From contig NZ_LMPS01000005.1 of the NCBI RefSeq assembly GCF_001424405.1, forward strand, positions 62,001 to 126,000: a stretch of 64,000 nt of DNA, in the 5' to 3' direction. The notes under the pieces are model-generated. The model saw only the letters and a program-made list of their open reading frames with translations, was not told where the DNA came from and made no database searches. The translations under genes and the position numbers were made by a program. Source of the DNA: Dyadobacter sp. Leaf189. GTDB taxonomy: Bacteria > Bacteroidota > Bacteroidia > Cytophagales > Spirosomataceae. Below, piece by piece: positions 1-64,000 of this stretch. The stretch's first letter is position 1. Every line of letters starts with the position of its first letter.

Positions 1-1
1 A

Positions 2-658
2 TTAGAAGATGCAGATGCCATTGTGATTTATTCCGATGGAGGTGACGCCAATCACATGGCTTATCTGCACGCCGAGCAGGTTAACCGGCTGACTAACAAA
101 GGAGTTGGTCTGGTTTTTCTGCATTTTTCACTGGAAGTGCCAAAAGGAGCGCCGGGCGATCAGTTCAGAAAATGGATCGGCGGCTATTTTGAGACCAATT
201 GGTCAGTTAACCCGGTCTGGGAAGCTGCATTCGCGCGCTACCCTGACCATCCTGTTGCAAATGGCGTAAAGCCATTCTCCATTGTGGATGAATGGTACTA
301 CCACATGCGCTTTGCAGAGGATATGAAGGACATCACACCCATTTTGCAGGCACTTCCGCCAGAATCTACGCTGAAACAGCCCGACGGTACACACTCCAAT
401 AACAAGTTTGTGCGTGAAGCTGTGTTGGAAAGAAAAGAATTACAAACCCTCGCCTGGGCTTTCGACAGGCCCGACGGCGGCCGGGGCTTTGGCTTTACAG
501 GCGGACACATGCATAAGAACTGGCAAAATGATAATTTCCGCAAACTGGTTTTGAATGCGATCGCCTGGTCGGCCAAGATCCAGGTCCCTGCCAACGGAAT
601 CCCTTCCGCAACTCCCACAAAGTCAGAGCTGAATGCGCTGACGAAGCGAATGGAATAA
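2..658 (+). CDS. ThuA-like domain protein (5' end outside window)
   Basis: The reading frame is open from the first bases of the window, so the N-terminus is missing; the first internal ATG is at 23. The visible part matches the ThuA (trehalose utilisation-like) family with a class I glutamine amidotransferase-like fold. Seen: a strand followed by YSDGGDANH, a GVGLVFLHFS strand, a DEWYYHMRF segment and a C-terminal GFTGGHMHKNWQNDNFRKLVLNAIAW block, which is the typical end of ThuA domains in Bacteroidetes. Such proteins are commonly secreted or linked to sugar metabolism, but no substrate can be given. A polar tail of about 25 residues follows the domain. Family call is fairly secure, function is not. 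Confidence 0.75.
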   Translation, partial: LEDADAIVIYSDGGDANHMAYLHAEQVNRLTNKGVGLVFLHFSLEVPKGAPGDQFRKWIGGYFETNWSVNPVWEAAFARYPDHPVANGVKPFSIVDEWYYHMRFAEDMKDITPILQALPPESTLKQPDGTHSNNKFVREAVLERKELQTLAWAFDRPDGGRGFGFTGGHMHKNWQNDNFRKLVLNAIAWSAKIQVPANGIPSATPTKSELNALTKRME

Positions 659-997
659 CATTCGTGCTGCGCTACTACAATCCTGTTCAGGAATAATCTT
701 CCCTAAATTTTTCAATGCCCATTTGGATATTCAGATTCTTTATTTCATCTTTGTCTATCGAATTAGTAGATTTATAAAGAAGGAAGGGAGAGGTTAGGCT
801 CTATGATCTTCTGGCAACCTAAAACTTTTAAGGTGCCCCAACCTAATTCTATTGATAAATCTAGAATCCAGCCACCGGATTACGAGTGTATTGAATGATT
901 GAATAATGCCGCGCTGAATTGCGCTGCTTATAAATGACGTTCGCGTGCAGTAAACGTATTTGGCTGAGACAAAAACCAAATTAAAGCATTTGAAAGT
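659..997. other. Intergenic, no gene seen
   Basis: This 339-base gap is AT-rich and carries no convincing reading frame on either strand. I find no clear hairpin terminator after the ThuA-like gene and no good match to the Bacteroidetes promoter pattern before the cysteine desulfurase, although TATTTGG near 958 is a weak partial match. Confidence 0.6.
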
Positions 998-2164
998 ATG
1001 AAAATCTATTGTGACAACGCCGCTACCACAGCGCTTGATCCCGAGGTGATCGATGCGATCATACCTTATCTCTCCGAAAACTACGGAAATCCTTCATCCA
1101 CCCATTGGGCGGGCATTAAAGCCAGGGAAGGAGTTGAAAGTGCACGCAGGATAGTTGCGGCCTTACTCGGAGCTTCACCCGCGGAAATCTATTTTACATC
1201 AGGGGCAACCGAAGCCAATAACCTGGCGCTGACCGGTGCAATCCGTGCCTACGAAATCAGTCACGTGATTACCAGCAAAATCGAGCACAAAGCCGTTTTG
1301 CAAACATTGGCGCGATACGAAAAAGAAGGGGATATCGAGATCAGCTTTGTTCGCCTGGACGAGCGGGGCAACGTCGATCTGTACCATCTGGAAAATCTGC
1401 TCCGGGCCAATCCACGGACATTGATCAGCTTAATGCACGCCAACAATGAAATTGGTAACCTGACCGATATCCACGCCATCAGTATTCTTGCTCAACGTTA
1501 TAATGCTATATTCCACACCGATACTACCCAGACAATCGGCAAGATCCGGTTTGATCTGAGCCGCGAGAATGTCGATTTTCTGGTGGGATCTGCGCACAAA
1601 TTTCATGGACCGAAAGGCGTAGGATTTATCTATATCAACAAAAAACACAGGATTGCGCCATTGATTTTGGGTGGCGGACAAGAGGGGGGTCAGCGCGGCG
1701 GTACCGAGAATGTAATCGGGATTGTAGGATTGGCGCGTGCACTCGAAGTAGCTTACCGCGACCTGGATGAAGATCAATTGCAGGTCAGTAAACTGAAACA
1801 CTACCTTGTTTCCAAACTGGCTGTCAGCAGGATAGAAGGTATTTGTTACAATGGGGACGGCAAGTCGGTCGAGAACAGCATTCCTAATGTACTTAATGTC
1901 TCATTCCCCTGTCTGTCAGCGGGCAGCATTGTGGAGCAACTCGATCAGGCGGGGATTGCCGCTTCGGGCGGGAGTGCCTGTTCGAGCCAGGGTACCTCAC
2001 ACGTGATCGCCGCATTGCCTTGTCAGAAAAACAAAGAAAATGTACGCTTCTCATTCAGCAAGCTGAACACCTTCGACGAGGTAGATTATATCGTTAAGGT
2101 ATTGACAGGCATCTACGAAGGGGTGCCTGCCTTTTACAATGAATCCAGATTAGCCATCATATAA
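998..2164 (+). CDS. Cysteine desulfurase, NifS/IscS family
   Basis: A PLP-dependent class V aminotransferase that would take sulfur from L-cysteine to give alanine and an enzyme persulfide for Fe-S clusters or thiolated cofactors. Seen: an N-terminal YCDNAATTALDPEV start typical of NifS, the PLP-lysine motif SAHKFHGPKGVGF near residue 200, and the sulfur-carrying loop GGSACSSQG near residue 325 with the catalytic Cys. Length (388 aa) is normal. No isc or suf genes are near. The only partner is the 84-aa ACT-like gene 14 bp downstream, so this may be a specialised desulfurase rather than the housekeeping one. The GGSAC loop with the short insertion resembles group I (IscS/NifS) enzymes. Confidence 0.9.
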   Translation: MKIYCDNAATTALDPEVIDAIIPYLSENYGNPSSTHWAGIKAREGVESARRIVAALLGASPAEIYFTSGATEANNLALTGAIRAYEISHVITSKIEHKAVLQTLARYEKEGDIEISFVRLDERGNVDLYHLENLLRANPRTLISLMHANNEIGNLTDIHAISILAQRYNAIFHTDTTQTIGKIRFDLSRENVDFLVGSAHKFHGPKGVGFIYINKKHRIAPLILGGGQEGGQRGGTENVIGIVGLARALEVAYRDLDEDQLQVSKLKHYLVSKLAVSRIEGICYNGDGKSVENSIPNVLNVSFPCLSAGSIVEQLDQAGIAASGGSACSSQGTSHVIAALPCQKNKENVRFSFSKLNTFDEVDYIVKVLTGIYEGVPAFYNESRLAII

Positions 2165-2178
2165 ATTAGTCAAGCCAA

Positions 2179-2433
2179 ATGAATGACACTTTTCTATTAA
2201 GGATTAATTACCGCAATGCGGCCAGCTTACACAAAATTACTGCTACGGTGGAATCGGTTGAAGGTGCAAAAATCAAGCGGCTGAACTTCCGCAGCAAAGG
2301 AAAAAGCTTCGTCGGTATTATTGCATTTGAAGTTTCAAGGTTAATCGATTTTGAACGTATCATTGTCCTGATCCGTCGCAACAGGGATATTTCAGAGGTA
2401 GAAAGAGTGTCGGACCTCACGCTTTGTAGCTGA
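2179..2433 (+). CDS. Small ACT-like domain protein
   Basis: An 84-residue protein starting 14 bp after the cysteine desulfurase stop, probably in one operon with it. The whole chain fits a single ACT-like fold: strand LLRINYRNA, helix LHKITATVESV, strand GAKIKRLNFRSKG, strand FVGIIAFEV, helix LIDFERIIVLIRR, and a final strand ISEVERVS. The pattern resembles C-terminal ACT domains of RelA/SpoT and small regulatory ACT proteins, which bind amino acids. Binding of cysteine or another amino acid to tune the desulfurase would be a guess from position. No catalytic motif is seen. Family call rests on pattern only. Confidence 0.55.
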   Translation: MNDTFLLRINYRNAASLHKITATVESVEGAKIKRLNFRSKGKSFVGIIAFEVSRLIDFERIIVLIRRNRDISEVERVSDLTLCS

Positions 2434-2465
2434 GTAATCACATTATGTTGTACCAACACATGATC

Positions 2466-3416
2466 CTAGACAGCATTTCCTGCGAGTACCTTCGGCTTTC
2501 TGTATTGATGTAAGTTAATCAGCAACACACTTCCGAGAATGACCACAAGGCCTGCGATCTGCAGGAGACTAATGCTTTCTTTGGCAAAAAATATCCCGAG
2601 CAATACCGCAACAACAGGGTTAACGTATGCATAGGTACTTACTTTGGTAGCAGGCTGGACTTTCAACAGCCACACATAAGCGCTGTATCCGATAATGGAG
2701 CCAAATACTATGAGGTAAATGACAGCCCCCCAGACGCTTGCGGGTACAGTGGCAAGGTCAAGACCTTCCAGTTCTCCCGTCAGGAAAATGCCAGGCGTGA
2801 ATGCGATTCCGGCTGCAAACATTTGCCAGGTGGAGTTGACGGTGGCAGAGGTTGAGCCTGAATTGTATTTGGAGTACAAAGATCCTCCGGCCCAGGCCAT
2901 TGAGCCAACAACTACCAGCGCCATTGCAAACAAATCGCGTGAGCTGTTTAAGGAACTCATTGAAGCCATTATTTTCTCGCTGAAAAGCAGGATAACCCCC
3001 GCAAATCCGATCAGAAGTCCGACTATGGTAGATTTGTTGCTAAAATTTTGCGCCCATTTCGGCTGATCGAGCAATACAAACCAGAGTGGGGCAGAGGACA
3101 CCATAATGGCGACCATTGCACTTGGCAGAAATTGTTCTACCCAGATCACAATCCCGTTTCCGACAAAAAGCAGTAGCAAGCCGGTTACAATCGCTGGCTT
3201 GATCGCTTTCCGGGAAAATACCTGATCACCCTGCAAAATGCTCCACGTCAGCATAATCAGACCGGATGCTACGAAGCGGAATGCGCCCAAAAAGAATGGG
3301 GGTAAGCCTGCAAGTGCCTTTTGGATGAAGAAATAGGTGGAGCCCCATACAATGTAAACCGTTGCATAAGCCAGTACAATCAGGGCGGTTGACGGAGTAG
3401 TGTTTGCCGTTTTCAT
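2466..3416 (-). CDS. EamA/DMT-family transporter
   Basis: A 316-residue membrane protein with about ten hydrophobic segments in two repeated halves, as in the drug/metabolite transporter (EamA, 10-TMS) family that exports amino acids or metabolites. Seen: the first-repeat signature YIVWGSTYFFIQKALAGLPPF near residue 20 and a second EamA block from about residue 165, with a short basic cytoplasmic tail. It follows an Lrp-type regulator by 6 bp on the same strand. That pairing is typical of amino acid exporters induced by their substrate. Substrate cannot be read from the sequence. Confidence 0.85.
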   Translation of the reverse strand: MKTANTTPSTALIVLAYATVYIVWGSTYFFIQKALAGLPPFFLGAFRFVASGLIMLTWSILQGDQVFSRKAIKPAIVTGLLLLFVGNGIVIWVEQFLPSAMVAIMVSSAPLWFVLLDQPKWAQNFSNKSTIVGLLIGFAGVILLFSEKIMASMSSLNSSRDLFAMALVVVGSMAWAGGSLYSKYNSGSTSATVNSTWQMFAAGIAFTPGIFLTGELEGLDLATVPASVWGAVIYLIVFGSIIGYSAYVWLLKVQPATKVSTYAYVNPVVAVLLGIFFAKESISLLQIAGLVVILGSVLLINLHQYRKPKVLAGNAV

Positions 3417-3422
3417 GCGCTT

Positions 3423-3899
3423 TTATTTTTCAGGAATGACTAATAATTGTTCTTCTTTGACAGTTTCCAGGACGATCGTAGTGCGGGTCGAAATGATCTT
3501 GGGGATTTTGCTGAACGAATTCCGCATCAGCTCCATCAGCGAGGCTGAGTCAAAAGTGCGCACTTTGACGAGATAGCAGTCTTCCCCGGCAATGTGATGG
3601 ACTTCCTGTACTTCGGGAATCTTGGCGAGTTCCCTGGCCGTAGCATTGCTGCCCATTCCCTCTGCCGATTTGATCGATATGAATGCGAGCAGCGTCTGGC
3701 GGAGTGCGGCGGGATCAATGCGCGTGGTATATTGCCTGATCACATTCTTCTGTTCCAATTTTTTCACCCGCTCCAAAACCGCAGAAGGCGCCATTTCCAA
3801 CTCCCTGGCCAGATCGGCATTGGTGATCCTCGCATTTTCCTGCATAAGTCGGAGAATGTGGAGATCCGTTTTATCAAGTATCAGTTCGTTGTTGCCCAT
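3423..3899 (-). CDS. Lrp/AsnC-family transcriptional regulator
   Basis: Lrp family: N-terminal winged helix-turn-helix (LDKTDLHILRLMQENARI then NADLARELEMAPSAVLERVKKLE) and a C-terminal RAM ligand-binding domain (AGEDCYLVKV, VLETV). I start it at the ATG at 3899 (158 aa) because family members begin a few residues before LDKTD; an upstream in-frame ATG at 3950 would add 17 residues of no family character. It reads directly into the EamA exporter gene and probably controls it and itself in response to an amino acid. A direct repeat of nine bases lies just upstream and may be part of its operator. Confidence 0.9.
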   Translation of the reverse strand: MGNNELILDKTDLHILRLMQENARITNADLARELEMAPSAVLERVKKLEQKNVIRQYTTRIDPAALRQTLLAFISIKSAEGMGSNATARELAKIPEVQEVHHIAGEDCYLVKVRTFDSASLMELMRNSFSKIPKIISTRTTIVLETVKEEQLLVIPEK

Positions 3900-3934
3900 G
3901 TTCTGCGATATTCCATCATGCGTGAATAATATTC

Positions 3935-3963
3935 GAATTTCGTGCGTCAAAGCTGAATTTCGT
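3935..3963. repeat. Direct repeat upstream of the Lrp-type gene
   Basis: GAATTTCGT occurs at 3935-3943 and again at 3955-3963, exactly 20 bp apart, close to two turns of the DNA helix. A related TTCGAATTTTTTG lies at 4004-4016. Spacing and location suit binding by an oligomeric Lrp-type regulator, but this is inference. Confidence 0.4.
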
Positions 3964-4238
3964 ACTGTTTATACACTTGATAGGTGCGTATAGTTCGGAG
4001 TAGCTTCGAATTTTTTGTAAAATCTTTTTTAACGGTAAAAAAACGTGTTCCTCTCTCCGCTATGCGAGTGCAATAAGTCTCTGTTTGCTGATGATTTTGT
4101 CGCATTGGAAGAATTGTGGTGTAGTATCCACCGGTGGATAAATCTGCTATTGCCGAAGAATAATCGTGAGCGCGCCTGAGTTGAATGCAAGAATTGGAAG
4201 AGCATAAATTGCCGGAAAACGTAACTTAAAAGCAACTT

Positions 4239-4679
4239 ATGAAAACGAGGGTTTTTACTTTGAAAAAGACTGCCACAGCGCTCTGTCTGTTTCTATCCAT
4301 TTTTCTAATGGCATTTTCCTGTGACGACCACGTGGTACCGGAAGAGCCTACGGAAGAGCCGGTAACGGCATTCACATCAACAAGCGCGGGTCTTGCATTT
4401 AATCTAGTTATTTATAACTACACATTTGGATCGCTCGGTATGGTACCTGTGATGGAGCATGGGATTGTTAGGGTAAATGCAGACGTCAACAGCGTTGGTA
4501 TTCTTCCGACAGTAGATGACAAAAAGATTATATCAAACGAGGCTGCCGCCGTTAAAATCTTTGGCGTATTTGAAGTTGTAACTCCTGAGCTTAAAAAAAT
4601 CTACTACAGACCATACGCTATCCTCGAGAATGGAAATGTGATTTATGGTAATGTAAATTCAATTATTTCCAATCCATAA
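4239..4679 (+). CDS. Predicted lipoprotein of unknown function
   Basis: A 146-residue protein with a basic start (MKTRVFTLKK), a hydrophobic stretch and a lipobox ending LMAFSC followed by DD, so the mature protein would begin with a lipidated Cys near residue 28. The acidic residues after the Cys are unlike the usual Bacteroidetes surface-export signal, so inner-leaflet versus surface location is open. After a PEEPTEEP linker comes a beta-rich region ending in YYRPYAILENGNVIYGN, which resembles the fibronectin type III-like repeats of Bacteroidetes surface proteins. I do not recognise a specific family. It stands alone, with its own terminator downstream. Confidence 0.7.
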   Translation: MKTRVFTLKKTATALCLFLSIFLMAFSCDDHVVPEEPTEEPVTAFTSTSAGLAFNLVIYNYTFGSLGMVPVMEHGIVRVNADVNSVGILPTVDDKKIISNEAAAVKIFGVFEVVTPELKKIYYRPYAILENGNVIYGNVNSIISNP

Positions 4680-4696
4680 ATTGTATTTGGTACTGT

Positions 4697-4730
4697 AAAA
4701 AGCCACACCTCTCCGTGTGGCTTTTTTTTT
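4697..4730 (+). terminator. Intrinsic terminator after the lipoprotein gene
   Basis: AGCCACAC (4701-4708), a 6-base loop and GTGTGGCT (4715-4722) form a perfect 8-bp stem followed by a run of T to 4730. It ends only 25 bases before the start codon of the PKS fusion gene. Confidence 0.85.
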
Positions 4731-4755
4731 GAATCACGACTTGCTAAATTACGCC

Positions 4756-6714
4756 ATGCTCATTCATGGCGATACGATCAGGCTGCTGAGAATCCCTTTC
4801 TCTTTTTTTCTTCTTCCATTATTCCTTTTTGCATACAGTCAGGCCGAAACGGTTGTGCACCACCAGGCCTTGCTCAGTTTGCTGGTTATTCACTTGCTGG
4901 TATATCCCGCCAGCAATGGTTACAATAGCTACATTGACAAAGATGAAGAGAGTGTCGGCGGGTTGGAAAAGCCTCCGCTTCCTACCTCGGAGCTGTTTTA
5001 TATAACCATCTTGATGGATATAGCTGCCATCCTGATCGCCTTCTTTTTTATCAATGCATTCTTTGCAGGCTGTCTCCTGCTGTACATAGCCGCTTCCCGC
5101 GCTTACAGTTCACCATCAATCAGGCTCAAAAAATATCCGATTGGCGGTTTTCTTACGGTGGTGTTTTTTCAGGGCGCATTTACTTATTACATGTCCATCG
5201 CCGGAATCTCCGGACAAGCGCTTGAACTGACACAGGCAAACTGCTTTGTACTTCTGGGCTGCTCCTTTCAGATCGCCGGTGCCTATCCGCTGACGCAGAT
5301 ATACCAGCATCAGCAGGATCTGAAAAACAGGGTAATTACATTAAGCTACAAGCTGGGATACACAGGAACTTTCGCGTTCACAGCAGTAATGTTCCTGCTC
5401 TGTAACCTGTTCTACTATCTGTATTTTACAGCGCTGGAGCTGGGAATGATTTTTTTCATGATCCAGGTGTTTTTCGCTCCCATTGTGATCTATTTCGCAA
5501 CCTGGTTTTATAAGGTAAAAAAAGACCATAGCGAGGCCAATTTCAGAAATACCATGCGTATGAACTGGATAGCGGCGATTTGCATGAATAGTTGTTTCAT
5601 CGTTTTAATTATCATTAACAGAATTCCCTTGAGTTATCTATCAGCAATTGAGACAGCCGTTCCCGATCATCGTTATTCCCAGGAAACACTCACATCATTT
5701 TACTCAGGATCCACCGATGACCTGACTACGCAGCGAAAAATCAGGATCGTGGCCGGAAAAACGGGGATTGAAACGAGGTATTCTGTCATAAGTGATTTTG
5801 ATAAAGAACCCGCAGAGTTTAAGTTCTTTAATAAAACCCGTGACCTGCTTCCGGAACCCGGGCTTAGTCAGCGGATGCAGCTTTACCAGCAGCACGCTAC
5901 GAAACTTTCCAGAAAAGCGATAGACAAGATCAAGGATTTCGAGGCTATCAAACCAAACATTACGCATTTGATTACAGTAACCTGTACAGGCCTTTTCGCG
6001 CCCGGTCTGGATGTGGAGCTTATGCGGGAACTGGACCTGAACCCTTCGGTACAACGCAGCAGCGTTAATTTTATGGGCTGCAATGCGGCTATCATTGCAT
6101 TGAAGAATGCAGATGCCATTTGCAAAAGTAACCCGGCTGCTACTGTGTTGGTGGTGTGTACCGAGCTGTGCACCATTCATTTTCAGAGGCAGTACAATGA
6201 AGATTACTTGTTGTCCAACCTGCTTTTTGGCGACGGCGCAGTTGCGGCATTGGTTACTTCTCAGCCTTCCGGCGACTTTGCTCACCAGGTTAAAATCGAG
6301 TCATTTAACTCGATGATATTGCACAATGGGTATTCTGATATGGCCTGGCAGCTTTCAGAGACGGGTTTTATCATGAAGCTTACATCTTATGTACCTGATC
6401 TGATCAGTAAGAATATCAAGCCGATGCTGCAGGCGATCGGATTGAAGGCCGACGATTACAAACACTGGGCTGTGCACCCGGGCGGCAAGCGCATTGTGGA
6501 TGATTTTGCCCTGGCGCTCGACCTCGACAAATGCCTGCTGGCGCCCACTTACCAGGTGTTAAAGGATTACGGGAATATGTCTTCTCCAACCGTACTCTTC
6601 GTGTTGAAAGCAGTTTTGGAAAAGGCTAAACCGGAACATCAGGGTGACCGGATCTTCGGCGCGGCATTCGGTCCCGGTCTGAGTATCGAAACCATGCAGC
6701 TGCGGTATGTTTAA
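4756..6714 (+). CDS. UbiA-type prenyltransferase fused to type III polyketide synthase
   Basis: One 652-residue frame with two halves. Residues 1 to about 290 are a multi-span membrane protein with UbiA prenyltransferase signatures: N54..D61-K-D63 (the first Asp-rich prenyl diphosphate motif) and Y177..D188 (YPLTQIYQHQQD, the second). From about residue 293 a complete chalcone/stilbene synthase-like type III PKS follows, with the catalytic triad C442 (NFMGCNAA), H574 (AVHPGG) and N607 (YGNMSSP). I start at the ATG at 4756; a GTG at 4717 keeps the frame but lies inside the terminator hairpin. The PKS half would extend an acyl starter with malonyl-CoA to an alkylresorcinol or alkylpyrone; the UbiA half would prenylate an aromatic. 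Overlaps the methyltransferase gene by 8 bp. In related genomes I would expect two genes; a sequencing indel at the joint cannot be excluded. Confidence 0.85.
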   Translation: MLIHGDTIRLLRIPFSFFLLPLFLFAYSQAETVVHHQALLSLLVIHLLVYPASNGYNSYIDKDEESVGGLEKPPLPTSELFYITILMDIAAILIAFFFINAFFAGCLLLYIAASRAYSSPSIRLKKYPIGGFLTVVFFQGAFTYYMSIAGISGQALELTQANCFVLLGCSFQIAGAYPLTQIYQHQQDLKNRVITLSYKLGYTGTFAFTAVMFLLCNLFYYLYFTALELGMIFFMIQVFFAPIVIYFATWFYKVKKDHSEANFRNTMRMNWIAAICMNSCFIVLIIINRIPLSYLSAIETAVPDHRYSQETLTSFYSGSTDDLTTQRKIRIVAGKTGIETRYSVISDFDKEPAEFKFFNKTRDLLPEPGLSQRMQLYQQHATKLSRKAIDKIKDFEAIKPNITHLITVTCTGLFAPGLDVELMRELDLNPSVQRSSVNFMGCNAAIIALKNADAICKSNPAATVLVVCTELCTIHFQRQYNEDYLLSNLLFGDGAVAALVTSQPSGDFAHQVKIESFNSMILHNGYSDMAWQLSETGFIMKLTSYVPDLISKNIKPMLQAIGLKADDYKHWAVHPGGKRIVDDFALALDLDKCLLAPTYQVLKDYGNMSSPTVLFVLKAVLEKAKPEHQGDRIFGAAFGPGLSIETMQLRYV

Positions 6715-7402
6715 GTCGCGGAGCCCACGTAAGGAGTTACTGGACGAAGACGATATCCCGCCAGCGGCTCTTTTCCGGAATCTTCGGGAGCTCGATTTCA
6801 TTAACCACTGGCTCGGAGGTTATGATATCTCGTTTTCAGCATTGAAAAAGGTACTGAAAGGAGACAGATCCTGTCAACTGGTTGACATCGGCTGCGGAGG
6901 AGGGGATACCTTGAAGAGAATAGCGACCTGGAACAAAAAGGCGGGATACAAGCTGGAACTCTGTGGCATTGATATCAAACCTGTTTGCATTGATTATGCA
7001 AAGCAAAACATTGGTAATCTGAAAATTGATCTGATCTGCGACGATTACCGGAATTTGTTCAATCACGTTGAAAATGCAGATATCATTCACGCGTGTCTTT
7101 TTTGTCACCATCTTACCGACAATGAGCTGGTAGAGCTGGTCTCCTTTGCATTGAAGCACAAAGTCGTTCTGATCATCAACGATTTGGAAAGGAATGCATT
7201 GGCGCATTATTCGATACGTTTTCTTACCCGTCTTTTTTCAAAATCATACCTGGTGAAACACGACGCACCGCTTTCGGTATTGCGAGGTTTCAAGAAACGC
7301 GAGTGGCTTTCTATCCTAGGCGAAGCTGGTGCCGGGCGATATTCGGTGCATAATAAATGGGCATTTAGGCACGAAGTGATTGTTTATGGAAATGCAGACT
7401 GA
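6707..7402 (+). CDS. Class I SAM-dependent methyltransferase in the PKS operon
   Basis: A 231-residue soluble methyltransferase. Motif I is VDIGCGGGDT at residue 59 onward, followed by an acidic end of strand 2 (LCGIDIKP) and a motif near ADIIHACLFCHHL where the family has its strand 4. It begins in the last codons of the PKS fusion (ATG at 6707, 8-bp overlap) and itself overlaps the next gene, so translation is coupled. A likely substrate is the resorcinol made by the PKS. By gene order it parallels SrsB of the Streptomyces griseus srsABC operon, although SrsB belongs to a different (membrane) methyltransferase family. O- versus C-methylation is not decidable here. Confidence 0.85.
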   Translation: MFKSRSPRKELLDEDDIPPAALFRNLRELDFINHWLGGYDISFSALKKVLKGDRSCQLVDIGCGGGDTLKRIATWNKKAGYKLELCGIDIKPVCIDYAKQNIGNLKIDLICDDYRNLFNHVENADIIHACLFCHHLTDNELVELVSFALKHKVVLIINDLERNALAHYSIRFLTRLFSKSYLVKHDAPLSVLRGFKKREWLSILGEAGAGRYSVHNKWAFRHEVIVYGNAD

Positions 7403-8510
7403 ACAATACGAATGCGCTATTATCGGCGGCGGGCTCTCGGGACTTTGTCTCGCAATCCAGCTGGCCGGGCAGGAGCGGTCTGTTATTGTTTTCGAAAAAG
7501 GTCGGTACCCGTTCCACAAAGTTTGCGGCGAGTACATTTCCATGGAAAGCTACGGATTCCTGCACACGCTTGGCTTCCCATTTGAAAAGGCCGGGATACC
7601 GATGATCAGCAAGCTCGGGATCAGCTCCGAAAGTGGTTTTATGCTCAATCAGAATCTAAAATCCGGTGGTTTTGGTATCAGCCGCTTTTTGCTGGATCAT
7701 GAACTGAGTCTGCGCGCCCGACAGCTTGGTGTGGTGATCATGGAAGAATGCAGGGTGAACGACGTAAAACAAGAGGGCAAAGCCTATTTCCTGCAAACAA
7801 CGCAGGGTACATTCATGGCCAAAGTTGTTTGCGGGAGCTACGGGAAATACGCGCCGCAGTATATCAATGAGCCGAAAAGCGGGGGCGACAATAACTATAT
7901 CGGCGTCAAATACCACATTAAAACAGACTTTCCCGCTGACCGCATTGAGTTGCACAACTTCAAAGATGGTTACTGCGGAATTTCCAAAGTGGAAGGGGAT
8001 AAATATTGTCTGTGCTACCTCACAACTTCGAGGAATTTGCAGGAAAACGGAAAGGATATCAGACAAATGGAAGAACACGTCCTGTTCAAAAATCCGTTTC
8101 TAAGGAAATATTTTCTCAATTCTGAGTTTCTGTACAAACAGCCGCTGGTGATCAGCAATGTTCACTTTCAGAAAAAGCAAACTGTTTTAAACGGCGTGTT
8201 GCTCCTCGGTGATGCGGCCGGCACCATCACGCCGCTTTGCGGAAATGGAATGAGCATGGGAATGCGCGCTTCCAAATTACTGGCTGTCGAAATTGTAAGG
8301 TACCTTCAAAATCAGCAGTCTGCCGCAGAACTGGCTGCCAATTACAAGCGGGAATGGGACCGTGCATTCAAAAACCGAATTACTGCGGGCTACTACCTGC
8401 AAAATCTTTTTGGTAAAAAAGTTACAACGGATCTTGCATTGCGGTTTCTGCACAATGCGCCTGCGTTGACAGACAAGCTCATTGGTTTAACTCACGGGCC
8501 AGCGTTTTAG
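7386..8510 (+). CDS. FAD-dependent oxidoreductase in the PKS operon
   Basis: A flavoprotein of about 375 residues. Seen: the dinucleotide-binding GGGLSG near residue 14, the FEKGRYPFHKVCGEYIS block shared with geranylgeranyl reductase-like and aromatic hydroxylase flavoproteins, and GVLLLGDAAGTITPLCGNGMSMGMRAS near residue 275, the second FAD contact. Start chosen at ATG 7386; ATG 7392 and TTG 7380 are alternatives. It overlaps the methyltransferase by 17 bp and, tail to tail, the lycopene cyclase gene by 32 bp. Ring hydroxylation of an alkylresorcinol (as SrsC does) or reduction of a prenyl chain are the two likely jobs; the sequence does not separate them. Confidence 0.85.
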   Translation: MEMQTEQYECAIIGGGLSGLCLAIQLAGQERSVIVFEKGRYPFHKVCGEYISMESYGFLHTLGFPFEKAGIPMISKLGISSESGFMLNQNLKSGGFGISRFLLDHELSLRARQLGVVIMEECRVNDVKQEGKAYFLQTTQGTFMAKVVCGSYGKYAPQYINEPKSGGDNNYIGVKYHIKTDFPADRIELHNFKDGYCGISKVEGDKYCLCYLTTSRNLQENGKDIRQMEEHVLFKNPFLRKYFLNSEFLYKQPLVISNVHFQKKQTVLNGVLLLGDAAGTITPLCGNGMSMGMRASKLLAVEIVRYLQNQQSAAELAANYKREWDRAFKNRITAGYYLQNLFGKKVTTDLALRFLHNAPALTDKLIGLTHGPAF

Positions 8511-9207
8511 GGGTTGTCGCGGACAGCTTTCTTTCCAATAGTTTTTCAAAAACAAAAACATTCAGGATCAGCATCAGCAATCCGTAAAAAAGGTCTTCTG
8601 CCGGAATGGTAAGAAATCGCACACCTATGTTTTCAGCATCGTTATACCATACAACCGGTTCATCGAGCCCGGTGCCGGTCAGTATTCCGTTTACGATCAC
8701 AAACGGGATAATCAGGTACATATGCGCATAATAGAACATACTCAGCCACCGTGGTTTTACGACAAATCGCAGGTACAGCAGGAATGCGGCCAGCAGGATT
8801 GAAGTTGAAAAAGTGTACGCGCGTTCATGAAAAATCACAGCTGAAACCAGCGCCAGACTGATAAAGAACAAGGTGATAAAACCTTCTGCACGTACCTTAA
8901 AACCTTCCCTGTGAAAGATTTTGAATGAATAATAAGAGAAAACGCAGGCATAAGGAATGCAGATGAAGAAGAGGATCTCCTCAATGGGCAGCTGAAACAG
9001 GTAAATGCCCGTCAGGTACTTTGGTGTAAATCCCCACACACCGATTTGGGTAAAGAAGCTGTCCCAGATGATGAATGGAACAGCGCATAGCAAAAGCGAC
9101 GGCCAGAGAATATCCCAATGTTTGGACAAGCCGATTTTTGGGTGAAAAGAAGCAAGTAACGGCACTGAAATGGAGGCGAGATCAACCACCAGGTACAGGT
9201 AATTCAT
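8479..9207 (-). CDS. crtY: Lycopene beta-cyclase, CrtYcd/CarR type
   Basis: An integral membrane protein of 242 residues with about seven hydrophobic spans and two copies of the lycopene cyclase domain, as in fused CrtYc-CrtYd proteins of Bacteroidetes. Key motifs are LPIEEILFF in the first half and IPAEDLFYG in the second, the acidic pairs needed for cyclisation. It would close both ends of lycopene to beta-carotene. It is the last gene of the carotenoid operon, overlaps crtZ by four bases (ATGA), and ends inside the convergent oxidoreductase gene. The symbol is used by function; this type is unrelated to the flavoprotein CrtY. Confidence 0.88.
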   Translation of the reverse strand: MNYLYLVVDLASISVPLLASFHPKIGLSKHWDILWPSLLLCAVPFIIWDSFFTQIGVWGFTPKYLTGIYLFQLPIEEILFFICIPYACVFSYYSFKIFHREGFKVRAEGFITLFFISLALVSAVIFHERAYTFSTSILLAAFLLYLRFVVKPRWLSMFYYAHMYLIIPFVIVNGILTGTGLDEPVVWYNDAENIGVRFLTIPAEDLFYGLLMLILNVFVFEKLLERKLSATTPKTLARELNQ

Positions 9208-9677
9208 TTAGCAAGTGTTTTTTTGGCTTCGCGGAAATATTTCAGAGGTACCCACAGCATTCCAAAGCATTCGCCCTCGTTTTTGCCCAGATGTTTGTGG
9301 TGCATTTTATGGGCGCGCCTGATTGCACGGAGGTAAACAGAATCGGTGTTCCGGAAAACTTTGAACCGCTGGTGGATAAATACATCGTGCACCACGAAAT
9401 AGGTAAACCCGTATAATGTAATGCCCAGGCCGATCCAGAAAAGGTAATTAAATCCCTGGTTCAAACCAACGGCAAGACAGGTAATCCCCGGCGTTGCGAA
9501 AATGACGAAGAAGTAGTCATTCTTTTCAAAGAAATCCCCGTCATCACGCTGGTGGTGATCATGGTGCAGGAACCACAGAAAACCGTGCATAAGGTACTTA
9601 TGCGCCAGCCAGGCGACACATTCCATGCCGATGAAGGCGGCGGCTACTATGAGCGTATTTGAAAACCAGATTGGCAT
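9204..9677 (-). CDS. crtZ: Beta-carotene hydroxylase
   Basis: A di-iron membrane hydroxylase of 157 residues in the CrtZ/fatty-acid hydroxylase superfamily. Its histidine boxes are all visible: HKYLMH and HHDHHQ near residues 26-43, HDVFIH near 110 and HKMHHKH near 135. It would hydroxylate the beta-rings of beta-carotene to give zeaxanthin. Translation probably couples to the cyclase gene through a four-base overlap, and idi lies 30 bp upstream. Confidence 0.92.
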   Translation of the reverse strand: MPIWFSNTLIVAAAFIGMECVAWLAHKYLMHGFLWFLHHDHHQRDDGDFFEKNDYFFVIFATPGITCLAVGLNQGFNYLFWIGLGITLYGFTYFVVHDVFIHQRFKVFRNTDSVYLRAIRRAHKMHHKHLGKNEGECFGMLWVPLKYFREAKKTLAK

Positions 9678-9707
9678 ATAATCGTAAAGCTACCCGGACC
9701 AGCCGGC

Positions 9708-10229
9708 TTAAATTTTCAGTTTGAGTTGTTCAGCTACGGCAGCAAAGCAAATCTTGAACCATTCGGTATAATTTCCGGGATTCAGGATCAGGTCTGCTTT
9801 GACGTCGTTCATTGTCATGTATTTATATTCACTTACCTCATCGGTATTGATCAACGGCTTTTCATCCGATATCCCCCAGAACACATGGTCGAGCTCGTTT
9901 TCTGTAAGTCCGTTTTCGAGCTGAACGCGGTATTGAAAAGTGTACAGGAAGTTGAGATCAGCGGAAATCCCCATTTCTTCCCTCAGCCTTCGGGAGGCAG
10001 CGCGGTTGGCAGATTCTTCTGGAAAAGGGTGACTGCAGCAGGTGTTCGACCACAATCCTTCTGAATGGTATTTGCCGAACGCGCGGCGCTGCAACAGCAT
10101 TTCCCCTTTTGTATTAAAAATAAAAACCGAGAATGCACGGTGCAGCATTCCTTTCTGGTGCGCTTCCAGTTTTGGCATCAAGCCAATTTCAACATCTTCT
10201 TCGTTGACCAGTATTACTTGATCTTCCAT
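9708..10229 (-). CDS. idi: Isopentenyl-diphosphate delta-isomerase, type 1
   Basis: A Nudix-fold enzyme of 173 residues that interconverts IPP and DMAPP. Catalytic Cys is in NTCCSHP near residue 63 and catalytic Glu in TENELDHVF near residue 112; the Nudix-like helix is AASRRLREEMGI. It sits inside the carotenoid operon, 50 bp after crtB and 30 bp before crtZ, so prenyl precursor supply is co-expressed with carotenoid enzymes. No GGPP synthase (crtE) is in the window. Confidence 0.93.
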   Translation of the reverse strand: MEDQVILVNEEDVEIGLMPKLEAHQKGMLHRAFSVFIFNTKGEMLLQRRAFGKYHSEGLWSNTCCSHPFPEESANRAASRRLREEMGISADLNFLYTFQYRVQLENGLTENELDHVFWGISDEKPLINTDEVSEYKYMTMNDVKADLILNPGNYTEWFKICFAAVAEQLKLKI

Positions 10230-10279
10230 ATTATGTGGGTTATCGGGTTTAGCGTTGCCTGAATGTCAAAGTTACAACG

Positions 10280-11116
10280 TCATAACAGGTCAAACTGGTG
10301 CCTTAAAAGGGATCGAAACATCAATCCGAACTTGTCATAATCGGGGATCCGTATCCTTGCATTCATCACCTTTTCCGGCGGCGTCGCCTTGATTCTCAGA
10401 AACAGCTTTTTATAATAATAATAGGCAAGATAAACCCCGCGGCGGGCTCCTCCGGGCAGCTTTTTGATGCCGATCAGCGCCTGGTCAAAATCCTGCTGTA
10501 TCTCCTGCTGAATAATTTCTTTATCAACATGCGAAAAGTGGTCGAAGTTGACGCCCGGGAAATAAGTCCGGCCGAGGTCCTGATAATCAGCTTTTAAGTC
10601 GCGCAAAAAGTTAACCTTCTGAAAAGCAGCGCCCAGCTTCATCGCGTAAGGTTTTAGCTCATTGAAACTCTCTTTGTTACCTTCTGTGAAAACGCGCAGG
10701 CACATCAGTCCAACCACTTCTGCCGAGCCGAGCACATATTCGTGAAATGTATCGCGCGTGTGATCCTTTTTTTGAAGGTCCATTTCCATGCTTTTCAGGA
10801 AAGTATCAATCAATTCCCATTCAATCTGGTAAGCATTGACAACATGCTGAAAACTGTTTAGGATCGGATTAATGCTGATTTTTTTATCAATTGCCTCCAC
10901 CGTCGCCTTCCTGATTTCCGCCATCATCGCTTCCTTATCATAGTCATGAAAGCTGTCAACGATTTCGTCTGCCAGGCGCACGAAGCCGTAAATGGCGTAG
11001 ATAGGTGCGCGAAGCGCAGGCTTGAGAAAATAAATTCCCAATGAAAATGAGGTACTGTATAATTGGGTCGTCTTTTTGCTGCACGATGCCGACAGGTTGT
11101 CATAGAGCATTTTCAT
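10280..11116 (-). CDS. crtB: Phytoene synthase
   Basis: A 278-residue squalene/phytoene synthase that would join two GGPP molecules. The two Asp-rich motifs are visible: RLADEIVD near residue 46 (DxxxD type) and FLRDLKADYQDLGRTYFP near residue 170, with AEVVGLMC between them. It starts 8 bp after crtI, so the two are transcribed together. Confidence 0.93.
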   Translation of the reverse strand: MKMLYDNLSASCSKKTTQLYSTSFSLGIYFLKPALRAPIYAIYGFVRLADEIVDSFHDYDKEAMMAEIRKATVEAIDKKISINPILNSFQHVVNAYQIEWELIDTFLKSMEMDLQKKDHTRDTFHEYVLGSAEVVGLMCLRVFTEGNKESFNELKPYAMKLGAAFQKVNFLRDLKADYQDLGRTYFPGVNFDHFSHVDKEIIQQEIQQDFDQALIGIKKLPGGARRGVYLAYYYYKKLFLRIKATPPEKVMNARIRIPDYDKFGLMFRSLLRHQFDLL

Positions 11117-11124
11117 GGTGCGAT

Positions 11125-12627
11125 TCAGTTTAGGGATTTGAGTAGTTCAGCAGCGGCAATCTGCCCGGAAATAATCGATGGCGGTACTCCCGGACCGGGA
11201 ACGGTAAGCTGGCCTGCGTAATAGAGGTTTTTCACTTTCGTACTTCTCATTTTTGGTTTGAAGATGGCGGTTTGCATTAATGTATTTGCAAGTCCGTACG
11301 CATTGCCTTTGTAGGCGTTATAGTCACTTTTGAAGTCGGATACCGAGTAGCTTTTCTTCACAATAATGTGATCCCTGATTGGCACGCCTGCAAACTTTTC
11401 AAGCCTGTCCATTAACAAGTTAAAATAACTTTCGCGCACTTCCTCGGGATCCGTAAGTCCGGTTGCAATGGGCATTAAAACAAAAATATTCTCTTTGCCC
11501 TCAGGCGCTACGGTAGGATCGGTGCGGGAGGGGCAGCATACGTAAAACAGCGGGTTCGACGGCCATTTTTTATCTTTATATATTTCAACGGCATGCTGAC
11601 TAAAATCCTCGTCGAAAAAAAGGTTGTGATGTCTCAACCGATCAATTTTCCTGTCCACACCCAGATAGAACAGCAGGCAGGAAGGCGCGAATGTGCGGCT
11701 TTCCCAGTAAGACTCCTGGTACATTCTGTGCTGCGGCGAAAGCAGGGTCGATTCAATATGATGGTAATCCGCGCTGCCTATTACGCCATCCACATTCCTG
11801 ATGATCCCGTTTGAGCGGATCTGCCGGATCCGGTCATCAGTGATTTCAAGCTTTTCCACCTTCTGACCGGTACGAAATGAAACGCCGACACTCTCCGCAA
11901 CTTTGCCGAATGCCTCGGCCACTCTCGCAAATCCACCGATAGGGTAGTAGGTTCCCTGTTTAAGTCCTGAAAAGTTCATGAGGCTATACAATGCAGGCGT
12001 ATCCTTCGGCATAGCGCCCAGGAAAAGAACCGGGAATTCGATCAGCGCGAGCAGGCGAGGGTCTTTGAAATACTGTCTTGCGTGGTCGGAGAAGGATTTG
12101 AACAGCTGGATTTTCAATGCTTTTTTCAAAAGCGAGAAGCTGAAAAACTCGGTAACTGAATGCCCCGGTTTATAAACCATGTCGAGCATACCCACATTAT
12201 ATTTGAATTCACCCTCCTCTATGAATTTCCTGAGCTTGGCTGCACTGCCGGTTTCAATACTTTCAAAAAGAGCGCATATCTCATCAAAATTTTCCGGAAT
12301 ATCCATTACCTCACCTTCACCGAAAATAACGGCAAATCCAGGATCAAGCTTTTTGAGCTCGTAGAAATCGGAGGCTGATTTTCCGAACTGCTCAAAAAAA
12401 CGTTCATACACATCGGGCATCCAGTACCAGCTGGGGCCCATATCAAACACAAACCCTTCCTCGGTGAAGCTGCGCGCGCGTCCGCCGATGGTATCGTTTT
12501 TCTCAAACACAGTTACCCTTGCGCCTTCTTTGGCCAAAACCGCCGCTGCTGCAAGGCCCGAAAAGCCCGAGCCGATCACCGCGATCTCGTGTGCGTGTCC
12601 ATTCATTTTAGGATCTGTGTTTTGCAT
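11125..12627 (-). CDS. crtI: Phytoene desaturase, CrtI type
   Basis: A 500-residue FAD enzyme that desaturates phytoene towards lycopene. Seen: AVIGSGFSGLAAAAVLA with a following FEKNDTIGGRARSF, FDMGPSWYWMPD near residue 68, and the C-terminal bacterial-type desaturase signature LYYAGQLTVPGPGVPPSIISGQIAAAEL. The ATG at 12627 overlaps the carH stop by 20 bp; a second ATG at 12606 is also possible and would begin just after the carH stop. Either way it is the first enzyme gene behind the photoreceptor gene. Confidence 0.93.
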   Translation of the reverse strand: MQNTDPKMNGHAHEIAVIGSGFSGLAAAAVLAKEGARVTVFEKNDTIGGRARSFTEEGFVFDMGPSWYWMPDVYERFFEQFGKSASDFYELKKLDPGFAVIFGEGEVMDIPENFDEICALFESIETGSAAKLRKFIEEGEFKYNVGMLDMVYKPGHSVTEFFSFSLLKKALKIQLFKSFSDHARQYFKDPRLLALIEFPVLFLGAMPKDTPALYSLMNFSGLKQGTYYPIGGFARVAEAFGKVAESVGVSFRTGQKVEKLEITDDRIRQIRSNGIIRNVDGVIGSADYHHIESTLLSPQHRMYQESYWESRTFAPSCLLFYLGVDRKIDRLRHHNLFFDEDFSQHAVEIYKDKKWPSNPLFYVCCPSRTDPTVAPEGKENIFVLMPIATGLTDPEEVRESYFNLLMDRLEKFAGVPIRDHIIVKKSYSVSDFKSDYNAYKGNAYGLANTLMQTAIFKPKMRSTKVKNLYYAGQLTVPGPGVPPSIISGQIAAAELLKSLN

Positions 12628-13513
12628 CGCTGTTTATTATGTCGATCAGCTTATTGATAGAGCCGATCTGTGTTACGGGATATTGTTCAATGGTTTGCTG
12701 TGCGAATTGACTCCCGCTGGAAATGCATATGTTGCACGAATTGAAGTCGGAAGTAAGTTTTTCAAGCAAGCCGGGAAGCTGTTCCTGGAATTGGTTATTG
12801 ACAACAAAGGAATAAATGTGTGTGGGTTGGCATTGTTGTACCACCTTGCTGAGGTCCCTGTACGGCACTCTGGCTCCCAGATATACTACGTTCTGGCCCG
12901 ATTCCCGGATCACGTAGTGCGCAAATAGTAAGCCGATTTCATGATCTTCCTCCTCATTCAGAAAAAGCAGCCACTTCTGCGCAGGTCGGGCAGGTAAAGG
13001 CAGCGCGTCAATCGCTGCCAGCAGTTTTTGGCGGATCAGGTTGGACAGGAAGTGCTCCTGCGAAGGCAGCAGATCATCTTTGATCCACATCAGACCGGTA
13101 CGTACCAGCAGCGGGTAGATCACCTTCTCGTATGTTTTGCGCATTCCCAAACTTTTTACGGCCTGGTTAAATGTTTCCTCAAAAAGGGCACCGTCAAATG
13201 TGGACGCAGCGACAAGCGCCTGGTTCACGATTGCCTCGACCTGCGCATCAGCCTGGGCAGAGTCGGCGATAATCCGCTCGATTTCATCGGCGATCTCGGC
13301 TTTGCTGAGCTGACTGATTTTGGAAATCTTCATTCCCTGATTGAGCAGCGTGCACACATTCAAAAGCTTTTTAAGCTGATCGTCATCGTAATACCTGATA
13401 TTGGACCCGGTTCTTTCCGGCGAAAACAAGCCGTACCGTTGCTCCCATATCCGGATTGTGTGCGCTTTCATGTTGCTAATGCGTTCGAGGTCTTTGATAG
13501 AATACGATGACAT
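12608..13513 (-). CDS. carH: CarH-type B12-dependent photoreceptor, MerR family repressor
   Basis: A 301-residue regulator with an N-terminal MerR winged helix (SIKDLERISNMKAHTIRIWEQRYGLF, then RYYDDDQL) and a C-terminal cobalamin-binding part. The light-sensing signature W-x9-EH is exact: W143, then E153-H154. The B12 motif is ExHxxG (E189-x-H191-x-x-G194), the CarH/CarA variant of the usual DxHxxG, with H191 the expected lower ligand. In known CarH proteins, an adenosylcobalamin-bound tetramer represses in the dark and light breaks it up. It heads the carotenoid operon and overlaps crtI. The operator is described separately. Photochemistry is inferred from motifs. Confidence 0.92.
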   Translation of the reverse strand: MSSYSIKDLERISNMKAHTIRIWEQRYGLFSPERTGSNIRYYDDDQLKKLLNVCTLLNQGMKISKISQLSKAEIADEIERIIADSAQADAQVEAIVNQALVAASTFDGALFEETFNQAVKSLGMRKTYEKVIYPLLVRTGLMWIKDDLLPSQEHFLSNLIRQKLLAAIDALPLPARPAQKWLLFLNEEEDHEIGLLFAHYVIRESGQNVVYLGARVPYRDLSKVVQQCQPTHIYSFVVNNQFQEQLPGLLEKLTSDFNSCNICISSGSQFAQQTIEQYPVTQIGSINKLIDIINSDAKHRS

Positions 13514-13548
13514 TTTGTTTAACTTTTTTCAAAAATAGTTAAACAAAA
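13513..13548. promoter_or_regulatory. Candidate CarH operator and carH promoter
   Basis: TTTTGTTTAACT (13513-13524) and its exact reverse complement AGTTAAACAAAA (13537-13548) are separated by 12 bp. On the minus strand a TAnnTTTG element (TATTTTTG, 13530-13537) lies in the spacer, so a bound repressor would cover the RNA polymerase site. The inner arm touches the carH start codon, which implies a very short leader or use of an overlapping start site. Confidence 0.7.
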
Positions 13549-13591
13549 ATTTTTTCATGGATTTTTATAAAAAATAAGTGCCAGGATTTTA

Positions 13592-13633
13592 TTGATATTA
13601 AAAATATCTTATATTTGATTTCTTAAATATCAA
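13592..13633 (+). promoter_or_regulatory. Promoter with flanking inverted repeat before the S24 repressor gene
   Basis: TATATTTG at 13610-13617 fits the Bacteroidetes TAnnTTTG element, 22 bp before the ATG at 13639. It is bracketed by TTGATATT (13592-13599) and AATATCAA (13626-13633), a perfect 8-bp inverted repeat. Autoregulation by the encoded repressor is the natural reading. The upstream TTG element is poorly spaced. Confidence 0.5.
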
Positions 13634-13638
13634 CACTT

Positions 13639-14457
13639 ATGAGAGCTCAGGAAATCTTTTGGTCGGCAAACATTAAGTTTTTACGTCTTCGTCAGCGGCT
13701 CAGCCAGGAGGCTTTGGCTGAAAAGTTGGGTATCAGCAGGGTGAAATTGAATGCACACGAAAGTGGCAGAACTGCGAACCCGACAATCGATGATCTGATT
13801 AATTTTTCAGAGTTTTTCAGAATGAGCATTGACAGTATCCTGAAAATGGACCTGGCGAAGCTGTCAGAAAAGAAGCTGAAAGATCTGGAAGAGGGAAGTG
13901 AGATCTTTATGAAAGGCGACCAGATCCGCGTACTGGCTATTACTGTGGATAAGGAAGAGCAGGAGAACATCGAGTATGTTCCGGTTCATGCCAAAGCGGG
14001 ATACCGTTCGGGATACAGTGATCCTGAGTTCCTGGCGACGCTGCCGCGTTTTAACCTTCCTACGGTCCCCAAGAACGGTACGTTCCGGATGTTCCCGACA
14101 ATAGGGGATTCCATGCTGCCTGTGCCGGAAGGAGCGGATATCATCACCAAGTACGTACAGGACTGGACTACGATCAAGCCCGAGACGCCCTGCATTGTTA
14201 TTTTACGAGGTGACCAGGATTTTGTCTTTAAGCAGGTCACGATCAATCCGGATGGTACTGTGTTGCTGCAATCTTTTAACAAGCAGTATTTCGCCTACAC
14301 CGTTCCTATTACCGATGTAATTGAGCTTTGGGAATATTACAGCTTCCACAGTAAGGAGCTTCCCGAGCCGCAATCTGACATGCAGCAACTGATGCGGATG
14401 TTGCAGGAAATGCAGAACGAAATCAAAGAAATCAAAGGCCGGACAGCATACAAATAA
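13639..14457 (+). CDS. XRE-type repressor with S24/LexA-like self-cleavage domain
   Basis: A 272-residue protein: XRE helix-turn-helix (residues about 10-65, LSQEALAEKLGISRVKLNAHESG), a linker, and an S24 peptidase-like domain. The self-cleavage set is present: Ala120-Gly121 as scissile pair, nucleophile S158 in GDSM, and general base K198 in FVFKQV, with spacing close to LexA. A C-terminal coiled coil (QQLMRMLQEMQNEIKEI) is added, unlike LexA. It resembles stress-responsive CI/HdiR-like repressors. It is divergent from carH, sharing a 125-bp intergenic region, and is followed by a 384-base gap, so it is transcribed alone. Target genes are unknown. Confidence 0.85.
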   Translation: MRAQEIFWSANIKFLRLRQRLSQEALAEKLGISRVKLNAHESGRTANPTIDDLINFSEFFRMSIDSILKMDLAKLSEKKLKDLEEGSEIFMKGDQIRVLAITVDKEEQENIEYVPVHAKAGYRSGYSDPEFLATLPRFNLPTVPKNGTFRMFPTIGDSMLPVPEGADIITKYVQDWTTIKPETPCIVILRGDQDFVFKQVTINPDGTVLLQSFNKQYFAYTVPITDVIELWEYYSFHSKELPEPQSDMQQLMRMLQEMQNEIKEIKGRTAYK

Positions 14458-14841
14458 TTGGATAGGTACACTGCCGGACACAGGTATATTGATTTTGCGG
14501 GAAGAAGCGTTATCCCGGTATAGTTCAATTATTGAAAGGAGAGTAAAGACCGGTTGGTAATCGCGAATGATTAAACACCTGAGTAATTTGACATAAATAC
14601 GGCTTAATTGCGTGTATTATGTAGAATAAATGCAGGTTTCTGTCGGGAATAAGTTTTGATTGTAGTCAATTTATTTCCGGAGCTATATACGTACTATATT
14701 GAGATAGTGCAATTTTTGAGATTTTAAGACCCCCAAAAACCTGAGAGTTACCCCAAAGTTCACTGCCGTGGTCACAAAAAGGATAACAGATTTTTAGAGG
14801 CGACATAATTTCGTCGAGTCAATTAAAAACTCGACTCAACA
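14458..14841. other. Intergenic, no gene seen
   Basis: This 384-base AT-rich gap has no credible reading frame. It presumably holds the promoter of the choice-of-anchor A gene. The only clear structure is a hairpin at its right end. Confidence 0.6.
14813..14835 (+). promoter_or_regulatory. Hairpin next to the start of the choice-of-anchor A gene
   Basis: GTCGAGT (14813-14819) and ACTCGAC (14829-14835) form a perfect 7-bp stem with a 9-base loop, ending 6 bases before the ATG at 14842. There is no T-run, so it is not a terminator; it could be a protein site or an mRNA structure affecting translation start. Confidence 0.4.
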
Positions 14842-16944
14842 ATGTTCTCCAAACGTCTACTCCTCTATCTTCTTGCCTCGCTTGCATTAAACATAAGTCA
14901 AGTCCAGGCTCAAAGTCCTACCGCAGCCGCACACCGGTTCAACATCTTTGTTTTAGGAGACCTCACACTTGCACCAAATGAAACCGAAGGGCCGATTGCA
15001 GTGGGAGGAAATTTAATCTCCAATCAGTATCAGATCAGTTTCAACAAAGCCCACGGCGCATTCTTTGTCGACGGCGTTTCGATCGGACTGGCAGTCCGCG
15101 GTGGTGTACGGCTTAACAGCGGAACACTGCAGATCAACGGACAGAATTATTTGAAAATCGGAAACGGAACACCAAACGGCGCTCCTTTAAATAATCTGAA
15201 AGTTTGGTACAAAGACCGCAACAATGCAGAATCGACGATCCGAATTACTGACATTAACGGTGGCTGGGATAGTCAGCCAAATATGCAGCTGAATGCGAAC
15301 GTAAATGATTTCAAAGCCGGAAGAAAAGTGGGAGAAGATTATAACCCGATTTTCGAAAACGTATTTGGAACAGGTGAAGGCAAAATCGATATCGACGGCG
15401 CATTCACTACTTTGATCAAGAGATCAGGGCATTTGAAAGAACTGGCGGATAACCTTCCGATCCTCAACCAGAATGGCGGCGTAATCACAGGCGCTGAAAT
15501 GGGACCTTACAATGATCCGTCTAAATTTGATCAGAACCCAAAGATCCGTGTTAACCCGAATGCACTGAATGTACTGACCGTTTCAGCGGCAGTTTGGAAC
15601 AGCATCAATAATATCAATTTTGAAAACATTCCTTCCGGTCCGCAGTTGGGTACAACCGACGAGCAGTATGCAGCTGGCGGTGGCAAGTTTGGATTGATCA
15701 TCAATATCATCGATTTCCCGACTTACTGCGCGAGCAGAGGCGGTAACAGCAGCATTAAATTCCCGAATGTTGGCGGATTGTCTGACCCTCAGGGCAGTTA
15801 TGTAATCTACAACTTCCCGGACGCAACCAAAACGTTGACGGTAACAGGAAGTGTAATCCACGGTACCATTTTTGCGCCGCAGGCTGAGCTTACAAAAGGG
15901 AATAATGGAAACATCAACGGACAGATCATCGCAAAAACTTTCGCCCATAATGGTGACGAAATCCACTTCTGGCCATTTATTCCTTCGATCCCGGAGCCGG
16001 CAGTAAAAACAATATCTGTTGAAGTGACTACGAAATGCTTCCAGAATGCACCTTATCTGGACTATACGATTACACCTTCAAACTTTGATGCATCGGAGAA
16101 AACAGCCAAAATTGAGTGGATCAACAGCGACGGTAAAGTAGTACAGGAAGACAGCGACAAGCCACTAAGCGGCAGCATCTTGTTCCCCGGTGCGGCGGTT
16201 GACCTGGAAGGAAATGGCATTGCCTGGCCAGGTTGGACAAAGAATGGAGAGAAATGGGAAGAAGTAGAAGATCGTTTCGGATCGCTGCGCAATGAAGGTG
16301 CGAAAATCCGCGTGACTGTTGATCCCTGGACTGAGATCAGCGTTAACTATCCTTCTTCGGTAGGCGCTTGCTACACCAGCCCTCCTCCGAGCACTACTTT
16401 GCCTGTTAAGCTTGCAAGTTTCACTGCGCAGAACAAAGATTGTAACAATCAATTAAAATGGGTTGTATCGGAAGCATCTGATTTCTCTCATTTCGTAGTA
16501 CAGCGGTCAACAGACGCACGGAATTTCAGCTCATTGGCGCGCATTGATTACAAGTCGAACCAAACTGAATATACCTTCTCTGATGCTCCGTATTCAAGTG
16601 AGGCTGCGCCTGCAAAATATTATTACTATCGTTTGCAACAAGTTGATACAGACGAATCGTTTGATTACAGCACGATCAAAAGTGTTGACTGCGGAACTTG
16701 CGACGCGAGACTGGCTGTAAGCTTCTTCCCTAATCCAACGCAGGATGAAGTGAATGTAAAAAGCTTCTCGGCTGTTCAAAAGCTGGAAATCGTGAGCTTG
16801 TCAGGAAAGTCTGTTTACAGTGCAGCACCAGCTGCTAACCAGACAGAATTCAAAGTAAATGTTCAGAATCTGGCCCAGGGAATTTATATTGTGAATGTTG
16901 TGAATGCGGAAGGCAGACACACCACAAAGATTTTAAAGAAGTAA
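14842..16944 (+). CDS. Choice-of-anchor A protein with T9SS sorting domain
   Basis: A secreted 700-residue protein. A signal peptide (MFSKRLLLYLLASLALN, cleavage near VQAQ at residue 24) is followed by the choice-of-anchor A domain (FNIFVLGDLTLAPNETEGPIAVGGN through about residue 380, ending GSVIHGTIFAPQA), a beta-rich linker domain, a PVKLASFTAQ region with the YYRLQQVD pattern typical of Bacteroidetes surface proteins, and a C-terminal type A sorting domain (FFPNPTQDEV ... GIYIVNV ... KILKK). It should be exported by the type IX system and attached to or released from the cell surface. Function is probably adhesive or structural. A strong terminator follows. Confidence 0.85.
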   Translation: MFSKRLLLYLLASLALNISQVQAQSPTAAAHRFNIFVLGDLTLAPNETEGPIAVGGNLISNQYQISFNKAHGAFFVDGVSIGLAVRGGVRLNSGTLQINGQNYLKIGNGTPNGAPLNNLKVWYKDRNNAESTIRITDINGGWDSQPNMQLNANVNDFKAGRKVGEDYNPIFENVFGTGEGKIDIDGAFTTLIKRSGHLKELADNLPILNQNGGVITGAEMGPYNDPSKFDQNPKIRVNPNALNVLTVSAAVWNSINNINFENIPSGPQLGTTDEQYAAGGGKFGLIINIIDFPTYCASRGGNSSIKFPNVGGLSDPQGSYVIYNFPDATKTLTVTGSVIHGTIFAPQAELTKGNNGNINGQIIAKTFAHNGDEIHFWPFIPSIPEPAVKTISVEVTTKCFQNAPYLDYTITPSNFDASEKTAKIEWINSDGKVVQEDSDKPLSGSILFPGAAVDLEGNGIAWPGWTKNGEKWEEVEDRFGSLRNEGAKIRVTVDPWTEISVNYPSSVGACYTSPPPSTTLPVKLASFTAQNKDCNNQLKWVVSEASDFSHFVVQRSTDARNFSSLARIDYKSNQTEYTFSDAPYSSEAAPAKYYYYRLQQVDTDESFDYSTIKSVDCGTCDARLAVSFFPNPTQDEVNVKSFSAVQKLEIVSLSGKSVYSAAPAANQTEFKVNVQNLAQGIYIVNVVNAEGRHTTKILKK

Positions 16945-16975
16945 GAATCAGATCTTATAGCGTTATGTGAAACTT

Positions 16976-17007
16976 AAAAGTGCCCGCGTTTGCGGGCACT
17001 TTTTTTA
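16976..17007. terminator. Bidirectional intrinsic terminator
   Basis: AGTGCCCGC (16979-16987), a 4-base loop and GCGGGCACT (16992-17000) form a perfect 9-bp stem with T-run on one side and A-run on the other. It sits between the convergent choice-of-anchor A gene and the glycosyltransferase gene and can serve both. Confidence 0.9.
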
Positions 17008-17012
17008 TTTGC

Positions 17013-18173
17013 TCAGACCAGCTTCCGGCCTTTCCACTGGTACTCGGGCTTTTGCGCAGCCAGACCAAAAAAGCAGACGTAAAACGGATAAAAAAGCTGC
17101 GTCAATGGAATGAAGGCAATGGAACGCGACTGGCGCAGGAACTTCAATATGCTGCCCAGGAAAACAATTTCGGGTATGTTTTTCAAAGCCGCAATTGCAA
17201 GAAAGCTGCTTGCCGGGATGGCGCCGGCGAGCCAAATCGCTGCGGCCAAAATGATAGACAGGTTGCACAGAAATACGTACACGGCGAGTACGAGCGGAGT
17301 TGCAGTTTGATAATGCTTCCATTTGCTCGCCCACCGTTTTCTCTGGCGAAAGAAATCAGACCATTTTCGGTGCGGGGCAGTAGTGACGATCGCAGCGGGA
17401 TCTTTCAGGAAACGGACTGAACCGGGAAACTTGGCGGCTATCTTGTGCATTAAAAATTCGTCGTCGCCCGAGGCAATGTGACGCACTCCATCGTAGCCAT
17501 TTACGTCAAAAAACGTCTGCTTCTCGTAAGCAAGATTGGCACCGTTGCACATGGAAGGAAATCCCGCTTCAATAGCGCTTGCGCCACTGCCGATCAGGCT
17601 TGAAAATTCAACAATTTGCAAATGGTCTGTCAGAGTCTCTGGCGAATAGAATGTCACCGGAGAGCTGATCAGTTTTGCATTACTCGCGGCCTGGCTGGTT
17701 GCGATTGTATGCAGCCAGTCAGGACCTACACGGCAGTCACCGTCCGTCGTGACTATCCATTCTCCTTTCGCGACGGCAATCGCTGTTTCAATCGCCCGCT
17801 TTTTTGGTGAAGTGGTGGCGGTATCCGGCAGATCGATCAATTGGATGTTGCATTCACTTTTTCCTGCAAAATCACGAACAAGCCCGGCAGTTTGATCTGT
17901 TGAGTTGTCGTTCATGACAAATACCTCAAATTTAGATGCGGGAAACGTTTGCTTGGCGAGATCAGCCAAGAGTGACAATATATTTGCTGCTTCGTTCCTG
18001 ACCGGAATAATGACGGAAATAGTAGGTAAGTCCCGTGTAAGGTTGCGCGCTGGTTGTTTGATTCTTGACCAAAAAAACAAAAGAACAACCGTGAAAACGG
18101 CATAACTGCCCGTGAGAATCCAGATGAAAGGAATAAGCCAGGAAAGCAGGTATTGTTCAATCATAAGGTGCAT
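17013..18173 (-). CDS. Membrane glycosyltransferase, GT2 family
   Basis: A 386-residue inverting glycosyltransferase. N-terminal membrane span (WLIPFIWILTGSYAVFTVVLLFF), then a GT-A domain with ISVIIPVRNEAANI, VFVMNDNSTD, TTDGDCRVG (DxD region) and the Q/RxxRW-type QRKRWASKW motif near residue 275, then three or so C-terminal membrane spans. The RW motif is typical of processive or lipid-linked GT2 enzymes. It starts 3 bp after the flippase-like gene, forming a two-gene operon; together they suggest synthesis of a surface glycan or glycolipid. The sugar and acceptor are unknown. Confidence 0.88.
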   Translation of the reverse strand: MHLMIEQYLLSWLIPFIWILTGSYAVFTVVLLFFWSRIKQPARNLTRDLPTISVIIPVRNEAANILSLLADLAKQTFPASKFEVFVMNDNSTDQTAGLVRDFAGKSECNIQLIDLPDTATTSPKKRAIETAIAVAKGEWIVTTDGDCRVGPDWLHTIATSQAASNAKLISSPVTFYSPETLTDHLQIVEFSSLIGSGASAIEAGFPSMCNGANLAYEKQTFFDVNGYDGVRHIASGDDEFLMHKIAAKFPGSVRFLKDPAAIVTTAPHRKWSDFFRQRKRWASKWKHYQTATPLVLAVYVFLCNLSIILAAAIWLAGAIPASSFLAIAALKNIPEIVFLGSILKFLRQSRSIAFIPLTQLFYPFYVCFFGLAAQKPEYQWKGRKLV

Positions 18174-18176
18174 TTT

Positions 18177-19178
18177 TTAAGCGCTCTGCCTCCATTTGTA
18201 TTTCCAGATCAGGTAAATGCCGACGAGGATCGGTCCGAGTACATTCACAATCCAGACCATGAATGTTGCCGCGATGATCTTTTCAGGCGGCAGGTTATAA
18301 GACGCAAATACAACCAGTGCAGTGAATTCCCGCAAGCCCAGATCACCGAGAACATTAATTGCAGGAATGAGGGTTTTCGCCAGAAAGATCAACGAAACGC
18401 AGGCAGTCAGGTCAGAGACTGCAATGGAAAGATCGAAAAGTGACAATGCAAGTACGAACTGACTCAGGAAAACGCAGTAGCGCAAAGTGCCGTAAAGCGA
18501 AGCCCAGAGTAGTTCAGGTGCAGAGTAGGCGCCTATGATGCGGATATAAGAATGTAGTTTTTGAAAAAATGGACGCGCGGGGTGCCAGTTAGTCAGCTGT
18601 TTTCTAAACCAGACTACCAGGAAACTCAGGACGAAAATTGTAATCAGAAGCCTGCTTACCATTGTTTTGGTAAGCTCCGGAATGAGCAGCTGATCTTTCA
18701 ACAGAAACCAGCCAGCCGCACCTGCTATCATAGACACACTGAACTGTATCCCATTCGAAACCAATGCAGCCCCGATTGCTTCGAGCCGCTTGTCCGATTT
18801 CAGGGAAGCAATCCGGCCGATGGTATCTCCCAGCTGGGCAGGCGCAGCCACACCTACTGCGAGTCCGGTAAGTGTGCCGCGGAAAGCTTCCTTGAATGTA
18901 ATCGGAAGTACTTTCTGCGCCAGCTTGCGCCATTTTAAACTTTCAAGTGCCCAGTTTACCGGAACGAGGATCAATATCAATGCGATCAGGGCCAGGTTGG
19001 CGGTGTTCCAGGCATTACTCAGCACCTGACCTACATCACCGGCAACTTTTTGCTCACTTTGAAAGGTTTTGTAGATGTAGCTCAGGATCAGAAAAGTCAC
19101 AATCAGCTTGACGCCCCATAGGAGGTTTAAGCGACTAGTTTTTTCTTTGGGAGGGGAGAGTTCGTTATCTTGCACCAT
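18177..19178 (-). CDS. LPG synthetase TM-domain / UPF0104 family membrane protein
   Basis: A 333-residue integral membrane protein with about eight spans, matching the lysylphosphatidylglycerol synthetase transmembrane (UPF0104, flippase-like) family. Family features include the GLAVGVAAPAQLGDTIGRIASL block near residue 110 and NVLGDLGLREFTALVVF near residue 280. Such proteins move lipids or lipid-linked glycans across the membrane. It is followed immediately by a GT2 gene. Its ATG (19178 on the minus strand) overlaps the ATG of ruvC on the other strand; the next internal Met is far inside, so the start is likely right. Confidence 0.82.
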   Translation of the reverse strand: MVQDNELSPPKEKTSRLNLLWGVKLIVTFLILSYIYKTFQSEQKVAGDVGQVLSNAWNTANLALIALILILVPVNWALESLKWRKLAQKVLPITFKEAFRGTLTGLAVGVAAPAQLGDTIGRIASLKSDKRLEAIGAALVSNGIQFSVSMIAGAAGWFLLKDQLLIPELTKTMVSRLLITIFVLSFLVVWFRKQLTNWHPARPFFQKLHSYIRIIGAYSAPELLWASLYGTLRYCVFLSQFVLALSLFDLSIAVSDLTACVSLIFLAKTLIPAINVLGDLGLREFTALVVFASYNLPPEKIIAATFMVWIVNVLGPILVGIYLIWKYKWRQSA

Positions 19179-19770
19179 GATAAAATTGCAGCAGCCCGAA
19201 GCTCCCGAGAAGATAATTATTGGTGTTGATCCCGGTACTCAGGTAATGGGTTATGGCGTGATTTCGGTCAAAAATCAGCAGATTACCCTCGTTCAATACG
19301 GTGTAATTCATTTAAGCAAATATAGCACGCACGAGTTGAAGTTAAAGAAAATCTTTGAGCGCATTACGCAGCTGATCGAGGATTACCTGCCCGATGAAAT
19401 GGCGATTGAGGATCCGTTTTATGGTAAAAACGCGCAGTCAATGCTGAAACTCGGACGTGCCCAGGGTGTGGCAATGGCGGCGGCGCTCGCCCGGAACATA
19501 CCCATCGTTGAATATTCGCCGAAGAAAGTCAAGCAGTCGGTTACAGGAAGCGGAAGTGCTTCCAAAGAGCAGGTAGCCTATATGTTGGAGAAGATCCTGA
19601 AAATGGAATTGAGCCGCGAATTTATGGATGCCACCGACGGAATTGCTATCGCAATTTGTCATCAATACCACGCCAACTCACCGGCGGCAGCCGCCAGTGG
19701 ATCTTCAAAAAAGGCTAAAAAAGGCGGCTGGGGTGCGTTTGTAAGTGAAAACCCCAGCCGCATTAAATAA
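19177..19770 (+). CDS. ruvC: Holliday junction resolvase RuvC
   Basis: The RuvC endonuclease cuts Holliday junctions with RuvAB. The four acidic catalytic residues are present: D18 (IGVDPGT), E78 (AIEDPFYG), and D151 and D154 (MDATDG), together with the VKQSVTGSGSASKEQV region. I start at ATG 19177 (197 residues), just before the IIIGVDPGT core; an ATG at 19108 would add 23 residues with no family similarity. The tail after residue 170 (AAAASGSSKKAKKGG) is a basic low-complexity extension. No ruvA or ruvB is nearby. The stop is two bases from that of the convergent metalloprotease gene. Confidence 0.94.
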   Translation: MIKLQQPEAPEKIIIGVDPGTQVMGYGVISVKNQQITLVQYGVIHLSKYSTHELKLKKIFERITQLIEDYLPDEMAIEDPFYGKNAQSMLKLGRAQGVAMAAALARNIPIVEYSPKKVKQSVTGSGSASKEQVAYMLEKILKMELSREFMDATDGIAIAICHQYHANSPAAAASGSSKKAKKGGWGAFVSENPSRIK

Positions 19771-19772
19771 CA

Positions 19773-22700
19773 TCAACGTACCATTTTGACTGTTCTGGTA
19801 ACAGTCCCTGCTTTCAGCCTGTAAATGTAAACGCCAGAGGGCAGGTGCGCGGCGTCAAGGGTTGCCAGATGCCAGCCACTTTGCTTGTTCCCTTTTTCAA
19901 CGTGACGCACTACCTGTCCGCGTACATTCAGAACATCGAGTTCAATTTCCTGTGATTCCGGTAGGTAAAATGAAATGTCGGTGGAAGAAATCACCGGATT
20001 CGGCGTGTTTTGAAGCAATGTAATTCCTGAGGGAGTCTCCAGAGCAACCGTCAGCTCGGCCGATCGTGACCTGCATCCGCCCGCATTGCTTACGACAACC
20101 TGGTAATTGCCGGCGGCCACAGCTGAAAAGGTAGACCCTGTTGCACCAGGGATATCTTTACCGTTAAACTGCCATTGATAAGTCAGCGCCTCGCCTTCAT
20201 TTGCTTTCAGTAATGCTTTCGATGCACTGTTTTTCGCAAGTGTGATTAATGCAGGCGCGGGTTTGTATACCATAAAAGGAGCGCTTTCATTGCTTTCTAT
20301 CGCCGGGTTTGTGGTAACCGTTTGTAGGGTATAAGATCCTGCGGCAAGTGAATCGGGTATTTTAAAGCGGACCAAATTACTCTCCACGCCAGCCGGAACA
20401 GACAGGATGGAAGCACTGTCCTCTTTTTTAAACCTGATCAATGTCCTGTTATCCTTTGAAAAGAAGGAATTGGAGGTGATTGTCGAGGTAAGCTCATCTT
20501 CCGTACAGTAGGCTGGCCTAGGCGTAAAACGCTGAATCGCGCTCTCCTCGAATGAATGCAGCTCGCCGCCGCTGGTCAGAAGTATGACTTTGTCTTTGAA
20601 AACTTCGACATCGAACGGTTCCCGCAGGATATTAAGTCCGTCGGCATATACATTGATCTGCCCTTCTTTGTATTTGATGAGCGCGTGATAAATCATATCA
20701 GCACCGTATTGTTTGTAGGCGGCAGCCCACATTCTGTTTTCTTTATCAAAAACGATTTTTTTAACAGGAATGGAAGCCAGCTGCTCCACCGGGTCCCAAC
20801 CGCCGGAACCGGAGTTGAATTTTAAAACGCCGAACTCTCCGTACGCATACGCATTTTTATCATTGTCAAACGAAATCCCGGAAACGAGCTGGGCATCCCG
20901 GATGTACGAATGTTGCGACCAGCCATTGTTAAACCGCCAAACATTTCCTCCATCCATCAAAGCCCAGATTTGTCCGTCGGGATCCGCAGCTACCACCAGC
21001 GCGCGATCGGTCATGAGCGTGGTATGATCGTAGTAAAACCACTCTCCATTGAAGAAGCGCACTACGCCAGCGTTGTCTGACCGCATGAAAATCCCATCTT
21101 TTTGGGAAACCAGGAGCGTGCCGTTTTGTGAGTGATAAAATTTCTGAGGCGACCTTGCATACTCGTAAGTTGGCCGGGATTGTTCGATCAGCTTGTTCTG
21201 GCCATCGATCAGGAACACATTTCCATTCTGGCTTGCACCGAAGTAGGCAATAGTTGTCGGGATATAGCCGCTGGAAGTGGAGGGTGTATTTGCCTTCCAT
21301 TCTTTCAAATCCCCGGTTTCATAGTAGCCGCTATACCACTCGTGTACATACAGCTTATCTGCCGTTTTGAAAAATTTGATCATCGGGATTCCACTACGGG
21401 CGGAGTTGAGGCTTTGCAGGTTAGGAGATACCAGCCCGAGGAATTCAAATCGCTGGTCCCGGAAGCCCGTTGTGAGTTGCCCGGTTGTCCAATCGGTCAT
21501 TGAAGAGGTATTCCAGCGCAGCCGCGAGCGTACAAAGTAGTATTTGTTTTCATCCAGAACAGGTCTGTGGATCGTCTTGGTGGTATACCAGGAGTTAAGT
21601 CCATTGGAATTGACCGAGTCGTTTGCGATGATATTTTTGAAATCGGCATCAGTTGCGACCTGTAAGTCGCTTTTTACATATTCCGGATAAAGTGCACGTT
21701 TGTCGAAGATGTTGGCGAGAATAGGGGAAGCGGAAATGCGGCTTTGCGGGTATTGCTGCATAAGCTCATTGTACCATACGGGCGAAGTGAAGGTTTCCTG
21801 TGACCATTTACTCCAGATATCATTCTTTTTTACCCGTATCCGGATTGCATAATTGCGGAACCAATCCAATTTCTGAGGATAGATGAAGAATTGCCGACCA
21901 TTCGATGTGGGTGTCAGAACCTGCGTTTCGATCGGCTTTTCCCCTAAATCCCTTACCTGGACTTCATAGGAACTGATACCTGCAAACCATTGAAAATACC
22001 CCGAAAGACTGCCATTGCTGCTTAGTTTAATATCTGACAATAATGGAGGTAATGTATTTTCTGAAAATGGCAGCACTGAAAAGGGGACCGATTCAGACCA
22101 GTTTCCATTACCCAGCTCATTTTCGGGGCGGTACCGTGCATAGTACACTCCCTCAGCAAGCCCGTTAGACTGAACATAAGCTTGTTTTGTTACAACGTCT
22201 TCAATGATTTGGGTAAACGATTGATCGCGAGCAGACTGGAAGCGATACTGATCAGCGCGTTTAGCCGCTTCCCATTTGAATGCAGGTGTGCTGGTAACGG
22301 CATTCTGGTCGGGTTCATTCAAAGTGAGGATTGTCGCATTATCGGGTTTTTCGGAGAAAGCGCCTAGCTTGAAATCTGGAATGACTTTACCTTCCGCGTA
22401 GTCGCGCATCAGGTTGCGGCAAAGCGGATGAAAGGTGAGAACGCTTCTGCAATAGGACATAATGGACCCATTTACATATTCGGTGTAGCCGCCGTCGGGA
22501 CATTCGTAAGGTGCGCCCTCCACCAGCGTGCAGCGGTCTATCGGTCCGCCCGGCCAGCTGCAGCTATGGGTGTGCGGTGAGCCGAGTGTATGCCCGAGTT
22601 CGTGCGCAAGCAGGTCTACATCAATGTTGGTGTTGTTGCCAGGTGTAGGAAAGTTAGAGCTGCACATCCGGTAGCCGCCATAAAACCAGCCGCTTCTGCA

Positions 22701-23159
22701 TGACAGGCTTACGACGGCGTCCCTTTCTTCAAAACGGTTTGTAGTCCAGTAGTTCAGCACATTATTGAAGTAATCAAAATCTTCATTCAGCACGTAGGGT
22801 TCACGCTTGTCCCAGATGTGGATAAAGCTGACAGTCAGTTTTACATTGATCTCCCGCTCGAAAATATCCGAAGCAGCCTGTATGAACCGGTATGCCTCCC
22901 GGGTAATCCGTTCTTTATCGCCATTGTAAATCAGGTAAGTTTCATAATTGACGTCCAGTGCAAGCCTGTATTCCAATTTTTCACCGGCGCTGGTCCGTGC
23001 GCGGGTGAGGTCTTTCAGCATGGCATACTTTGCAAGAACAGCGCCGGTAACAGAATCGCTGGTGCCGCACGCAGGTGGAAGTTTCTGGGAATAAGCTGGT
23101 TTGAAGATGAAAATGAACAACGTGAGAAGCAGAAGCTTGCTGGTAAAATGTGGCTTCAT
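19773..23159 (-). CDS. Secreted zinc metalloprotease with T9SS sorting domain
   Basis: A 1128-residue exported protein. I start it at ATG 23159 because a clear signal peptide follows (MKPHFTSKLLLLTLFIFIF, cleavage near AYSQ); an upstream ATG at 23243 adds 28 residues. The protease domain is reprolysin/metzincin-like with HELGHTLGSPH (H186, E187, H190, H196 as zinc and catalytic residues) and several cysteines. Then come fibronectin-like strands, a stretch with propeller-like repeats (GQIWALMDGGNVWRF, NAYAYGEFGVLKF), an Ig-like domain with GDIPGATGSTFSAVAAGNYQV-type pattern, and a type A sorting domain (NTPNPVISSTDISFYL to VKMVR). Likely a surface or released protease; no operon partner. Confidence 0.88.
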   Translation of the reverse strand: MKPHFTSKLLLLTLFIFIFKPAYSQKLPPACGTSDSVTGAVLAKYAMLKDLTRARTSAGEKLEYRLALDVNYETYLIYNGDKERITREAYRFIQAASDIFEREINVKLTVSFIHIWDKREPYVLNEDFDYFNNVLNYWTTNRFEERDAVVSLSCRSGWFYGGYRMCSSNFPTPGNNTNIDVDLLAHELGHTLGSPHTHSCSWPGGPIDRCTLVEGAPYECPDGGYTEYVNGSIMSYCRSVLTFHPLCRNLMRDYAEGKVIPDFKLGAFSEKPDNATILTLNEPDQNAVTSTPAFKWEAAKRADQYRFQSARDQSFTQIIEDVVTKQAYVQSNGLAEGVYYARYRPENELGNGNWSESVPFSVLPFSENTLPPLLSDIKLSSNGSLSGYFQWFAGISSYEVQVRDLGEKPIETQVLTPTSNGRQFFIYPQKLDWFRNYAIRIRVKKNDIWSKWSQETFTSPVWYNELMQQYPQSRISASPILANIFDKRALYPEYVKSDLQVATDADFKNIIANDSVNSNGLNSWYTTKTIHRPVLDENKYYFVRSRLRWNTSSMTDWTTGQLTTGFRDQRFEFLGLVSPNLQSLNSARSGIPMIKFFKTADKLYVHEWYSGYYETGDLKEWKANTPSTSSGYIPTTIAYFGASQNGNVFLIDGQNKLIEQSRPTYEYARSPQKFYHSQNGTLLVSQKDGIFMRSDNAGVVRFFNGEWFYYDHTTLMTDRALVVAADPDGQIWALMDGGNVWRFNNGWSQHSYIRDAQLVSGISFDNDKNAYAYGEFGVLKFNSGSGGWDPVEQLASIPVKKIVFDKENRMWAAAYKQYGADMIYHALIKYKEGQINVYADGLNILREPFDVEVFKDKVILLTSGGELHSFEESAIQRFTPRPAYCTEDELTSTITSNSFFSKDNRTLIRFKKEDSASILSVPAGVESNLVRFKIPDSLAAGSYTLQTVTTNPAIESNESAPFMVYKPAPALITLAKNSASKALLKANEGEALTYQWQFNGKDIPGATGSTFSAVAAGNYQVVVSNAGGCRSRSAELTVALETPSGITLLQNTPNPVISSTDISFYLPESQEIELDVLNVRGQVVRHVEKGNKQSGWHLATLDAAHLPSGVYIYRLKAGTVTRTVKMVR

Positions 23160-23299
23160 AAGCAGGACGAACAAAAAGATAGGGTGATTGGAAATATAGA
23201 ATGCCAGTACATGACAAAAACCGGGCGCAAGACGTTGCCTCACTTTAATCTCAATATTAAAAATTTTTAATGGTATTAAATCAATAAATGATGCAACGA

Positions 23300-23338
23300 T
23301 TCAAACGTTTGTTTGATATATTCAAACGATCGTTTGAA
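23300..23338. promoter_or_regulatory. Twin palindromic TetR operators
   Basis: A perfect 18-bp palindrome TTCAAACGATCGTTTGAA lies at 23321-23338. A second, imperfect copy TTCAAACGTTTGTTTGA lies at 23300-23316, starting 21 bp earlier (two helical turns). Position just before the tetR gene and overlap with the promoter support autorepression. Confidence 0.8.
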
Positions 23339-23364
23339 TTTTGTTTTGTGATCGGGTAATTTTG
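23333..23364 (+). promoter_or_regulatory. Promoter of the tetR-efflux operon
   Basis: TTTG (23333-23336), a 20-bp spacer and TAATTTTG (23357-23364) match the Bacteroidetes housekeeping promoter. The upstream element lies inside the perfect palindrome, so repressor binding would block polymerase. The leader to the ATG is about 45 bases. Confidence 0.7.
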
Positions 23365-23416
23365 TAAGGTCATCGGCAGGCGTGATAATCAAAACTCTGC
23401 CGGTGAAGCTAAACAA

Positions 23417-24061
23417 ATGGAATACAACGCTAAACAAATACAGATTATAGAAGTGGCTGAGCGGCTATTCGCTCAGAAGGGTTTTGCGGGTACTTCGGTA
23501 CGCGACATTGCCCAGGCAGCGGACGTGAACGTATCGATGATCTCCTATTATTTCGGATCAAAGGAAAAGTTGATAGAAGCCTTGTTTCAAATCAGGATGA
23601 CCGAATCCAGGTCGCGGCTGGAAACACTCATTACGAATGCGGAGCTGGTGCCAATGCAGAAGATCAATTTGTTGATCGACAGTGTGATAGACAGGCTTAC
23701 CGGTAACCAGTGTTTTCACAACATCATGATGCGGGAAACGCTGTCATCGGAACGGAATGCAGCGATCTCTGAGCATATCATGAACTTGAAAATGAGAAAT
23801 ATCGAACTAATGCAGCAGCTGATCCGCGAGGGGCAGGCAGCCGGTGTTTTTCGCGATGATATTGATATGAGCCTGATGACAACAACCCTGTACGGGACAG
23901 TCAATTACGCCATTGCCTCCCAGGATTTTTATAAAAAAATCAACAACCTGGAACATATGGACCAGGCTGAATTTTTGAACCACCTCAAAGGCAAATTGAG
24001 CCAGCACCTAAAAAGTTTATTTAAATCGACAGTAACTAATGAACACCACAATCAAAATTAG
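23417..24061 (+). CDS. TetR-family repressor of the efflux operon
   Basis: A 214-residue TetR regulator: N-terminal helix-turn-helix with the family signature AERLFAQKGFAGTSVRDIAQAADVNVSMISYYFGSKEKLI, then an all-helical ligand domain. It opens an operon with an outer membrane channel, a membrane fusion protein and an MFS pump, the usual arrangement for a drug-responsive repressor. Twin palindromes in its promoter are the likely binding sites. Its last 23 bases overlap the next gene. Inducer unknown. Confidence 0.92.
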   Translation: MEYNAKQIQIIEVAERLFAQKGFAGTSVRDIAQAADVNVSMISYYFGSKEKLIEALFQIRMTESRSRLETLITNAELVPMQKINLLIDSVIDRLTGNQCFHNIMMRETLSSERNAAISEHIMNLKMRNIELMQQLIREGQAAGVFRDDIDMSLMTTTLYGTVNYAIASQDFYKKINNLEHMDQAEFLNHLKGKLSQHLKSLFKSTVTNEHHNQN

Positions 24062-25379
24062 GAGAATGATTTGGTTGGCAGCCGGCGTGTTCTGGCTCGC
24101 ATCAAATAGCCAGGCATTTGCTCAGACTGCACGCACGATCACCCTGGAAGAGGCCATTGAAATGAGCCTTAAAAACAGCAAGCAGCTTAAATTAAGTCAG
24201 ACCAATGTAGATCTTGCCGGTCTCAGTATCCGCCAGATCAAGGAAAACCAGCTTCCAAGTTTTAGTATTTCGGGTTCTTACCTGCGCGTAAATACACCGA
24301 ACATCAACCTGAAATTCAGGCCAAGTACCAGCGACAGTACGGCACAGGGATCAGCTACGCCGGAAGTTCACCAGGCGATGTATGGAATGGCGAGCGCTGC
24401 ATTGCCGCTGTTTTCGGGATTTAAGTTTAAGTACGGACTGCAATCGGCTCACTACCTGGAAGAAGCCGCCAAGCTGGATGCGGAAGGCGACCGGGAAGCG
24501 GTGATCCAAAATACGATTGCAGCGTACAGCAATCTTTACAAAGCAAAAAAATCGGTGGACCTCGTTGCCGAGAACCTGCTGAGAGAAAAGCAGCGTGTAG
24601 AGGAGTTTACCAACCGTGAGAAAAATGGAATGCTGGCCAGAAACGACCTCATGAAAGCCAAACTGCAGGAATCCAATGTAGAGCTGACCCTGCTGGACGC
24701 GGAGAATGATCTTAAAGTAACCACGATCAATATGGACCTGCTGCTCGGCTTACCCGAGAATACGTCCCTGCTTGCTGATTCTGCCAGCTTTATCCAGTTG
24801 CAGGAAGAAGGTAATGTAGGCGATTGGGAACAAAAGGCTTTGATAAACCGAAAAGATATCGCTGCCAATACCATTCGCCAAAAGGCTGCTAACATCGATA
24901 TCAAAGGTGCCAAGTCGGACTTTTACCCGAGCATTGCACTAACAGCAGGTTATGTGGCACTCAACATTCCCGGCGTGGCGGTGATCCCGAATACAGTGAA
25001 TGCAGGTATTGGAATCAGGTACGATGTGGCCTCACTCTGGAAATCAGGATCGAAAATTGCCCAGGCCCGCACCCACGCTTATCAGTTGCGGACCAACGAG
25101 GAAATACTGCTGGACCGCATTCACCTGGAAGTCAATACTGCTTATTACAACTATGTTTTGAGCAAAAGAAAAATAGATGTGTACGCAAAGGCAGTGGAGC
25201 AAGCGAGTGAAAATTATCGAATAACAAAAAATAAATATGATAACAGTTTGGTAACAACTACCGAACTCCTCGACGCCGACGTGGCGCAAGTCCAATCCCA
25301 GATCAACTACGAAGCCGCCAAGGCCGATGCGATCGTCGCATTCAAGCGCCTCGAACAGACGGCGGGTGTAATTCAGTAG
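24039..25379 (+). CDS. TolC-family outer membrane efflux protein
   Basis: A 446-residue outer membrane factor: signal peptide (MNTTIKIRRMIWLAAGVFWLA, cleavage near QAFAQ), then two repeats of the OEP domain (ITLEEAIEMSLKNSKQLKLSQ at about residue 33, long coiled-coil helices, and DVASLWKSGSKIAQA with a second helical set ending VTTTELLDADVAQVQSQINYEAAKAD). The ATG at 24039, inside tetR, is preferred over 24066 because it supplies the basic n-region of the signal peptide. It would form the exit duct of the tripartite pump. Unusually, the channel gene comes before the pump genes. Confidence 0.9.
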   Translation: MNTTIKIRRMIWLAAGVFWLASNSQAFAQTARTITLEEAIEMSLKNSKQLKLSQTNVDLAGLSIRQIKENQLPSFSISGSYLRVNTPNINLKFRPSTSDSTAQGSATPEVHQAMYGMASAALPLFSGFKFKYGLQSAHYLEEAAKLDAEGDREAVIQNTIAAYSNLYKAKKSVDLVAENLLREKQRVEEFTNREKNGMLARNDLMKAKLQESNVELTLLDAENDLKVTTINMDLLLGLPENTSLLADSASFIQLQEEGNVGDWEQKALINRKDIAANTIRQKAANIDIKGAKSDFYPSIALTAGYVALNIPGVAVIPNTVNAGIGIRYDVASLWKSGSKIAQARTHAYQLRTNEEILLDRIHLEVNTAYYNYVLSKRKIDVYAKAVEQASENYRITKNKYDNSLVTTTELLDADVAQVQSQINYEAAKADAIVAFKRLEQTAGVIQ

Positions 25380-25381
25380 AA

Positions 25382-25484
25382 GGAGGAAAGGGAAGAAAGG
25401 GAGGAAGGGGAGGAAGGAGGAATTAAATTAATTATACAAGAAATGCGAATCCCTCGTCCCTTTCCTCCCTCCTCCCTTTCCTCC
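25382..25484. repeat. Low-complexity inverted repeat A
   Basis: A purine run of (G)GGAGGAA-like words (25380-25422) faces a pyrimidine run (25450-25484) across an AT-rich loop. GGAGGAAAGGGA (25382-25393) pairs perfectly with TCCCTTTCCTCC (25473-25484). It lies between the channel and fusion-protein genes and is not coding. See repeats B, C and D. Confidence 0.65.
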
Positions 25485-25522
25485 ATAGAAAAAAAATCAT
25501 CCAATCATTCAAAACTAAAATA

Positions 25523-26614
25523 ATGGAAGCCGAAGAAACCACACCGAAAAAGAAGAGCAACCGCTTTATGATCATTCTTGCCGTGTTGATCATTGCCGGG
25601 GGGACCTGGGGATTTACCAAGTACAACCACGGATTGCACCACGAAGAAACAGACGATGCGCAGATCGATGCGAACATCAGTCCTGTTATTCCCAGGACAT
25701 CGGGATATGTGACAGAAATTAAGGTAAAAGACAACCAGGAAGTAAAAAAAGGAGATACGCTGATCGTACTCGATAACCGCGATCAGCTGATCAGACTGGA
25801 ACAGGCGAAAGCTGCGCTGGCAGGGTCGGAGGGAAGCCTGGTTGTAGCGAATGCAACAACAAGCGCGACTGCTGCAAGCGGCATTACTTATGAGGCCAAT
25901 ATCTCCATTGTAGAGGCGCAGATTGAGGAAGCCAAAGTAAATGTATGGAGAGCCAATCAGGATTATGCACGTTATGAAAACCTGATCAAAGACCATTCGA
26001 TCACACAACAGGAATTTGAACAAGCCTCGGCGACGAAGCAAAAAGCGGAACGTGCCCTCGCTGTATTGGTAGCACAAAAGAATGCAGCAGAGCGTCAGGC
26101 GAAAGCAGCAGGGAAACAAACAAGTGCAACTTCTCGTCAGACCCAGGTTGCTAATGCGAACATCAAAGCCCGCCAGGCGGAGATCGCGAATGCCGAGTTG
26201 AACCTTTCATATACGGTTATCACCGCGCCGAGTGCGGGCCGCGTTTCAAAAGTGAATGCGCAGGTTGGACAGTATCTGCAAGCTGGCCAGTCATTATTCA
26301 GCATTATTTCAACAGAAGAACCTTGGGTTGTTGCCAACTTCAAGGAAACACAGCTGACCAGAATGAAGCTTGGCCAGAAAGTACGGGTACACGTGGACGC
26401 CTATCCTGAGCATGAATTTGAAGCAACCGTAGCTTCTTTCTCACCTGCTACGGGCGCCCGCTTTGCATTGCTTCCTCCTGATAATGCGAGTGGTAACTTC
26501 GTGAAGGTAGTGCAGCGTCTGCCGGTTCGCATTGAATTTGCGAAGGCTGACGATAAGGTTATTTCCCAACTGCGCCCGGGCATGAACGTGTTCGTGGATG
26601 TAGAGCTGGATTAA
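25523..26614 (+). CDS. HlyD/EmrA-family membrane fusion protein
   Basis: A 363-residue periplasmic adaptor: one N-terminal membrane span (FMIILAVLIIAGGTWGF), a biotinyl-lipoyl-like half (ETDDAQIDANISPVIPRTSGYVTEIKVKDNQEVKKGDTLIVLD), a long coiled-coil hairpin rich in Ala, Gln and Lys (about residues 90-215), the second lipoyl half (TVITAPSAGRVSKVNAQVGQYLQAGQSLFSII) and a beta-barrel domain. DDAQIDA is typical of EmrA-type adaptors. It would join the MFS pump encoded 34 bp downstream to the TolC-like channel. Confidence 0.92.
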   Translation: MEAEETTPKKKSNRFMIILAVLIIAGGTWGFTKYNHGLHHEETDDAQIDANISPVIPRTSGYVTEIKVKDNQEVKKGDTLIVLDNRDQLIRLEQAKAALAGSEGSLVVANATTSATAASGITYEANISIVEAQIEEAKVNVWRANQDYARYENLIKDHSITQQEFEQASATKQKAERALAVLVAQKNAAERQAKAAGKQTSATSRQTQVANANIKARQAEIANAELNLSYTVITAPSAGRVSKVNAQVGQYLQAGQSLFSIISTEEPWVVANFKETQLTRMKLGQKVRVHVDAYPEHEFEATVASFSPATGARFALLPPDNASGNFVKVVQRLPVRIEFAKADDKVISQLRPGMNVFVDVELD

Positions 26615-26648
26615 GGTACTCAATTGATAATCTTGAACATCAATCAGG

Positions 26649-28223
26649 ATGGAATTACAGGAATCGCTCGTAGAATACGGGTATAGAAGGGTGATTATCA
26701 CCATTACCGCTGTGCTGTGTGCGCTTCTGGAAATCGTTGACACGACGATCGTCAACGTAGCCCTGAACGATATGCGCGGTAACCTTGGTGGTACATTGTC
26801 CGAAGTAAGCTGGGTAATTACCGCTTACGCAATTGGTAACGTGATCATTGTACCGATGACCAGTTGGCTTTCGCAGCAGTTTGGCCGCAGAAACTACTTT
26901 GCAGCGTCGATTATCATCTTTACGGTCGCCTCGTTTCTTTGCGGTAATGCAAACAATATCTGGGAGCTGGTATTTTTCAGGCTGATACAGGGATTTGGCG
27001 GCGGAGCTTTGCTGGTAACTGCACAAACGCTGATCACGGAAAGCTATCCACCGGAAAAACGCGGTATCGCGCAAGCCATTTACGGACTAGGTGTGATCGT
27101 AGGGCCAACTTTGGGCCCGCCGCTTGGAGGTTACATTGTCGATAATTACAGCTGGCCTTACATTTTTTACATCAACATCCCGCTGGGGATTATAGCAGCA
27201 ATGCTTACGCTGCAATATGTAAGAAGCCCTAGGTTCGCTGAAAAGAAAAGCAGCAGCGAGATCGACTGGTGGGGGATTATTTTCCTGGCGGTTGCAGTAG
27301 GTTCCTTACAATATGTTTTGGAAAAAGGGCAGGAGGAAGATTGGTTTAATGATGAAATTATCCTGATACTTTCCATTACCACCGTCTTCGCATTCTTTTT
27401 CTTTATCTGGCGTGAGCTTACTTATAAGAATCCAATCGTGAACCTGCGGGTTTTGTCGAATGGAAACCTGCGTGTGGGAACTATACTTTCGTTTATCCTG
27501 GGCTTCGGCTTATATGGATCTACATTCATTATCCCACTTTATACCCAGGCTACATTGGGCTGGACTGCCACTCAGTCCGGGATGCTCATGGTGCCGGCGG
27601 CTATCGTGACTGCGATGATGATGCCCGTGGTAGGACAGCTGCTGCAACGCGGTGTGAAGCAGCAGTACCTGGTCGCGATCGGGATGATATTCTTCTTCAT
27701 TTACAGTTATTGGGGATACCTCGTACTCACTCCTGATACCGGATCAGATGCATTCTTTAACATGCTGATCGTACGCGGGATCGGATTGGGACTGTTGTTT
27801 GTTCCGATTACGACGCTTGCATTGTCGACACTAAAAGGACGGGAAATTGGTGAAGGCGCCGCTTTTACAGGAATGATGCGCCAGCTCGGCGGTTCATTCG
27901 GTGTAGCAGTGATCACGACTTTCATCGCACGCCAGAATATGCTGCACAGGAATGATCTGGTTAGCAAGCTGGATGTGAATAACCCGGCTGTTCAGCAGCG
28001 GGTGGAAGGATTACAGCACTCATTTATGGCCAAAGGAATGACGTCGGATATTGCGCTGAAAAGCGGCTACAAAATTCTTGATTTTACGGTATCGAAACAG
28101 GCGCAGGTAATGTCTTATATGGATGTGTTCCTCTACCTGGGCGTTCTTTTCCTGATATGTGTCCCATTTGTACTCTGGACCAAAAGCGGCAAAGGCAAGG
28201 TTGACACGTCAGCAGCGCATTAA
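26649..28223 (+). CDS. DHA2-family MFS drug exporter, EmrB/QacA type
   Basis: A 524-residue transporter with about 14 membrane spans. Seen: span 1 with the DHA2 mark LEIVDTTIVNVAL, the motif A-like loop LSQQFGRRNY, RLIQGFGGGALLVTAQTLI, and the antiporter motif C region YGLGVIVGPTLGPPLGGYIVD. Together with the fusion protein and channel it would export hydrophobic toxic compounds with the proton gradient. It is the last gene of the operon and is followed by a strong terminator. Confidence 0.93.
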   Translation: MELQESLVEYGYRRVIITITAVLCALLEIVDTTIVNVALNDMRGNLGGTLSEVSWVITAYAIGNVIIVPMTSWLSQQFGRRNYFAASIIIFTVASFLCGNANNIWELVFFRLIQGFGGGALLVTAQTLITESYPPEKRGIAQAIYGLGVIVGPTLGPPLGGYIVDNYSWPYIFYINIPLGIIAAMLTLQYVRSPRFAEKKSSSEIDWWGIIFLAVAVGSLQYVLEKGQEEDWFNDEIILILSITTVFAFFFFIWRELTYKNPIVNLRVLSNGNLRVGTILSFILGFGLYGSTFIIPLYTQATLGWTATQSGMLMVPAAIVTAMMMPVVGQLLQRGVKQQYLVAIGMIFFFIYSYWGYLVLTPDTGSDAFFNMLIVRGIGLGLLFVPITTLALSTLKGREIGEGAAFTGMMRQLGGSFGVAVITTFIARQNMLHRNDLVSKLDVNNPAVQQRVEGLQHSFMAKGMTSDIALKSGYKILDFTVSKQAQVMSYMDVFLYLGVLFLICVPFVLWTKSGKGKVDTSAAH

Positions 28224-28250
28224 TTTTTTAAGTGTAGTAGTATTATGGAA

Positions 28251-28285
28251 GAAGCTCTCCGGCTCCGGGGAGCTTCTCTTTTTTT
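28251..28285 (+). terminator. Intrinsic terminator of the efflux operon
   Basis: GAAGCTC (28251-28257) pairs with GAGCTTC (28270-28276), with a GC-rich inner part, followed by seven T residues to 28285. It begins 27 bases after the pump gene stop. Confidence 0.85.
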
Positions 28286-28413
28286 AAAAAGGAGGAAGGA
28301 GGAAGGGGAGGAAGGAGGAGGGAAAAGGATTTTTGTTTTTCAATTCTCCCTTTCCTACATCCTCCATTCTCCCTTTCCTCCATCTTCCCTTTCCTCCCTC
28401 CTCCATTCTCCCT
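28286..28413. repeat. Low-complexity inverted repeat B
   Basis: A purine run built of GGAGGAA-like words (28286-28329) faces a long pyrimidine run of CTCCCTTTCCTCCAT-like words (28345-28413). GGAGGAGGGA (28314-28323) pairs with TCCCTCCTCC (28395-28404). The open frame across it is low complexity and not a gene. It sits directly behind a terminator and before the RqcH-like gene. Confidence 0.65.
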
Positions 28414-28441
28414 ACTTTTACCACCTCACTGAAAAAATACC

Positions 28442-30013
28442 GTGTATCAGAATTATTACTTTTTGAAACAACTCGCTGCCAGGCTCCATCAGGAACTTGC
28501 GGGTAAATATTTTATTGAAGCATTCAGTCAGGAGAAGGATGAGCTGATCCTTGTTTTTGCAGCTTCCGCGCAGGACGAGACTTTGTTATCGCCTTTCTTC
28601 ATCAAAGCCACTCTTACTTCCCGGTTTGCCTGCCTCAGCTTTCCCGACAGGTTCGACCGCGCCCGCAAGAATTCGGTCAACCTGTTTACCGATTTTAAAT
28701 CACAAAAGATAGATCACGTTCGCGTTTTTAAAAATGAACGCGCTTTTGAAATCCGGTTTGAAGCAGGTGATGCATTGGTTTTCAAGCTTTTTGGTAACCG
28801 CTCTAATTTGATTTCATTCGATAATTCGGGGAATGTAATGCAGCTTTTTAATAATAAACTGGCTGCGGACAAATCGTTGAACATCGCTGCGCTTGACCGC
28901 CAGATAGACCAGTCTTTTCCTGCCTACGTCAGAAATGAGCTGGATCACAAGCCCCTGTTCCCGACTTTCGGAAAACTGGTTAATGCATATTTGACTGAAA
29001 AATTGAATGGCATTGAAGCAGCAGAATCACGCTGGAAGGTAATTCAGGATACATTGGAACAACTAGACTCTCCACACTTTTTCCTGGTGAAAGTGGATGG
29101 GGAACCTGTACTGTCGCTCATTGAAACAGGCGAGCCGATGGAGCAGTTTACCGACCCTATTGCGGCGTTAAACGCTTTTTACATTACCTACATCCGACTG
29201 AGCGGAATCGAACGGGAACGAGCGGAATGGATCAGGGTACTTCGGAAGCGCATGCAGCAGACAGACAACTATCTTGAAAATACATTTCAGAAGTTGGTCG
29301 AGCTGGAAAGTGCGGTTAAAAACGACGAGATCGGGAATATCATCATGGCCAATATGCACGCGATCCCCGAACGCGCCGAAACGGTAGAACTCTTTGATTT
29401 TTACCGGGAAGCCCCGATTCGTATCAAGCTGAAAAAAGAACTTTCGGCTCAAAAGAATGCGGAGAACTATTATAGAAAGGCAAAAAACGAGAAGATTGAG
29501 ATTGCCCGGCTTAATGACAGTCTCGCATTCAGGGAAAAAGAACGCGGAGAGTTGGATGTGCATTTGAGAAACATAGAAACATTTGATTCGTTGAGGGAAT
29601 TGAGGACTTATATCAAAGCCAATCAACTCGACAGCAAGAAAGTGGAAGTACCCGTCAGCGAGTTGTTCAAACGCATTGACTTCATGGGCTACACGATTCT
29701 GGTCGGCAGGAATGCGAAGAACAATGATGTGCTGACGAAGCAATATGCATCAAAAGAAGATCTCTGGCTGCATGCAAAAGACGTAACCGGGTCGCACGTG
29801 GTTGTCAAAAATCAATCCGGAAAAACGTTTCCGGCGCCTGTGATCGAACGCGCGGCAGAGCTGGCTGCATTCTATTCCAAACGTAAAAACGACTCACTTT
29901 GCCCTGTGATATACACGCCGAAAAAATACGTGAGAAAACCAAAAGGGCTGCCGGAAGGAGCTGTCGTAATCGACAAAGAATCGGTGATTATGGTTGTTGC
30001 AAAAGGCGAATGA
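28442..30013 (+). CDS. rqcH: NFACT-family protein (RqcH/Rqc2 homologue)
   Basis: A 523-residue NFACT protein. Order: NFACT-N (YQNYYFLKQLAARLHQELAGKYFIEAF), helix-hairpin-helix and coiled-coil region (about residues 270-400), and the C-terminal NFACT-R domain (DFMGYTILVGRNAKNNDVLTKQY ... EDLWLHAKDVTGSHVVVK ... KYVRKPKGLPEGAV). In bacteria, RqcH binds split 50S subunits carrying stalled chains and adds alanine tails. The start is a GTG at 28442; family members begin just before NYYFL, so no better start exists. It stands alone. Symbol assigned by family. Confidence 0.85.
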   Translation: MYQNYYFLKQLAARLHQELAGKYFIEAFSQEKDELILVFAASAQDETLLSPFFIKATLTSRFACLSFPDRFDRARKNSVNLFTDFKSQKIDHVRVFKNERAFEIRFEAGDALVFKLFGNRSNLISFDNSGNVMQLFNNKLAADKSLNIAALDRQIDQSFPAYVRNELDHKPLFPTFGKLVNAYLTEKLNGIEAAESRWKVIQDTLEQLDSPHFFLVKVDGEPVLSLIETGEPMEQFTDPIAALNAFYITYIRLSGIERERAEWIRVLRKRMQQTDNYLENTFQKLVELESAVKNDEIGNIIMANMHAIPERAETVELFDFYREAPIRIKLKKELSAQKNAENYYRKAKNEKIEIARLNDSLAFREKERGELDVHLRNIETFDSLRELRTYIKANQLDSKKVEVPVSELFKRIDFMGYTILVGRNAKNNDVLTKQYASKEDLWLHAKDVTGSHVVVKNQSGKTFPAPVIERAAELAAFYSKRKNDSLCPVIYTPKKYVRKPKGLPEGAVVIDKESVIMVVAKGE

Positions 30014-30083
30014 GCGGCTTTGATATGTGTGATGATATGACGAACTTCGTGTGAAAATAGAGAACCGGAATATATAGTGCAGA

Positions 30084-31994
30084 ATGCTTGAAAATCGTCG
30101 ATTTGTAATTATTGGATTTTTCTCATTAGTAGGTTTAATATACTTATTGCGGCTCTTCTACCTACAAGTTCTCGACGAAAGCTACTCCATTGAATCGTCG
30201 AGCAATTCCATCAAACGAGTAATAGAAATTCCTTTCCGCGGCCAGATCTATGACCGGTACGGAAAGCTGATCGTATATAACACGCCCGTTTACGACTTGC
30301 TGGTGACGCCCAATAAGGCAAGAGTGGAAGACACGTTACGTCTTTGTCAGGTTTTAGGGATTGAAAGAAGGGATTTTGACAGCTTAATGGCGGCAGCGAG
30401 TGCATATAGCCGCAACAAACCATCGCTTTTTCTCAGGCAGCTTTCGAAGGAGGACTTTGCGTCTATTCAGGACGTTATGGTCGATTATTCAGGATTTGAA
30501 TTTGCCAAAAGCTCACTGCGGACTTATACAGCGCCCACACTCGCCAATACGCTTGGTTATGTGAGTGAAATTACCAGATCCCAGCTGGAAAAGCAGGAAG
30601 AGCCTTACTACCGGCAAAGTGACTACATTGGTCAAAGCGGGATTGAGAAGATCTATGAGAATGAGCTGCGTGGTAAACGGGGCACAAAATTCGTGATGCA
30701 AAATGTAAGCGGGGTATACAAAGGTCCCTGGAAGAATGGGGAGCTGGATACCATGGCCGTTGCAGGGGAGAATTTGTACACCGGAATAGACCTGGAAGTC
30801 CAGCAATATGCAGATAGTCTGATGGTCAACAAGGTGGGAAGTGTTGTCGCTATTGATCCAAAAACCGGGCAGATCATTACGATGGTATCTGCACCTACCT
30901 ATGACCCCAATATCCTTGCGAGCAGGTATTTTTCCAAAAACTTCGCGGCACTCGCGCGAAATCCGTACAAGCCGCTTTTCAACAGGCCGGTGATGGCGAG
31001 CTACCGCCCGGGTTCGACTTTCAAGCTGATCCAGGCGCTGATTGGTTTACAGGAGGGCGTGATCACGCCCGGAAGTGGGTTTACCCATGCCAACTGTCCG
31101 ATGGGCTGCCATAATCACCCGGCTACCGGGACCGTCGCATTGGGAGTAATGCATTCCTGCAATCCTTATTTCTACAATGTATTCCGCCGACTGATTTATA
31201 AAAACAATATCTCAAACACATTCCGCGCCTCGGCTGTGGGGCTTGACGCCTGGCACGACGCGATCAGCAAATTCGGGATTGGTCAGCGTCTGGGGATTGA
31301 CCTGCCCAGTGAATACAAGGGAAACCTGCCGGACAAGAAGTACTACGATCGTTTCTACGGCGAGTACCGCTGGAAATTCTCCAATATTTATTCTTTGAGT
31401 ATCGGAGAAGGAGAGTTGCTCATCACTCCATTGAAAATGGCCAACGTGGCAGCTATTATCGCCAATCGCGGCTATTTTTATACACCTCACGTGATCCACG
31501 GGATTGGGGATAAGAAGTTTGTGAAACCCGAGTACCTCGTCAGGCATGATAGCGGAGTAGATCCGCACAATTTTGATCCCGTGATTGAAGGTATGATCGG
31601 AGCTGTGGAAGGCGGTACGGCACGCCGGTCGCGTGTGGAGGGTATTACCATTGCCGGAAAAACGGGTACTTCCCAAAACAAGCGCGGCGACGATAGCTCC
31701 ATCTTCATTGCATTCGCGCCGGTAGATGATCCCAAGATCGCCATTGCTGTTTTCGTTGAATATGCGGGAGCAGGTGGATCGGCCGCTGCACCTATTGCCA
31801 ACCTTGTTATTGAAAAATACCTGACAAGGAAAATCACCAACAAGGCTTTGGAAGAAAGAATGTTCAAGGCAGACTTTATGAGCAAAGTTGTGCTGCCTGG
31901 TCAGAAAAAGCCGGTTCCTGCGGATACTACGAAGAAAAAGCCAGCGCCTGAAAAACCTTCTGCCCAAAACAAGCCTGTGGCAGTTAACCCATAA
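30084..31994 (+). CDS. mrdA: Penicillin-binding protein 2
   Basis: The class B transpeptidase of the elongation complex. One N-terminal membrane span (VIIGFFSLVGLIYLL), a pedestal domain (IPFRGQIYDRYGKLI near residue 50), and the transpeptidase domain with S311-TFK (active Ser), S358-C-N360 and K526-TG. Cys and His residues just before the SCN motif (ANCPMGCHNH) resemble the zinc site known in PBP2 of other bacteria. A Pro/Lys-rich tail follows. It is 40 bp from rodA, its functional partner; mreBCD are not in the window. Confidence 0.93.
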   Translation: MLENRRFVIIGFFSLVGLIYLLRLFYLQVLDESYSIESSSNSIKRVIEIPFRGQIYDRYGKLIVYNTPVYDLLVTPNKARVEDTLRLCQVLGIERRDFDSLMAAASAYSRNKPSLFLRQLSKEDFASIQDVMVDYSGFEFAKSSLRTYTAPTLANTLGYVSEITRSQLEKQEEPYYRQSDYIGQSGIEKIYENELRGKRGTKFVMQNVSGVYKGPWKNGELDTMAVAGENLYTGIDLEVQQYADSLMVNKVGSVVAIDPKTGQIITMVSAPTYDPNILASRYFSKNFAALARNPYKPLFNRPVMASYRPGSTFKLIQALIGLQEGVITPGSGFTHANCPMGCHNHPATGTVALGVMHSCNPYFYNVFRRLIYKNNISNTFRASAVGLDAWHDAISKFGIGQRLGIDLPSEYKGNLPDKKYYDRFYGEYRWKFSNIYSLSIGEGELLITPLKMANVAAIIANRGYFYTPHVIHGIGDKKFVKPEYLVRHDSGVDPHNFDPVIEGMIGAVEGGTARRSRVEGITIAGKTGTSQNKRGDDSSIFIAFAPVDDPKIAIAVFVEYAGAGGSAAAPIANLVIEKYLTRKITNKALEERMFKADFMSKVVLPGQKKPVPADTTKKKPAPEKPSAQNKPVAVNP

Positions 31995-32034
31995 TTTCCC
32001 CTGAAAAGGATTCACCTGTTCAAATACCCGATAC

Positions 32035-33318
32035 ATGCCTGAGAATAAACCCATCACCAAGAATGTAGACTGGATGGTTGTCCTGATCTACATTGCGTGC
32101 CTGCTGATCGGCTGGGTGAATATCTATGCGGCTGTCTATAATCCGGAAGTCAGGACCAGCATGTTCGACTTGTCCAACAACGCCGGAAAGCAGCTGATGT
32201 GGATTGGTACCGCCGCGTTGCTGATCATCTGTATACTGGTGATTGATTACAAATTCTATGAAACATTCTCGTTCATCATCTACGCGGTCGTTATCGTCTT
32301 ATTGATACTGGTACTTTTTGCGGGTTCCAATATCAATGGGTCCCGCTCCTGGATCAAGATCGGCGCATTTTCACTACAACCAGCCGAGTTTTCCAAACTT
32401 GCAGTCAGCCTCGCTATCTCTAAGTATCTGAGTGACCCTGCGATCAGCCTTTCCAGGAAGCTGAAAGATTATTATCCGATCATGGGGATCATTGCTTTAC
32501 CTGCATTCCTGATTTTGTTGTCGAACGAAACGGGTTCCATGCTGGTATTCGCTTCGTTTGCCATTGTTCTCTATCGTGAAGGAATGCCCGGCTTTATCCC
32601 GGCGATCGGGATGGTTATGGCGGCTTTGCTGATCATTACATTGCTTTTTGTAAAATGGTATATCGCTGCCGCTATTATCGTGATCGCTGGTTTGGTGATC
32701 TGGCTGATGCCGGTAATGACCAGGCGGCGCGGCGGGCTGTGGGCTACCATTGTAATCTCATTGGTGATGATCGGGATCGTTTTTGGTGTCGATTTCTTTA
32801 TGAATAACGTGCTTCAAAAGCACCAGCGGGGCAGGATCATGGTACTGCTTGATCCCGACTCAGATCCCCGCGGGATTGGGTGGAATGTAATTCAATCCAA
32901 GATCGCGATTGGTTCGGGTGGATTTACCGGAAAGGGATTTTTGCAGGGAACGCAAACCAAATTCGATTTTGTCCCTGAACAAAGCACCGACTTTATCTTT
33001 TGTACAGTGGGAGAGGAGCACGGTTTTGTGGGCACCGCCGTGGTAGTATTTCTGTTCGTGTGCTTGATTTCCAGGCTTGTAGTGCTGGCAGAGCGGCAAC
33101 GCAGCCGTTTTGCGAGAGTGTACGGGTACTGCGTTGCCGGGATTATATTCTTTCACTTTATGGTAAATGTGGGTATGACAATCGGGCTCATGCCGGTTAT
33201 CGGGATCCCACTACCATTTTTTAGCTACGGCGGCTCCTCGCTATGGTCATTCTCAATATTGCTGTTTATCTTTTTGAAAATAGACGCGCAGCGGCCGTTT
33301 ACGCTTTCGCGAGGATAA
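32035..33318 (+). CDS. rodA: Rod-shape peptidoglycan polymerase RodA
   Basis: A SEDS-family glycosyltransferase of 427 residues with about ten membrane spans. Conserved marks: GSRSWIKIGAFSLQPAEFSKLAVSLAISKYL near residue 100, and the C-terminal EQSTDFIFCTVGEEHGFVG and MVNVGMTIGLMPVIGIPLPFFSYGGSS. It polymerises glycan strands for PBP2 (encoded upstream). Its stop is at the edge of inverted repeat C. Confidence 0.94.
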   Translation: MPENKPITKNVDWMVVLIYIACLLIGWVNIYAAVYNPEVRTSMFDLSNNAGKQLMWIGTAALLIICILVIDYKFYETFSFIIYAVVIVLLILVLFAGSNINGSRSWIKIGAFSLQPAEFSKLAVSLAISKYLSDPAISLSRKLKDYYPIMGIIALPAFLILLSNETGSMLVFASFAIVLYREGMPGFIPAIGMVMAALLIITLLFVKWYIAAAIIVIAGLVIWLMPVMTRRRGGLWATIVISLVMIGIVFGVDFFMNNVLQKHQRGRIMVLLDPDSDPRGIGWNVIQSKIAIGSGGFTGKGFLQGTQTKFDFVPEQSTDFIFCTVGEEHGFVGTAVVVFLFVCLISRLVVLAERQRSRFARVYGYCVAGIIFFHFMVNVGMTIGLMPVIGIPLPFFSYGGSSLWSFSILLFIFLKIDAQRPFTLSRG

Positions 33319-33436
33319 TTTTAAATGAGTCAATGAGTGAATGAGTGAATGGAGGAATTTTGAGTTATTGAATGAATGAATGATTGAATCGAGGAAAAAT
33401 CATTCAATCATTCCTCCATTCAATCATTCAAAATTA
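33318..33436. repeat. Low-complexity inverted repeat C between convergent genes
   Basis: The whole 115-bp gap between rodA and the DUF423 gene is an interrupted palindrome made of ATGAGTGA/TGAATGAA-like words. GAATGGAGGAAT (33347-33358) matches ATTCCTCCATTC (33410-33421) exactly, and GAATGATTGAAT (33378-33389) has its exact complement ATTCAATCATTC at 33402-33413 and 33418-33429. It could act as a two-way terminator but has no classical T-run. Confidence 0.7.
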
Positions 33437-33811
33437 AATCTTCCCAGCTGCTAGTATTAACAGTACCCAGCCTGCTATCAACGCAAGTCCGCCAATGGGG
33501 GCGGTTGCGCCGAATTTGGTAATGCCTGTGAAGCATATAGCGTATAATGAGCCGGAGAAAATGATCACACCGATCGCGAATGCATTACCCGACCAGCCGA
33601 GGAGCTTGATAGCATCTGCGCCTGCACGTTGCATCAGCAAACCAACCAGCACCATTGCAATGGCGTGATAAAACTGGTATTTAACCGCAGTTTCAAAGGT
33701 TTCGGACCGGCCGGAAGCTTCCAGCATTCCTTTTAATGCATGTGCTCCGAATGCGCCGAGTGCCACTGCCAGCGCACCCAGGATACCGCCTGCCTGTATC
33801 ATAAATTTCAT
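33434..33811 (-). CDS. DUF423 (YgdD/TMEM256-like) membrane protein
   Basis: A small membrane protein of about 125 residues with four hydrophobic spans. The family signature is clear: GALAVALGAFGAHAL near residue 12, then YHAIAMVLVGLL and a final GGLALIAGWVLLIL. The start at 33811 places a few residues before the first span; an ATG at 33862 adds 17 residues without family match. Function is unknown across the family. It ends inside inverted repeat C, facing rodA. Confidence 0.85.
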   Translation of the reverse strand: MKFMIQAGGILGALAVALGAFGAHALKGMLEASGRSETFETAVKYQFYHAIAMVLVGLLMQRAGADAIKLLGWSGNAFAIGVIIFSGSLYAICFTGITKFGATAPIGGLALIAGWVLLILAAGKI

Positions 33812-33948
33812 AGAAATGGGATATAATGGAAGGGGTAAAGTTAGCCGGTCGCGAAAGTGCAACCAACGGTTTATTTCAATTTTATTATATTGCAGCTCAG
33901 GAAAACGCGGTTTTAACTCACTCCGCGGATCGCTTACAAGCTACTCAA

Positions 33949-35016
33949 ATGACCTTAGAACGCTTTATCCAGCTCTGGACACACCGCTATCACAAATACT
34001 CCCACATTTTTGAAGCCCGTTTGAAAGGCTACCAGGCCAGGCGGCATTTCGAGTCTGTTAAGAAGAAATTAGCACCCGGTAAACAGCTTGTTGCCATCAT
34101 ACGTACCGAACACTTCGGCGACATTATTGCGGCCGAGCCGATATCCCGCTACGTCCGGTCGCTGCATCCAGATGCGTACATTGTCTGGTTTGTCAGGCCT
34201 GTGTTTCAGGAGCTGGTTGCTGTTAATCCCGAGATCAACGAAGTATTTCCTGAGTTTTGCGTTACCCAGCGGCAGACTTTACTTGCGGGCAATGTATTTG
34301 ATAAAGTCATAGAGCTGCAATTCAGTAACAATAACCATTGTCCCAAATGCCAGGTTTTTATTGACAATCCGGTTGCAGTGCGACGCGATATTACCATTTT
34401 CAACTATTTCGATTATGGTAACCTGCTGGAAGTTTTTGCGCAAACGGGAGATCTGATTCCGCCTAAGTCAACGTTCCCGGCTGATGATCATCCGAGATTG
34501 TACTTGCAGGACAAGCATAGAAGCAAGGTCGATAGTCTTGGTCTGGCAGACCGTTACATTGTATTGCATTGCCAATCCAACTACAAACCCAAAGACTGGC
34601 CTTCCGAGCGTTGGGATATGCTTGTTAACTGGCTCTCAGAAAGCTACGATTATCAGATTGTCGAAGTTGGAATGGCGAGTAGCTTGACAGCTAAAACAAA
34701 TGCATACCGCAGCCTTTGCGGGCAGTTGTCCATTCTGGAAACTGCGGAGGTAATCCGCCGGGCTGAGTTTTTCATTGGTCTCGACAGCGGGCCTTCTCAC
34801 CTGGCGAATGCATCAGGTACATTCGGAATGATCCTGATGGGTGCTTTGAATAACTTTTTGAATTATAATCCCTATTCTGGTAAGTATGGTAGCGGCGACA
34901 ACGTCGTGCTGGTCAGACAGCCCAACCTGCCTTGCTGCGATCTTACCTTTGAATTTGTGAAAGAGAAAGTGCAGGAAGTGCTCGACAAAGCGTCGGCCGA
35001 AAGCAGGTTAGCGTGA
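33949..35016 (+). CDS. Glycosyltransferase family 9 (heptosyltransferase-like)
   Basis: A GT-B glycosyltransferase of about 355 residues in the family of LPS heptosyltransferases. Seen: LVAIIRTEHFGDIIAAEPISRYVRSLHPDAYIVWF (N-terminal Rossmann start), YIVLHCQSNYKPKDWPSERW, and FFIGLDSGPSHLANASG (the nucleotide-sugar Asp/His region). I start at ATG 33949 because the 41 residues read from an ATG at 33826 have no family character. Cysteines near CPKC and LPCCDLTF could form a metal site. Likely works on an extracellular glycan. Ends overlapping yggS tail to tail by 9 bp. Confidence 0.82.
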   Translation: MTLERFIQLWTHRYHKYSHIFEARLKGYQARRHFESVKKKLAPGKQLVAIIRTEHFGDIIAAEPISRYVRSLHPDAYIVWFVRPVFQELVAVNPEINEVFPEFCVTQRQTLLAGNVFDKVIELQFSNNNHCPKCQVFIDNPVAVRRDITIFNYFDYGNLLEVFAQTGDLIPPKSTFPADDHPRLYLQDKHRSKVDSLGLADRYIVLHCQSNYKPKDWPSERWDMLVNWLSESYDYQIVEVGMASSLTAKTNAYRSLCGQLSILETAEVIRRAEFFIGLDSGPSHLANASGTFGMILMGALNNFLNYNPYSGKYGSGDNVVLVRQPNLPCCDLTFEFVKEKVQEVLDKASAESRLA

Positions 35017-35682
35017 GCCGAAAATGGCGCTGCCCACGCGTACCAGCGTACTTCCTTCTTCCACCGCGATCAGGTAGTCGCCGCTCATACCCATGGAGAG
35101 TTCGCGCATTTGTACCTGGTCGCTGCTGAATTTTTTAAATGATTCGAACAGAGTTTTAAGGCCGCGGAATTCTGCCCTAATCACTTCTTCGTTCTCCGTG
35201 TTTGACGCCATTCCCATTAACCCGGCAATGCGGATGTTTTGTAAGGAAGTCAGTTCCGGTGCAGTCAGGATCTCTTCGGCTTCCTCGGGTGACAAACCGA
35301 ACTTGGTTTCCTCGCTGGCTATGAATATTTGAAGCAGACAATCGATCACACGATTGTTTTTGGCAGCTTCCTTGTTTACTTCTTTCAATAGCTTGAAACT
35401 ATCTATCGAATGGATCAGCGAAACAAATGGCGCCATATATTTGACCTTATTGGATTGCAAGTGCCCGATCATGTGCCATTCAATGTCTTTTGGGAGTGCC
35501 TCGTATTTGCCCACCATCTCCTGGACTTTGTTTTCGCCAAACCGTTTGCAGCCAGCTTCGTAAGCTTCCAGGAGAAGCGACTCAGGCTTGGTTTTTGTAA
35601 CTGCGATCAGTCTGGCCTGGTAACCGTTTTCCTGTTTTAATCCTTTTTCAATACGGGCAATGTTATCGGCAATTGAAGACAT
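35008..35682 (-). CDS. yggS: YggS-family PLP homeostasis protein
   Basis: A 224-residue single-domain PLP-binding protein with an alanine racemase-like barrel. Seen: the PLP-lysine stretch LIAVTKTKP near residue 30, RFGENKVQEM, WHMIGHLQSNKVK and the phosphate-binding end LSMGMSGDYLIAVEEGSTLVRVGSAIFG. Family members buffer PLP and affect amino acid balance, with no enzyme activity shown. No operon partner. Confidence 0.93.
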   Translation of the reverse strand: MSSIADNIARIEKGLKQENGYQARLIAVTKTKPESLLLEAYEAGCKRFGENKVQEMVGKYEALPKDIEWHMIGHLQSNKVKYMAPFVSLIHSIDSFKLLKEVNKEAAKNNRVIDCLLQIFIASEETKFGLSPEEAEEILTAPELTSLQNIRIAGLMGMASNTENEEVIRAEFRGLKTLFESFKKFSSDQVQMRELSMGMSGDYLIAVEEGSTLVRVGSAIFGSR

Positions 35683-35823
35683 GAGCAGAAGCTAAATTTT
35701 TGAATGTTAATGTTTTAAAGTAGCGGTTTGGAAAATCGCGGCCAGAAATAAGATGTAGACATATTTCAAAATTGAAAAAAACATATTTCTTTTACCAACT
35801 AAATTCAAAATTAAACCTTCTGT

Positions 35824-36765
35824 ATGGACTATAACCAGGAACAAAAGCAAGACAGAAAGACACTTTTATGGGCCGCTCTGGCAGTATTGCTGATCCTCAA
35901 TTTAGTGCTCGTTTATTTCATTTACCACGAAAAACAGGAAAACCAGGCGAAGGATGAGATTATTACTGCCAAAACGGAGGAGGTGTTGTCCATCAAAACG
36001 AAGCTGGATTCCATTTCTGCTGAGCTGGATGTAAAAATAGCGGAGATCCAGAAACTTGGAGGCAGTGTCGATTCGCTGGTAGCATTGAAGGCGCAGCTCG
36101 AAAAAGACAAGCAGGAGCTTAAAAATGCGGGTACCTATTCTGCTGCAACCTATAATAAGAAGATCAGAGGTTACGAGTCAGTTTTGCTTGAAAAAGATGG
36201 TGAAATTGCCAAACTGAGAGAGGAACTGGGTATTGCCAATAATAAGAATGAGCAGCTCAGCCAGCAGCTGACAGGTTTGGAAAGTGAAAAACAGCAGCTT
36301 GCAGATTCAGTTACCAACTATTCTGCGCAAAACAGGGAGTTGAGCGAGAAAGTAAACCTGGCATCTGCTTTGAAAGCGGAGGCGCTTACAGTGAATGCAG
36401 TTTCGGCAAAAGGCAAAGAGCGCGAAGGTGGTAAATACAAGGCGAAACGCATTGATAAACTGCGCATTAACTTCAAACTGGCCGAAAATCCTGTTGCCAA
36501 GCAAAACGAAAAGGAAATTTACCTCCGCATTCTTGATCCCGACGGAGCTGTACTTTCCGATATGGCAACTGGCTCAGGTTCATTTGTACATAACGGAAAA
36601 GAGTTGATTTACAGCTCGTCCCAGGTTGTTCCATTTAACAATACCAATCAGTCGGTCGATATCTTCTACGGAAGAGGCGGGATTCCGCTTAAAGACGGAA
36701 AATATGCGATTGAACTTTACAGCGAAGGCTTCAAAATAGGGCAGGGCGATTTCACTGTCAAGTAA
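35824..36765 (+). CDS. Membrane-anchored coiled-coil protein, unknown function
   Basis: A 313-residue protein I do not recognise as a named family. Residues about 14-33 are a single membrane span (LLWAALAVLLILNLVLVYFI). Residues about 35-200 are strongly heptad-patterned, rich in Lys, Glu and Gln, so a long coiled coil. From about residue 205 a compact beta-rich domain follows (LRINFKLAENPVAKQNEKEIYLRILDPDG through GKYAIELYSEGFKIGQGDF). The layout suggests a cell-envelope spacer or scaffold with a distal beta domain. It precedes the ribosomal protein operon but has its own transcription unit. Confidence 0.65.
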   Translation: MDYNQEQKQDRKTLLWAALAVLLILNLVLVYFIYHEKQENQAKDEIITAKTEEVLSIKTKLDSISAELDVKIAEIQKLGGSVDSLVALKAQLEKDKQELKNAGTYSAATYNKKIRGYESVLLEKDGEIAKLREELGIANNKNEQLSQQLTGLESEKQQLADSVTNYSAQNRELSEKVNLASALKAEALTVNAVSAKGKEREGGKYKAKRIDKLRINFKLAENPVAKQNEKEIYLRILDPDGAVLSDMATGSGSFVHNGKELIYSSSQVVPFNNTNQSVDIFYGRGGIPLKDGKYAIELYSEGFKIGQGDFTVK

Positions 36766-36801
36766 GATCCGGCTGTAACTTACAGATGATCACGTTCAAG
36801 G

Positions 36802-36833
36802 TTTGGAATTTCGGTTTACAAACCCTATTTTTG
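36802..36833 (+). promoter_or_regulatory. Promoter of rpsF-rpsR-rplI
   Basis: TTTG (36802-36805), a 20-bp spacer and TATTTTTG (36826-36833) fit the Bacteroidetes housekeeping promoter closely. Transcription would begin at about 36838, within the 5' arm of the next hairpin. Confidence 0.7.
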
Positions 36834-36835
36834 CA

Positions 36836-36872
36836 CCCTCATTTTGGCTTCAAACCAAAGTGAGGGTTTTTT
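36836..36872 (+). terminator. Terminator-like hairpin in the rpsF leader
   Basis: A 12-bp stem (36836-36847 with 36855-36866, one G-U pair) with a 7-base loop is followed by six T. It could end transcription of the upstream coiled-coil gene, or act as an attenuator of the rpsF operon since the promoter overlaps its first arm. A conserved-looking CCGT directly before the rpsF ATG recalls the CCG of known S6:S18 mRNA sites. Confidence 0.7.
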
Positions 36873-36900
36873 ACTTTTATAAATACTAACAAATTACCGT

Positions 36901-37281
36901 ATGTCTAAACAGTATGAAACGGTGTTCATTCTAACTCCCATTTTGTCTGAGGCCCAGGCAAAGGACGCCGTTGAAAAATTCACTACAATCCTTACCTCTA
37001 ACGGTGCGTCGATTGTACATGAAGAGAACTGGGGATTGCGCAAGCTGGCCTACCCCATCCAAAAGAAAAACTCTGGTTTCTATCATGTAGTGGAATACAC
37101 TGCAAATGAAGGAAACGTGGTAGATGTTTTGGAAACTGAATTCCGTCGTGACGAGCGTATCCTGCGCTTTATGACTATCGTCCTTGATAAGCACTCAATT
37201 GCTTACAACGAGAAAAAACGCAAAGGACTGGTAGGTAAGAAAAGAGAAGAATCTACTGAATCTAAAACCGAAAACGCATAA
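36901..37281 (+). CDS. rpsF: 30S ribosomal protein S6
   Basis: S6 of 126 residues: begins [25 protein letters not shown] and contains [25 protein letters not shown] and [17 protein letters not shown]. It has a charged C-terminal extension. S6 binds S18 on the small-subunit platform. First gene of the S6-S18-L9 operon, which is conserved in Bacteroidetes. Confidence 0.97.
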
Positions 37282-37284
37282 GCT

Positions 37285-37536
37285 ATGTCACTAGTTAACG
37301 AACCGGTTGAAAAGAACATTAACCGCAAGAAATATTGCCGCTTCAAAAAAGCTGGTATCAAATATATCGACTACAAGAATCCTGACTTTTTGCTGAAACT
37401 TGTAAACGAGCAAGGTAAAATTTTGCCACGTCGTTTGACAGGAACAAGCCTGAAATATCAGCGCAAAGTATCTCAGGCGATTAAAAGAGCACGCCACTTG
37501 GCTCTTCTGCCATTTGTTGCTGACCAATTGAAATAA
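37285..37536 (+). CDS. rpsR: 30S ribosomal protein S18
   Basis: S18 of 83 residues, three bases after rpsF. Seen: [62 protein letters not shown], the standard core. It has a single Cys in the N-terminal region rather than a full zinc-binding set. Confidence 0.97.
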
Positions 37537-37557
37537 TACAGTAAAGAGCTACAAACA

Positions 37558-38004
37558 ATGGAAATCATACTTTTAACTGATATAGCAGGAGTAGGTTATA
37601 AGAACGATATCGTGACTGTGAAAGCAGGTTACGGTCGTAATTACCTTATTCCTCAGGGATTTGCGCTGCTGGCTAACACGTCTAACCGCAAAATCGTTAC
37701 GGAAAACGTACGTCAGGCTGCTCACAAAGCAGAGAAATTGAAAAAAGATGCAGAAGATATCGCATCGGCAATTGGCGATATGACAATTGACATCAAAACT
37801 GTAGTAGGGGAAAGCGGACGTATCTTCGGCCGTGTAACCAATACTCAGGTTGCAGATATCCTGAAAGCAAAAGGATTTGATATCGATCGTAAGAAAATTA
37901 CTGTTGACGATGTAAAATCAATCGGTACTTACTCTGCGACAATCGATCTTCACAAAGAAGTAAAACACAAAGTTTCCCTGAATGTAATTGCAGCGGAAGA
38001 TTAA
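37558..38004 (+). CDS. rplI: 50S ribosomal protein L9
   Basis: L9 of 148 residues: N-terminal rRNA-binding domain (MEIILLTDIAGVGYKNDIVTVKAGYGRNYLIPQGFALLA), a connecting helix and a C-terminal domain (GESGRIFGRVTNTQVADIL). Last gene of the operon; a terminator begins 19 bases later. Confidence 0.97.
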   Translation: MEIILLTDIAGVGYKNDIVTVKAGYGRNYLIPQGFALLANTSNRKIVTENVRQAAHKAEKLKKDAEDIASAIGDMTIDIKTVVGESGRIFGRVTNTQVADILKAKGFDIDRKKITVDDVKSIGTYSATIDLHKEVKHKVSLNVIAAED

Positions 38005-38022
38005 GTGGAAATTGGTAAAATG

Positions 38023-38053
38023 AAAAAAGGTAGCTCGAAAGGCTGCCTTTTTT
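38023..38053 (+). terminator. Intrinsic terminator after rplI
   Basis: AAAAAAGGTAGC and GCTGCCTTTTTT form a stem (one G-U pair) with a short loop between about 38023 and 38053, ending in a T-run. Confidence 0.85.
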
Positions 38054-38065
38054 CATTTTATTACT

Positions 38066-38176
38066 TCGGCTGTCGGCTTACGGCAATCGACTTTTTTGGC
38101 TGGAATTGGCTGCCAGCTATCTGGCCTCTTTCCAAACTGCCCTCAAAAAAGCCGAAAGCTGGCTGCTGAAAGCCGA
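38066..38176. repeat. Low-complexity inverted repeat D between convergent genes
   Basis: TCGGCTG-TCGGCTT-ACGGCAA-type seven-base words (38066-38097) face a reverse-complement-like arm (38145-38176). Across 32 aligned positions I count 23 matches, including TCGGCT at one end and CTTTTTT at the other. It fills the gap between rplI and the LysM gene and is separate from the rplI terminator. Confidence 0.6.
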
Positions 38177-38197
38177 TGTGCCGGGAATGCTGAGTTG

Positions 38198-38656
38198 CTA
38201 AACCGCCGGAATCCTCAATACCTGTCCTGGATATATCTTGTCTGGGTGAGTCAACATGGGTTTGTTGGCTTCGAAAATAATGGGGTATTTCATCATGTCG
38301 CCGTAAACTGTCTGCGCGATCTTGGAAAGTGTGTCACCTTTTTCAACAGTGTGATAAGAAGCTTCTTTGGATGGTGTCGCTACCTTCAACCGGTTGTCTA
38401 CCACTTGAACTCCCTCTACATTCCCCACACCCAGCGCAATTTTCTCGGCATCTTCCTGATTTGCTACTTCCCCTTCCAAAGTTACAGTGTCACCTGAGGT
38501 TTTTACAGTCAGACTTTTATAGGAAAGTCCAAGTGCTTTAACGTGAGCAAGTAATGCACTTGCGCGCAGCGGTTCAACTTCAGGAGCCGGCACAGCGGCA
38601 GTTTCGTTTTTGAATACCTTTTCTCCTGATCCTTTGAGAAATGAAAATAGACCCAT
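38198..38656 (-). CDS. BON-LysM protein, Kbp/YgaU type
   Basis: A 152-residue cytoplasmic protein close in length and layout to E. coli Kbp (YgaU), a potassium-binding protein. Order: MGLFSFLKGSGEK start, BON domain (about residues 30-92, LTVKTSGDTVTLEGEVANQEDAEKIALGVGNVEGV) and LysM domain (about 100-150, YHTVEKGDTLSKIAQTVYGDMMKYPIIFEANKPML...GQVLRIP). No signal peptide is seen. It stands alone facing rplI. Confidence 0.9.
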   Translation of the reverse strand: MGLFSFLKGSGEKVFKNETAAVPAPEVEPLRASALLAHVKALGLSYKSLTVKTSGDTVTLEGEVANQEDAEKIALGVGNVEGVQVVDNRLKVATPSKEASYHTVEKGDTLSKIAQTVYGDMMKYPIIFEANKPMLTHPDKIYPGQVLRIPAV

Positions 38657-38771
38657 GATTTCGAGTTTAAAAGTGAGTAATTGATTACAGGAGAGAATGT
38701 CTCTAGCCTCATTCTAATGTCACGAGCAATTATTATACCAAGTACGTCGCCGGATCAAATGTTGCGCAGCA

Positions 38772-38801
38772 TTTGTTTTAAGCCCCAACTTCGTACTTTT
38801 G
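38772..38801 (+). promoter_or_regulatory. Promoter of glpD
   Basis: TTTG (38772-38775), an 18-bp spacer and TACTTTTG (38794-38801) match the Bacteroidetes promoter, 40 bases before the glpD ATG. Confidence 0.7.
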
Positions 38802-38841
38802 CAAACATCACCACCAACGCCGACGCTGTTACTCCTGCTCA

Positions 38842-40479
38842 ATGAACCGCCCTGATTCGCTCACAAGATTTAATAATGAAGAGTTTGACATTTGTATCAT
38901 CGGAGCGGGCGCAAGTGGTGCAGGTTGTGCGCTCGACGCAGTATTACGAGGCTATAAAGTAGCATTGATAGACAAAAAGGATTTCGCTTCCGAAACCTCT
39001 TCCCGCTCCACCAAACTGATCCACGGCGGTGTACGCTACCTGGAACAGGCATTCAAGAAACTGGATTTCGCGCAGCTCAAACAAGTCCGCCACGGATTGG
39101 AAGAGCGGCATATTGTATTAAAAAATGCACCGCACCTGGCGCGTCCTCTTGCATTGATGACGCCCGTCAGTTCCTGGTTTGAAGGTCTTTATTTCAAAAT
39201 CGGTTTGCAGCTTTACGATGCATTTGCGATCAACGATACCCTTCCCAAGAGTAAGTGGCTGAGTAAAAAGGAAGTTTTAGACAAAATACCTACGCTTGAT
39301 CCGAAAAAGCTGCATAGCGGCGTACTTTATTATGACGGTCAGCTGGATGATGCGCGTTACTGCCTGGCGATTGTACAGTCGGCTTCAGAGCAGGGTGCAG
39401 CTGTGGCTAACTATATGGAAGTTAACGGATTCGAAAAAAATGAATCCGGGAAGCTGGTTGCTGTCAATGCGGTGGATACCCGGTCAGGAAATAACTATAC
39501 GATTAAAGCAAAGCTCGTTATCAATTGCACCGGGCCATTTGCGGATCATATCAGATTGCTCGCAAATCCTGCGCTCCCGGAAAGGCTCAGGCCGAGTAAG
39601 GGCGTGCACGTGATGTTGCCTGCCAAAACTCTGAACAGTGAATACGCCATGCTGATCCCGAAAACGTCCGACGGCCGTGTTGTTTTTGCGATACCCTTCG
39701 AAGGCGCTACGATGATCGGGACTACGGACACAGAGTACAATAAGGTGTCGGAAGAGCCGATGCTCAATGAGGAAGAAAAACAATACCTGGCAGCCACATT
39801 AAACCCTTACCTGGCGAAGCCCGTCGAGCTTAGTGAGCTTCGGTCAGGTTTTGGCGGCTTGCGGCCTTTGCTATCTGCCGATCCGGGGAAGTCTACCAAG
39901 AGCCTTGTTCGTGACCATGAGATTGAATTGGATGAAAAAACAGGCTTGTTGAGTCTGTTAGGAGGAAAATGGACTACTTACAGGTTAATGGCGAAAGATA
40001 CAATTGACGAGGCTGACGCTATTTTCTCCCAACAAAAACCATGTATCACCGACGCTCATATCCTGGCAGGCGGAGAGCATTTCGATCGGGAATCGTGGAG
40101 GAAGCTGGCTACGGACTTTGCCTTGTCTGACGAAGTTGCGCGGCACCTGATGTCCAAATATGGAAGTCGGGCCGGTAAGGTAGCTACCATTGCAAGAGAT
40201 AATTCATTACTCGCTGAGAAGCTCAGCCCGGAGTACCCTTACCTGAAAGCGGAGGTTGTGTATGCGGTAAGAACTGAAATGGCAGTAACACTCCGGGATT
40301 TCCTGGCAAGGCGCGTCAGAATGGAAATTACCGACTGGAAAGAAACATTGAATGTACTGCCCGTTGTTGCAAGCCTGATGGCACGGGAATTGGAGTGGAC
40401 TGAAGAGCAAGAAAAAAAGGAGCTGGCGGAATATGCAGCTCTGATACAAAAATTTATCGCCGGAGCACAGCTAGCTTAG
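38842..40479 (+). CDS. glpD: Glycerol-3-phosphate dehydrogenase, FAD type
   Basis: A 545-residue membrane-associated flavoenzyme that oxidises glycerol-3-phosphate to DHAP and feeds quinones. Seen: DICIIGAGASGAGCALDAVLRGYKVALIDKKDFASETSSRSTKLIHGGVRYLEQ (FAD site and substrate Arg region), FGGLRPLL, LLSLLGGKWTTYRLMA and the C-terminal helical domain (VVYAVRTEMAVTLRDFLARRVRM). No glpK or glpF is near. The pigment-cluster gene at 40510 follows by 30 bp on the same strand without a terminator, so some read-through is likely. Confidence 0.94.
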   Translation: MNRPDSLTRFNNEEFDICIIGAGASGAGCALDAVLRGYKVALIDKKDFASETSSRSTKLIHGGVRYLEQAFKKLDFAQLKQVRHGLEERHIVLKNAPHLARPLALMTPVSSWFEGLYFKIGLQLYDAFAINDTLPKSKWLSKKEVLDKIPTLDPKKLHSGVLYYDGQLDDARYCLAIVQSASEQGAAVANYMEVNGFEKNESGKLVAVNAVDTRSGNNYTIKAKLVINCTGPFADHIRLLANPALPERLRPSKGVHVMLPAKTLNSEYAMLIPKTSDGRVVFAIPFEGATMIGTTDTEYNKVSEEPMLNEEEKQYLAATLNPYLAKPVELSELRSGFGGLRPLLSADPGKSTKSLVRDHEIELDEKTGLLSLLGGKWTTYRLMAKDTIDEADAIFSQQKPCITDAHILAGGEHFDRESWRKLATDFALSDEVARHLMSKYGSRAGKVATIARDNSLLAEKLSPEYPYLKAEVVYAVRTEMAVTLRDFLARRVRMEITDWKETLNVLPVVASLMARELEWTEEQEKKELAEYAALIQKFIAGAQLA

Positions 40480-40509
40480 TGCATCGGGCAACACATCGTT
40501 ATTTTTAGA

Positions 40510-41556
40510 ATGTACATTAAGCAATCAGCCTGCATTTCGCCGCAACGCACTTTCGACAATGGTTTTCTGGAAGGCAACGTGGCATCTTACAAAGGCATCC
40601 GGTACCAGGCGATTGAACCAGAATATAATGGCCTCATACCAGCAGGATTACTGCGGAGAATGGGCAAAGCGATCAGAATGGGCGTGGGAGCAGGGCTGCC
40701 TTTGATTAAGGAGACTCCGGTTGACGGTATTATTCTGGGAACTGCAAATGGCGGATTGGAAGATTGTCTTAAATTCCTCAACCAGATCGTCGACTACAAT
40801 GAAGGTACACTTACCCCCACGAATTTTGTTCAAAGCACGCCCAATGCAGTAGCAGGGAACCTGGCGCTGATGAGCAAGATCACAGGCTACAATACCACGC
40901 ACGTTCATAACGGGCTTGCATTCGAAGCTGCATTGCTCGATGCCTGGATGCTTTTACAGGAGGGAAGGGCGGAGAGGCTACTGGTGGGTACAGTTGAGGA
41001 AATTTCCGATTACAATCATAATATCGATTCGCTCGGCGGCTCTTTCAAGAAAGGAGACTTTACATCCGAGGAGTTATTTACTTCCAATACACCAGGTTCG
41101 GTGAATGGTGAAGGAGCGGTGATGTTTGTTATGGAAGAGAGCAGGTCTGCGGAGAGCATTGCCAGGATCGTTGATGTGGACCAAACCAGCTACCTTCCCG
41201 AGAGTGGCCTGCATGACCGCATTCAATCTTTTCTTGCAAAAAACGGACTAACACCGGAGGATATCGACACGCTGTTTATCGGGATTAGTGGCGATAGCCG
41301 CACGGATTATCTTTACACAGGCATGCGTGAAAAGCTATTCGGCGGGAGTAATTGTTATTCTTACAAAAACTTTGTGGGAGATTATCCGACTGCCTCGGCA
41401 TTTGCAACCTGGCTCGGCGTACAAATGCTGGCCGGGAAAAAGCTTCCCGACCAATGCAAATATGCTTTTTCAGAAGAAAAGGAGCCCCGTAATATCCTCA
41501 TCTATAATCATTTCAAAGGATTGCAACACGGGTTTATCCTGTTAGGAGCTAGCTAA
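40510..41556 (+). CDS. Chain-length-factor-like ketosynthase homologue (no active-site Cys)
   Basis: A thiolase-fold protein of 348 residues related to ketosynthase chain-length factors of flexirubin and aryl-polyene clusters. Seen: AGLLRRMGKAIRMGVGAG near residue 48 and the CLF-type PTNFVQSTPNAVAGNLAL near residue 105; the segment where ketosynthases carry their Cys reads HVHNGLAFEAALLDAW, without Cys. It is a clear paralogue of the gene at 57226. It would pair with a catalytic ketosynthase to set chain length. It lies at the left edge of the cluster, behind glpD, and overlaps the halogenase gene tail to tail by 15 bp. Confidence 0.8.
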   Translation: MYIKQSACISPQRTFDNGFLEGNVASYKGIRYQAIEPEYNGLIPAGLLRRMGKAIRMGVGAGLPLIKETPVDGIILGTANGGLEDCLKFLNQIVDYNEGTLTPTNFVQSTPNAVAGNLALMSKITGYNTTHVHNGLAFEAALLDAWMLLQEGRAERLLVGTVEEISDYNHNIDSLGGSFKKGDFTSEELFTSNTPGSVNGEGAVMFVMEESRSAESIARIVDVDQTSYLPESGLHDRIQSFLAKNGLTPEDIDTLFIGISGDSRTDYLYTGMREKLFGGSNCYSYKNFVGDYPTASAFATWLGVQMLAGKKLPDQCKYAFSEEKEPRNILIYNHFKGLQHGFILLGAS

Positions 41557-42795
41557 GCCGGCCGCTCTTTCCTTCATTCTGATCACCTTCGCCAGCGTTG
41601 GAAGAATGGTATCGTGTTTCTTGACAAACGGGTTTGACTGGTCCCAAACGTAACCTGCCAGCACAGAGCAGATCTGGTGTTTGATATCATCTTCGATTTC
41701 GCTTGCAAATACAATGGTTTGGAAATCACCGCTGTACCAGCCGGTAACGTAGCTTCTGAAGACATCAATACCCCGTTGCACCACGCGCTCGTATTCATTT
41801 TTCCAGTCCACTTTCTCGCCCTGTAAATGCCGGTCTGTCATTTTCGCTGAAAGCAAGCCGGATGCTGTTGCGAATGTCACGCCGGAGGAGAATATTGGGT
41901 CCAAAAATTCGGTACTATTTCCGGAAAGCACAAAACCTTCGCCAAACATCGACTTAACACCAACGGAGTATCCCAAAATATGCCGCGGTTCAAACTTGAA
42001 TTCCGAATCCTGGAACCTGCCTCTCAGGTCTTCGAAGTTGCGAATGAAATCCTTGTACTTCTCTCCGCCATTCTCTGCAAGCTCCATTACCTTCTCTTTG
42101 TCGCTCACAATCCCCACTGACGTAGACCCGTCAGAAAAAGGGATCGCCCAGATCCAGGATTTGTTGTTGTCAAATGAATGTACAAAAATGTTGTTGCTCG
42201 CCTTTTCCGACCGGTTTTTGTCTTCCAGATGTGAGAAAATGGCTCCCCTCGGTGTGAATGCAGAGGGTTTGCTCAGGTCGAACAAACGCGGTAAAACCCG
42301 CCCGTATCCACTCGAATCGATGATAAAGCGGCATTGAATGGTATGTAAATGGCCTTCTGCATCTTTGTATTCCAGCACCTGCTTGTCTGCGCTGCATTCG
42401 ACGCTGAGTACCTCACATTCAAAATTGACATCCACGCCTTTGGCGCGGGTCGCCTCTGCGAGTGTACTGTCGAAGTCTGCACGCTTCACCTGCCAGGTCC
42501 ACGTCCAGCCTTTTGTAAACTGTTCGGAAAAAAAGAACTCGCAGCGCTTGTCTCCCCGCATAAAAGCTGCACCGGTTTTCTTTTGGAAATGCCGCTCGCG
42601 CACCGCATCCAGCAGCCCCGACTCGTCGAGGTGCTCCATGCAGCATGGAAGCAGGCTTTCGCCTATCTGAAAGCGGGGAAATTTTTCTTTTTCAAGGATT
42701 GTGACATCGTAGCCTTTTTTCTTTAAGTACGAAGCTGCTACCGTTCCGGCCGGGCCGGCTCCTATGACTACCACATCAACTGTTTGCATGATCAC
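41542..42795 (-). CDS. Flavin-dependent halogenase-like oxidoreductase
   Basis: A 417-residue FAD enzyme. Seen: VVVIGAGPAGTVAASYL, FPRFQIGESLLPCC, the halogenase signature W214-I-W-A-I-P219, and F297-xx-P300-xx-S303-x-G305, which fits the Fx.Px.Sx.G pattern used to tell halogenases from other monooxygenases. K72/K73 after RHFQ lie where halogenases have the Lys that forms the haloamine. Some flexirubins are chlorinated, so a role in halogenating the aryl end is plausible. It overlaps the upstream oxidoreductase gene by four bases. A non-halogenating reductase or hydroxylase remains possible. Confidence 0.75.
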   Translation of the reverse strand: MIMQTVDVVVIGAGPAGTVAASYLKKKGYDVTILEKEKFPRFQIGESLLPCCMEHLDESGLLDAVRERHFQKKTGAAFMRGDKRCEFFFSEQFTKGWTWTWQVKRADFDSTLAEATRAKGVDVNFECEVLSVECSADKQVLEYKDAEGHLHTIQCRFIIDSSGYGRVLPRLFDLSKPSAFTPRGAIFSHLEDKNRSEKASNNIFVHSFDNNKSWIWAIPFSDGSTSVGIVSDKEKVMELAENGGEKYKDFIRNFEDLRGRFQDSEFKFEPRHILGYSVGVKSMFGEGFVLSGNSTEFLDPIFSSGVTFATASGLLSAKMTDRHLQGEKVDWKNEYERVVQRGIDVFRSYVTGWYSGDFQTIVFASEIEDDIKHQICSVLAGYVWDQSNPFVKKHDTILPTLAKVIRMKERAAGLASS

Positions 42796-44321
42796 GCGTT
42801 TTTTACTTTTTGAATGAGTTTTTCTTTATCTACAAATGGGAAGCAGGTTATAAATGCACTTACAGTAACCCCCAGTATCCCGTGCAATGAAATGTTCTGG
42901 CCCGTCAGGTGCAGGTTTGGTATTTTGGTTTTTGTATTGATCTGTGTTCTGGCTGGTGAAACGGAATCTTTCATAATACCGTACATAGATCCGTCTTTAT
43001 TGCCGATATAATCGCGGAAAGTGAGCGGAGTAGCGCTGTGCACTGCTTTAATCTTGCTTTTTATCCCCGGAAAAACCGACTCAATCTTATTAACTACCTG
43101 CTCCTCCTTCTGCCTTTTGAATGCTTTATATTCCTCGTCACGCTGCCCCGGCTCCGCGATGGTACTGAACGTTTCCTCCCACTTCGCAGTTTCCGAAGCC
43201 CGCATGTAGGTCATGATTGACATGGAATCTGCGTACTCGCCTGTTTTGGAGATATAGGGCGTACAGATAAAGCTTGTTTGCGGCCAGTTCTCTTGTTCGT
43301 AGTCCACTGTATCCCAAACGTTATCGGTATCGTGAAAATAAATATTGTGGTTGAGGTATTTAAATGATTTTTCGTGAAAGGTAACGTGGACCAGAAAAGT
43401 AGATACTGTATTTTCAAGTCCCTGGATCCTGTTTTTATAAATATTCAGAAAGCGATCTTCTCCGAAAATGTCAATGGTAACCGCAGGATGTACGTTGGAA
43501 ATGAACTGTTTACCTCTTACTACCTCGCCGTTTTCAAGCACCACCTCTTTCACCAGTCCATTCTCGTGGTAATTGGCAGAAACTGCTTTTTTATGTTTTA
43601 CAATCAGCCCGCCGCGCTGCCTGATCGCCCGGCTGAACTGAATCGCTATCTGTGATCCGCCATCTATAAATTTGTAAGCGCCTGATAAGTAGCTCTTCAT
43701 AATCAGCGCATGCACGTAAAATGGCGTTTTGCGGCGCGATCCGGCATAAAGCAGGTTGGAGCCTGCAAGCACGTTCCTTAACCTGACATTGTCCGTCAAA
43801 GAAGCAATGTAATCGTGCGCATTGATGGTCAGCATTTCACTTTCCATGTAATAACCTTCCGTGGAAGTTTCCAGGTTATAAAGCGGAAATTTGCTGCATA
43901 CTTCAAGAATTTTCTCACAATAAGTATTGATTGCCTCTGCCTCGTCGGGAAAATAAGAGATCAGTTTGGCCGCGAATGCTTCGAAACCCTGTGCATAAGC
44001 GTATTCTGATCCATCTTCAAACCTGATCACGTCAAACTCTTCGTCCAGCCGCTTCATTTTCAACTGGTCAAAAATGCCAAAGTATTTGAAAAACTGATAG
44101 AGGTTTTCGCCTTTGTCCAGACTCCCCACATAATGCACACCGGTGTCGAAAATGCTCTTGCCGCGACTATAAACCTGCAAATGCCCGCCAATCTGATGGT
44201 TTTTTTCGAGTACAATCACGCTGTAATTTTCCATTGCGAGAATGAGCGCGCAGGCCAGGCCACCGAGCCCGCTTCCGACAATTACGAAATCGTATTCTTT
44301 TTCAAAAGGTGCAGCTTGCAT
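42792..44321 (-). CDS. CrtISO/phytoene desaturase-like FAD oxidoreductase
   Basis: A 509-residue flavoprotein with FVIVGSGLGGLACALILA, then EKNHQIGGHLQVYSRGKSIFDTGVHYVG, which fits the carotene isomerase and all-trans-retinol saturase branch rather than CrtI. The C-terminal FAD motif is LHLTGQNISLHGILGVTVSAF. Homologues are regular members of flexirubin-type clusters, where they may act on the polyene chain. It is co-transcribed with the halogenase gene (four-base overlap) and preceded by the trifunctional transporter gene 38 bp upstream. Confidence 0.82.
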   Translation of the reverse strand: MQAAPFEKEYDFVIVGSGLGGLACALILAMENYSVIVLEKNHQIGGHLQVYSRGKSIFDTGVHYVGSLDKGENLYQFFKYFGIFDQLKMKRLDEEFDVIRFEDGSEYAYAQGFEAFAAKLISYFPDEAEAINTYCEKILEVCSKFPLYNLETSTEGYYMESEMLTINAHDYIASLTDNVRLRNVLAGSNLLYAGSRRKTPFYVHALIMKSYLSGAYKFIDGGSQIAIQFSRAIRQRGGLIVKHKKAVSANYHENGLVKEVVLENGEVVRGKQFISNVHPAVTIDIFGEDRFLNIYKNRIQGLENTVSTFLVHVTFHEKSFKYLNHNIYFHDTDNVWDTVDYEQENWPQTSFICTPYISKTGEYADSMSIMTYMRASETAKWEETFSTIAEPGQRDEEYKAFKRQKEEQVVNKIESVFPGIKSKIKAVHSATPLTFRDYIGNKDGSMYGIMKDSVSPARTQINTKTKIPNLHLTGQNISLHGILGVTVSAFITCFPFVDKEKLIQKVKNA

Positions 44322-44359
44322 TATACAGCCTGGGAAATGTTTGATTGAAGGATTTGCTA

Positions 44360-47300
44360 CTATAAAGTGTCTCCTGCTTTTCGAAGGATGAAAAGGACAT
44401 TGGACGTTTTTTTCGAATGCTCCTTTAACTCGTAGTGAAGATGGTGACGGCGCGCGAAGTCGACAATATCCCGAGACGAAAAGAAGTGAAATTCCTCTTC
44501 CTTTTTATTAAACGAGAAAATGCCGGTCGACAAAGCTTCGGTTTTTTTTGTGTTTTCAAAACGGCCGCTGAGATCAGTGATACCATCGCGAATAAATATA
44601 ATTCCGCCAGGATTTAATGCGGCAGCGCATCTGTCGAGCAGCTTTCGCTGTTTTTCTTTCGACAGATAATGTAGTATATCGTTCAGGAAAATCACGTCTT
44701 GCTCCTCCTGGCGGGCTTCCATTACATCCATCTGTTCAAAATGCAACTGGTCAGACTTCCGGTAGCTATTTTCCGCAATCCGGATCTTTTCTTCATCATA
44801 GTCAATTCCCCTGATCGTCCTTTCCGCATTTTTGTAATGAAGATAAAAAGACAAATATCCATATCCGCAACCCAGGTCCAGTATCTTCTTTCGCGCACCG
44901 ATCAGCTCATTATAGCTGGCGAAATTCCGGCTTTCAAGTCTCCATTTCACTTTGAAATACCATTCAAGCACCGGCCCTTTGAAAACGTAATTGGTGAAAA
45001 TCTTGTGTTTCAGGTAGCTGGTATCCTCCATTTCATCTGTATAAGCCGCAAACTGTGCCCGGAAATACGCGGACATATTCTTGGTACTGTCTCTGAGCTG
45101 GCCGCCTAGCAACGGATCCGACTGCGGAATGCGCGGCAGTACACGTACGTTCAGCGCGCCTGGCCGGATCAAAAAGTCGTTTTTAGGAAGTACATCGTGC
45201 GCGCCGTGGATCAGAATGGGTTGAATGTCAAGACCGAGCTGCGAGGCCAGATGGAATGCGCCTTTGTGAAATCGTGCAATTTCACCATCCTCCGAGCGAG
45301 TGCCTTCCGGGAAAATCAGCAGGGAATATCCTTCTGCCACCAACTCTCTGACTTTTTCAATATTCTGCTCGGCTCCATCGTCGGTGTATACATAGCCTGC
45401 ATACCGGATAATGGGACCGAAAAAAGGAGATTTGTATACCCAGCCTTTGACCATCAACACGATTTTCCGGTGCAGCATAATAGCCAGCAGAATATCGAGG
45501 AAAGAGGTATGGTTGGCAATGAAGATCACAGGCTTATCCATCTGCAGATTTTCAAGTCCTGAAAACCGCTTCTTCACATGTGGCCCCGAGTAAATGACCG
45601 ATTTGGCAAACCACGAGAGCGAACTGTTGATCATTGCGCGCTTCCTGCTTTTTGAAACCGGTAAAATCAGGATCGTGAGCAGTTTGGAATGCAGGAAAAG
45701 ACAGCCGGAAAGAAAGTATGTAAAGCTTGAAATACTGATCAGGAAGGGCAGCATCGTCACAGGCGCCTTCTTTCTGGCAATCCTGTTTTGTACAAAAAAA
45801 TCGAAAAGAATGGGTTGGAAAGCAAATGAGATAAAGAGAATGCAAACAATACCCAAAACGCTGATTACTGCAATGGAATGAATGGCGGGATGTTTGGCAA
45901 AAATCAGCACGCCAGTACCGATAATGGTGGTGGTGGCCGAAAGGATAATGGCAGACTGGTAGGAGTGCAGCGTGTCTTTCTTGTATTTATACCTGCTTAG
46001 CAACCCATCAGTCACGAAAATGCTGAAATCATCTCCGAGCCCGAAAATGAATGTGGTAACAATGACATTGACGAAGTTGAATTTGATTCCAAAAATCGCA
46101 GCAATGCCCAGTATCCAGATCCAGCTGATTACCATGGGGAGAAAGGAAAGCAGGGTGAGTTCAATTCTTCCGTAAACTACCAGGAGCGTCAGGAAAACAA
46201 TGGATGCCGATATCAGGAGCAGGTAATTGAAATCGTCTTTGACCATCGACAACATTTCACCCGCCATTTCACCCCGATCGAACAAGGCCGCCTGAGGAAT
46301 CTGGCGGAGCTCGCTTTTGACCGCATCCAGGTTGGTTTGAGGCGCTACTACAGTGGAGATGTAGGTCGTTTTGCCGGCTGTTCTTTCCACCAGATTGTCT
46401 ATACCCAGCTCTGCGAAAAGCGTATCCTGTGAAACGGAATGTTCATATTGTCCCGCGACCCAGTTTTTGAAATCATTAAAGGCAAATGCATTGAAACCGT
46501 TTCTGGCGCCTGCCTTATCCATGACGTCAAATGCACTTTCTTTTCGTCCCAGGTCCCAGTACTCGTGCCACTTTCTGGTTCGCTGAAACTGGATATCCCG
46601 CGGTACCAGCAGCGAGCCCGGGCTTGCAAAGCTGGTAATGCTGCCCTGCTTGCGCAATGCGGCGAGTTTTTGGTAGACTTTATAATTGATGTTTTCTGCA
46701 ACCTGGCGGCTGGTGTCGGAAGCAAAAACATAGATCCGCTTCTGCTTTTTGGGATCAATGCCGGTCAGCGACTGCTCGCGTGATGAAAGGTCTTCATTTT
46801 GCAGGCTGAGGTTATCAAACCCGCTGTCAAACTCAGTAAACTGGGCGAAGTATAAGAAGACGAAAGTGAGGACCCCTATAATCCCCAGCAATCCTAAGCG
46901 CCATTTTGCCGGGATAGCAGGCAGGTGGACAGACTGCCGCTCGGCCGGCAGTTTCTTGTAATCAAAACGTGTGGATTCGAGAATGACCGGCAATGCAATC
47001 AATGTAAAAAGCGCCGCGCCTAGCAATCCCAGCGAAGAAAAAAGACCGAAATCCTGTAAAACGGCCGAGTTGGCGAAATGCAGCGCACTGAATGCCATCA
47101 CCGTTGTGAAGCTGCCAGTTAGCAATGGAGCGCTCACTTCTTTCACGGCGGTCGCAATGGAACCGGTATGCCGGAGGTGCGTAAAGAAGTGAAAAGCATA
47201 ATCGAGCAGGATACCGAAAATCACTGCTCCGGTAGCCAGCGAAATACCCGATACTTCCGGGCGCAGGTAGCCGATCGTGCCTAATGCAAACAATGCACCG

Positions 47301-48205
47301 AATAAACCTGGCAGCAGCATAAAAACAGGTGTAAGCAGCTTCCGGTAATAAACGATCAACAGTAGGAGAATGCAGCCCAGCGCAATGAACGAGGTGTAAT
47401 AGGTATCCTGTTTGACCTGGATTGCATTCCTGGCCGAGATTTCGAATGTGCCAAAGTAGCTGAGCCGGTTGTGCCTGTAGCGGTTGTTCCACTTTTCCCT
47501 GATCTGCTCGGTAAGTTCAAATAATGCTACATTCTTATCGGAATTACCCGAGTCGTAAGCTGTTGATGCAAAGACCAGTATGCTTTTCCGATTTGCCGAA
47601 AACATGATCCCGTCTTCTATCAGGAGGTTGCCTGCATTGTTGTTTGCATTAAGCTCACTGAAGTATTTGCCGGTGATACCCAGGGGATCGTTGAGGATAA
47701 ACCTTTTCAGGAAAGAACCGCCGGGCGTAAGCAGCTGCCTGTAAGTTGCTGCCACTGCTGTCCTGATCGAATCGGGCTTTAATCTTGACTCAATGTGATT
47801 GTAATAAGGGGCATCAATCAGCTCCGGAAAGTGGGTGTATACATATTGATACAAATCCTCCTGCACATTGGGCCGCTCGATCTGGATGTTGCGGATATAA
47901 CCGCTGGTGTGCCTGGTAAGTGAATCGGAAAGCTCTTCTGCGATCAGACGCGCGGTTTCGGTATCTGTATCCGCCGGAATATCAATGGAGAACACGATCT
48001 GATTGATGATGTTCTTGCTTTCGACGAGCCGGTTGAATTCTTCGAAACTTTTACCTTTTGGCAATGCAGCAAAAATGCTTTCGGTAACCTGCAGCCGGAA
48101 GATACCCGCAAACAGAAAACAGGAAAGCAGTATTAAGCTGAAATAGAATGCTGTTTTGTGACCGGAAAGGAATTTATTTAGTCTTAAAAGTAAATCTCCG
48201 ATCAT
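44360..48205 (-). CDS. Trifunctional MMPL transporter / acyltransferase / methyltransferase
   Basis: A single 1281-residue frame. Residues 1 to about 800 form an RND-like MMPL exporter: two sets of six membrane spans with large extracellular loops (starting at RLNKFLSGHKTAFYFSLILLSC) and the motif FGLGDDFSIFVTDG in the second half. Next is a PlsC-type acyltransferase with NHTSFLD near residue 895 (HxxxxD) and FPEGTRSEDGEIARFHKGAFHLA near 963. Last is a class I SAM methyltransferase with ILDLGCGYGY near 1107. Such three-part proteins occur in Bacteroidetes flexirubin clusters, where they would methylate, acylate and transport the pigment. First gene of the leftward arm; divergent from the ammonia-lyase gene. 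Confidence 0.88.
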   Translation of the reverse strand: MIGDLLLRLNKFLSGHKTAFYFSLILLSCFLFAGIFRLQVTESIFAALPKGKSFEEFNRLVESKNIINQIVFSIDIPADTDTETARLIAEELSDSLTRHTSGYIRNIQIERPNVQEDLYQYVYTHFPELIDAPYYNHIESRLKPDSIRTAVAATYRQLLTPGGSFLKRFILNDPLGITGKYFSELNANNNAGNLLIEDGIMFSANRKSILVFASTAYDSGNSDKNVALFELTEQIREKWNNRYRHNRLSYFGTFEISARNAIQVKQDTYYTSFIALGCILLLLIVYYRKLLTPVFMLLPGLFGALFALGTIGYLRPEVSGISLATGAVIFGILLDYAFHFFTHLRHTGSIATAVKEVSAPLLTGSFTTVMAFSALHFANSAVLQDFGLFSSLGLLGAALFTLIALPVILESTRFDYKKLPAERQSVHLPAIPAKWRLGLLGIIGVLTFVFLYFAQFTEFDSGFDNLSLQNEDLSSREQSLTGIDPKKQKRIYVFASDTSRQVAENINYKVYQKLAALRKQGSITSFASPGSLLVPRDIQFQRTRKWHEYWDLGRKESAFDVMDKAGARNGFNAFAFNDFKNWVAGQYEHSVSQDTLFAELGIDNLVERTAGKTTYISTVVAPQTNLDAVKSELRQIPQAALFDRGEMAGEMLSMVKDDFNYLLLISASIVFLTLLVVYGRIELTLLSFLPMVISWIWILGIAAIFGIKFNFVNVIVTTFIFGLGDDFSIFVTDGLLSRYKYKKDTLHSYQSAIILSATTTIIGTGVLIFAKHPAIHSIAVISVLGIVCILFISFAFQPILFDFFVQNRIARKKAPVTMLPFLISISSFTYFLSGCLFLHSKLLTILILPVSKSRKRAMINSSLSWFAKSVIYSGPHVKKRFSGLENLQMDKPVIFIANHTSFLDILLAIMLHRKIVLMVKGWVYKSPFFGPIIRYAGYVYTDDGAEQNIEKVRELVAEGYSLLIFPEGTRSEDGEIARFHKGAFHLASQLGLDIQPILIHGAHDVLPKNDFLIRPGALNVRVLPRIPQSDPLLGGQLRDSTKNMSAYFRAQFAAYTDEMEDTSYLKHKIFTNYVFKGPVLEWYFKVKWRLESRNFASYNELIGARKKILDLGCGYGYLSFYLHYKNAERTIRGIDYDEEKIRIAENSYRKSDQLHFEQMDVMEARQEEQDVIFLNDILHYLSKEKQRKLLDRCAAALNPGGIIFIRDGITDLSGRFENTKKTEALSTGIFSFNKKEEEFHFFSSRDIVDFARRHHLHYELKEHSKKTSNVLFILRKAGDTL

Positions 48206-48252
48206 CGGCGGGGAAAGCGTGAGTGTCAGACAAAATTAATGAAATGTACAAA

Positions 48253-48275
48253 TCCGGCAACTTCCGGCAAGCCGG
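48253..48275. promoter_or_regulatory. Repeats in the divergent control region of the pigment cluster
   Basis: TCCGGCAA occurs twice, at 48253-48260 and 48263-48270, exactly 10 bp apart (one helical turn). The second copy is also half of CCGGC-AA-GCCGG (48264-48275). This is the 146-bp gap between the two divergent arms, so regulator binding is plausible. I find no convincing promoter element for either arm here. Confidence 0.4.
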
Positions 48276-48351
48276 TGCTGCTGACTGAGTGGTTTGCCAA
48301 AGCCGCAAAAAAAGGTTTATTTTACACAATATTCAATTACTCTATCTTTAA

Positions 48352-49881
48352 ATGAATCGTATTTCATTAGCTCAGATCGAGCAATATGCTTTTGAAAAAA
48401 AGGAATTTATTCTCGCTGACGACATTCTTAATCAAGTATCGAAATCCTTTGCCTTTTTAACGAATTTCTCCAAAGATAAAATTATATACGGCATCAATAC
48501 CGGGTTCGGCCCAATGGCGCAGTACCGGATTGAGACCGACAAGCTTAGCAACCTTCAATATAACCTGATCCGCAGCCATTCCAGCGGGATTGGAAAGCCA
48601 CTTTCCGAGGTTTACGCACGCAGTGTGATGGTGGCGCGCCTAAACTCATTTTTGCAGGCCAACTCCGGCGTAAGCACTGCAGTAATAAAGCAGCTGGTTG
48701 CTTTCTTGAACAATGGGATTGTACCCGAAATCTTCGAACATGGCAGTGTGGGCGCAAGCGGCGACCTGGTGCAATTGTCGCATTTGGGACTTAACCTGAT
48801 CGGCGAGGGCTGTGTTTATGACAATGGTGTCAGGAAGCAAACTGCCGAGGTACTTGCCGCTAAAGAAATCGCGCCGCTTCAAATGGAATTACGCGACGGA
48901 TTGGGATTGATCAATGGTACTTCCTGCATGACAGGTATGGCGGCAATCAACCTGATTTATGCCAAGAGGCTTTTGCAATGGGCGATCGCCGCTTCTTCCA
49001 TGCTCAACGAAGTGATAGAAGCATTTGACGATTCCTTTTCCAAAGAACTCAATGCGGTTAAACATCATAAGGGACAGCAGCTGATCGCGCAGCAAATGCG
49101 GGATTTTGTGGCGGGAAGTAAAATGATTCGCAGCCGCGAAGAGCTTTTCAAGGATGATACCGCAATGCAGCGGAAAGAATTTGAAAGGAAAATTCAGGAA
49201 TACTATTCCATTCGCTGCGTTCCGCAAATATTGGGACCGATACTCGACACGATCCATTATGCACAGGAAGTAGTTGAAAATGAGCTCAACTCTACCAACG
49301 ATAATCCGATCGTAAGTCCGGAAGATGACAATGTATTTCACGGAGGTAATTTCCACGGCGACTATATTTCGCTCGAAATGGACAAAGTGAAAATCGTACT
49401 GACGAAGCTTTCTATGTTGATGGAAAGACAGCTCAACTTCCTGATGAACAGCAAGCTGAATGGAAAATTCCCGCCGTTTTTGAATGCAGGTACCTGGGGG
49501 CTGAACTTCGGGTTCCAGGGTGTGCAGTTTACCGCTACTTCAACAACCGCTGAAAACCAGGCACTTTCCAGCTCGGTATATGTTCACAGCATTCCGAATA
49601 ATAATGACAATCAGGATATTGTGAGTATGGGTACCAACAGCGCCGTCATCGCAAAGCAGGTGCTGGAAAACTCATTTCAGGTAATGTCCATTCATATTAT
49701 GGCCATTTGCCAGGCGATTGATCTGCTGGAACCAGACGAAAAAGAGCGGCTGTCGCCTAATGCGAAGTCTATTTACAGTCAGATCCGCCAATATGCTCAT
49801 TTCGTGAAAGACGATCTGCCGCAGTCAGAAAGTATAGCCGCAGTTTTTGAATATATCAAAGAAACCCCTTTTAAGTTATGA
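48352..49881 (+). CDS. Aromatic amino acid ammonia-lyase (probable tyrosine ammonia-lyase)
   Basis: A 509-residue HAL/PAL/TAL enzyme. The MIO cofactor triad A135-S136-G137 sits in EHGSVGASGDLVQLSHL; the catalytic Tyr loop is IIYGINTGFGPMA near residue 46, and the second conserved block is TNDNPIVSPEDDNVFHGGNFHG near 320. In flexirubin clusters this family member converts tyrosine to 4-coumarate, the starter of the aryl-polyene chain. The substrate-selecting stretch reads NLIRSHSSG. Histidine lyase activity cannot be ruled out by motif alone, but no hut genes are present and the setting is the pigment cluster. Confidence 0.88.
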   Translation: MNRISLAQIEQYAFEKKEFILADDILNQVSKSFAFLTNFSKDKIIYGINTGFGPMAQYRIETDKLSNLQYNLIRSHSSGIGKPLSEVYARSVMVARLNSFLQANSGVSTAVIKQLVAFLNNGIVPEIFEHGSVGASGDLVQLSHLGLNLIGEGCVYDNGVRKQTAEVLAAKEIAPLQMELRDGLGLINGTSCMTGMAAINLIYAKRLLQWAIAASSMLNEVIEAFDDSFSKELNAVKHHKGQQLIAQQMRDFVAGSKMIRSREELFKDDTAMQRKEFERKIQEYYSIRCVPQILGPILDTIHYAQEVVENELNSTNDNPIVSPEDDNVFHGGNFHGDYISLEMDKVKIVLTKLSMLMERQLNFLMNSKLNGKFPPFLNAGTWGLNFGFQGVQFTATSTTAENQALSSSVYVHSIPNNNDNQDIVSMGTNSAVIAKQVLENSFQVMSIHIMAICQAIDLLEPDEKERLSPNAKSIYSQIRQYAHFVKDDLPQSESIAAVFEYIKETPFKL

Positions 49882-50609
49882 GCTGTGCTTTGGTAACAGG
49901 AGCTTCCAGAGGACTCGGAAGGGCAATTGCGGTACAACTGGCGAAAGACCACGGCTTGCACATTCTCGTGAACTATGCTTCCAATGAGGCGGCAGCGAGG
50001 GAAGCACTTGCAGAAATAGAAGAAAATGGCGGTACAGGCGAGCTGATGCAGTTTAATGTGCAGACAAAATCAGAAGTGGATACTGCCCTGAATGCCTGGA
50101 AAGAAAAGAACGAAGACAAGACGATCAGCGTGTTGGTGAACAATGCAGGCATTACCCGCGACGGTTTGTTTATGTGGATGCCAGAGCAGGATTGGGACGA
50201 TGTGCTGAATATATCGACCAAAGGTTTATTCAATGTAACCCAGAATGCAATCCAGCAGATGCTGCGCAAAAGATCGGGCAGGATCGTCAATATTGCCTCG
50301 GTTTCGGGGATGAAAGGGGTTGCCGGACAAACCAATTACTCGGCGGCGAAAGGCGCTGTTATCTCGGCGACGAAGGCGCTGGCGCAGGAAGTTGCAAAGC
50401 GTAAGATCACCGTGAATGCAGTTGCGCCCGGTTTTATCACCAGCGATATGACCAAGGATTTAAATGAAGCTGAATTGAAACAAATGATCCCGATGAACCG
50501 TTTTGGTACGGCTGCCGAAGTAGCGCACCTGGTTAGTTTCCTTGTTTCCGACAAAGCTGCCTACATTACCGGCGAGGTCATTAATATCAACGGAGGAATT
50601 TATTCGTAA
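49878..50609 (+). CDS. 3-oxoacyl-ACP reductase, FabG type
   Basis: A 243-residue short-chain dehydrogenase: TGASRGLG cofactor motif, NNAG at about residue 90, catalytic Ser in ASVSG and YSAAKGA (Tyr-Lys) near residue 155. It would reduce the beta-keto group in each round of polyene chain building. The start overlaps the ammonia-lyase stop (ATGA), so the two are translationally coupled. Confidence 0.92.
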   Translation: MSCALVTGASRGLGRAIAVQLAKDHGLHILVNYASNEAAAREALAEIEENGGTGELMQFNVQTKSEVDTALNAWKEKNEDKTISVLVNNAGITRDGLFMWMPEQDWDDVLNISTKGLFNVTQNAIQQMLRKRSGRIVNIASVSGMKGVAGQTNYSAAKGAVISATKALAQEVAKRKITVNAVAPGFITSDMTKDLNEAELKQMIPMNRFGTAAEVAHLVSFLVSDKAAYITGEVININGGIYS

Positions 50610-50612
50610 CAA

Positions 50613-51830
50613 ATGAGTCGCAGAGTTGTTATCACCGGAATTGGAATTTACTCCTGCCTCGGCCAGAATCTGGAAGAGGTAGCTAAATCGCTGTATGCCG
50701 GTAAAAGCGGGATTGTATTTGATCAGGTGAGAAAAGATTTCGGCTTTCGCTCGGCGTTGACGGGTATGGTAGAGGAGCCTGAACTGAAAAACTATCTTTC
50801 GAGAAGACAACGTTTGGGAATGCACCAGCCGGCTATCTATGCATATATGGCGACGCGCGAGGCACTCGAATTTTCGGGACTCGACATTGATTATCTTGAT
50901 AAAACAGAAACCGGAATAATCTACGGAAACGATAGTACTGCGGCCTCTGTCGTAGAGGCGGTGGATAAAGCCAAGGAAAAGCGAGATACCACATTGATCG
51001 GGAGCGGTGCGATTTTCCAGAATATGAACAGTACCGTGAATATGAACCTTTCGACGATTTTCAAGCTGAAAGGGATCAATTTCACACTCAGCGCGGCTTG
51101 TGCCTCGGGATCGCATTCGATCGGAATGGGATACCTGATGATTGCCCAGGGACTACAGGAGCGCATTATCTGCGGTGGCGCACAGGAAATCAATGCGGCT
51201 GCGATGGCGAGCTTCGATGGACTGGGTACATTCTCCGTGCGTGAAGCTGAGCCGGCCAGGGCTTCCCGGCCATTTGACAGGGATCGCGACGGATTGATCC
51301 CCAGCGGCGGCGCAGCAACGGTAATCCTCGAATCCTATGAATCTGCAGTGGAACGCGGCGCACCTATTCTGGGTGAGCTCATTGGATACGGGTTTTCTTC
51401 AAACGGGGATCATATTTCCAACCCAAGTATTGACGGACAAATCAGGTCGCTTCAAATGGCTTTGAGACAGGCAGGTATCACAACCAGCCAGGTTGACTAT
51501 ATCAATGCACACGCCACATCTACACCTGTTGGTGACGGCAGCGAGGCGCGTGCCATTTACGAGGTTTTTGGCGGCGATGTGCCTGTAAGTTCCACCAAAT
51601 CCATGACGGGCCACGAATGCTGGATGGCAGGATCAAGCGAGATCGTGTACTCGCTGCTGATGATGCAGAACGGATTTATTGCCCCGAACATCAATTTTGA
51701 GAACCCCGATGAAGACTCTCAAAAAATCAATGTGATCGCTGAAACCAGAGAACAGAATATCGACTGTTTTCTCTCTAATTCATTCGGTTTCGGCGGAACA
51801 AACTCTACGCTGATCATCAGGAAAATCTAG
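50613..51830 (+). CDS. Beta-ketoacyl-ACP synthase, KAS I/II type (first)
   Basis: A catalytic ketosynthase of 405 residues. The Cys-His-His triad is C163 (SAACASG), H300 (INAHATSTP) and H334 (TGHECWMAGSSE). The PFDRDRDGLIPSGGAA segment and the C-terminal NSFGFGGTNSTL are as in FabF/FabB. The region after H334 (HECWMAG) differs from the usual HTLGAAG. Lies 3 bp after the reductase gene. One of three active ketosynthases in the cluster. Confidence 0.93.
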   Translation: MSRRVVITGIGIYSCLGQNLEEVAKSLYAGKSGIVFDQVRKDFGFRSALTGMVEEPELKNYLSRRQRLGMHQPAIYAYMATREALEFSGLDIDYLDKTETGIIYGNDSTAASVVEAVDKAKEKRDTTLIGSGAIFQNMNSTVNMNLSTIFKLKGINFTLSAACASGSHSIGMGYLMIAQGLQERIICGGAQEINAAAMASFDGLGTFSVREAEPARASRPFDRDRDGLIPSGGAATVILESYESAVERGAPILGELIGYGFSSNGDHISNPSIDGQIRSLQMALRQAGITTSQVDYINAHATSTPVGDGSEARAIYEVFGGDVPVSSTKSMTGHECWMAGSSEIVYSLLMMQNGFIAPNINFENPDEDSQKINVIAETREQNIDCFLSNSFGFGGTNSTLIIRKI

Positions 51831-51894
51831 ACAGCCGTAATCGTGCGCAGTTAAATACTTCGTAAACGGCCGCTTCTTAATGCCTGAAATTTTG

Positions 51895-51902
51895 TAATTT
51901 TG
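51895..51902 (+). promoter_or_regulatory. Possible internal promoter (TAnnTTTG element)
   Basis: TAATTTTG fits the Bacteroidetes -7 element in the 197-bp gap before the first acyl carrier protein gene. The matching upstream TTTG is weak, so this is tentative. Confidence 0.35.
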
Positions 51903-52027
51903 TTCTCCTCCAAATCTCTGAACGGACCTTTTCGAATGGACTTCGCTCTCTTTGTGCCAGCCTTCGGATGTATTTAAAAGTGTAAGGATTTTCAAACTAT
52001 CAGTGAGAATAAATTAATTTTACTGCT

Positions 52028-52294
52028 ATGCATGCTAACGAAGTAAAAATGAGTTGGGAAGAAATAGTTGAAGAAACCAGGGATTTTTTGTCAACGGAAT
52101 TCGAGGTGGACAGGAGTGAAATCATTCCTGAAAACAGTCTGAAAGATACACTCGACCTGGATAGCCTTGACTATGTGGACCTTGTCGTGCTGATCGAGGA
52201 AAATCTCAATGTGAAGCTTACAGGGGAGGACTTCAAGGAAATCGTGACCTTTGGCGATTTTTATAGATTAGTGCGCAAGAAACTTGCTTTGTAA
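52028..52294 (+). CDS. Acyl carrier protein (first)
   Basis: An 88-residue ACP with four-helix pattern. The phosphopantetheine Ser is S46 in DLDSLDYVDL. It carries the growing chain. A Met at residue 8 is an alternative start. The next gene begins directly after its stop codon. Two distinct ACPs in the cluster suggest separate acyl tracks or stages. Confidence 0.92.
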   Translation: MHANEVKMSWEEIVEETRDFLSTEFEVDRSEIIPENSLKDTLDLDSLDYVDLVVLIEENLNVKLTGEDFKEIVTFGDFYRLVRKKLAL

Positions 52295-53164
52295 ATGAGC
52301 CGTTGGGACGGTAAGACCAAAGGATCTTTAACAGGGTACAAGATTTTTCTCTTTTTCATTAATTCCCTGGGGCTGAACTTTGCTTACCTCTTGCTGCGAG
52401 TAGTTACGTTTTATTACTATTTGTTTGCAGCCAAACCCAGACGTGCGCTCCTCGATTTTTATCAAAATACCCTTCATGTTTCGGAGCGGGCTGCCAAGAA
52501 GCTCGTCCGTGCCAACTTTTACATCTTCGGACAAACGCTGGTAGACCGCGCTGCTTTTCTGCTGGGAAAGACCGAACAATTCACGCATACTTTCGAGAAT
52601 GAGCAGTACCTGATCGACATCCGCGAAATGGGTCAAGGCGGGATATTGCTCAGCGCCCACCTGGGTAACTGGGAAACGGCAGGTAACCTGCTGAAAGGCA
52701 GGGTTACGCCGACTATCAATATTGTAATGCTTGATGCCGAAGTTGAGAGTATTAAGCAGTATATGGACCTTTCTACAGGAGGTTCGCGGTTCAATGTGAT
52801 TGCAATCAAGGACGATCTCTCGCACGTTATTGCTATCCGGAACGCATTGGTTAACAACGAATTTGTTGCTATACATTCAGACCGTTACCTGGAAGGTTCG
52901 AAATTCATTGAAATGAATTTTTTAGGTAAAAAGGCGCGGTTTCCGTTTGGTCCGTTTGTCATTGCCTCCAAATTTCAGGCGCCGGTAACCTTTGTTTTTG
53001 CTGCCAAAAACGGTAAGTACAGCTACCATCTGAGTGCGACTGCACCGATCACCGATAAGATGAAACCGGAAGCAATTGCGCAGCTGTATGTAGCTGAGCT
53101 GGAAAAAAAGGTCCGCCAGTACCCGGAACAATGGTTTAACTACTTCAACTTCTTCGCCGAATGA
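52295..53164 (+). CDS. LpxL/HtrB-like lysophospholipid acyltransferase
   Basis: A 289-residue protein of the bacterial lipid A acyltransferase family. N-terminal hydrophobic stretch (NFAYLLLRVVTFYYYLFA), then the H-x4-E active site HLGNWE near residue 122, and the block HSDRYLEGSKFIEMNFLGKKARFPFGPFVIASKF near 195. In aryl-polyene clusters such enzymes move the finished acyl chain from ACP to a lipid or glycan. The gene follows the ACP stop with no gap. Confidence 0.87.
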   Translation: MSRWDGKTKGSLTGYKIFLFFINSLGLNFAYLLLRVVTFYYYLFAAKPRRALLDFYQNTLHVSERAAKKLVRANFYIFGQTLVDRAAFLLGKTEQFTHTFENEQYLIDIREMGQGGILLSAHLGNWETAGNLLKGRVTPTINIVMLDAEVESIKQYMDLSTGGSRFNVIAIKDDLSHVIAIRNALVNNEFVAIHSDRYLEGSKFIEMNFLGKKARFPFGPFVIASKFQAPVTFVFAAKNGKYSYHLSATAPITDKMKPEAIAQLYVAELEKKVRQYPEQWFNYFNFFAE

Positions 53165-53580
53165 TCGTTTCGAGAGAATCTGTCACAGCTTACATTCCAC
53201 ACCGCGCGCCATTTATTATGGTAGACAATCTGCTTCATGCTACCCAGGAATTATTTGAAACAGACTTCTTCATTGAAAGCAGTAATATGCTGGTGGAAGA
53301 AGGTTTTTTCCAGGCAAGCGGGTTGATAGAAAATATTGCGCAAACGTGCGCGCTTTCATTCGGATATCTGGGCAGGCAGGAGGGGGGAGAGGCTAAAATC
53401 GGCTTTATAGGCGCAGTCAGCAAGCTGGAAGTTTTCGAGCTGCCACCCGCTTCCACGACCATCCGGACGCGCGTTTCACCCTTGCACCAACTTGGAAATA
53501 TTTACCTGGTGAAAGGTGAAAGTTTCCTGGAAGGACGTATATTGCTGGGTTGTGAGATGAAAATTGTTGTTGCGGAATAA
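53161..53580 (+). CDS. FabZ-like 3-hydroxyacyl-ACP dehydratase (first)
   Basis: A hot-dog fold protein of 139 residues. IPHRAPFIMVDNLL matches the FabZ/ApeP-type start, with EGFFQASGLIENIAQTCALSFGYL carrying the expected acidic residue region. It would dehydrate the 3-hydroxyacyl chain to the trans-enoyl form kept in polyenes. Overlaps the acyltransferase gene by four bases. Confidence 0.82.
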   Translation: MIVSRESVTAYIPHRAPFIMVDNLLHATQELFETDFFIESSNMLVEEGFFQASGLIENIAQTCALSFGYLGRQEGGEAKIGFIGAVSKLEVFELPPASTTIRTRVSPLHQLGNIYLVKGESFLEGRILLGCEMKIVVAE

Positions 53581-53597
53581 CCCCTAAAAAGTACAGA

Positions 53598-54011
53598 ATG
53601 ATTGCTTCGGAAATCGAAATAGACATACGGTTCAGCGAAACCGACGCAATGGGCGTAGTTTGGCATGGTAACTACCTTAAATTTTTTGAAGACGGCAGAG
53701 AGGCATTTGGTAAGACTTACGGATTAGAATACCTGACCATTTTTAATAAAGGTTATTTTACACCGATCGTTAAATCCGAAATAGACCACAAAGCGCCGGT
53801 ATACTACGGACAAGCCATCAAAGTTGTAACCAGATATGTGCCTGTCAAGTCGGCCAAAATCCAGTTTGAATATGAAGTGATCAACTTGACAACTGGGGAA
53901 TTGTGCGCGATAGGCAAAACCATGCAGGTTTTTCTGGACAAGGAAACGCGTACGCTGGAATTGATCACGCCCGCATTCTACCAGGAATGGAAAGTAAAAA
54001 ACCAGGTTTAG
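53598..54011 (+). CDS. 4-hydroxybenzoyl-CoA thioesterase-like (YbgC type)
   Basis: A hot-dog thioesterase of 137 residues. The family motif FSETDAMGVVWHGNYLKFFEDGREAF contains the catalytic D16. It may release or edit acyl chains during pigment assembly; such a gene is a regular cluster member. Co-directional, 17 bp after the dehydratase gene. Confidence 0.88.
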   Translation: MIASEIEIDIRFSETDAMGVVWHGNYLKFFEDGREAFGKTYGLEYLTIFNKGYFTPIVKSEIDHKAPVYYGQAIKVVTRYVPVKSAKIQFEYEVINLTTGELCAIGKTMQVFLDKETRTLELITPAFYQEWKVKNQV

Positions 54012-54037
54012 CCTGATTTTCAAAAAGTAACATCAGA

Positions 54038-55120
54038 ATGATTTATATCGGGGCTGAGTTAATGATTACGCCTCTGGGCGACACGACGGAGCAAAACTGG
54101 AGCGGATTAATGGAAAACAGATCGGGCATCTCGCTGGTAGCAGGTGCTGGTTTTTCAGGTGAAAGCATCCATTTGGCCAAAATGCATTCACTTTCAGTCG
54201 AAAATAGATTTGAAAAGCTTGTTACGGACAGTCTCACTGCTATTTCCCACAAAATTGATCCCGCCATTCTTTCCTCGGACCGAACCCTTGTACTTATAAG
54301 TTCGACCAAAGGTGCATTGGATGTCAATGTGAAGGATCAGTTTGCGTCCGTAATGGAGGCAATGCGCGTACGGTTTTCGCTGGTCAATGTGCCTGTTGTT
54401 GTTTCAAATGCATGCATTTCGGGAGTACTGGCGATTAATGCGGCTAGTAATTTTATTAAGTCAAATCTGTATGATCACGCCGTTGTTATTGGCTGTGATG
54501 TGCTTTCGGACTTTGTTATAAACGGGTTTCAGTCGCTTTTCGCGGCAAGTGACCAGCCTTGTGCTCCGTTCGACGTGGCCCGGAACGGGATTACGCTGGG
54601 CGAGGGTTGCAGTGCTGTCGTTCTTTCCCGATCGAGTACCATTTTTTATGAAGCGCCGCTTGAACTTCTGACCGGCGCAAGCGCCAACGATGCTAACCAC
54701 ATTTCGGGCCCGTCGCGGACTGGTGAAGGCTTGTACAGGAGTGTGAAAAAGACGCTCGCCAATAATCAGGTACAACCCGGCGATATCGATTTTATCTCGG
54801 CGCATGGGACTGCGACGGTATTCAACGACGAGATGGAATCCATTGCATTCGACAGGCTGGATATGAGCAATGTTCCTTTAAATAGTTTCAAAGGATATTT
54901 CGGACATACTTTGGGTGCAGCCGGCGTTATTGAAACCGCAGCCTCCATGCAGATGATCAGAAATGGAGCGCTCATTAAAAGCCTGGGTTTTCGCAATGCG
55001 GGTACCTCAAAGCCGCTCCATGTGGTTTTGGAAAATGAAAAGAAAGAATTGAGAACAATATTGAAAACTGCATCCGGTTTTGGCGGCGGAAATGCCTCTT
55101 TGATCATCCGAAAAATATGA
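54038..55120 (+). CDS. Beta-ketoacyl synthase (second, short)
   Basis: A 360-residue ketosynthase with intact triad C126 (SNACISG), H256 (ISAHGTATVFNDE) and H290 (YFGHTLGAAGVIE). It is about 45 residues shorter than usual in the N-terminal part, so the Cys lies unusually early. Its stop overlaps the next gene, which looks like a half ketosynthase without Cys, suggesting that the two products associate. Confidence 0.88.
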   Translation: MIYIGAELMITPLGDTTEQNWSGLMENRSGISLVAGAGFSGESIHLAKMHSLSVENRFEKLVTDSLTAISHKIDPAILSSDRTLVLISSTKGALDVNVKDQFASVMEAMRVRFSLVNVPVVVSNACISGVLAINAASNFIKSNLYDHAVVIGCDVLSDFVINGFQSLFAASDQPCAPFDVARNGITLGEGCSAVVLSRSSTIFYEAPLELLTGASANDANHISGPSRTGEGLYRSVKKTLANNQVQPGDIDFISAHGTATVFNDEMESIAFDRLDMSNVPLNSFKGYFGHTLGAAGVIETAASMQMIRNGALIKSLGFRNAGTSKPLHVVLENEKKELRTILKTASGFGGGNASLIIRKI

Positions 55121-55728
55121 AGCGTATTACAGCATATTGCCGGCTAAAAGAGGATTATTGTGCAGTAAATGGCGCCGAGGTGGCGCGCAGGGACTTAGCA
55201 TCGTCCGATTCCTGGTTCAAGCAGATTTACAAGGAGCAGGGATTCGTCTACCCCAAATTCTATAAAATGGACTCGCTCTCACAGGCGGGTTACCTGGCTT
55301 CCGAGCTGATCAAGCGTGCTAATCCGGACTTTGCAACGAATTACGAAGACGATGAAATTGCATTGGTTTTCGCGAATAGCGTGTCCAGCACTGATACGGA
55401 CTTGCGTTTTATTAAGTCTTACGAAGGAAGCGATTCACCAAGTCCGTCTGTGTTTGTTTATACCTTGCCCAACATTGTTTTGGGTGAAATAGCCATTTTG
55501 AACAAATGGTACGGCGAAAATATGTTTGCTGTTTTACCTAAATTCGCTCCCGGATTCTTCCTCAATTATTTGCAGGTAATAGGATCAACAGGCGCGAAGG
55601 CCGCACTTTGCGGGTGGCTGGAAGTTCTGGAAGGCAGTATCGACGTGTTACTTTTTCTCGTTGAGGAAAGCGGAACGGACAGCCTGGAACTGAATGCAGA
55701 AAACCTGTTAAACCTGTCGCTGACATAA
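55117..55728 (+). CDS. Half-size ketosynthase-like protein without active-site Cys
   Basis: A 203-residue protein that does not match a full enzyme family. Its pattern follows the N-terminal half of chain-length factors: SPSVFVYTLPNIVLGEIAILNKWYGEN (near residue 110) lines up with PTNFVQSTPNAVAGNLALMSKITGYN of the protein encoded at 40510, and VLLFLVEESG resembles an internal strand. The catalytic Cys and both His motifs are absent, and the C-terminal half of the fold is missing. It overlaps the second ketosynthase gene by four bases. It may be a partner subunit or structural remnant; the call is by pattern only. Confidence 0.55.
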   Translation: MKRITAYCRLKEDYCAVNGAEVARRDLASSDSWFKQIYKEQGFVYPKFYKMDSLSQAGYLASELIKRANPDFATNYEDDEIALVFANSVSSTDTDLRFIKSYEGSDSPSPSVFVYTLPNIVLGEIAILNKWYGENMFAVLPKFAPGFFLNYLQVIGSTGAKAALCGWLEVLEGSIDVLLFLVEESGTDSLELNAENLLNLSLT

Positions 55729-55770
55729 TTTTCCAACAAACTAAAATTCACACTCAATATTTATAAGGCA

Positions 55771-56028
55771 ATGGACACGCTCAAAGAAGACCTTAAAAAA
55801 CAGATCATAGAACAGCTTAACCTCGAAGATATCACGCCTGCGGACATTGCCGACGATAGCCTGCTCTTCAACGACGAAGGACTCGGACTCGATTCTATCG
55901 ACGCGCTCGAACTAATCGTTCTGCTCGAAAAATACCATGGTATCCAGGTTACCAAGCCCGAGGAAGGCAAAGAAGCATTCAAGTCTGTCAACACAATGGC
56001 GGAATACATCCGCAAACGCAAAAGCTGA
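55771..56028 (+). CDS. Acyl carrier protein (second)
   Basis: An 85-residue ACP with the prosthetic-group Ser S42 in GLGLDSIDALELIVLLEKYHGIQV. Its sequence is more typical of aryl-polyene ACPs than the first ACP. Lies 42 bp after the half-ketosynthase gene and 11 bp before the third ketosynthase gene. Confidence 0.92.
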   Translation: MDTLKEDLKKQIIEQLNLEDITPADIADDSLLFNDEGLGLDSIDALELIVLLEKYHGIQVTKPEEGKEAFKSVNTMAEYIRKRKS

Positions 56029-56039
56029 TCGAACAATCA

Positions 56040-57224
56040 ATGGGAGTCCGGATCACAGGTATCGGTGTTGTTTCTGCAATTGGATTAACGGTTGAAGAAA
56101 ACCTGCGTGCATTGAAAGAGGGAAAATCGGGAATTGGTAAAATGGCTTTTCTGAAAGAAAATTCGGAATTGCTGGTGGGAGAGGCCAAGATTTCAAATGA
56201 AGACCTGAAAGCTGCATTGCATATTGGTACCAGGTATGTGTCCCGTACTTCACTGCTTGGGCTGCTGGCAGCACGCGAGGCCTGGGGTAAAAACAGGTTG
56301 TCAAAATCCTTGCGGACAGGCATTATCTCGGCTACTTCGGTAGGCGGAATGGACCGCAGCGAACATTTTTACAAAGATTATCTCGCAAAGGAAAATCCGG
56401 ATTTCCGGTTGCTCAAAACACACGACAGCGGATCAACAACTGAGCGGATCGCCGCTGAGCTGGGTATTAAAGATTACGTTAATACTTTGTCAACTGCCTG
56501 CTCGTCAGGTGCCAATGCGATCATGCTCGGTGCCAGGCTGCTCCTGCAAAACAGACTGGATCGGGTGCTGGTAGGCGGCTCGGATGCATTGGCGAGCTTT
56601 ACCATCGATGGTTTCCGGTCGCTGATGATTTATGACGATCAATGGTGCCGCCCTTTCGATGAATCGAGAAGTGGATTGAACCTGGGTGAAGGCGCTGGTT
56701 TTTTGTTGCTGGAAAATGAAAAAAGCATTGAATTCTCAGGAAACGCGACGATCGCCTATCTAAGCGGCTGGGCGAATGCGGCAGATGCATATCACCAGAC
56801 CGCCTCTTCGCCGGAAGGAAAAGGTGCTACCCTGGCGATAGCGCAGGCTTTGAAGAAATCCGGTTTGAATACTTCCGGGATCACATATGTAAATGCGCAT
56901 GGTACCGGCACCAAAAACAATGATTTATCAGAATCTGTCGCTTTGAAGAATGTCTTTGCAGACCAGGTTCCCGCATTCAGTTCAACAAAGGCATTTACAG
57001 GTCACACGCTTGCCGCCGCCGGCGCGATTGAGGCTGTTTTTTCAGTTTTATCCATTCAGAATAACCTCATTTACCCAAACCTGAATTTCAAAAACAGCAT
57101 CGAAGAGACCGGATTAGAGCCGGTCACAACGTTGCAAACCGACCGGGAAGTGCGGGCTGTGTTGTCCAATTCCTTTGGTTTTGGCGGTAATAATTCATCT
57201 CTGGTCTTTTCAGATCGTGCTTAA
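56040..57224 (+). CDS. Beta-ketoacyl-ACP synthase, KAS II type (third)
   Basis: A 394-residue ketosynthase with triad C154 (STACSSGA), H287 (VNAHGTGTKNNDLSE) and H322 (TGHTLAAAGAIEA) and a C-terminal SFGFGGNNSSL. It is directly followed by a chain-length-factor-like gene with one base between stop and start, the classic arrangement of a ketosynthase/CLF heterodimer that extends polyene chains. Confidence 0.93.
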   Translation: MGVRITGIGVVSAIGLTVEENLRALKEGKSGIGKMAFLKENSELLVGEAKISNEDLKAALHIGTRYVSRTSLLGLLAAREAWGKNRLSKSLRTGIISATSVGGMDRSEHFYKDYLAKENPDFRLLKTHDSGSTTERIAAELGIKDYVNTLSTACSSGANAIMLGARLLLQNRLDRVLVGGSDALASFTIDGFRSLMIYDDQWCRPFDESRSGLNLGEGAGFLLLENEKSIEFSGNATIAYLSGWANAADAYHQTASSPEGKGATLAIAQALKKSGLNTSGITYVNAHGTGTKNNDLSESVALKNVFADQVPAFSSTKAFTGHTLAAAGAIEAVFSVLSIQNNLIYPNLNFKNSIEETGLEPVTTLQTDREVRAVLSNSFGFGGNNSSLVFSDRA

Positions 57225-57225
57225 T

Positions 57226-58203
57226 ATGGAAAAAAGCGTGTACTATATTTCAGCCGCCTCCACGATTTCGCACCAGCCTACCTTTGGAAATGCAGGATTT
57301 TCGAAGTCGATCTGTGCGTTGGAAGCGGATTCCTCTTTGATAACTCCTGACTTCAAGGCGTTTATTGATGCGGGTTTGCTTCGCCGCATGAGCAAGATCC
57401 TGCGTATGTCTGTGGCTTGTGCGAAGGATTGCCTTGCGCAGTCGCACTTGGAACAGCCGGATGCGATCATTGTTGGAACGGGTCTGGGCTGCCTGCACGA
57501 CACTGAAAAATTCCTCAATACCTCATTAACCGTTGAGGGATTGCTGCCGCCCACTTCTTTTATCCAGTCGACGCACAATACAATGGCCGGCCAGATTTCG
57601 CTGAGCATCAGCAATCACGGCTACAATATGACCCACACGCAGAACACGCTCTCTTTCGAGCATGCATTGCTGGACGCGATGATGCTTTTGGATGACGGAG
57701 AAGCCAGCATATTGGTGGGAGCGGCGGATGAATACATTGAGATATTGACGGAAATAGCGGGCGAACTGAACGTGCGTCCTGCGCGTCAGCTTACTTCTGC
57801 GGCATCATTTTTTATTGTTTCCAATGCACCCGAAAGCGACACGGTTGCCTGTGTAAAAGATTGCTGGCCTATTGCATTCCCGGAAAGCAAGACTTCGGCG
57901 ATCAACGATTTCTTGCAAAGGAATGAACTGAATGCAGCTGAGGTTGACTATGTCTTGTTTGCGTCGCTGCTGCCGGAACAGTCCGGAGAGTTGGTGGACT
58001 TATTTACTTCGGCTGGTATGAGCGGAGAGCGATGCATTGACTATCTGGCATTTTCGGGCATTTACCCAACTGCCGCTGCTTTTGGAATGCACTACGCGGC
58101 AGATCTGATGCGAACTGATAGATCGATTCGGAATATACTCATCGTAAATGCATTGAGAAGTGAGAACCTGGGATTAACATTGATACAATCAGTTGAAGCA
58201 TAA
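57226..58203 (+). CDS. Chain-length-factor-like protein (second)
   Basis: A 325-residue thiolase-fold protein without active-site Cys. PTSFIQSTHNTMAGQISL is the CLF signature; the segment replacing the Cys loop reads HTQNTLSFEHALLDAM. I start at ATG 57226, two bases after the ketosynthase stop; an upstream start would add 17 residues inside that gene. It is paralogous to the protein at 40510. Likely forms a heterodimer with the third ketosynthase. Confidence 0.85.
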   Translation: MEKSVYYISAASTISHQPTFGNAGFSKSICALEADSSLITPDFKAFIDAGLLRRMSKILRMSVACAKDCLAQSHLEQPDAIIVGTGLGCLHDTEKFLNTSLTVEGLLPPTSFIQSTHNTMAGQISLSISNHGYNMTHTQNTLSFEHALLDAMMLLDDGEASILVGAADEYIEILTEIAGELNVRPARQLTSAASFFIVSNAPESDTVACVKDCWPIAFPESKTSAINDFLQRNELNAAEVDYVLFASLLPEQSGELVDLFTSAGMSGERCIDYLAFSGIYPTAAAFGMHYAADLMRTDRSIRNILIVNALRSENLGLTLIQSVEA

Positions 58204-58957
58204 CATCGTCACATTCACATCTATTACTGTGTTTGCATTGAGCGGGATCATCTTTTGGGAGACCGGCTTTGCATGGTTAGTCTTTGTGGCTATTGTGGTG
58301 GCTTACCTCGCAATTACCGCTTACGGATCTTTTAAAATCCAGTCCAACTACTTTTTCAAGTCCATTAACCAAGGCAGGAAAAAGGCTATCTCGCTTACAT
58401 TCGACGATGGTCCGGACCCTGATACGACACCGCGTATCCTGGAAGCTTTAAGAGAAAAGAATGTGAAAGCAGCATTTTTTGTAATTGGCAAAAAGGCTGC
58501 AAAATACCCGGAACTGCTTCGTCAAATTGAAAGTGAGGGACATATTATCGGCAACCATACTTATAGCCACAGTTATTTCCTCGGGTTTTTCCCGGGGACA
58601 AAATTGAAACACGACATTGAAAAATGCAGTGAGGCGATTTTGTCTGCCATAGGAAAGTCGCCCGTGTTTTTCAGACCGCCATTTGGCGTCACAAACCCCA
58701 TTTATGCGAAGGTATTGAAAGAGCTGCGGCTGCATTCAATAGGCTGGTCGCTGCGGAGCCTGGATACGCGCGCTACCAATAAGTACCAGATTATCAACAA
58801 GATCATAGCCCGGCTAAAAACGAGGGATATAGTGTTGCTGCACGACAACCTGCGCGTTACTGCCGATTCTGTTGAAGATGTGATCGAGCATTGTCTGCAA
58901 AAGGGGATCAAGATTATACCTCTCTCCCAACTCATTGAAAAAGAAGCTTATGAATAA
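58193..58957 (+). CDS. Polysaccharide deacetylase family protein
   Basis: A NodB-domain protein of 254 residues: N-terminal membrane span(s), then ISLTFDDGPDPDTTPRILEALREKNVKAAFFVIG (Asp-Asp metal motif) and IGNHTYSHS (HxxxxH metal motif), with FFRPPFG further on. It hydrolyses N-acetyl groups from surface sugars in known members. The start used is a TTG overlapping the previous stop; a GTG at 58229 is the alternative, so the N-terminus is uncertain. Its place inside the pigment cluster is seen in related clusters, but its role there is unknown. Confidence 0.85.
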   Translation: MKHNIVTFTSITVFALSGIIFWETGFAWLVFVAIVVAYLAITAYGSFKIQSNYFFKSINQGRKKAISLTFDDGPDPDTTPRILEALREKNVKAAFFVIGKKAAKYPELLRQIESEGHIIGNHTYSHSYFLGFFPGTKLKHDIEKCSEAILSAIGKSPVFFRPPFGVTNPIYAKVLKELRLHSIGWSLRSLDTRATNKYQIINKIIARLKTRDIVLLHDNLRVTADSVEDVIEHCLQKGIKIIPLSQLIEKEAYE

Positions 58958-59582
58958 ATTCAGGTTCGTTTTGTGCTTGTTCTGCATTGGGGCTACACAT
59001 GTTTTGCACGCACAAACTTTCAAGCCGGTGGCTGATCAGGAAAAAGTCCTGACTGAGTTGCGTAAAACTTCACAAGCTACGACATCCATTCAGGCAGCAT
59101 TCACAGAAGAAAAATTCCTGGCAGTTCTCAAAGAGCCCGAGCGTTCCTCAGGTTTGTTCTATTTTCAGCAAAAAGACAAAATGCGCTGGGAACAGAAGAC
59201 TCCTTCTAAATACGTCATATTAATTAACGGTGATAAGCTGCGCATCCAGGAAGGCGGAAAAGAGAAGAATGTGGGCCAGGCGGGCAGAATGGCTTCGCAG
59301 ATTAAAGAGCTTATGATAGGGCTTGTTAACGGCGATTTCCAGCAGAACAAAGCGTTTTCCATTGCTTGTCTGGGGAATGAAGATCAGTACCAGATCGTGC
59401 TGACCCCCATTAACCGGCGGCTTAAAAATATTTATTCAAAAATCACGATGGTTTTTCCCAAAAGCTCCCTCAGGGTGAAAGAATTGACGTTTTTTGAAAA
59501 GGGAGGTGACAAAAGCGTGATGAAATTTTCATCTGAGAAATTCAATCAGTCGATTAACGATAGTCTCTTCCAAAATTTATAA
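58950..59582 (+). CDS. LolA-like outer membrane lipoprotein carrier
   Basis: A 210-residue periplasmic protein: signal peptide (MNKFRFVLCLFCIGATHVLHAQ) and a LolA-like fold (AAFTEEKFLAVLKEPERSSGLFYFQQKDKMRWEQKTPSKYVILINGDKLRI). LolA homologues of aryl-polyene clusters (ApeF-like) are thought to carry the acylated product across the periplasm. Start chosen at ATG 58950, overlapping the deacetylase stop by 8 bases. Confidence 0.87.
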   Translation: MNKFRFVLCLFCIGATHVLHAQTFKPVADQEKVLTELRKTSQATTSIQAAFTEEKFLAVLKEPERSSGLFYFQQKDKMRWEQKTPSKYVILINGDKLRIQEGGKEKNVGQAGRMASQIKELMIGLVNGDFQQNKAFSIACLGNEDQYQIVLTPINRRLKNIYSKITMVFPKSSLRVKELTFFEKGGDKSVMKFSSEKFNQSINDSLFQNL

Positions 59583-59597
59583 GTATACTTGAACAGG

Positions 59598-59951
59598 ATG
59601 CAGCAAGGAATTTACCATATCGGGGCACTCGAACAAACAGACGGTGGCGTAAATGGGGCAGTGACAATCGATCCAGCACACGCACTTTTTAGCGGACATT
59701 TTCCAGGTGCGCCGGTGGTACCGGGGGTGATTCAGCTGGAAATGGTGCAGGAGACACTGGCGCAGCATACAGGCAGAAAGGTGAAGTTAAAAACGCTGAG
59801 AACCTGTAAGTTTCTGGAAGTACTCGATCCATCAATGCATACAGAACTGACGGTTTCTATCAAATACAAGATGCAGGATACGCTGGATATTATCGCTTCC
59901 GGGGAAAGTGGCGGTTCAGTTTTTTTCAAGCTGCAAGCAACATTCATCTGA
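59598..59951 (+). CDS. FabA/FabZ-like 3-hydroxyacyl-ACP dehydratase (second)
   Basis: A 117-residue hot-dog protein with the FabZ active-site stretch LFSGHFPGAPVVPGVIQLEMVQE: H34 is the catalytic His and E48 the partner acid. Start chosen at ATG 59598; a TTG at 59589 would add three residues. It is distinct from the first dehydratase and closer to true FabZ. Two dehydratases are usual in aryl-polyene clusters (ApeI and ApeP). Confidence 0.88.
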   Translation: MQQGIYHIGALEQTDGGVNGAVTIDPAHALFSGHFPGAPVVPGVIQLEMVQETLAQHTGRKVKLKTLRTCKFLEVLDPSMHTELTVSIKYKMQDTLDIIASGESGGSVFFKLQATFI

Positions 59952-60015
59952 GTTATTTACTCTCTTTTTTGACTCAACGGACATAAAGAAATTTTTTATC
60001 AGTCCCGTAACTAAA

Positions 60016-61197
60016 ATGACTCTTTCGGAGATCAAGTGCTGCATTATCATTCCTACTTACAACAATCAGAACACATTACGGAGGGTTATCGATTCTGTGC
60101 TTCTTTACGCGGACGGGCAGACGGTGATTGTGGTCAACGATGGTTCCACGGATGATACCAAGTACATACTGTCCTCGTACGGCGTTAAACTGCGTGTTTT
60201 AAACAATTTCAAAAATTTCGGAAAGGGCTACTCGCTCAGGCGGGCTTTTCAGGAGGCCATTCTGCTGGGTTACCAGAATGCAATCACGCTCGACTCGGAC
60301 GGTCAGCATCTCGCGAGCGACATACCTGCTTTCATCGAAGCCGCGCATTTAAACCCGGGTGCACTGATCATGGGATCAAGGAATATGGAGCAGGAGGGGG
60401 TGCCGGGCAAAAGCTCGTTTGGCAACAAATTTTCCAATTTCTGGTTCAAGTTTGAAACCGGGATCACGCTTCCCGATACACAAACGGGTTTCAGGCTGTA
60501 CCCATTGCAGCCGCTTGAATCCATGAAGCTTTTCACGCGGAAATTTGAAACCGAGATAGAAGTGATCGTGAAAATGGCCTGGCGTGATGTACCCATTGTT
60601 CCTATTAACATACAGGTTATTTATGATAAGAATGAGCGGGTTACGCATTTTCGTCCGTTCCGCGACTTCACCCGCATTAGTATTCTTAATACGTGGCTTG
60701 TAATACTTACCCTGCTTTACTATCTGCCCAAACGGCTGATCCTGCAAGTGAGGCGGAAAGGTTTGTGGAACCTGATCAAACAGGAAGCTGTCAAGCCGGG
60801 CGAATCCAATTTTGACAAGGCCAGATCCATTGGTTTCGGCTTTTTTATGGGAATTCTACCAGTCTGGGGTTTTCAGCTGCTGATCGGGATCCCGCTTTCG
60901 ATTTTCTTTCGGATGAACAAAGTCCTTTTCCTCACTGCCGCCCATATCAGTATTCCTCCATTTATTCCATTCATCATCTTCGCCAGCTACCAATTCGGCG
61001 GTTTGTTCTACGAGAAAGGTGTGGAAATCAGTTCTTTCGATAACTTGACGCTCGAATCCATTCACCTCAATCTTGTGCAATACATGTTGGGAGGAACAAT
61101 GCTCGCGATAGCTGCCGGTTTGGCGGGGTTCCTGGGCAGTCTGCTTCTTCTCGCAATCTTCCGTCCGGCAGGCTCAAAGGCGCTGGAGACTAATTAG
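60016..61197 (+). CDS. GT2 glycosyltransferase with C-terminal DUF2062 domain
   Basis: A 393-residue two-domain protein. Residues 1 to about 230 are a GT2 enzyme (CCIIIPTYNNQNTLRRVIDSV, VVNDGSTDDT, LDSDGQH as DxD), followed by membrane segments and a DUF2062 region (SIGFGFFMGILPVWGFQLLIGIPLSIFFRMNK). I start at ATG 60016 because upstream codons read into the previous gene's shadow frame. The enzyme may add a sugar or polyprenyl-linked unit to the pigment carrier. It closes the cluster on the right. Confidence 0.87.
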   Translation: MTLSEIKCCIIIPTYNNQNTLRRVIDSVLLYADGQTVIVVNDGSTDDTKYILSSYGVKLRVLNNFKNFGKGYSLRRAFQEAILLGYQNAITLDSDGQHLASDIPAFIEAAHLNPGALIMGSRNMEQEGVPGKSSFGNKFSNFWFKFETGITLPDTQTGFRLYPLQPLESMKLFTRKFETEIEVIVKMAWRDVPIVPINIQVIYDKNERVTHFRPFRDFTRISILNTWLVILTLLYYLPKRLILQVRRKGLWNLIKQEAVKPGESNFDKARSIGFGFFMGILPVWGFQLLIGIPLSIFFRMNKVLFLTAAHISIPPFIPFIIFASYQFGGLFYEKGVEISSFDNLTLESIHLNLVQYMLGGTMLAIAAGLAGFLGSLLLLAIFRPAGSKALETN

Positions 61198-61310
61198 TTA
61201 GGTCGGGTTTTGTTGTAAAATGCTTCAATTTCTGAGGCATTCCCATTGAGCTATGTTCATTAAATTTTTATAAAATCTATAAGAATTAACCAAAAAGCGG
61301 GTTTTTGGAT

Positions 61311-61340
61311 TTTGTTATGAGGTCTCATTTTCTATATTTA
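61311..61340 (+). promoter_or_regulatory. Promoter of the pyrophosphatase gene
   Basis: TTTG (61311-61314), an 18-bp spacer and TATATTTA (61333-61340) match the Bacteroidetes promoter except for the last base. The start codon is 38 bases further. Confidence 0.6.
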
Positions 61341-61378
61341 CGGAATTGTAAACATTTTAACAATAAATTGGATATAGC

Positions 61379-63610
61379 ATGAGTGTCATTACCTATTTAG
61401 TACCGGTTCTCGGTCTTGTTGGCCTGCTGGTTATGTTCTTCAAAAGAGGCTGGGTTGTCCGACAGGATGGTGGAAGTCCTGAAATGAAAGAGATAGCGGA
61501 TGCTATCGCAGATGGCGCCCTTGCCTTCCTGAAAGCCGAATGGCGTGTACTCATCGTCTTTGGAATTATAGTTGCAATATTGCTGGGCTACTCGGGTACC
61601 CTCGTTGAAAATTCAAGTGCATTTATTGGAATATCGTTTGTAATCGGTGCTTTTGTATCTGCATTTGCAGGGTACATCGGCATGAATATCGCTACAAAAT
61701 CTAACGTGCGTACCACCCAGGCTGCGCGAACCAGTCTTGCAAAAGCACTGGAAGTTTCATTTACAGGCGGTTCCGTAATGGGGATTGGCGTAGCAAGCCT
61801 TGCGGTAATAGGGCTGGGCGGACTCTTTATCATTTTATATTCCGCATTCGTAGGCGACAGCACAGACGTGAATGGGCTGGCAATGGAAAAAGTGCTGGAA
61901 GTACTCGCCGGATTTTCGCTTGGTGCTGAATCGATTGCGCTTTTTGCGCGTGTAGGCGGCGGTATTTACACCAAAGCAGCTGACGTGGGTGCCGACCTGG
62001 TCGGTAAGGTTGAAGCAGGAATCCCCGAAGACGATCCGCGCAACCCAGCTACTATTGCGGATAACGTTGGTGACAACGTGGGAGACGTAGCCGGAATGGG
62101 CGCCGATTTGTTTGGTTCATACGTGGCTACAATTCTGGCAACCATGGTCTTAGGTCGGGAGATTGTCGCTACTTCAACGGATAACTTCGGTGGAATTGCA
62201 CCGATCCTGCTTCCAATGGTCATCGCTGGAATGGGCTTGATTGCGTCTATCATCGGGATGATGCTTGTGCGTGTTGCTGATGATAATGGCAATGTACAGG
62301 CAGCATTAAACCGGGGGAACTGGGGTTCCATTATCCTGGTGCTGGTTGTAAGTTATCCTTTGACGATGTGGATGCTGCCCGAGGGTACGCTCACGATCAG
62401 AGGGGTTGATTTTACGGCAATGGACGTTTATTGGGCAATTCTGCTGGGCTCCGTTGTGGGTGCGATTATGTCGATGGTTACTGAGTATTATACTGCAATG
62501 GGCAAGCGGCCAGTTCAGTCGATTGTTAACCAGTCTTCTACGGGCCACGCAACCAATATTATTGGTGGTCTCTCAGTAGGAATGGAATCAACCGTAATCC
62601 CGACGCTTGTACTGGCAGCGGGTATCTTTATCAGTTATGAATTTGCAGGTCTGTACGGTGTGGCGATCGCCGCGGCAGGTATGATGGCGACAACTGCCAT
62701 GCAGCTCGCGATCGATGCTTTCGGACCGATCGCCGACAATGCGGGTGGAATTGCCGAAATGGCGCATTTGCCCGAGGAAGTGCGCGGGCGTACAGATGTG
62801 CTCGACGCAGTAGGTAACACCACTGCTGCGACCGGAAAAGGTTTTGCAATCGCTTCGGCGGCACTTACTTCCCTGGCGCTTTTTGCTGCGTTCTGCGGTG
62901 TGGCGGGGATCAATTCAATTGATATTTATAAAGCCAATGTGCTCGCCGGGCTGTTTGTCGGAGCGATGATACCTTTTATTTTCTCATCGCTCGCCATTGC
63001 GGCGGTAGGTCGCGCGGCTATGAAAATGGTGGAAGAAGTACGTCGGCAGTTCCGCGAGATCCCGGGTATTATGGAAGGTACGGCTAAGCCGGAGTACGAC
63101 AAATGTGTTGCTATCTCCACGCAGGCATCAATCCGTGAAATGGTAGCGCCTGGCCTTATCGCCCTGATTGTGCCTGTACTGGTCGGCTTTCTTTTCGGGC
63201 CAGAGGTACTCGGAGGTACATTGGCGGGTGTGACTGTATCGGGCGTATTGATGGGAATTTTTCAAAACAATGCAGGCGGCGCTTGGGATAATGCCAAGAA
63301 GTCTTTTGAAAAAGGCGCGGTAATTAACGGACAGACTTACTACAAGAAATCAGAACCGCACAAGGCGGCAGTAACCGGAGATACTGTGGGAGATCCGTTT
63401 AAAGATACATCCGGGCCTTCAATGAACATTCTGATCAAGCTGATGTCGATCGTTTCCCTGGTAATCGCGCCGCACATTGCAGTGGAGCACGCGGATATGC
63501 ATGGAATGAACGAGAAGGCTAAAACCGAAAAGGTAACTACATTCGAAGCAAAAAAGACTGGTAGCGCATCTACCGAGGTATTCGCAGCTGCTTCCAAGGA
63601 ATTGAAGTAA
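61379..63610 (+). CDS. hppA: Membrane-bound ion-pumping pyrophosphatase, K+-dependent type
   Basis: A 743-residue protein with about 16 membrane spans that couples pyrophosphate hydrolysis to H+ or Na+ pumping. Seen: the substrate motif [31 protein letters not shown] near residue 217, and [10 protein letters not shown] and [31 protein letters not shown] near 450-500. The residue after GNTT is Ala (A483) with Gly three on (G486), the pattern of K+-dependent enzymes, whereas K+-independent ones have Lys there. H+ versus Na+ specificity cannot be read with confidence. It has its own promoter and terminator and is probably not part of the pigment cluster. Confidence 0.94.
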
Positions 63611-63640
63611 AGAACAAGCAACTTGACTGCATTGAAGATA

Positions 63641-63668
63641 AACCCGGCCACAAACGGCCGGGTTTATT
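63641..63668 (+). terminator. Intrinsic terminator after hppA
   Basis: AACCCGGCC (63641-63649), a six-base loop and GGCCGGGTT (63656-63664) form a perfect 9-bp stem followed by TTATT. The T-run is short, but the stem is strong. Confidence 0.75.
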
Positions 63669-63739
63669 CGTTTAGGAGTTGAGAAATACACTTTTTGTTT
63701 TCCCAATGTAAAATCCTAAATTGGTGTAAATAGTCTCTT

Positions 63740-63952
63740 ATGGAAACACTAACGATTGAAATAAGTAATCCCGAGGTGAAACGGCTGATCGATGACATGG
63801 CGGCGCTGGGATTGATCTCGGTAAAGGAAACAAAACCTTCTTGGAACGAACGATGGAGTAATTTCTCGAATACGCTCCCGAACATCACTGAGATTTCCGA
63901 AGAAGACATTTTCAAAGAAATTTCAGAGATCAGAACAGAACGAAGTTTGTGA
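63740..63952 (+). CDS. Small hypothetical protein, possible antitoxin-like
   Basis: A 70-residue acidic protein (METLTIEISNPEVKRLIDDMAALGLISVKE then an acidic tail). Start pattern and length resemble small Bacteroidetes antitoxin-type proteins that precede a toxin gene, but no toxin is visible before the window ends 48 bases later, so this is only a suggestion. It has no motif I can name. Confidence 0.5.
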   Translation: METLTIEISNPEVKRLIDDMAALGLISVKETKPSWNERWSNFSNTLPNITEISEEDIFKEISEIRTERSL

Positions 63953-63969
63953 CGCGGGTTGTTCCCGCG
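63953..63969. other. Hairpin at the right edge
   Basis: CGCGGG (63953-63958), a five-base loop and CCCGCG (63964-63969) form a perfect 6-bp stem right after the small gene's stop. No T-run follows directly, so terminator function is doubtful. Confidence 0.45.
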
Positions 63970-64000
63970 GAATGATTTTTGCTCTGTTTCATCGACCCCA

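Follow-up and report, generated by a model that had tools for sequence, protein, structure and literature searches.

Type III polyketide synthases (PKSs) are known to occur in small operons with modifying enzymes. The hidABC genes for hierridin in cyanobacteria and a three-gene operon of Planctomycetota each combine a type III PKS, a methyltransferase, and an FAD oxidoreductase, and the operon-borne planctomycete PKSs that were tested produce alkylresorcinols (PMC10896814). The operon of Dyadobacter described here resembles these sets at the level of broad families; it differs from them in gene order, and neither a fusion nor a UbiA gene is reported in the conserved operon of those organisms. 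A closer counterpart is the split UbiA/type III PKS pair of Bacteroidota, found in Cytophaga aurantiaca, Ferruginibacter paludis, and other Dyadobacter species. The proteins of this pair are orthologous to the two halves studied here, and the genes lie in the same order and precede the same methyltransferase and FAD oxidoreductase genes. A short start/stop overlap joins the two genes in many cases, as it did ancestrally in the present locus. The split pair differs in encoding two proteins, with a stop codon or a frame change at the joint.

Natural fusions of each half with other partners have also been described. The IspH-UbiA "Rosetta stone" fusions of sulfate reducers carry a soluble enzyme, presumed to be cytoplasmic, on the N-terminal side of UbiA (PMC4746011). 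They are like the Dyadobacter gene in that a soluble biosynthetic enzyme is fused in frame to a UbiA-family protein, but the soluble enzyme is N-terminal there and C-terminal here. In the Steely hybrid type I/III PKS of Dictyostelium, another natural fusion, the type III PKS is likewise C-terminal. Its fusion partner is a type I PKS and not a membrane enzyme. The structure of the Steely1 type III PKS (2h84) matched the model of the Dyadobacter PKS half with a Z score of 45. For SpaO, a long form and a C-terminal short form are proposed to arise from one frame through an internal start (PMC13059759). Compared with SpaO-type genes, the Dyadobacter gene was fused from a two-gene operon, and its predicted short product is a whole enzyme. 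The UbiA-family protein described in the ebo-operon paper sits in a different operon. No UbiA-type III PKS fusion was reported in the open-licence PubMed Central papers searched.

The window is the whole stretch of 64,000 nucleotides that was analysed from Dyadobacter sp. Leaf189 (contig NZ_LMPS01000005.1). Its features are listed in Table 1. The initial annotation, made from the sequence alone, had described a membrane UbiA prenyltransferase and a type III PKS in one uninterrupted frame. The analysis of the open reading frame confirmed this observation: the frame encodes 652 aa plus a stop; the UbiA domain comes first, and a complete type III PKS follows it. The UbiA match, Chal_sti_synt_N (4e-28), and Chal_sti_synt_C (2e-23) all passed the Pfam cut-offs. 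The frame is open upstream from either GTG 4717 or ATG 4756. The ATG is invariant in 32/32 fused homologues, so the start chosen in the initial annotation is correct; its placing of the joint near 5630 also agrees with the position found (5620–5634).

Table 1. Features of the fused gene and its operon neighbours (positions within the window)
Feature	Position	Strand	Evidence
Fused UbiA-type III PKS frame	4756..6714	+	ORF and Pfam; same single frame in 32 Dyadobacter genomes
UbiA-family prenyltransferase half (aa 1–291), nine predicted membrane helices	4756..5628	+	Pfam UbiA 8e-17; AlphaFold; profile match to 4od4, E 7e-4
First Asp-rich motif NGYNSYIDKD (aa 54–63)	4915..4944	+	N54, D61, D63 invariant in 20 diverse homologues and 32/32 fused
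Second motif YPLTQIYQHQQD (aa 177–188), non-canonical	5284..5319	+	Y177, Y183–D188 invariant in 20 homologues
TM9 (aa 263–288), last helix before the PKS	5542..5619	+	AlphaFold helix; preceded by a positively charged cytoplasmic-side loop
Linker codons 289–291 (R-I-P), long product only	5620..5628	+	Pro291 invariant; pN/pS 0.21
Retained translation-initiation region (putative) around internal TTG	5599..5648	+	Low GC3, weak structure
TTGAGT, predicted internal start codon of free PKS	5629..5634	+	Invariant 32/32; derived from the ancestral TTGA overlap of start and stop, which now lies in frame
Type III polyketide synthase half (predicted), 361 aa + stop	5629..6714	+	Pfam; PDB matches
Catalytic Cys442	6079..6081	+	Invariant in 32 fused
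Catalytic His574	6475..6477	+	Invariant in 32 fused
Catalytic Asn607	6574..6576	+	Invariant in 32 fused
Class I SAM methyltransferase, next operon gene	6707..7402	+	Overlaps PKS end; conserved neighbour
FAD-dependent oxidoreductase (geranylgeranyl-reductase/UbiH-like), last operon gene	7380..8510	+	Conserved neighbour

The motif and catalytic residues named in the initial annotation were each found at the number given, and seven of them (N54, D61, D63, D188, C442, H574, and N607) do not vary among the 32 fused homologues. The second UbiA motif is a subfamily variant, YQHQQD, in which Gln replaces the first Asp of DxxxD and the last Asp alone is kept. The UbiA half belongs to the UbiA superfamily by its profile match and its nine membrane helices; the fold assignment is based on Pfam, the 4od4 profile match, and the helix pattern, the fold matching having covered the PKS half. 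No NCBIfam equivalog scored above its cut-off. The genome has five further UbiA-family genes. At aa 191–192 (5326–5331), just after the second UbiA motif (QQDLKDGV), N191 and R192 are unique to this strain, and the remaining 31 fused genes carry D or E and then G; UbiA function in Dyadobacter sp. Leaf189 may be altered by this change. The C-terminal half carries the chalcone/stilbene synthase N and C domains and the Cys-His-Asn triad, and its model matched PKS11, PKS18, and chalcone synthases in the PDB (Z 44–46). We predict that it acts as a type III PKS.

The genus-wide search of 48 Dyadobacter genomes showed that 32 gave a single full-length match (identity 72% and up) and 13 gave two adjacent matches. 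The split state was confirmed in sequence for 12 of these 13, and the remaining genome (G026) was counted from two overlapping matches in the search table. Three genomes have no intact pair: one gave no match (G025), and two retain remnants (G001 and G007). The remnants consist of UbiA fragments and the FAD gene, the PKS being lost, and a more distantly related type III PKS is encoded elsewhere in both genomes. Homologues spanning both halves, which the initial annotation had proposed to look for, thus exist throughout the fused set at 72–92% identity. Among named records, those of D. crusticola DSM 16708 (92% identical) and D. psychrotolerans are fused. The initial annotation had also considered that every close relative might encode two separate proteins; this is true of the 13 split genomes but not of the 32 fused ones.

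All other Bacteroidota relatives examined at the joint have two separate genes. Split pairs in the same order were seen across the phylum, in line with the statement in the initial annotation that UbiA genes adjoin type III PKS genes there. The class-level search gave more than 12 same-frame matches outside Dyadobacter as candidate fusions, and in each of those checked a stop precedes the PKS. A long PKS frame in one further genome (G178) was likewise rejected, as its genes are separate with a stop between them. The plasmid collection searched contained no full-length relative of the fused gene. The gene is a genuine fusion of the Rosetta-stone type, being fused in several independent genomes while its parts are separate elsewhere.

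The joint of the split Dyadobacter genes suggests how the frames were united. In these species the TTG start of the PKS lies inside TTGA, and the TGA is the UbiA stop. Two split loci (L024 and L028) have just three codons upstream in the PKS frame. The joint spacing is one base longer in the fused genes, as shown by aatcattttcctTTG (fused locus L021) against aatcatttcctTTG (split locus L024), so one length change would be enough to join the frames. In the tree built from both halves with the joint columns excluded, the fused genes group with one or two changes of state. The free tree needs two, and a single fused clade was not rejected (p-AU 0.40). A single fusion event, brought about by a one-base change in length, would fit these data.

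The TTG from which the PKS itself would start is still present within the fused frame, at 5629. The codon alignment of 32 distinct fused genes showed this TTG in 32/32 and the adjoining AGT in 32/32, counts from species that share ancestry and are not independent tests. The TTG is the sole invariant Leu codon among 37 invariant-Leu columns, and the AGT is the sole invariant Ser codon among 18 invariant-Ser columns. The two terminal codons of the PKS served as a positive control: they overlap the ATG that starts the methyltransferase and are likewise invariant. The GC3 at the joint is 0.275 against a gene mean of 0.56, the second lowest among 637 windows. The RNA minimum free energy is −1.4 kcal/mol at the joint and −8.7 kcal/mol at 467 other in-frame TTGs. 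The joint is less structured than its synonymous shuffles in 32/32 genes (mean z +1.29), and part of the low structure comes from the hydrophobic TM9 codons (synonymous-shuffle mean −5.0). The joint codons form the second-lowest synonymous-divergence block of the gene, whose fourfold sites are saturated (tree length 18 substitutions per site). The fused gene has in these respects a conserved in-frame internal start codon in an open initiation region. As a start codon TTG is weak. On the simplest reading, ribosomes may still initiate the PKS at TTG 5629; since the start codon and its context are kept at the nucleotide level, a separate PKS is probably still produced in the fused clade.

The lowest synonymous divergence of the gene lies not at the joint but at codons 219–233 (5410–5454; TTTTATTATTTGTAYTTTAC...CTTGGAATGRTTTTTT). 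GGA (230) and TTT (233) are invariant there in 32/32, and the core of the block is common to several split Dyadobacter. The block, which lies about 200 nt before the PKS start, may be a regulatory element. An internal promoter was considered for the block and rejected, as it has no TAnnTTTG match and is partly common to split species.

The topology of the UbiA half bears on where the PKS domain of a full-length product would lie. AlphaFold modelled both domains of the fused protein confidently (pLDDT 90), with nine long membrane helices, a short linker after TM9, and the first PKS strand at residue 293. A model of the UbiA half made without an alignment (pLDDT 48) was set aside. The predicted inside loops contain approximately 13.5 K+R against approximately 1.4 in the outside loops, a bias that places the N-terminus inside and the C-terminus outside. 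COQ2 is likewise N-in/C-out, with its Asp-rich motifs at the inner face and its C-terminus at the outer face (PMC11047366). The PKS is therefore predicted to be attached opposite the UbiA active site, outside the cytoplasm and away from CoA substrates. With a C-out UbiA, direct handover from PKS to prenyltransferase would need an altered topology.

The retained TTGAGT, its A/T-rich unstructured context, and the C-out UbiA together favour a two-product gene: one product would be the full-length UbiA-PKS fusion, and the other a free PKS in the cytosol, translated from the internal TTG. We give this reading a probability of about 0.6. It would start from adjacent ancestral ubiA and type III PKS genes, probably translationally coupled. 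The two frames would have been united when the TTGA overlap changed in length by one base in an ancestor shared by one Dyadobacter clade. Initiation at ATG 4756 would now yield the long UbiA-PKS protein, since no stop is left between the halves, and initiation at the preserved TTG 5629 would yield free soluble PKS. The free PKS would do most or all of the polyketide synthesis in the cytoplasm. UbiA would act in the membrane, bearing the PKS domain as a C-terminal attachment that standard topology would put outside the cytoplasm.

We also considered that the long UbiA-PKS has a rearranged last helix, so that its PKS domain is cytoplasmic and pairs with free PKS, holding a type III PKS dimer on the prenyltransferase. 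This self-scaffolding arrangement is a speculative version with rather low odds. If true, one gene would provide an anchored metabolon with adjustable stoichiometry.

The linker bears on whether the long product has a role. As there is no stop between the halves, any UbiA made bears the PKS. The two genes could still be independent enzymes in effect, the free PKS being active and the PKS tail on UbiA a tolerated read-through that outside the cytoplasm would be unfolded, clipped, or without activity. The retained internal start and the C-out topology suit this explanation. The missing stop is not strongly improbable under it either: in a neutral simulation along the fourfold-site tree, 16% of runs were stop-free in the linker, so a stop-free linker alone is weak evidence. 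We nevertheless regard it as unlikely, because the linker pN/pS (0.21) is comparable to that of the UbiA half (0.17) and the PKS half (0.18), and Pro291 is invariant in 32/32 although its third base varies. Carrying a large, translocated domain of no use on each UbiA should also be costly, yet a stop has not reappeared at the joint in any fused species. The long form seems to matter too.

The initial annotation had read the gene as a single enzyme whose PKS hands newly made resorcinol or pyrone straight to the attached prenyltransferase. In its strict form, with the fusion as the sole product, this obligate bifunctional enzyme would fit the frame kept intact in all 32 fused species, the invariance of both catalytic sets, the purifying selection on the linker residues, and the confident folding of both domains. 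It gives no reason for the nucleotide-level conservation of TTGAGT and its unstructured context. The charge pattern and COQ2 (PMC11047366) indicate a non-cytoplasmic UbiA C-terminus, and relatives that share this operon context function with two separate proteins. On balance this strict form is improbable. The single-enzyme interpretation is thus partly supported: a clade-wide in-frame fusion with both catalytic sets under purifying selection is real, and the kept internal start and the predicted outside C-terminus of UbiA speak against product handover within one enzyme. The choice between resorcinol and pyrone, and the prenylation of that product, are matters that we infer.

A programmed +1 frameshift at the joint would let slipping ribosomes reach the TGA within TTGAGT and release a free, normal UbiA, and TTGA is indeed kept in 32/32, its former TGA stop lying in the +1 frame. 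This is very improbable, as there is no recognised slippery site or stalling codon, and a stop requirement alone leaves the invariant AGT (not AGC) unexplained, whereas the initiation context explains the same letters. A sequencing or assembly error at the joint, where a single base would suffice to part the frames, is ruled out by the identical frame in 32 independently assembled genomes and the named type-strain records.

The order UbiA, PKS, methyltransferase, FAD oxidoreductase was found in 25/29 related loci of Cytophagales, Chitinophagales, and Saprospiraceae. Lying together in a single operon (5629–8510), the genes for the PKS, the methyltransferase, and the FAD oxidoreductase make up a hid-type gene set by broad family. 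Since this set resembles the hierridin and planctomycete alkylresorcinol arrangements, an alkylresorcinol-like lipid is our best guess. The products of the fused gene, acting with the methyltransferase and the FAD enzyme, would give a polyketide that is prenylated, methylated, and oxidised and that is probably a lipid of alkylresorcinol or quinol type.

Several features surround the operon. Convergent genes on the minus strand (8479–12627) lie beside it in many Dyadobacter and were named by eye as carotenoid genes: lycopene cyclase-like, CrtZ-like hydroxylase, IPP isomerase, phytoene synthase, and desaturase. They could share isoprenoid supply with the operon. Just upstream, a gene for a small secreted protein or lipoprotein-like protein (4239–4679) has no Pfam match; it is present in D. 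crusticola and absent from the other loci compared. A strong terminator-like hairpin (4697–4726) ends approximately 30 nt before ATG 4756, which leaves scant room for an operon promoter.

The operon is widespread in Bacteroidota and, as far as literature searches show, uncharacterised; its product is probably a prenylated polyketide lipid. The fused gene is a warning for genome annotation, since a fused frame need not mean a fused enzyme. What looks plainly like a bifunctional enzyme may instead come from a gene with two products, its old start codon being still under selection. The fusion spans a clade while split sister species survive, and the genus would thereby record a coupled gene pair becoming one gene.
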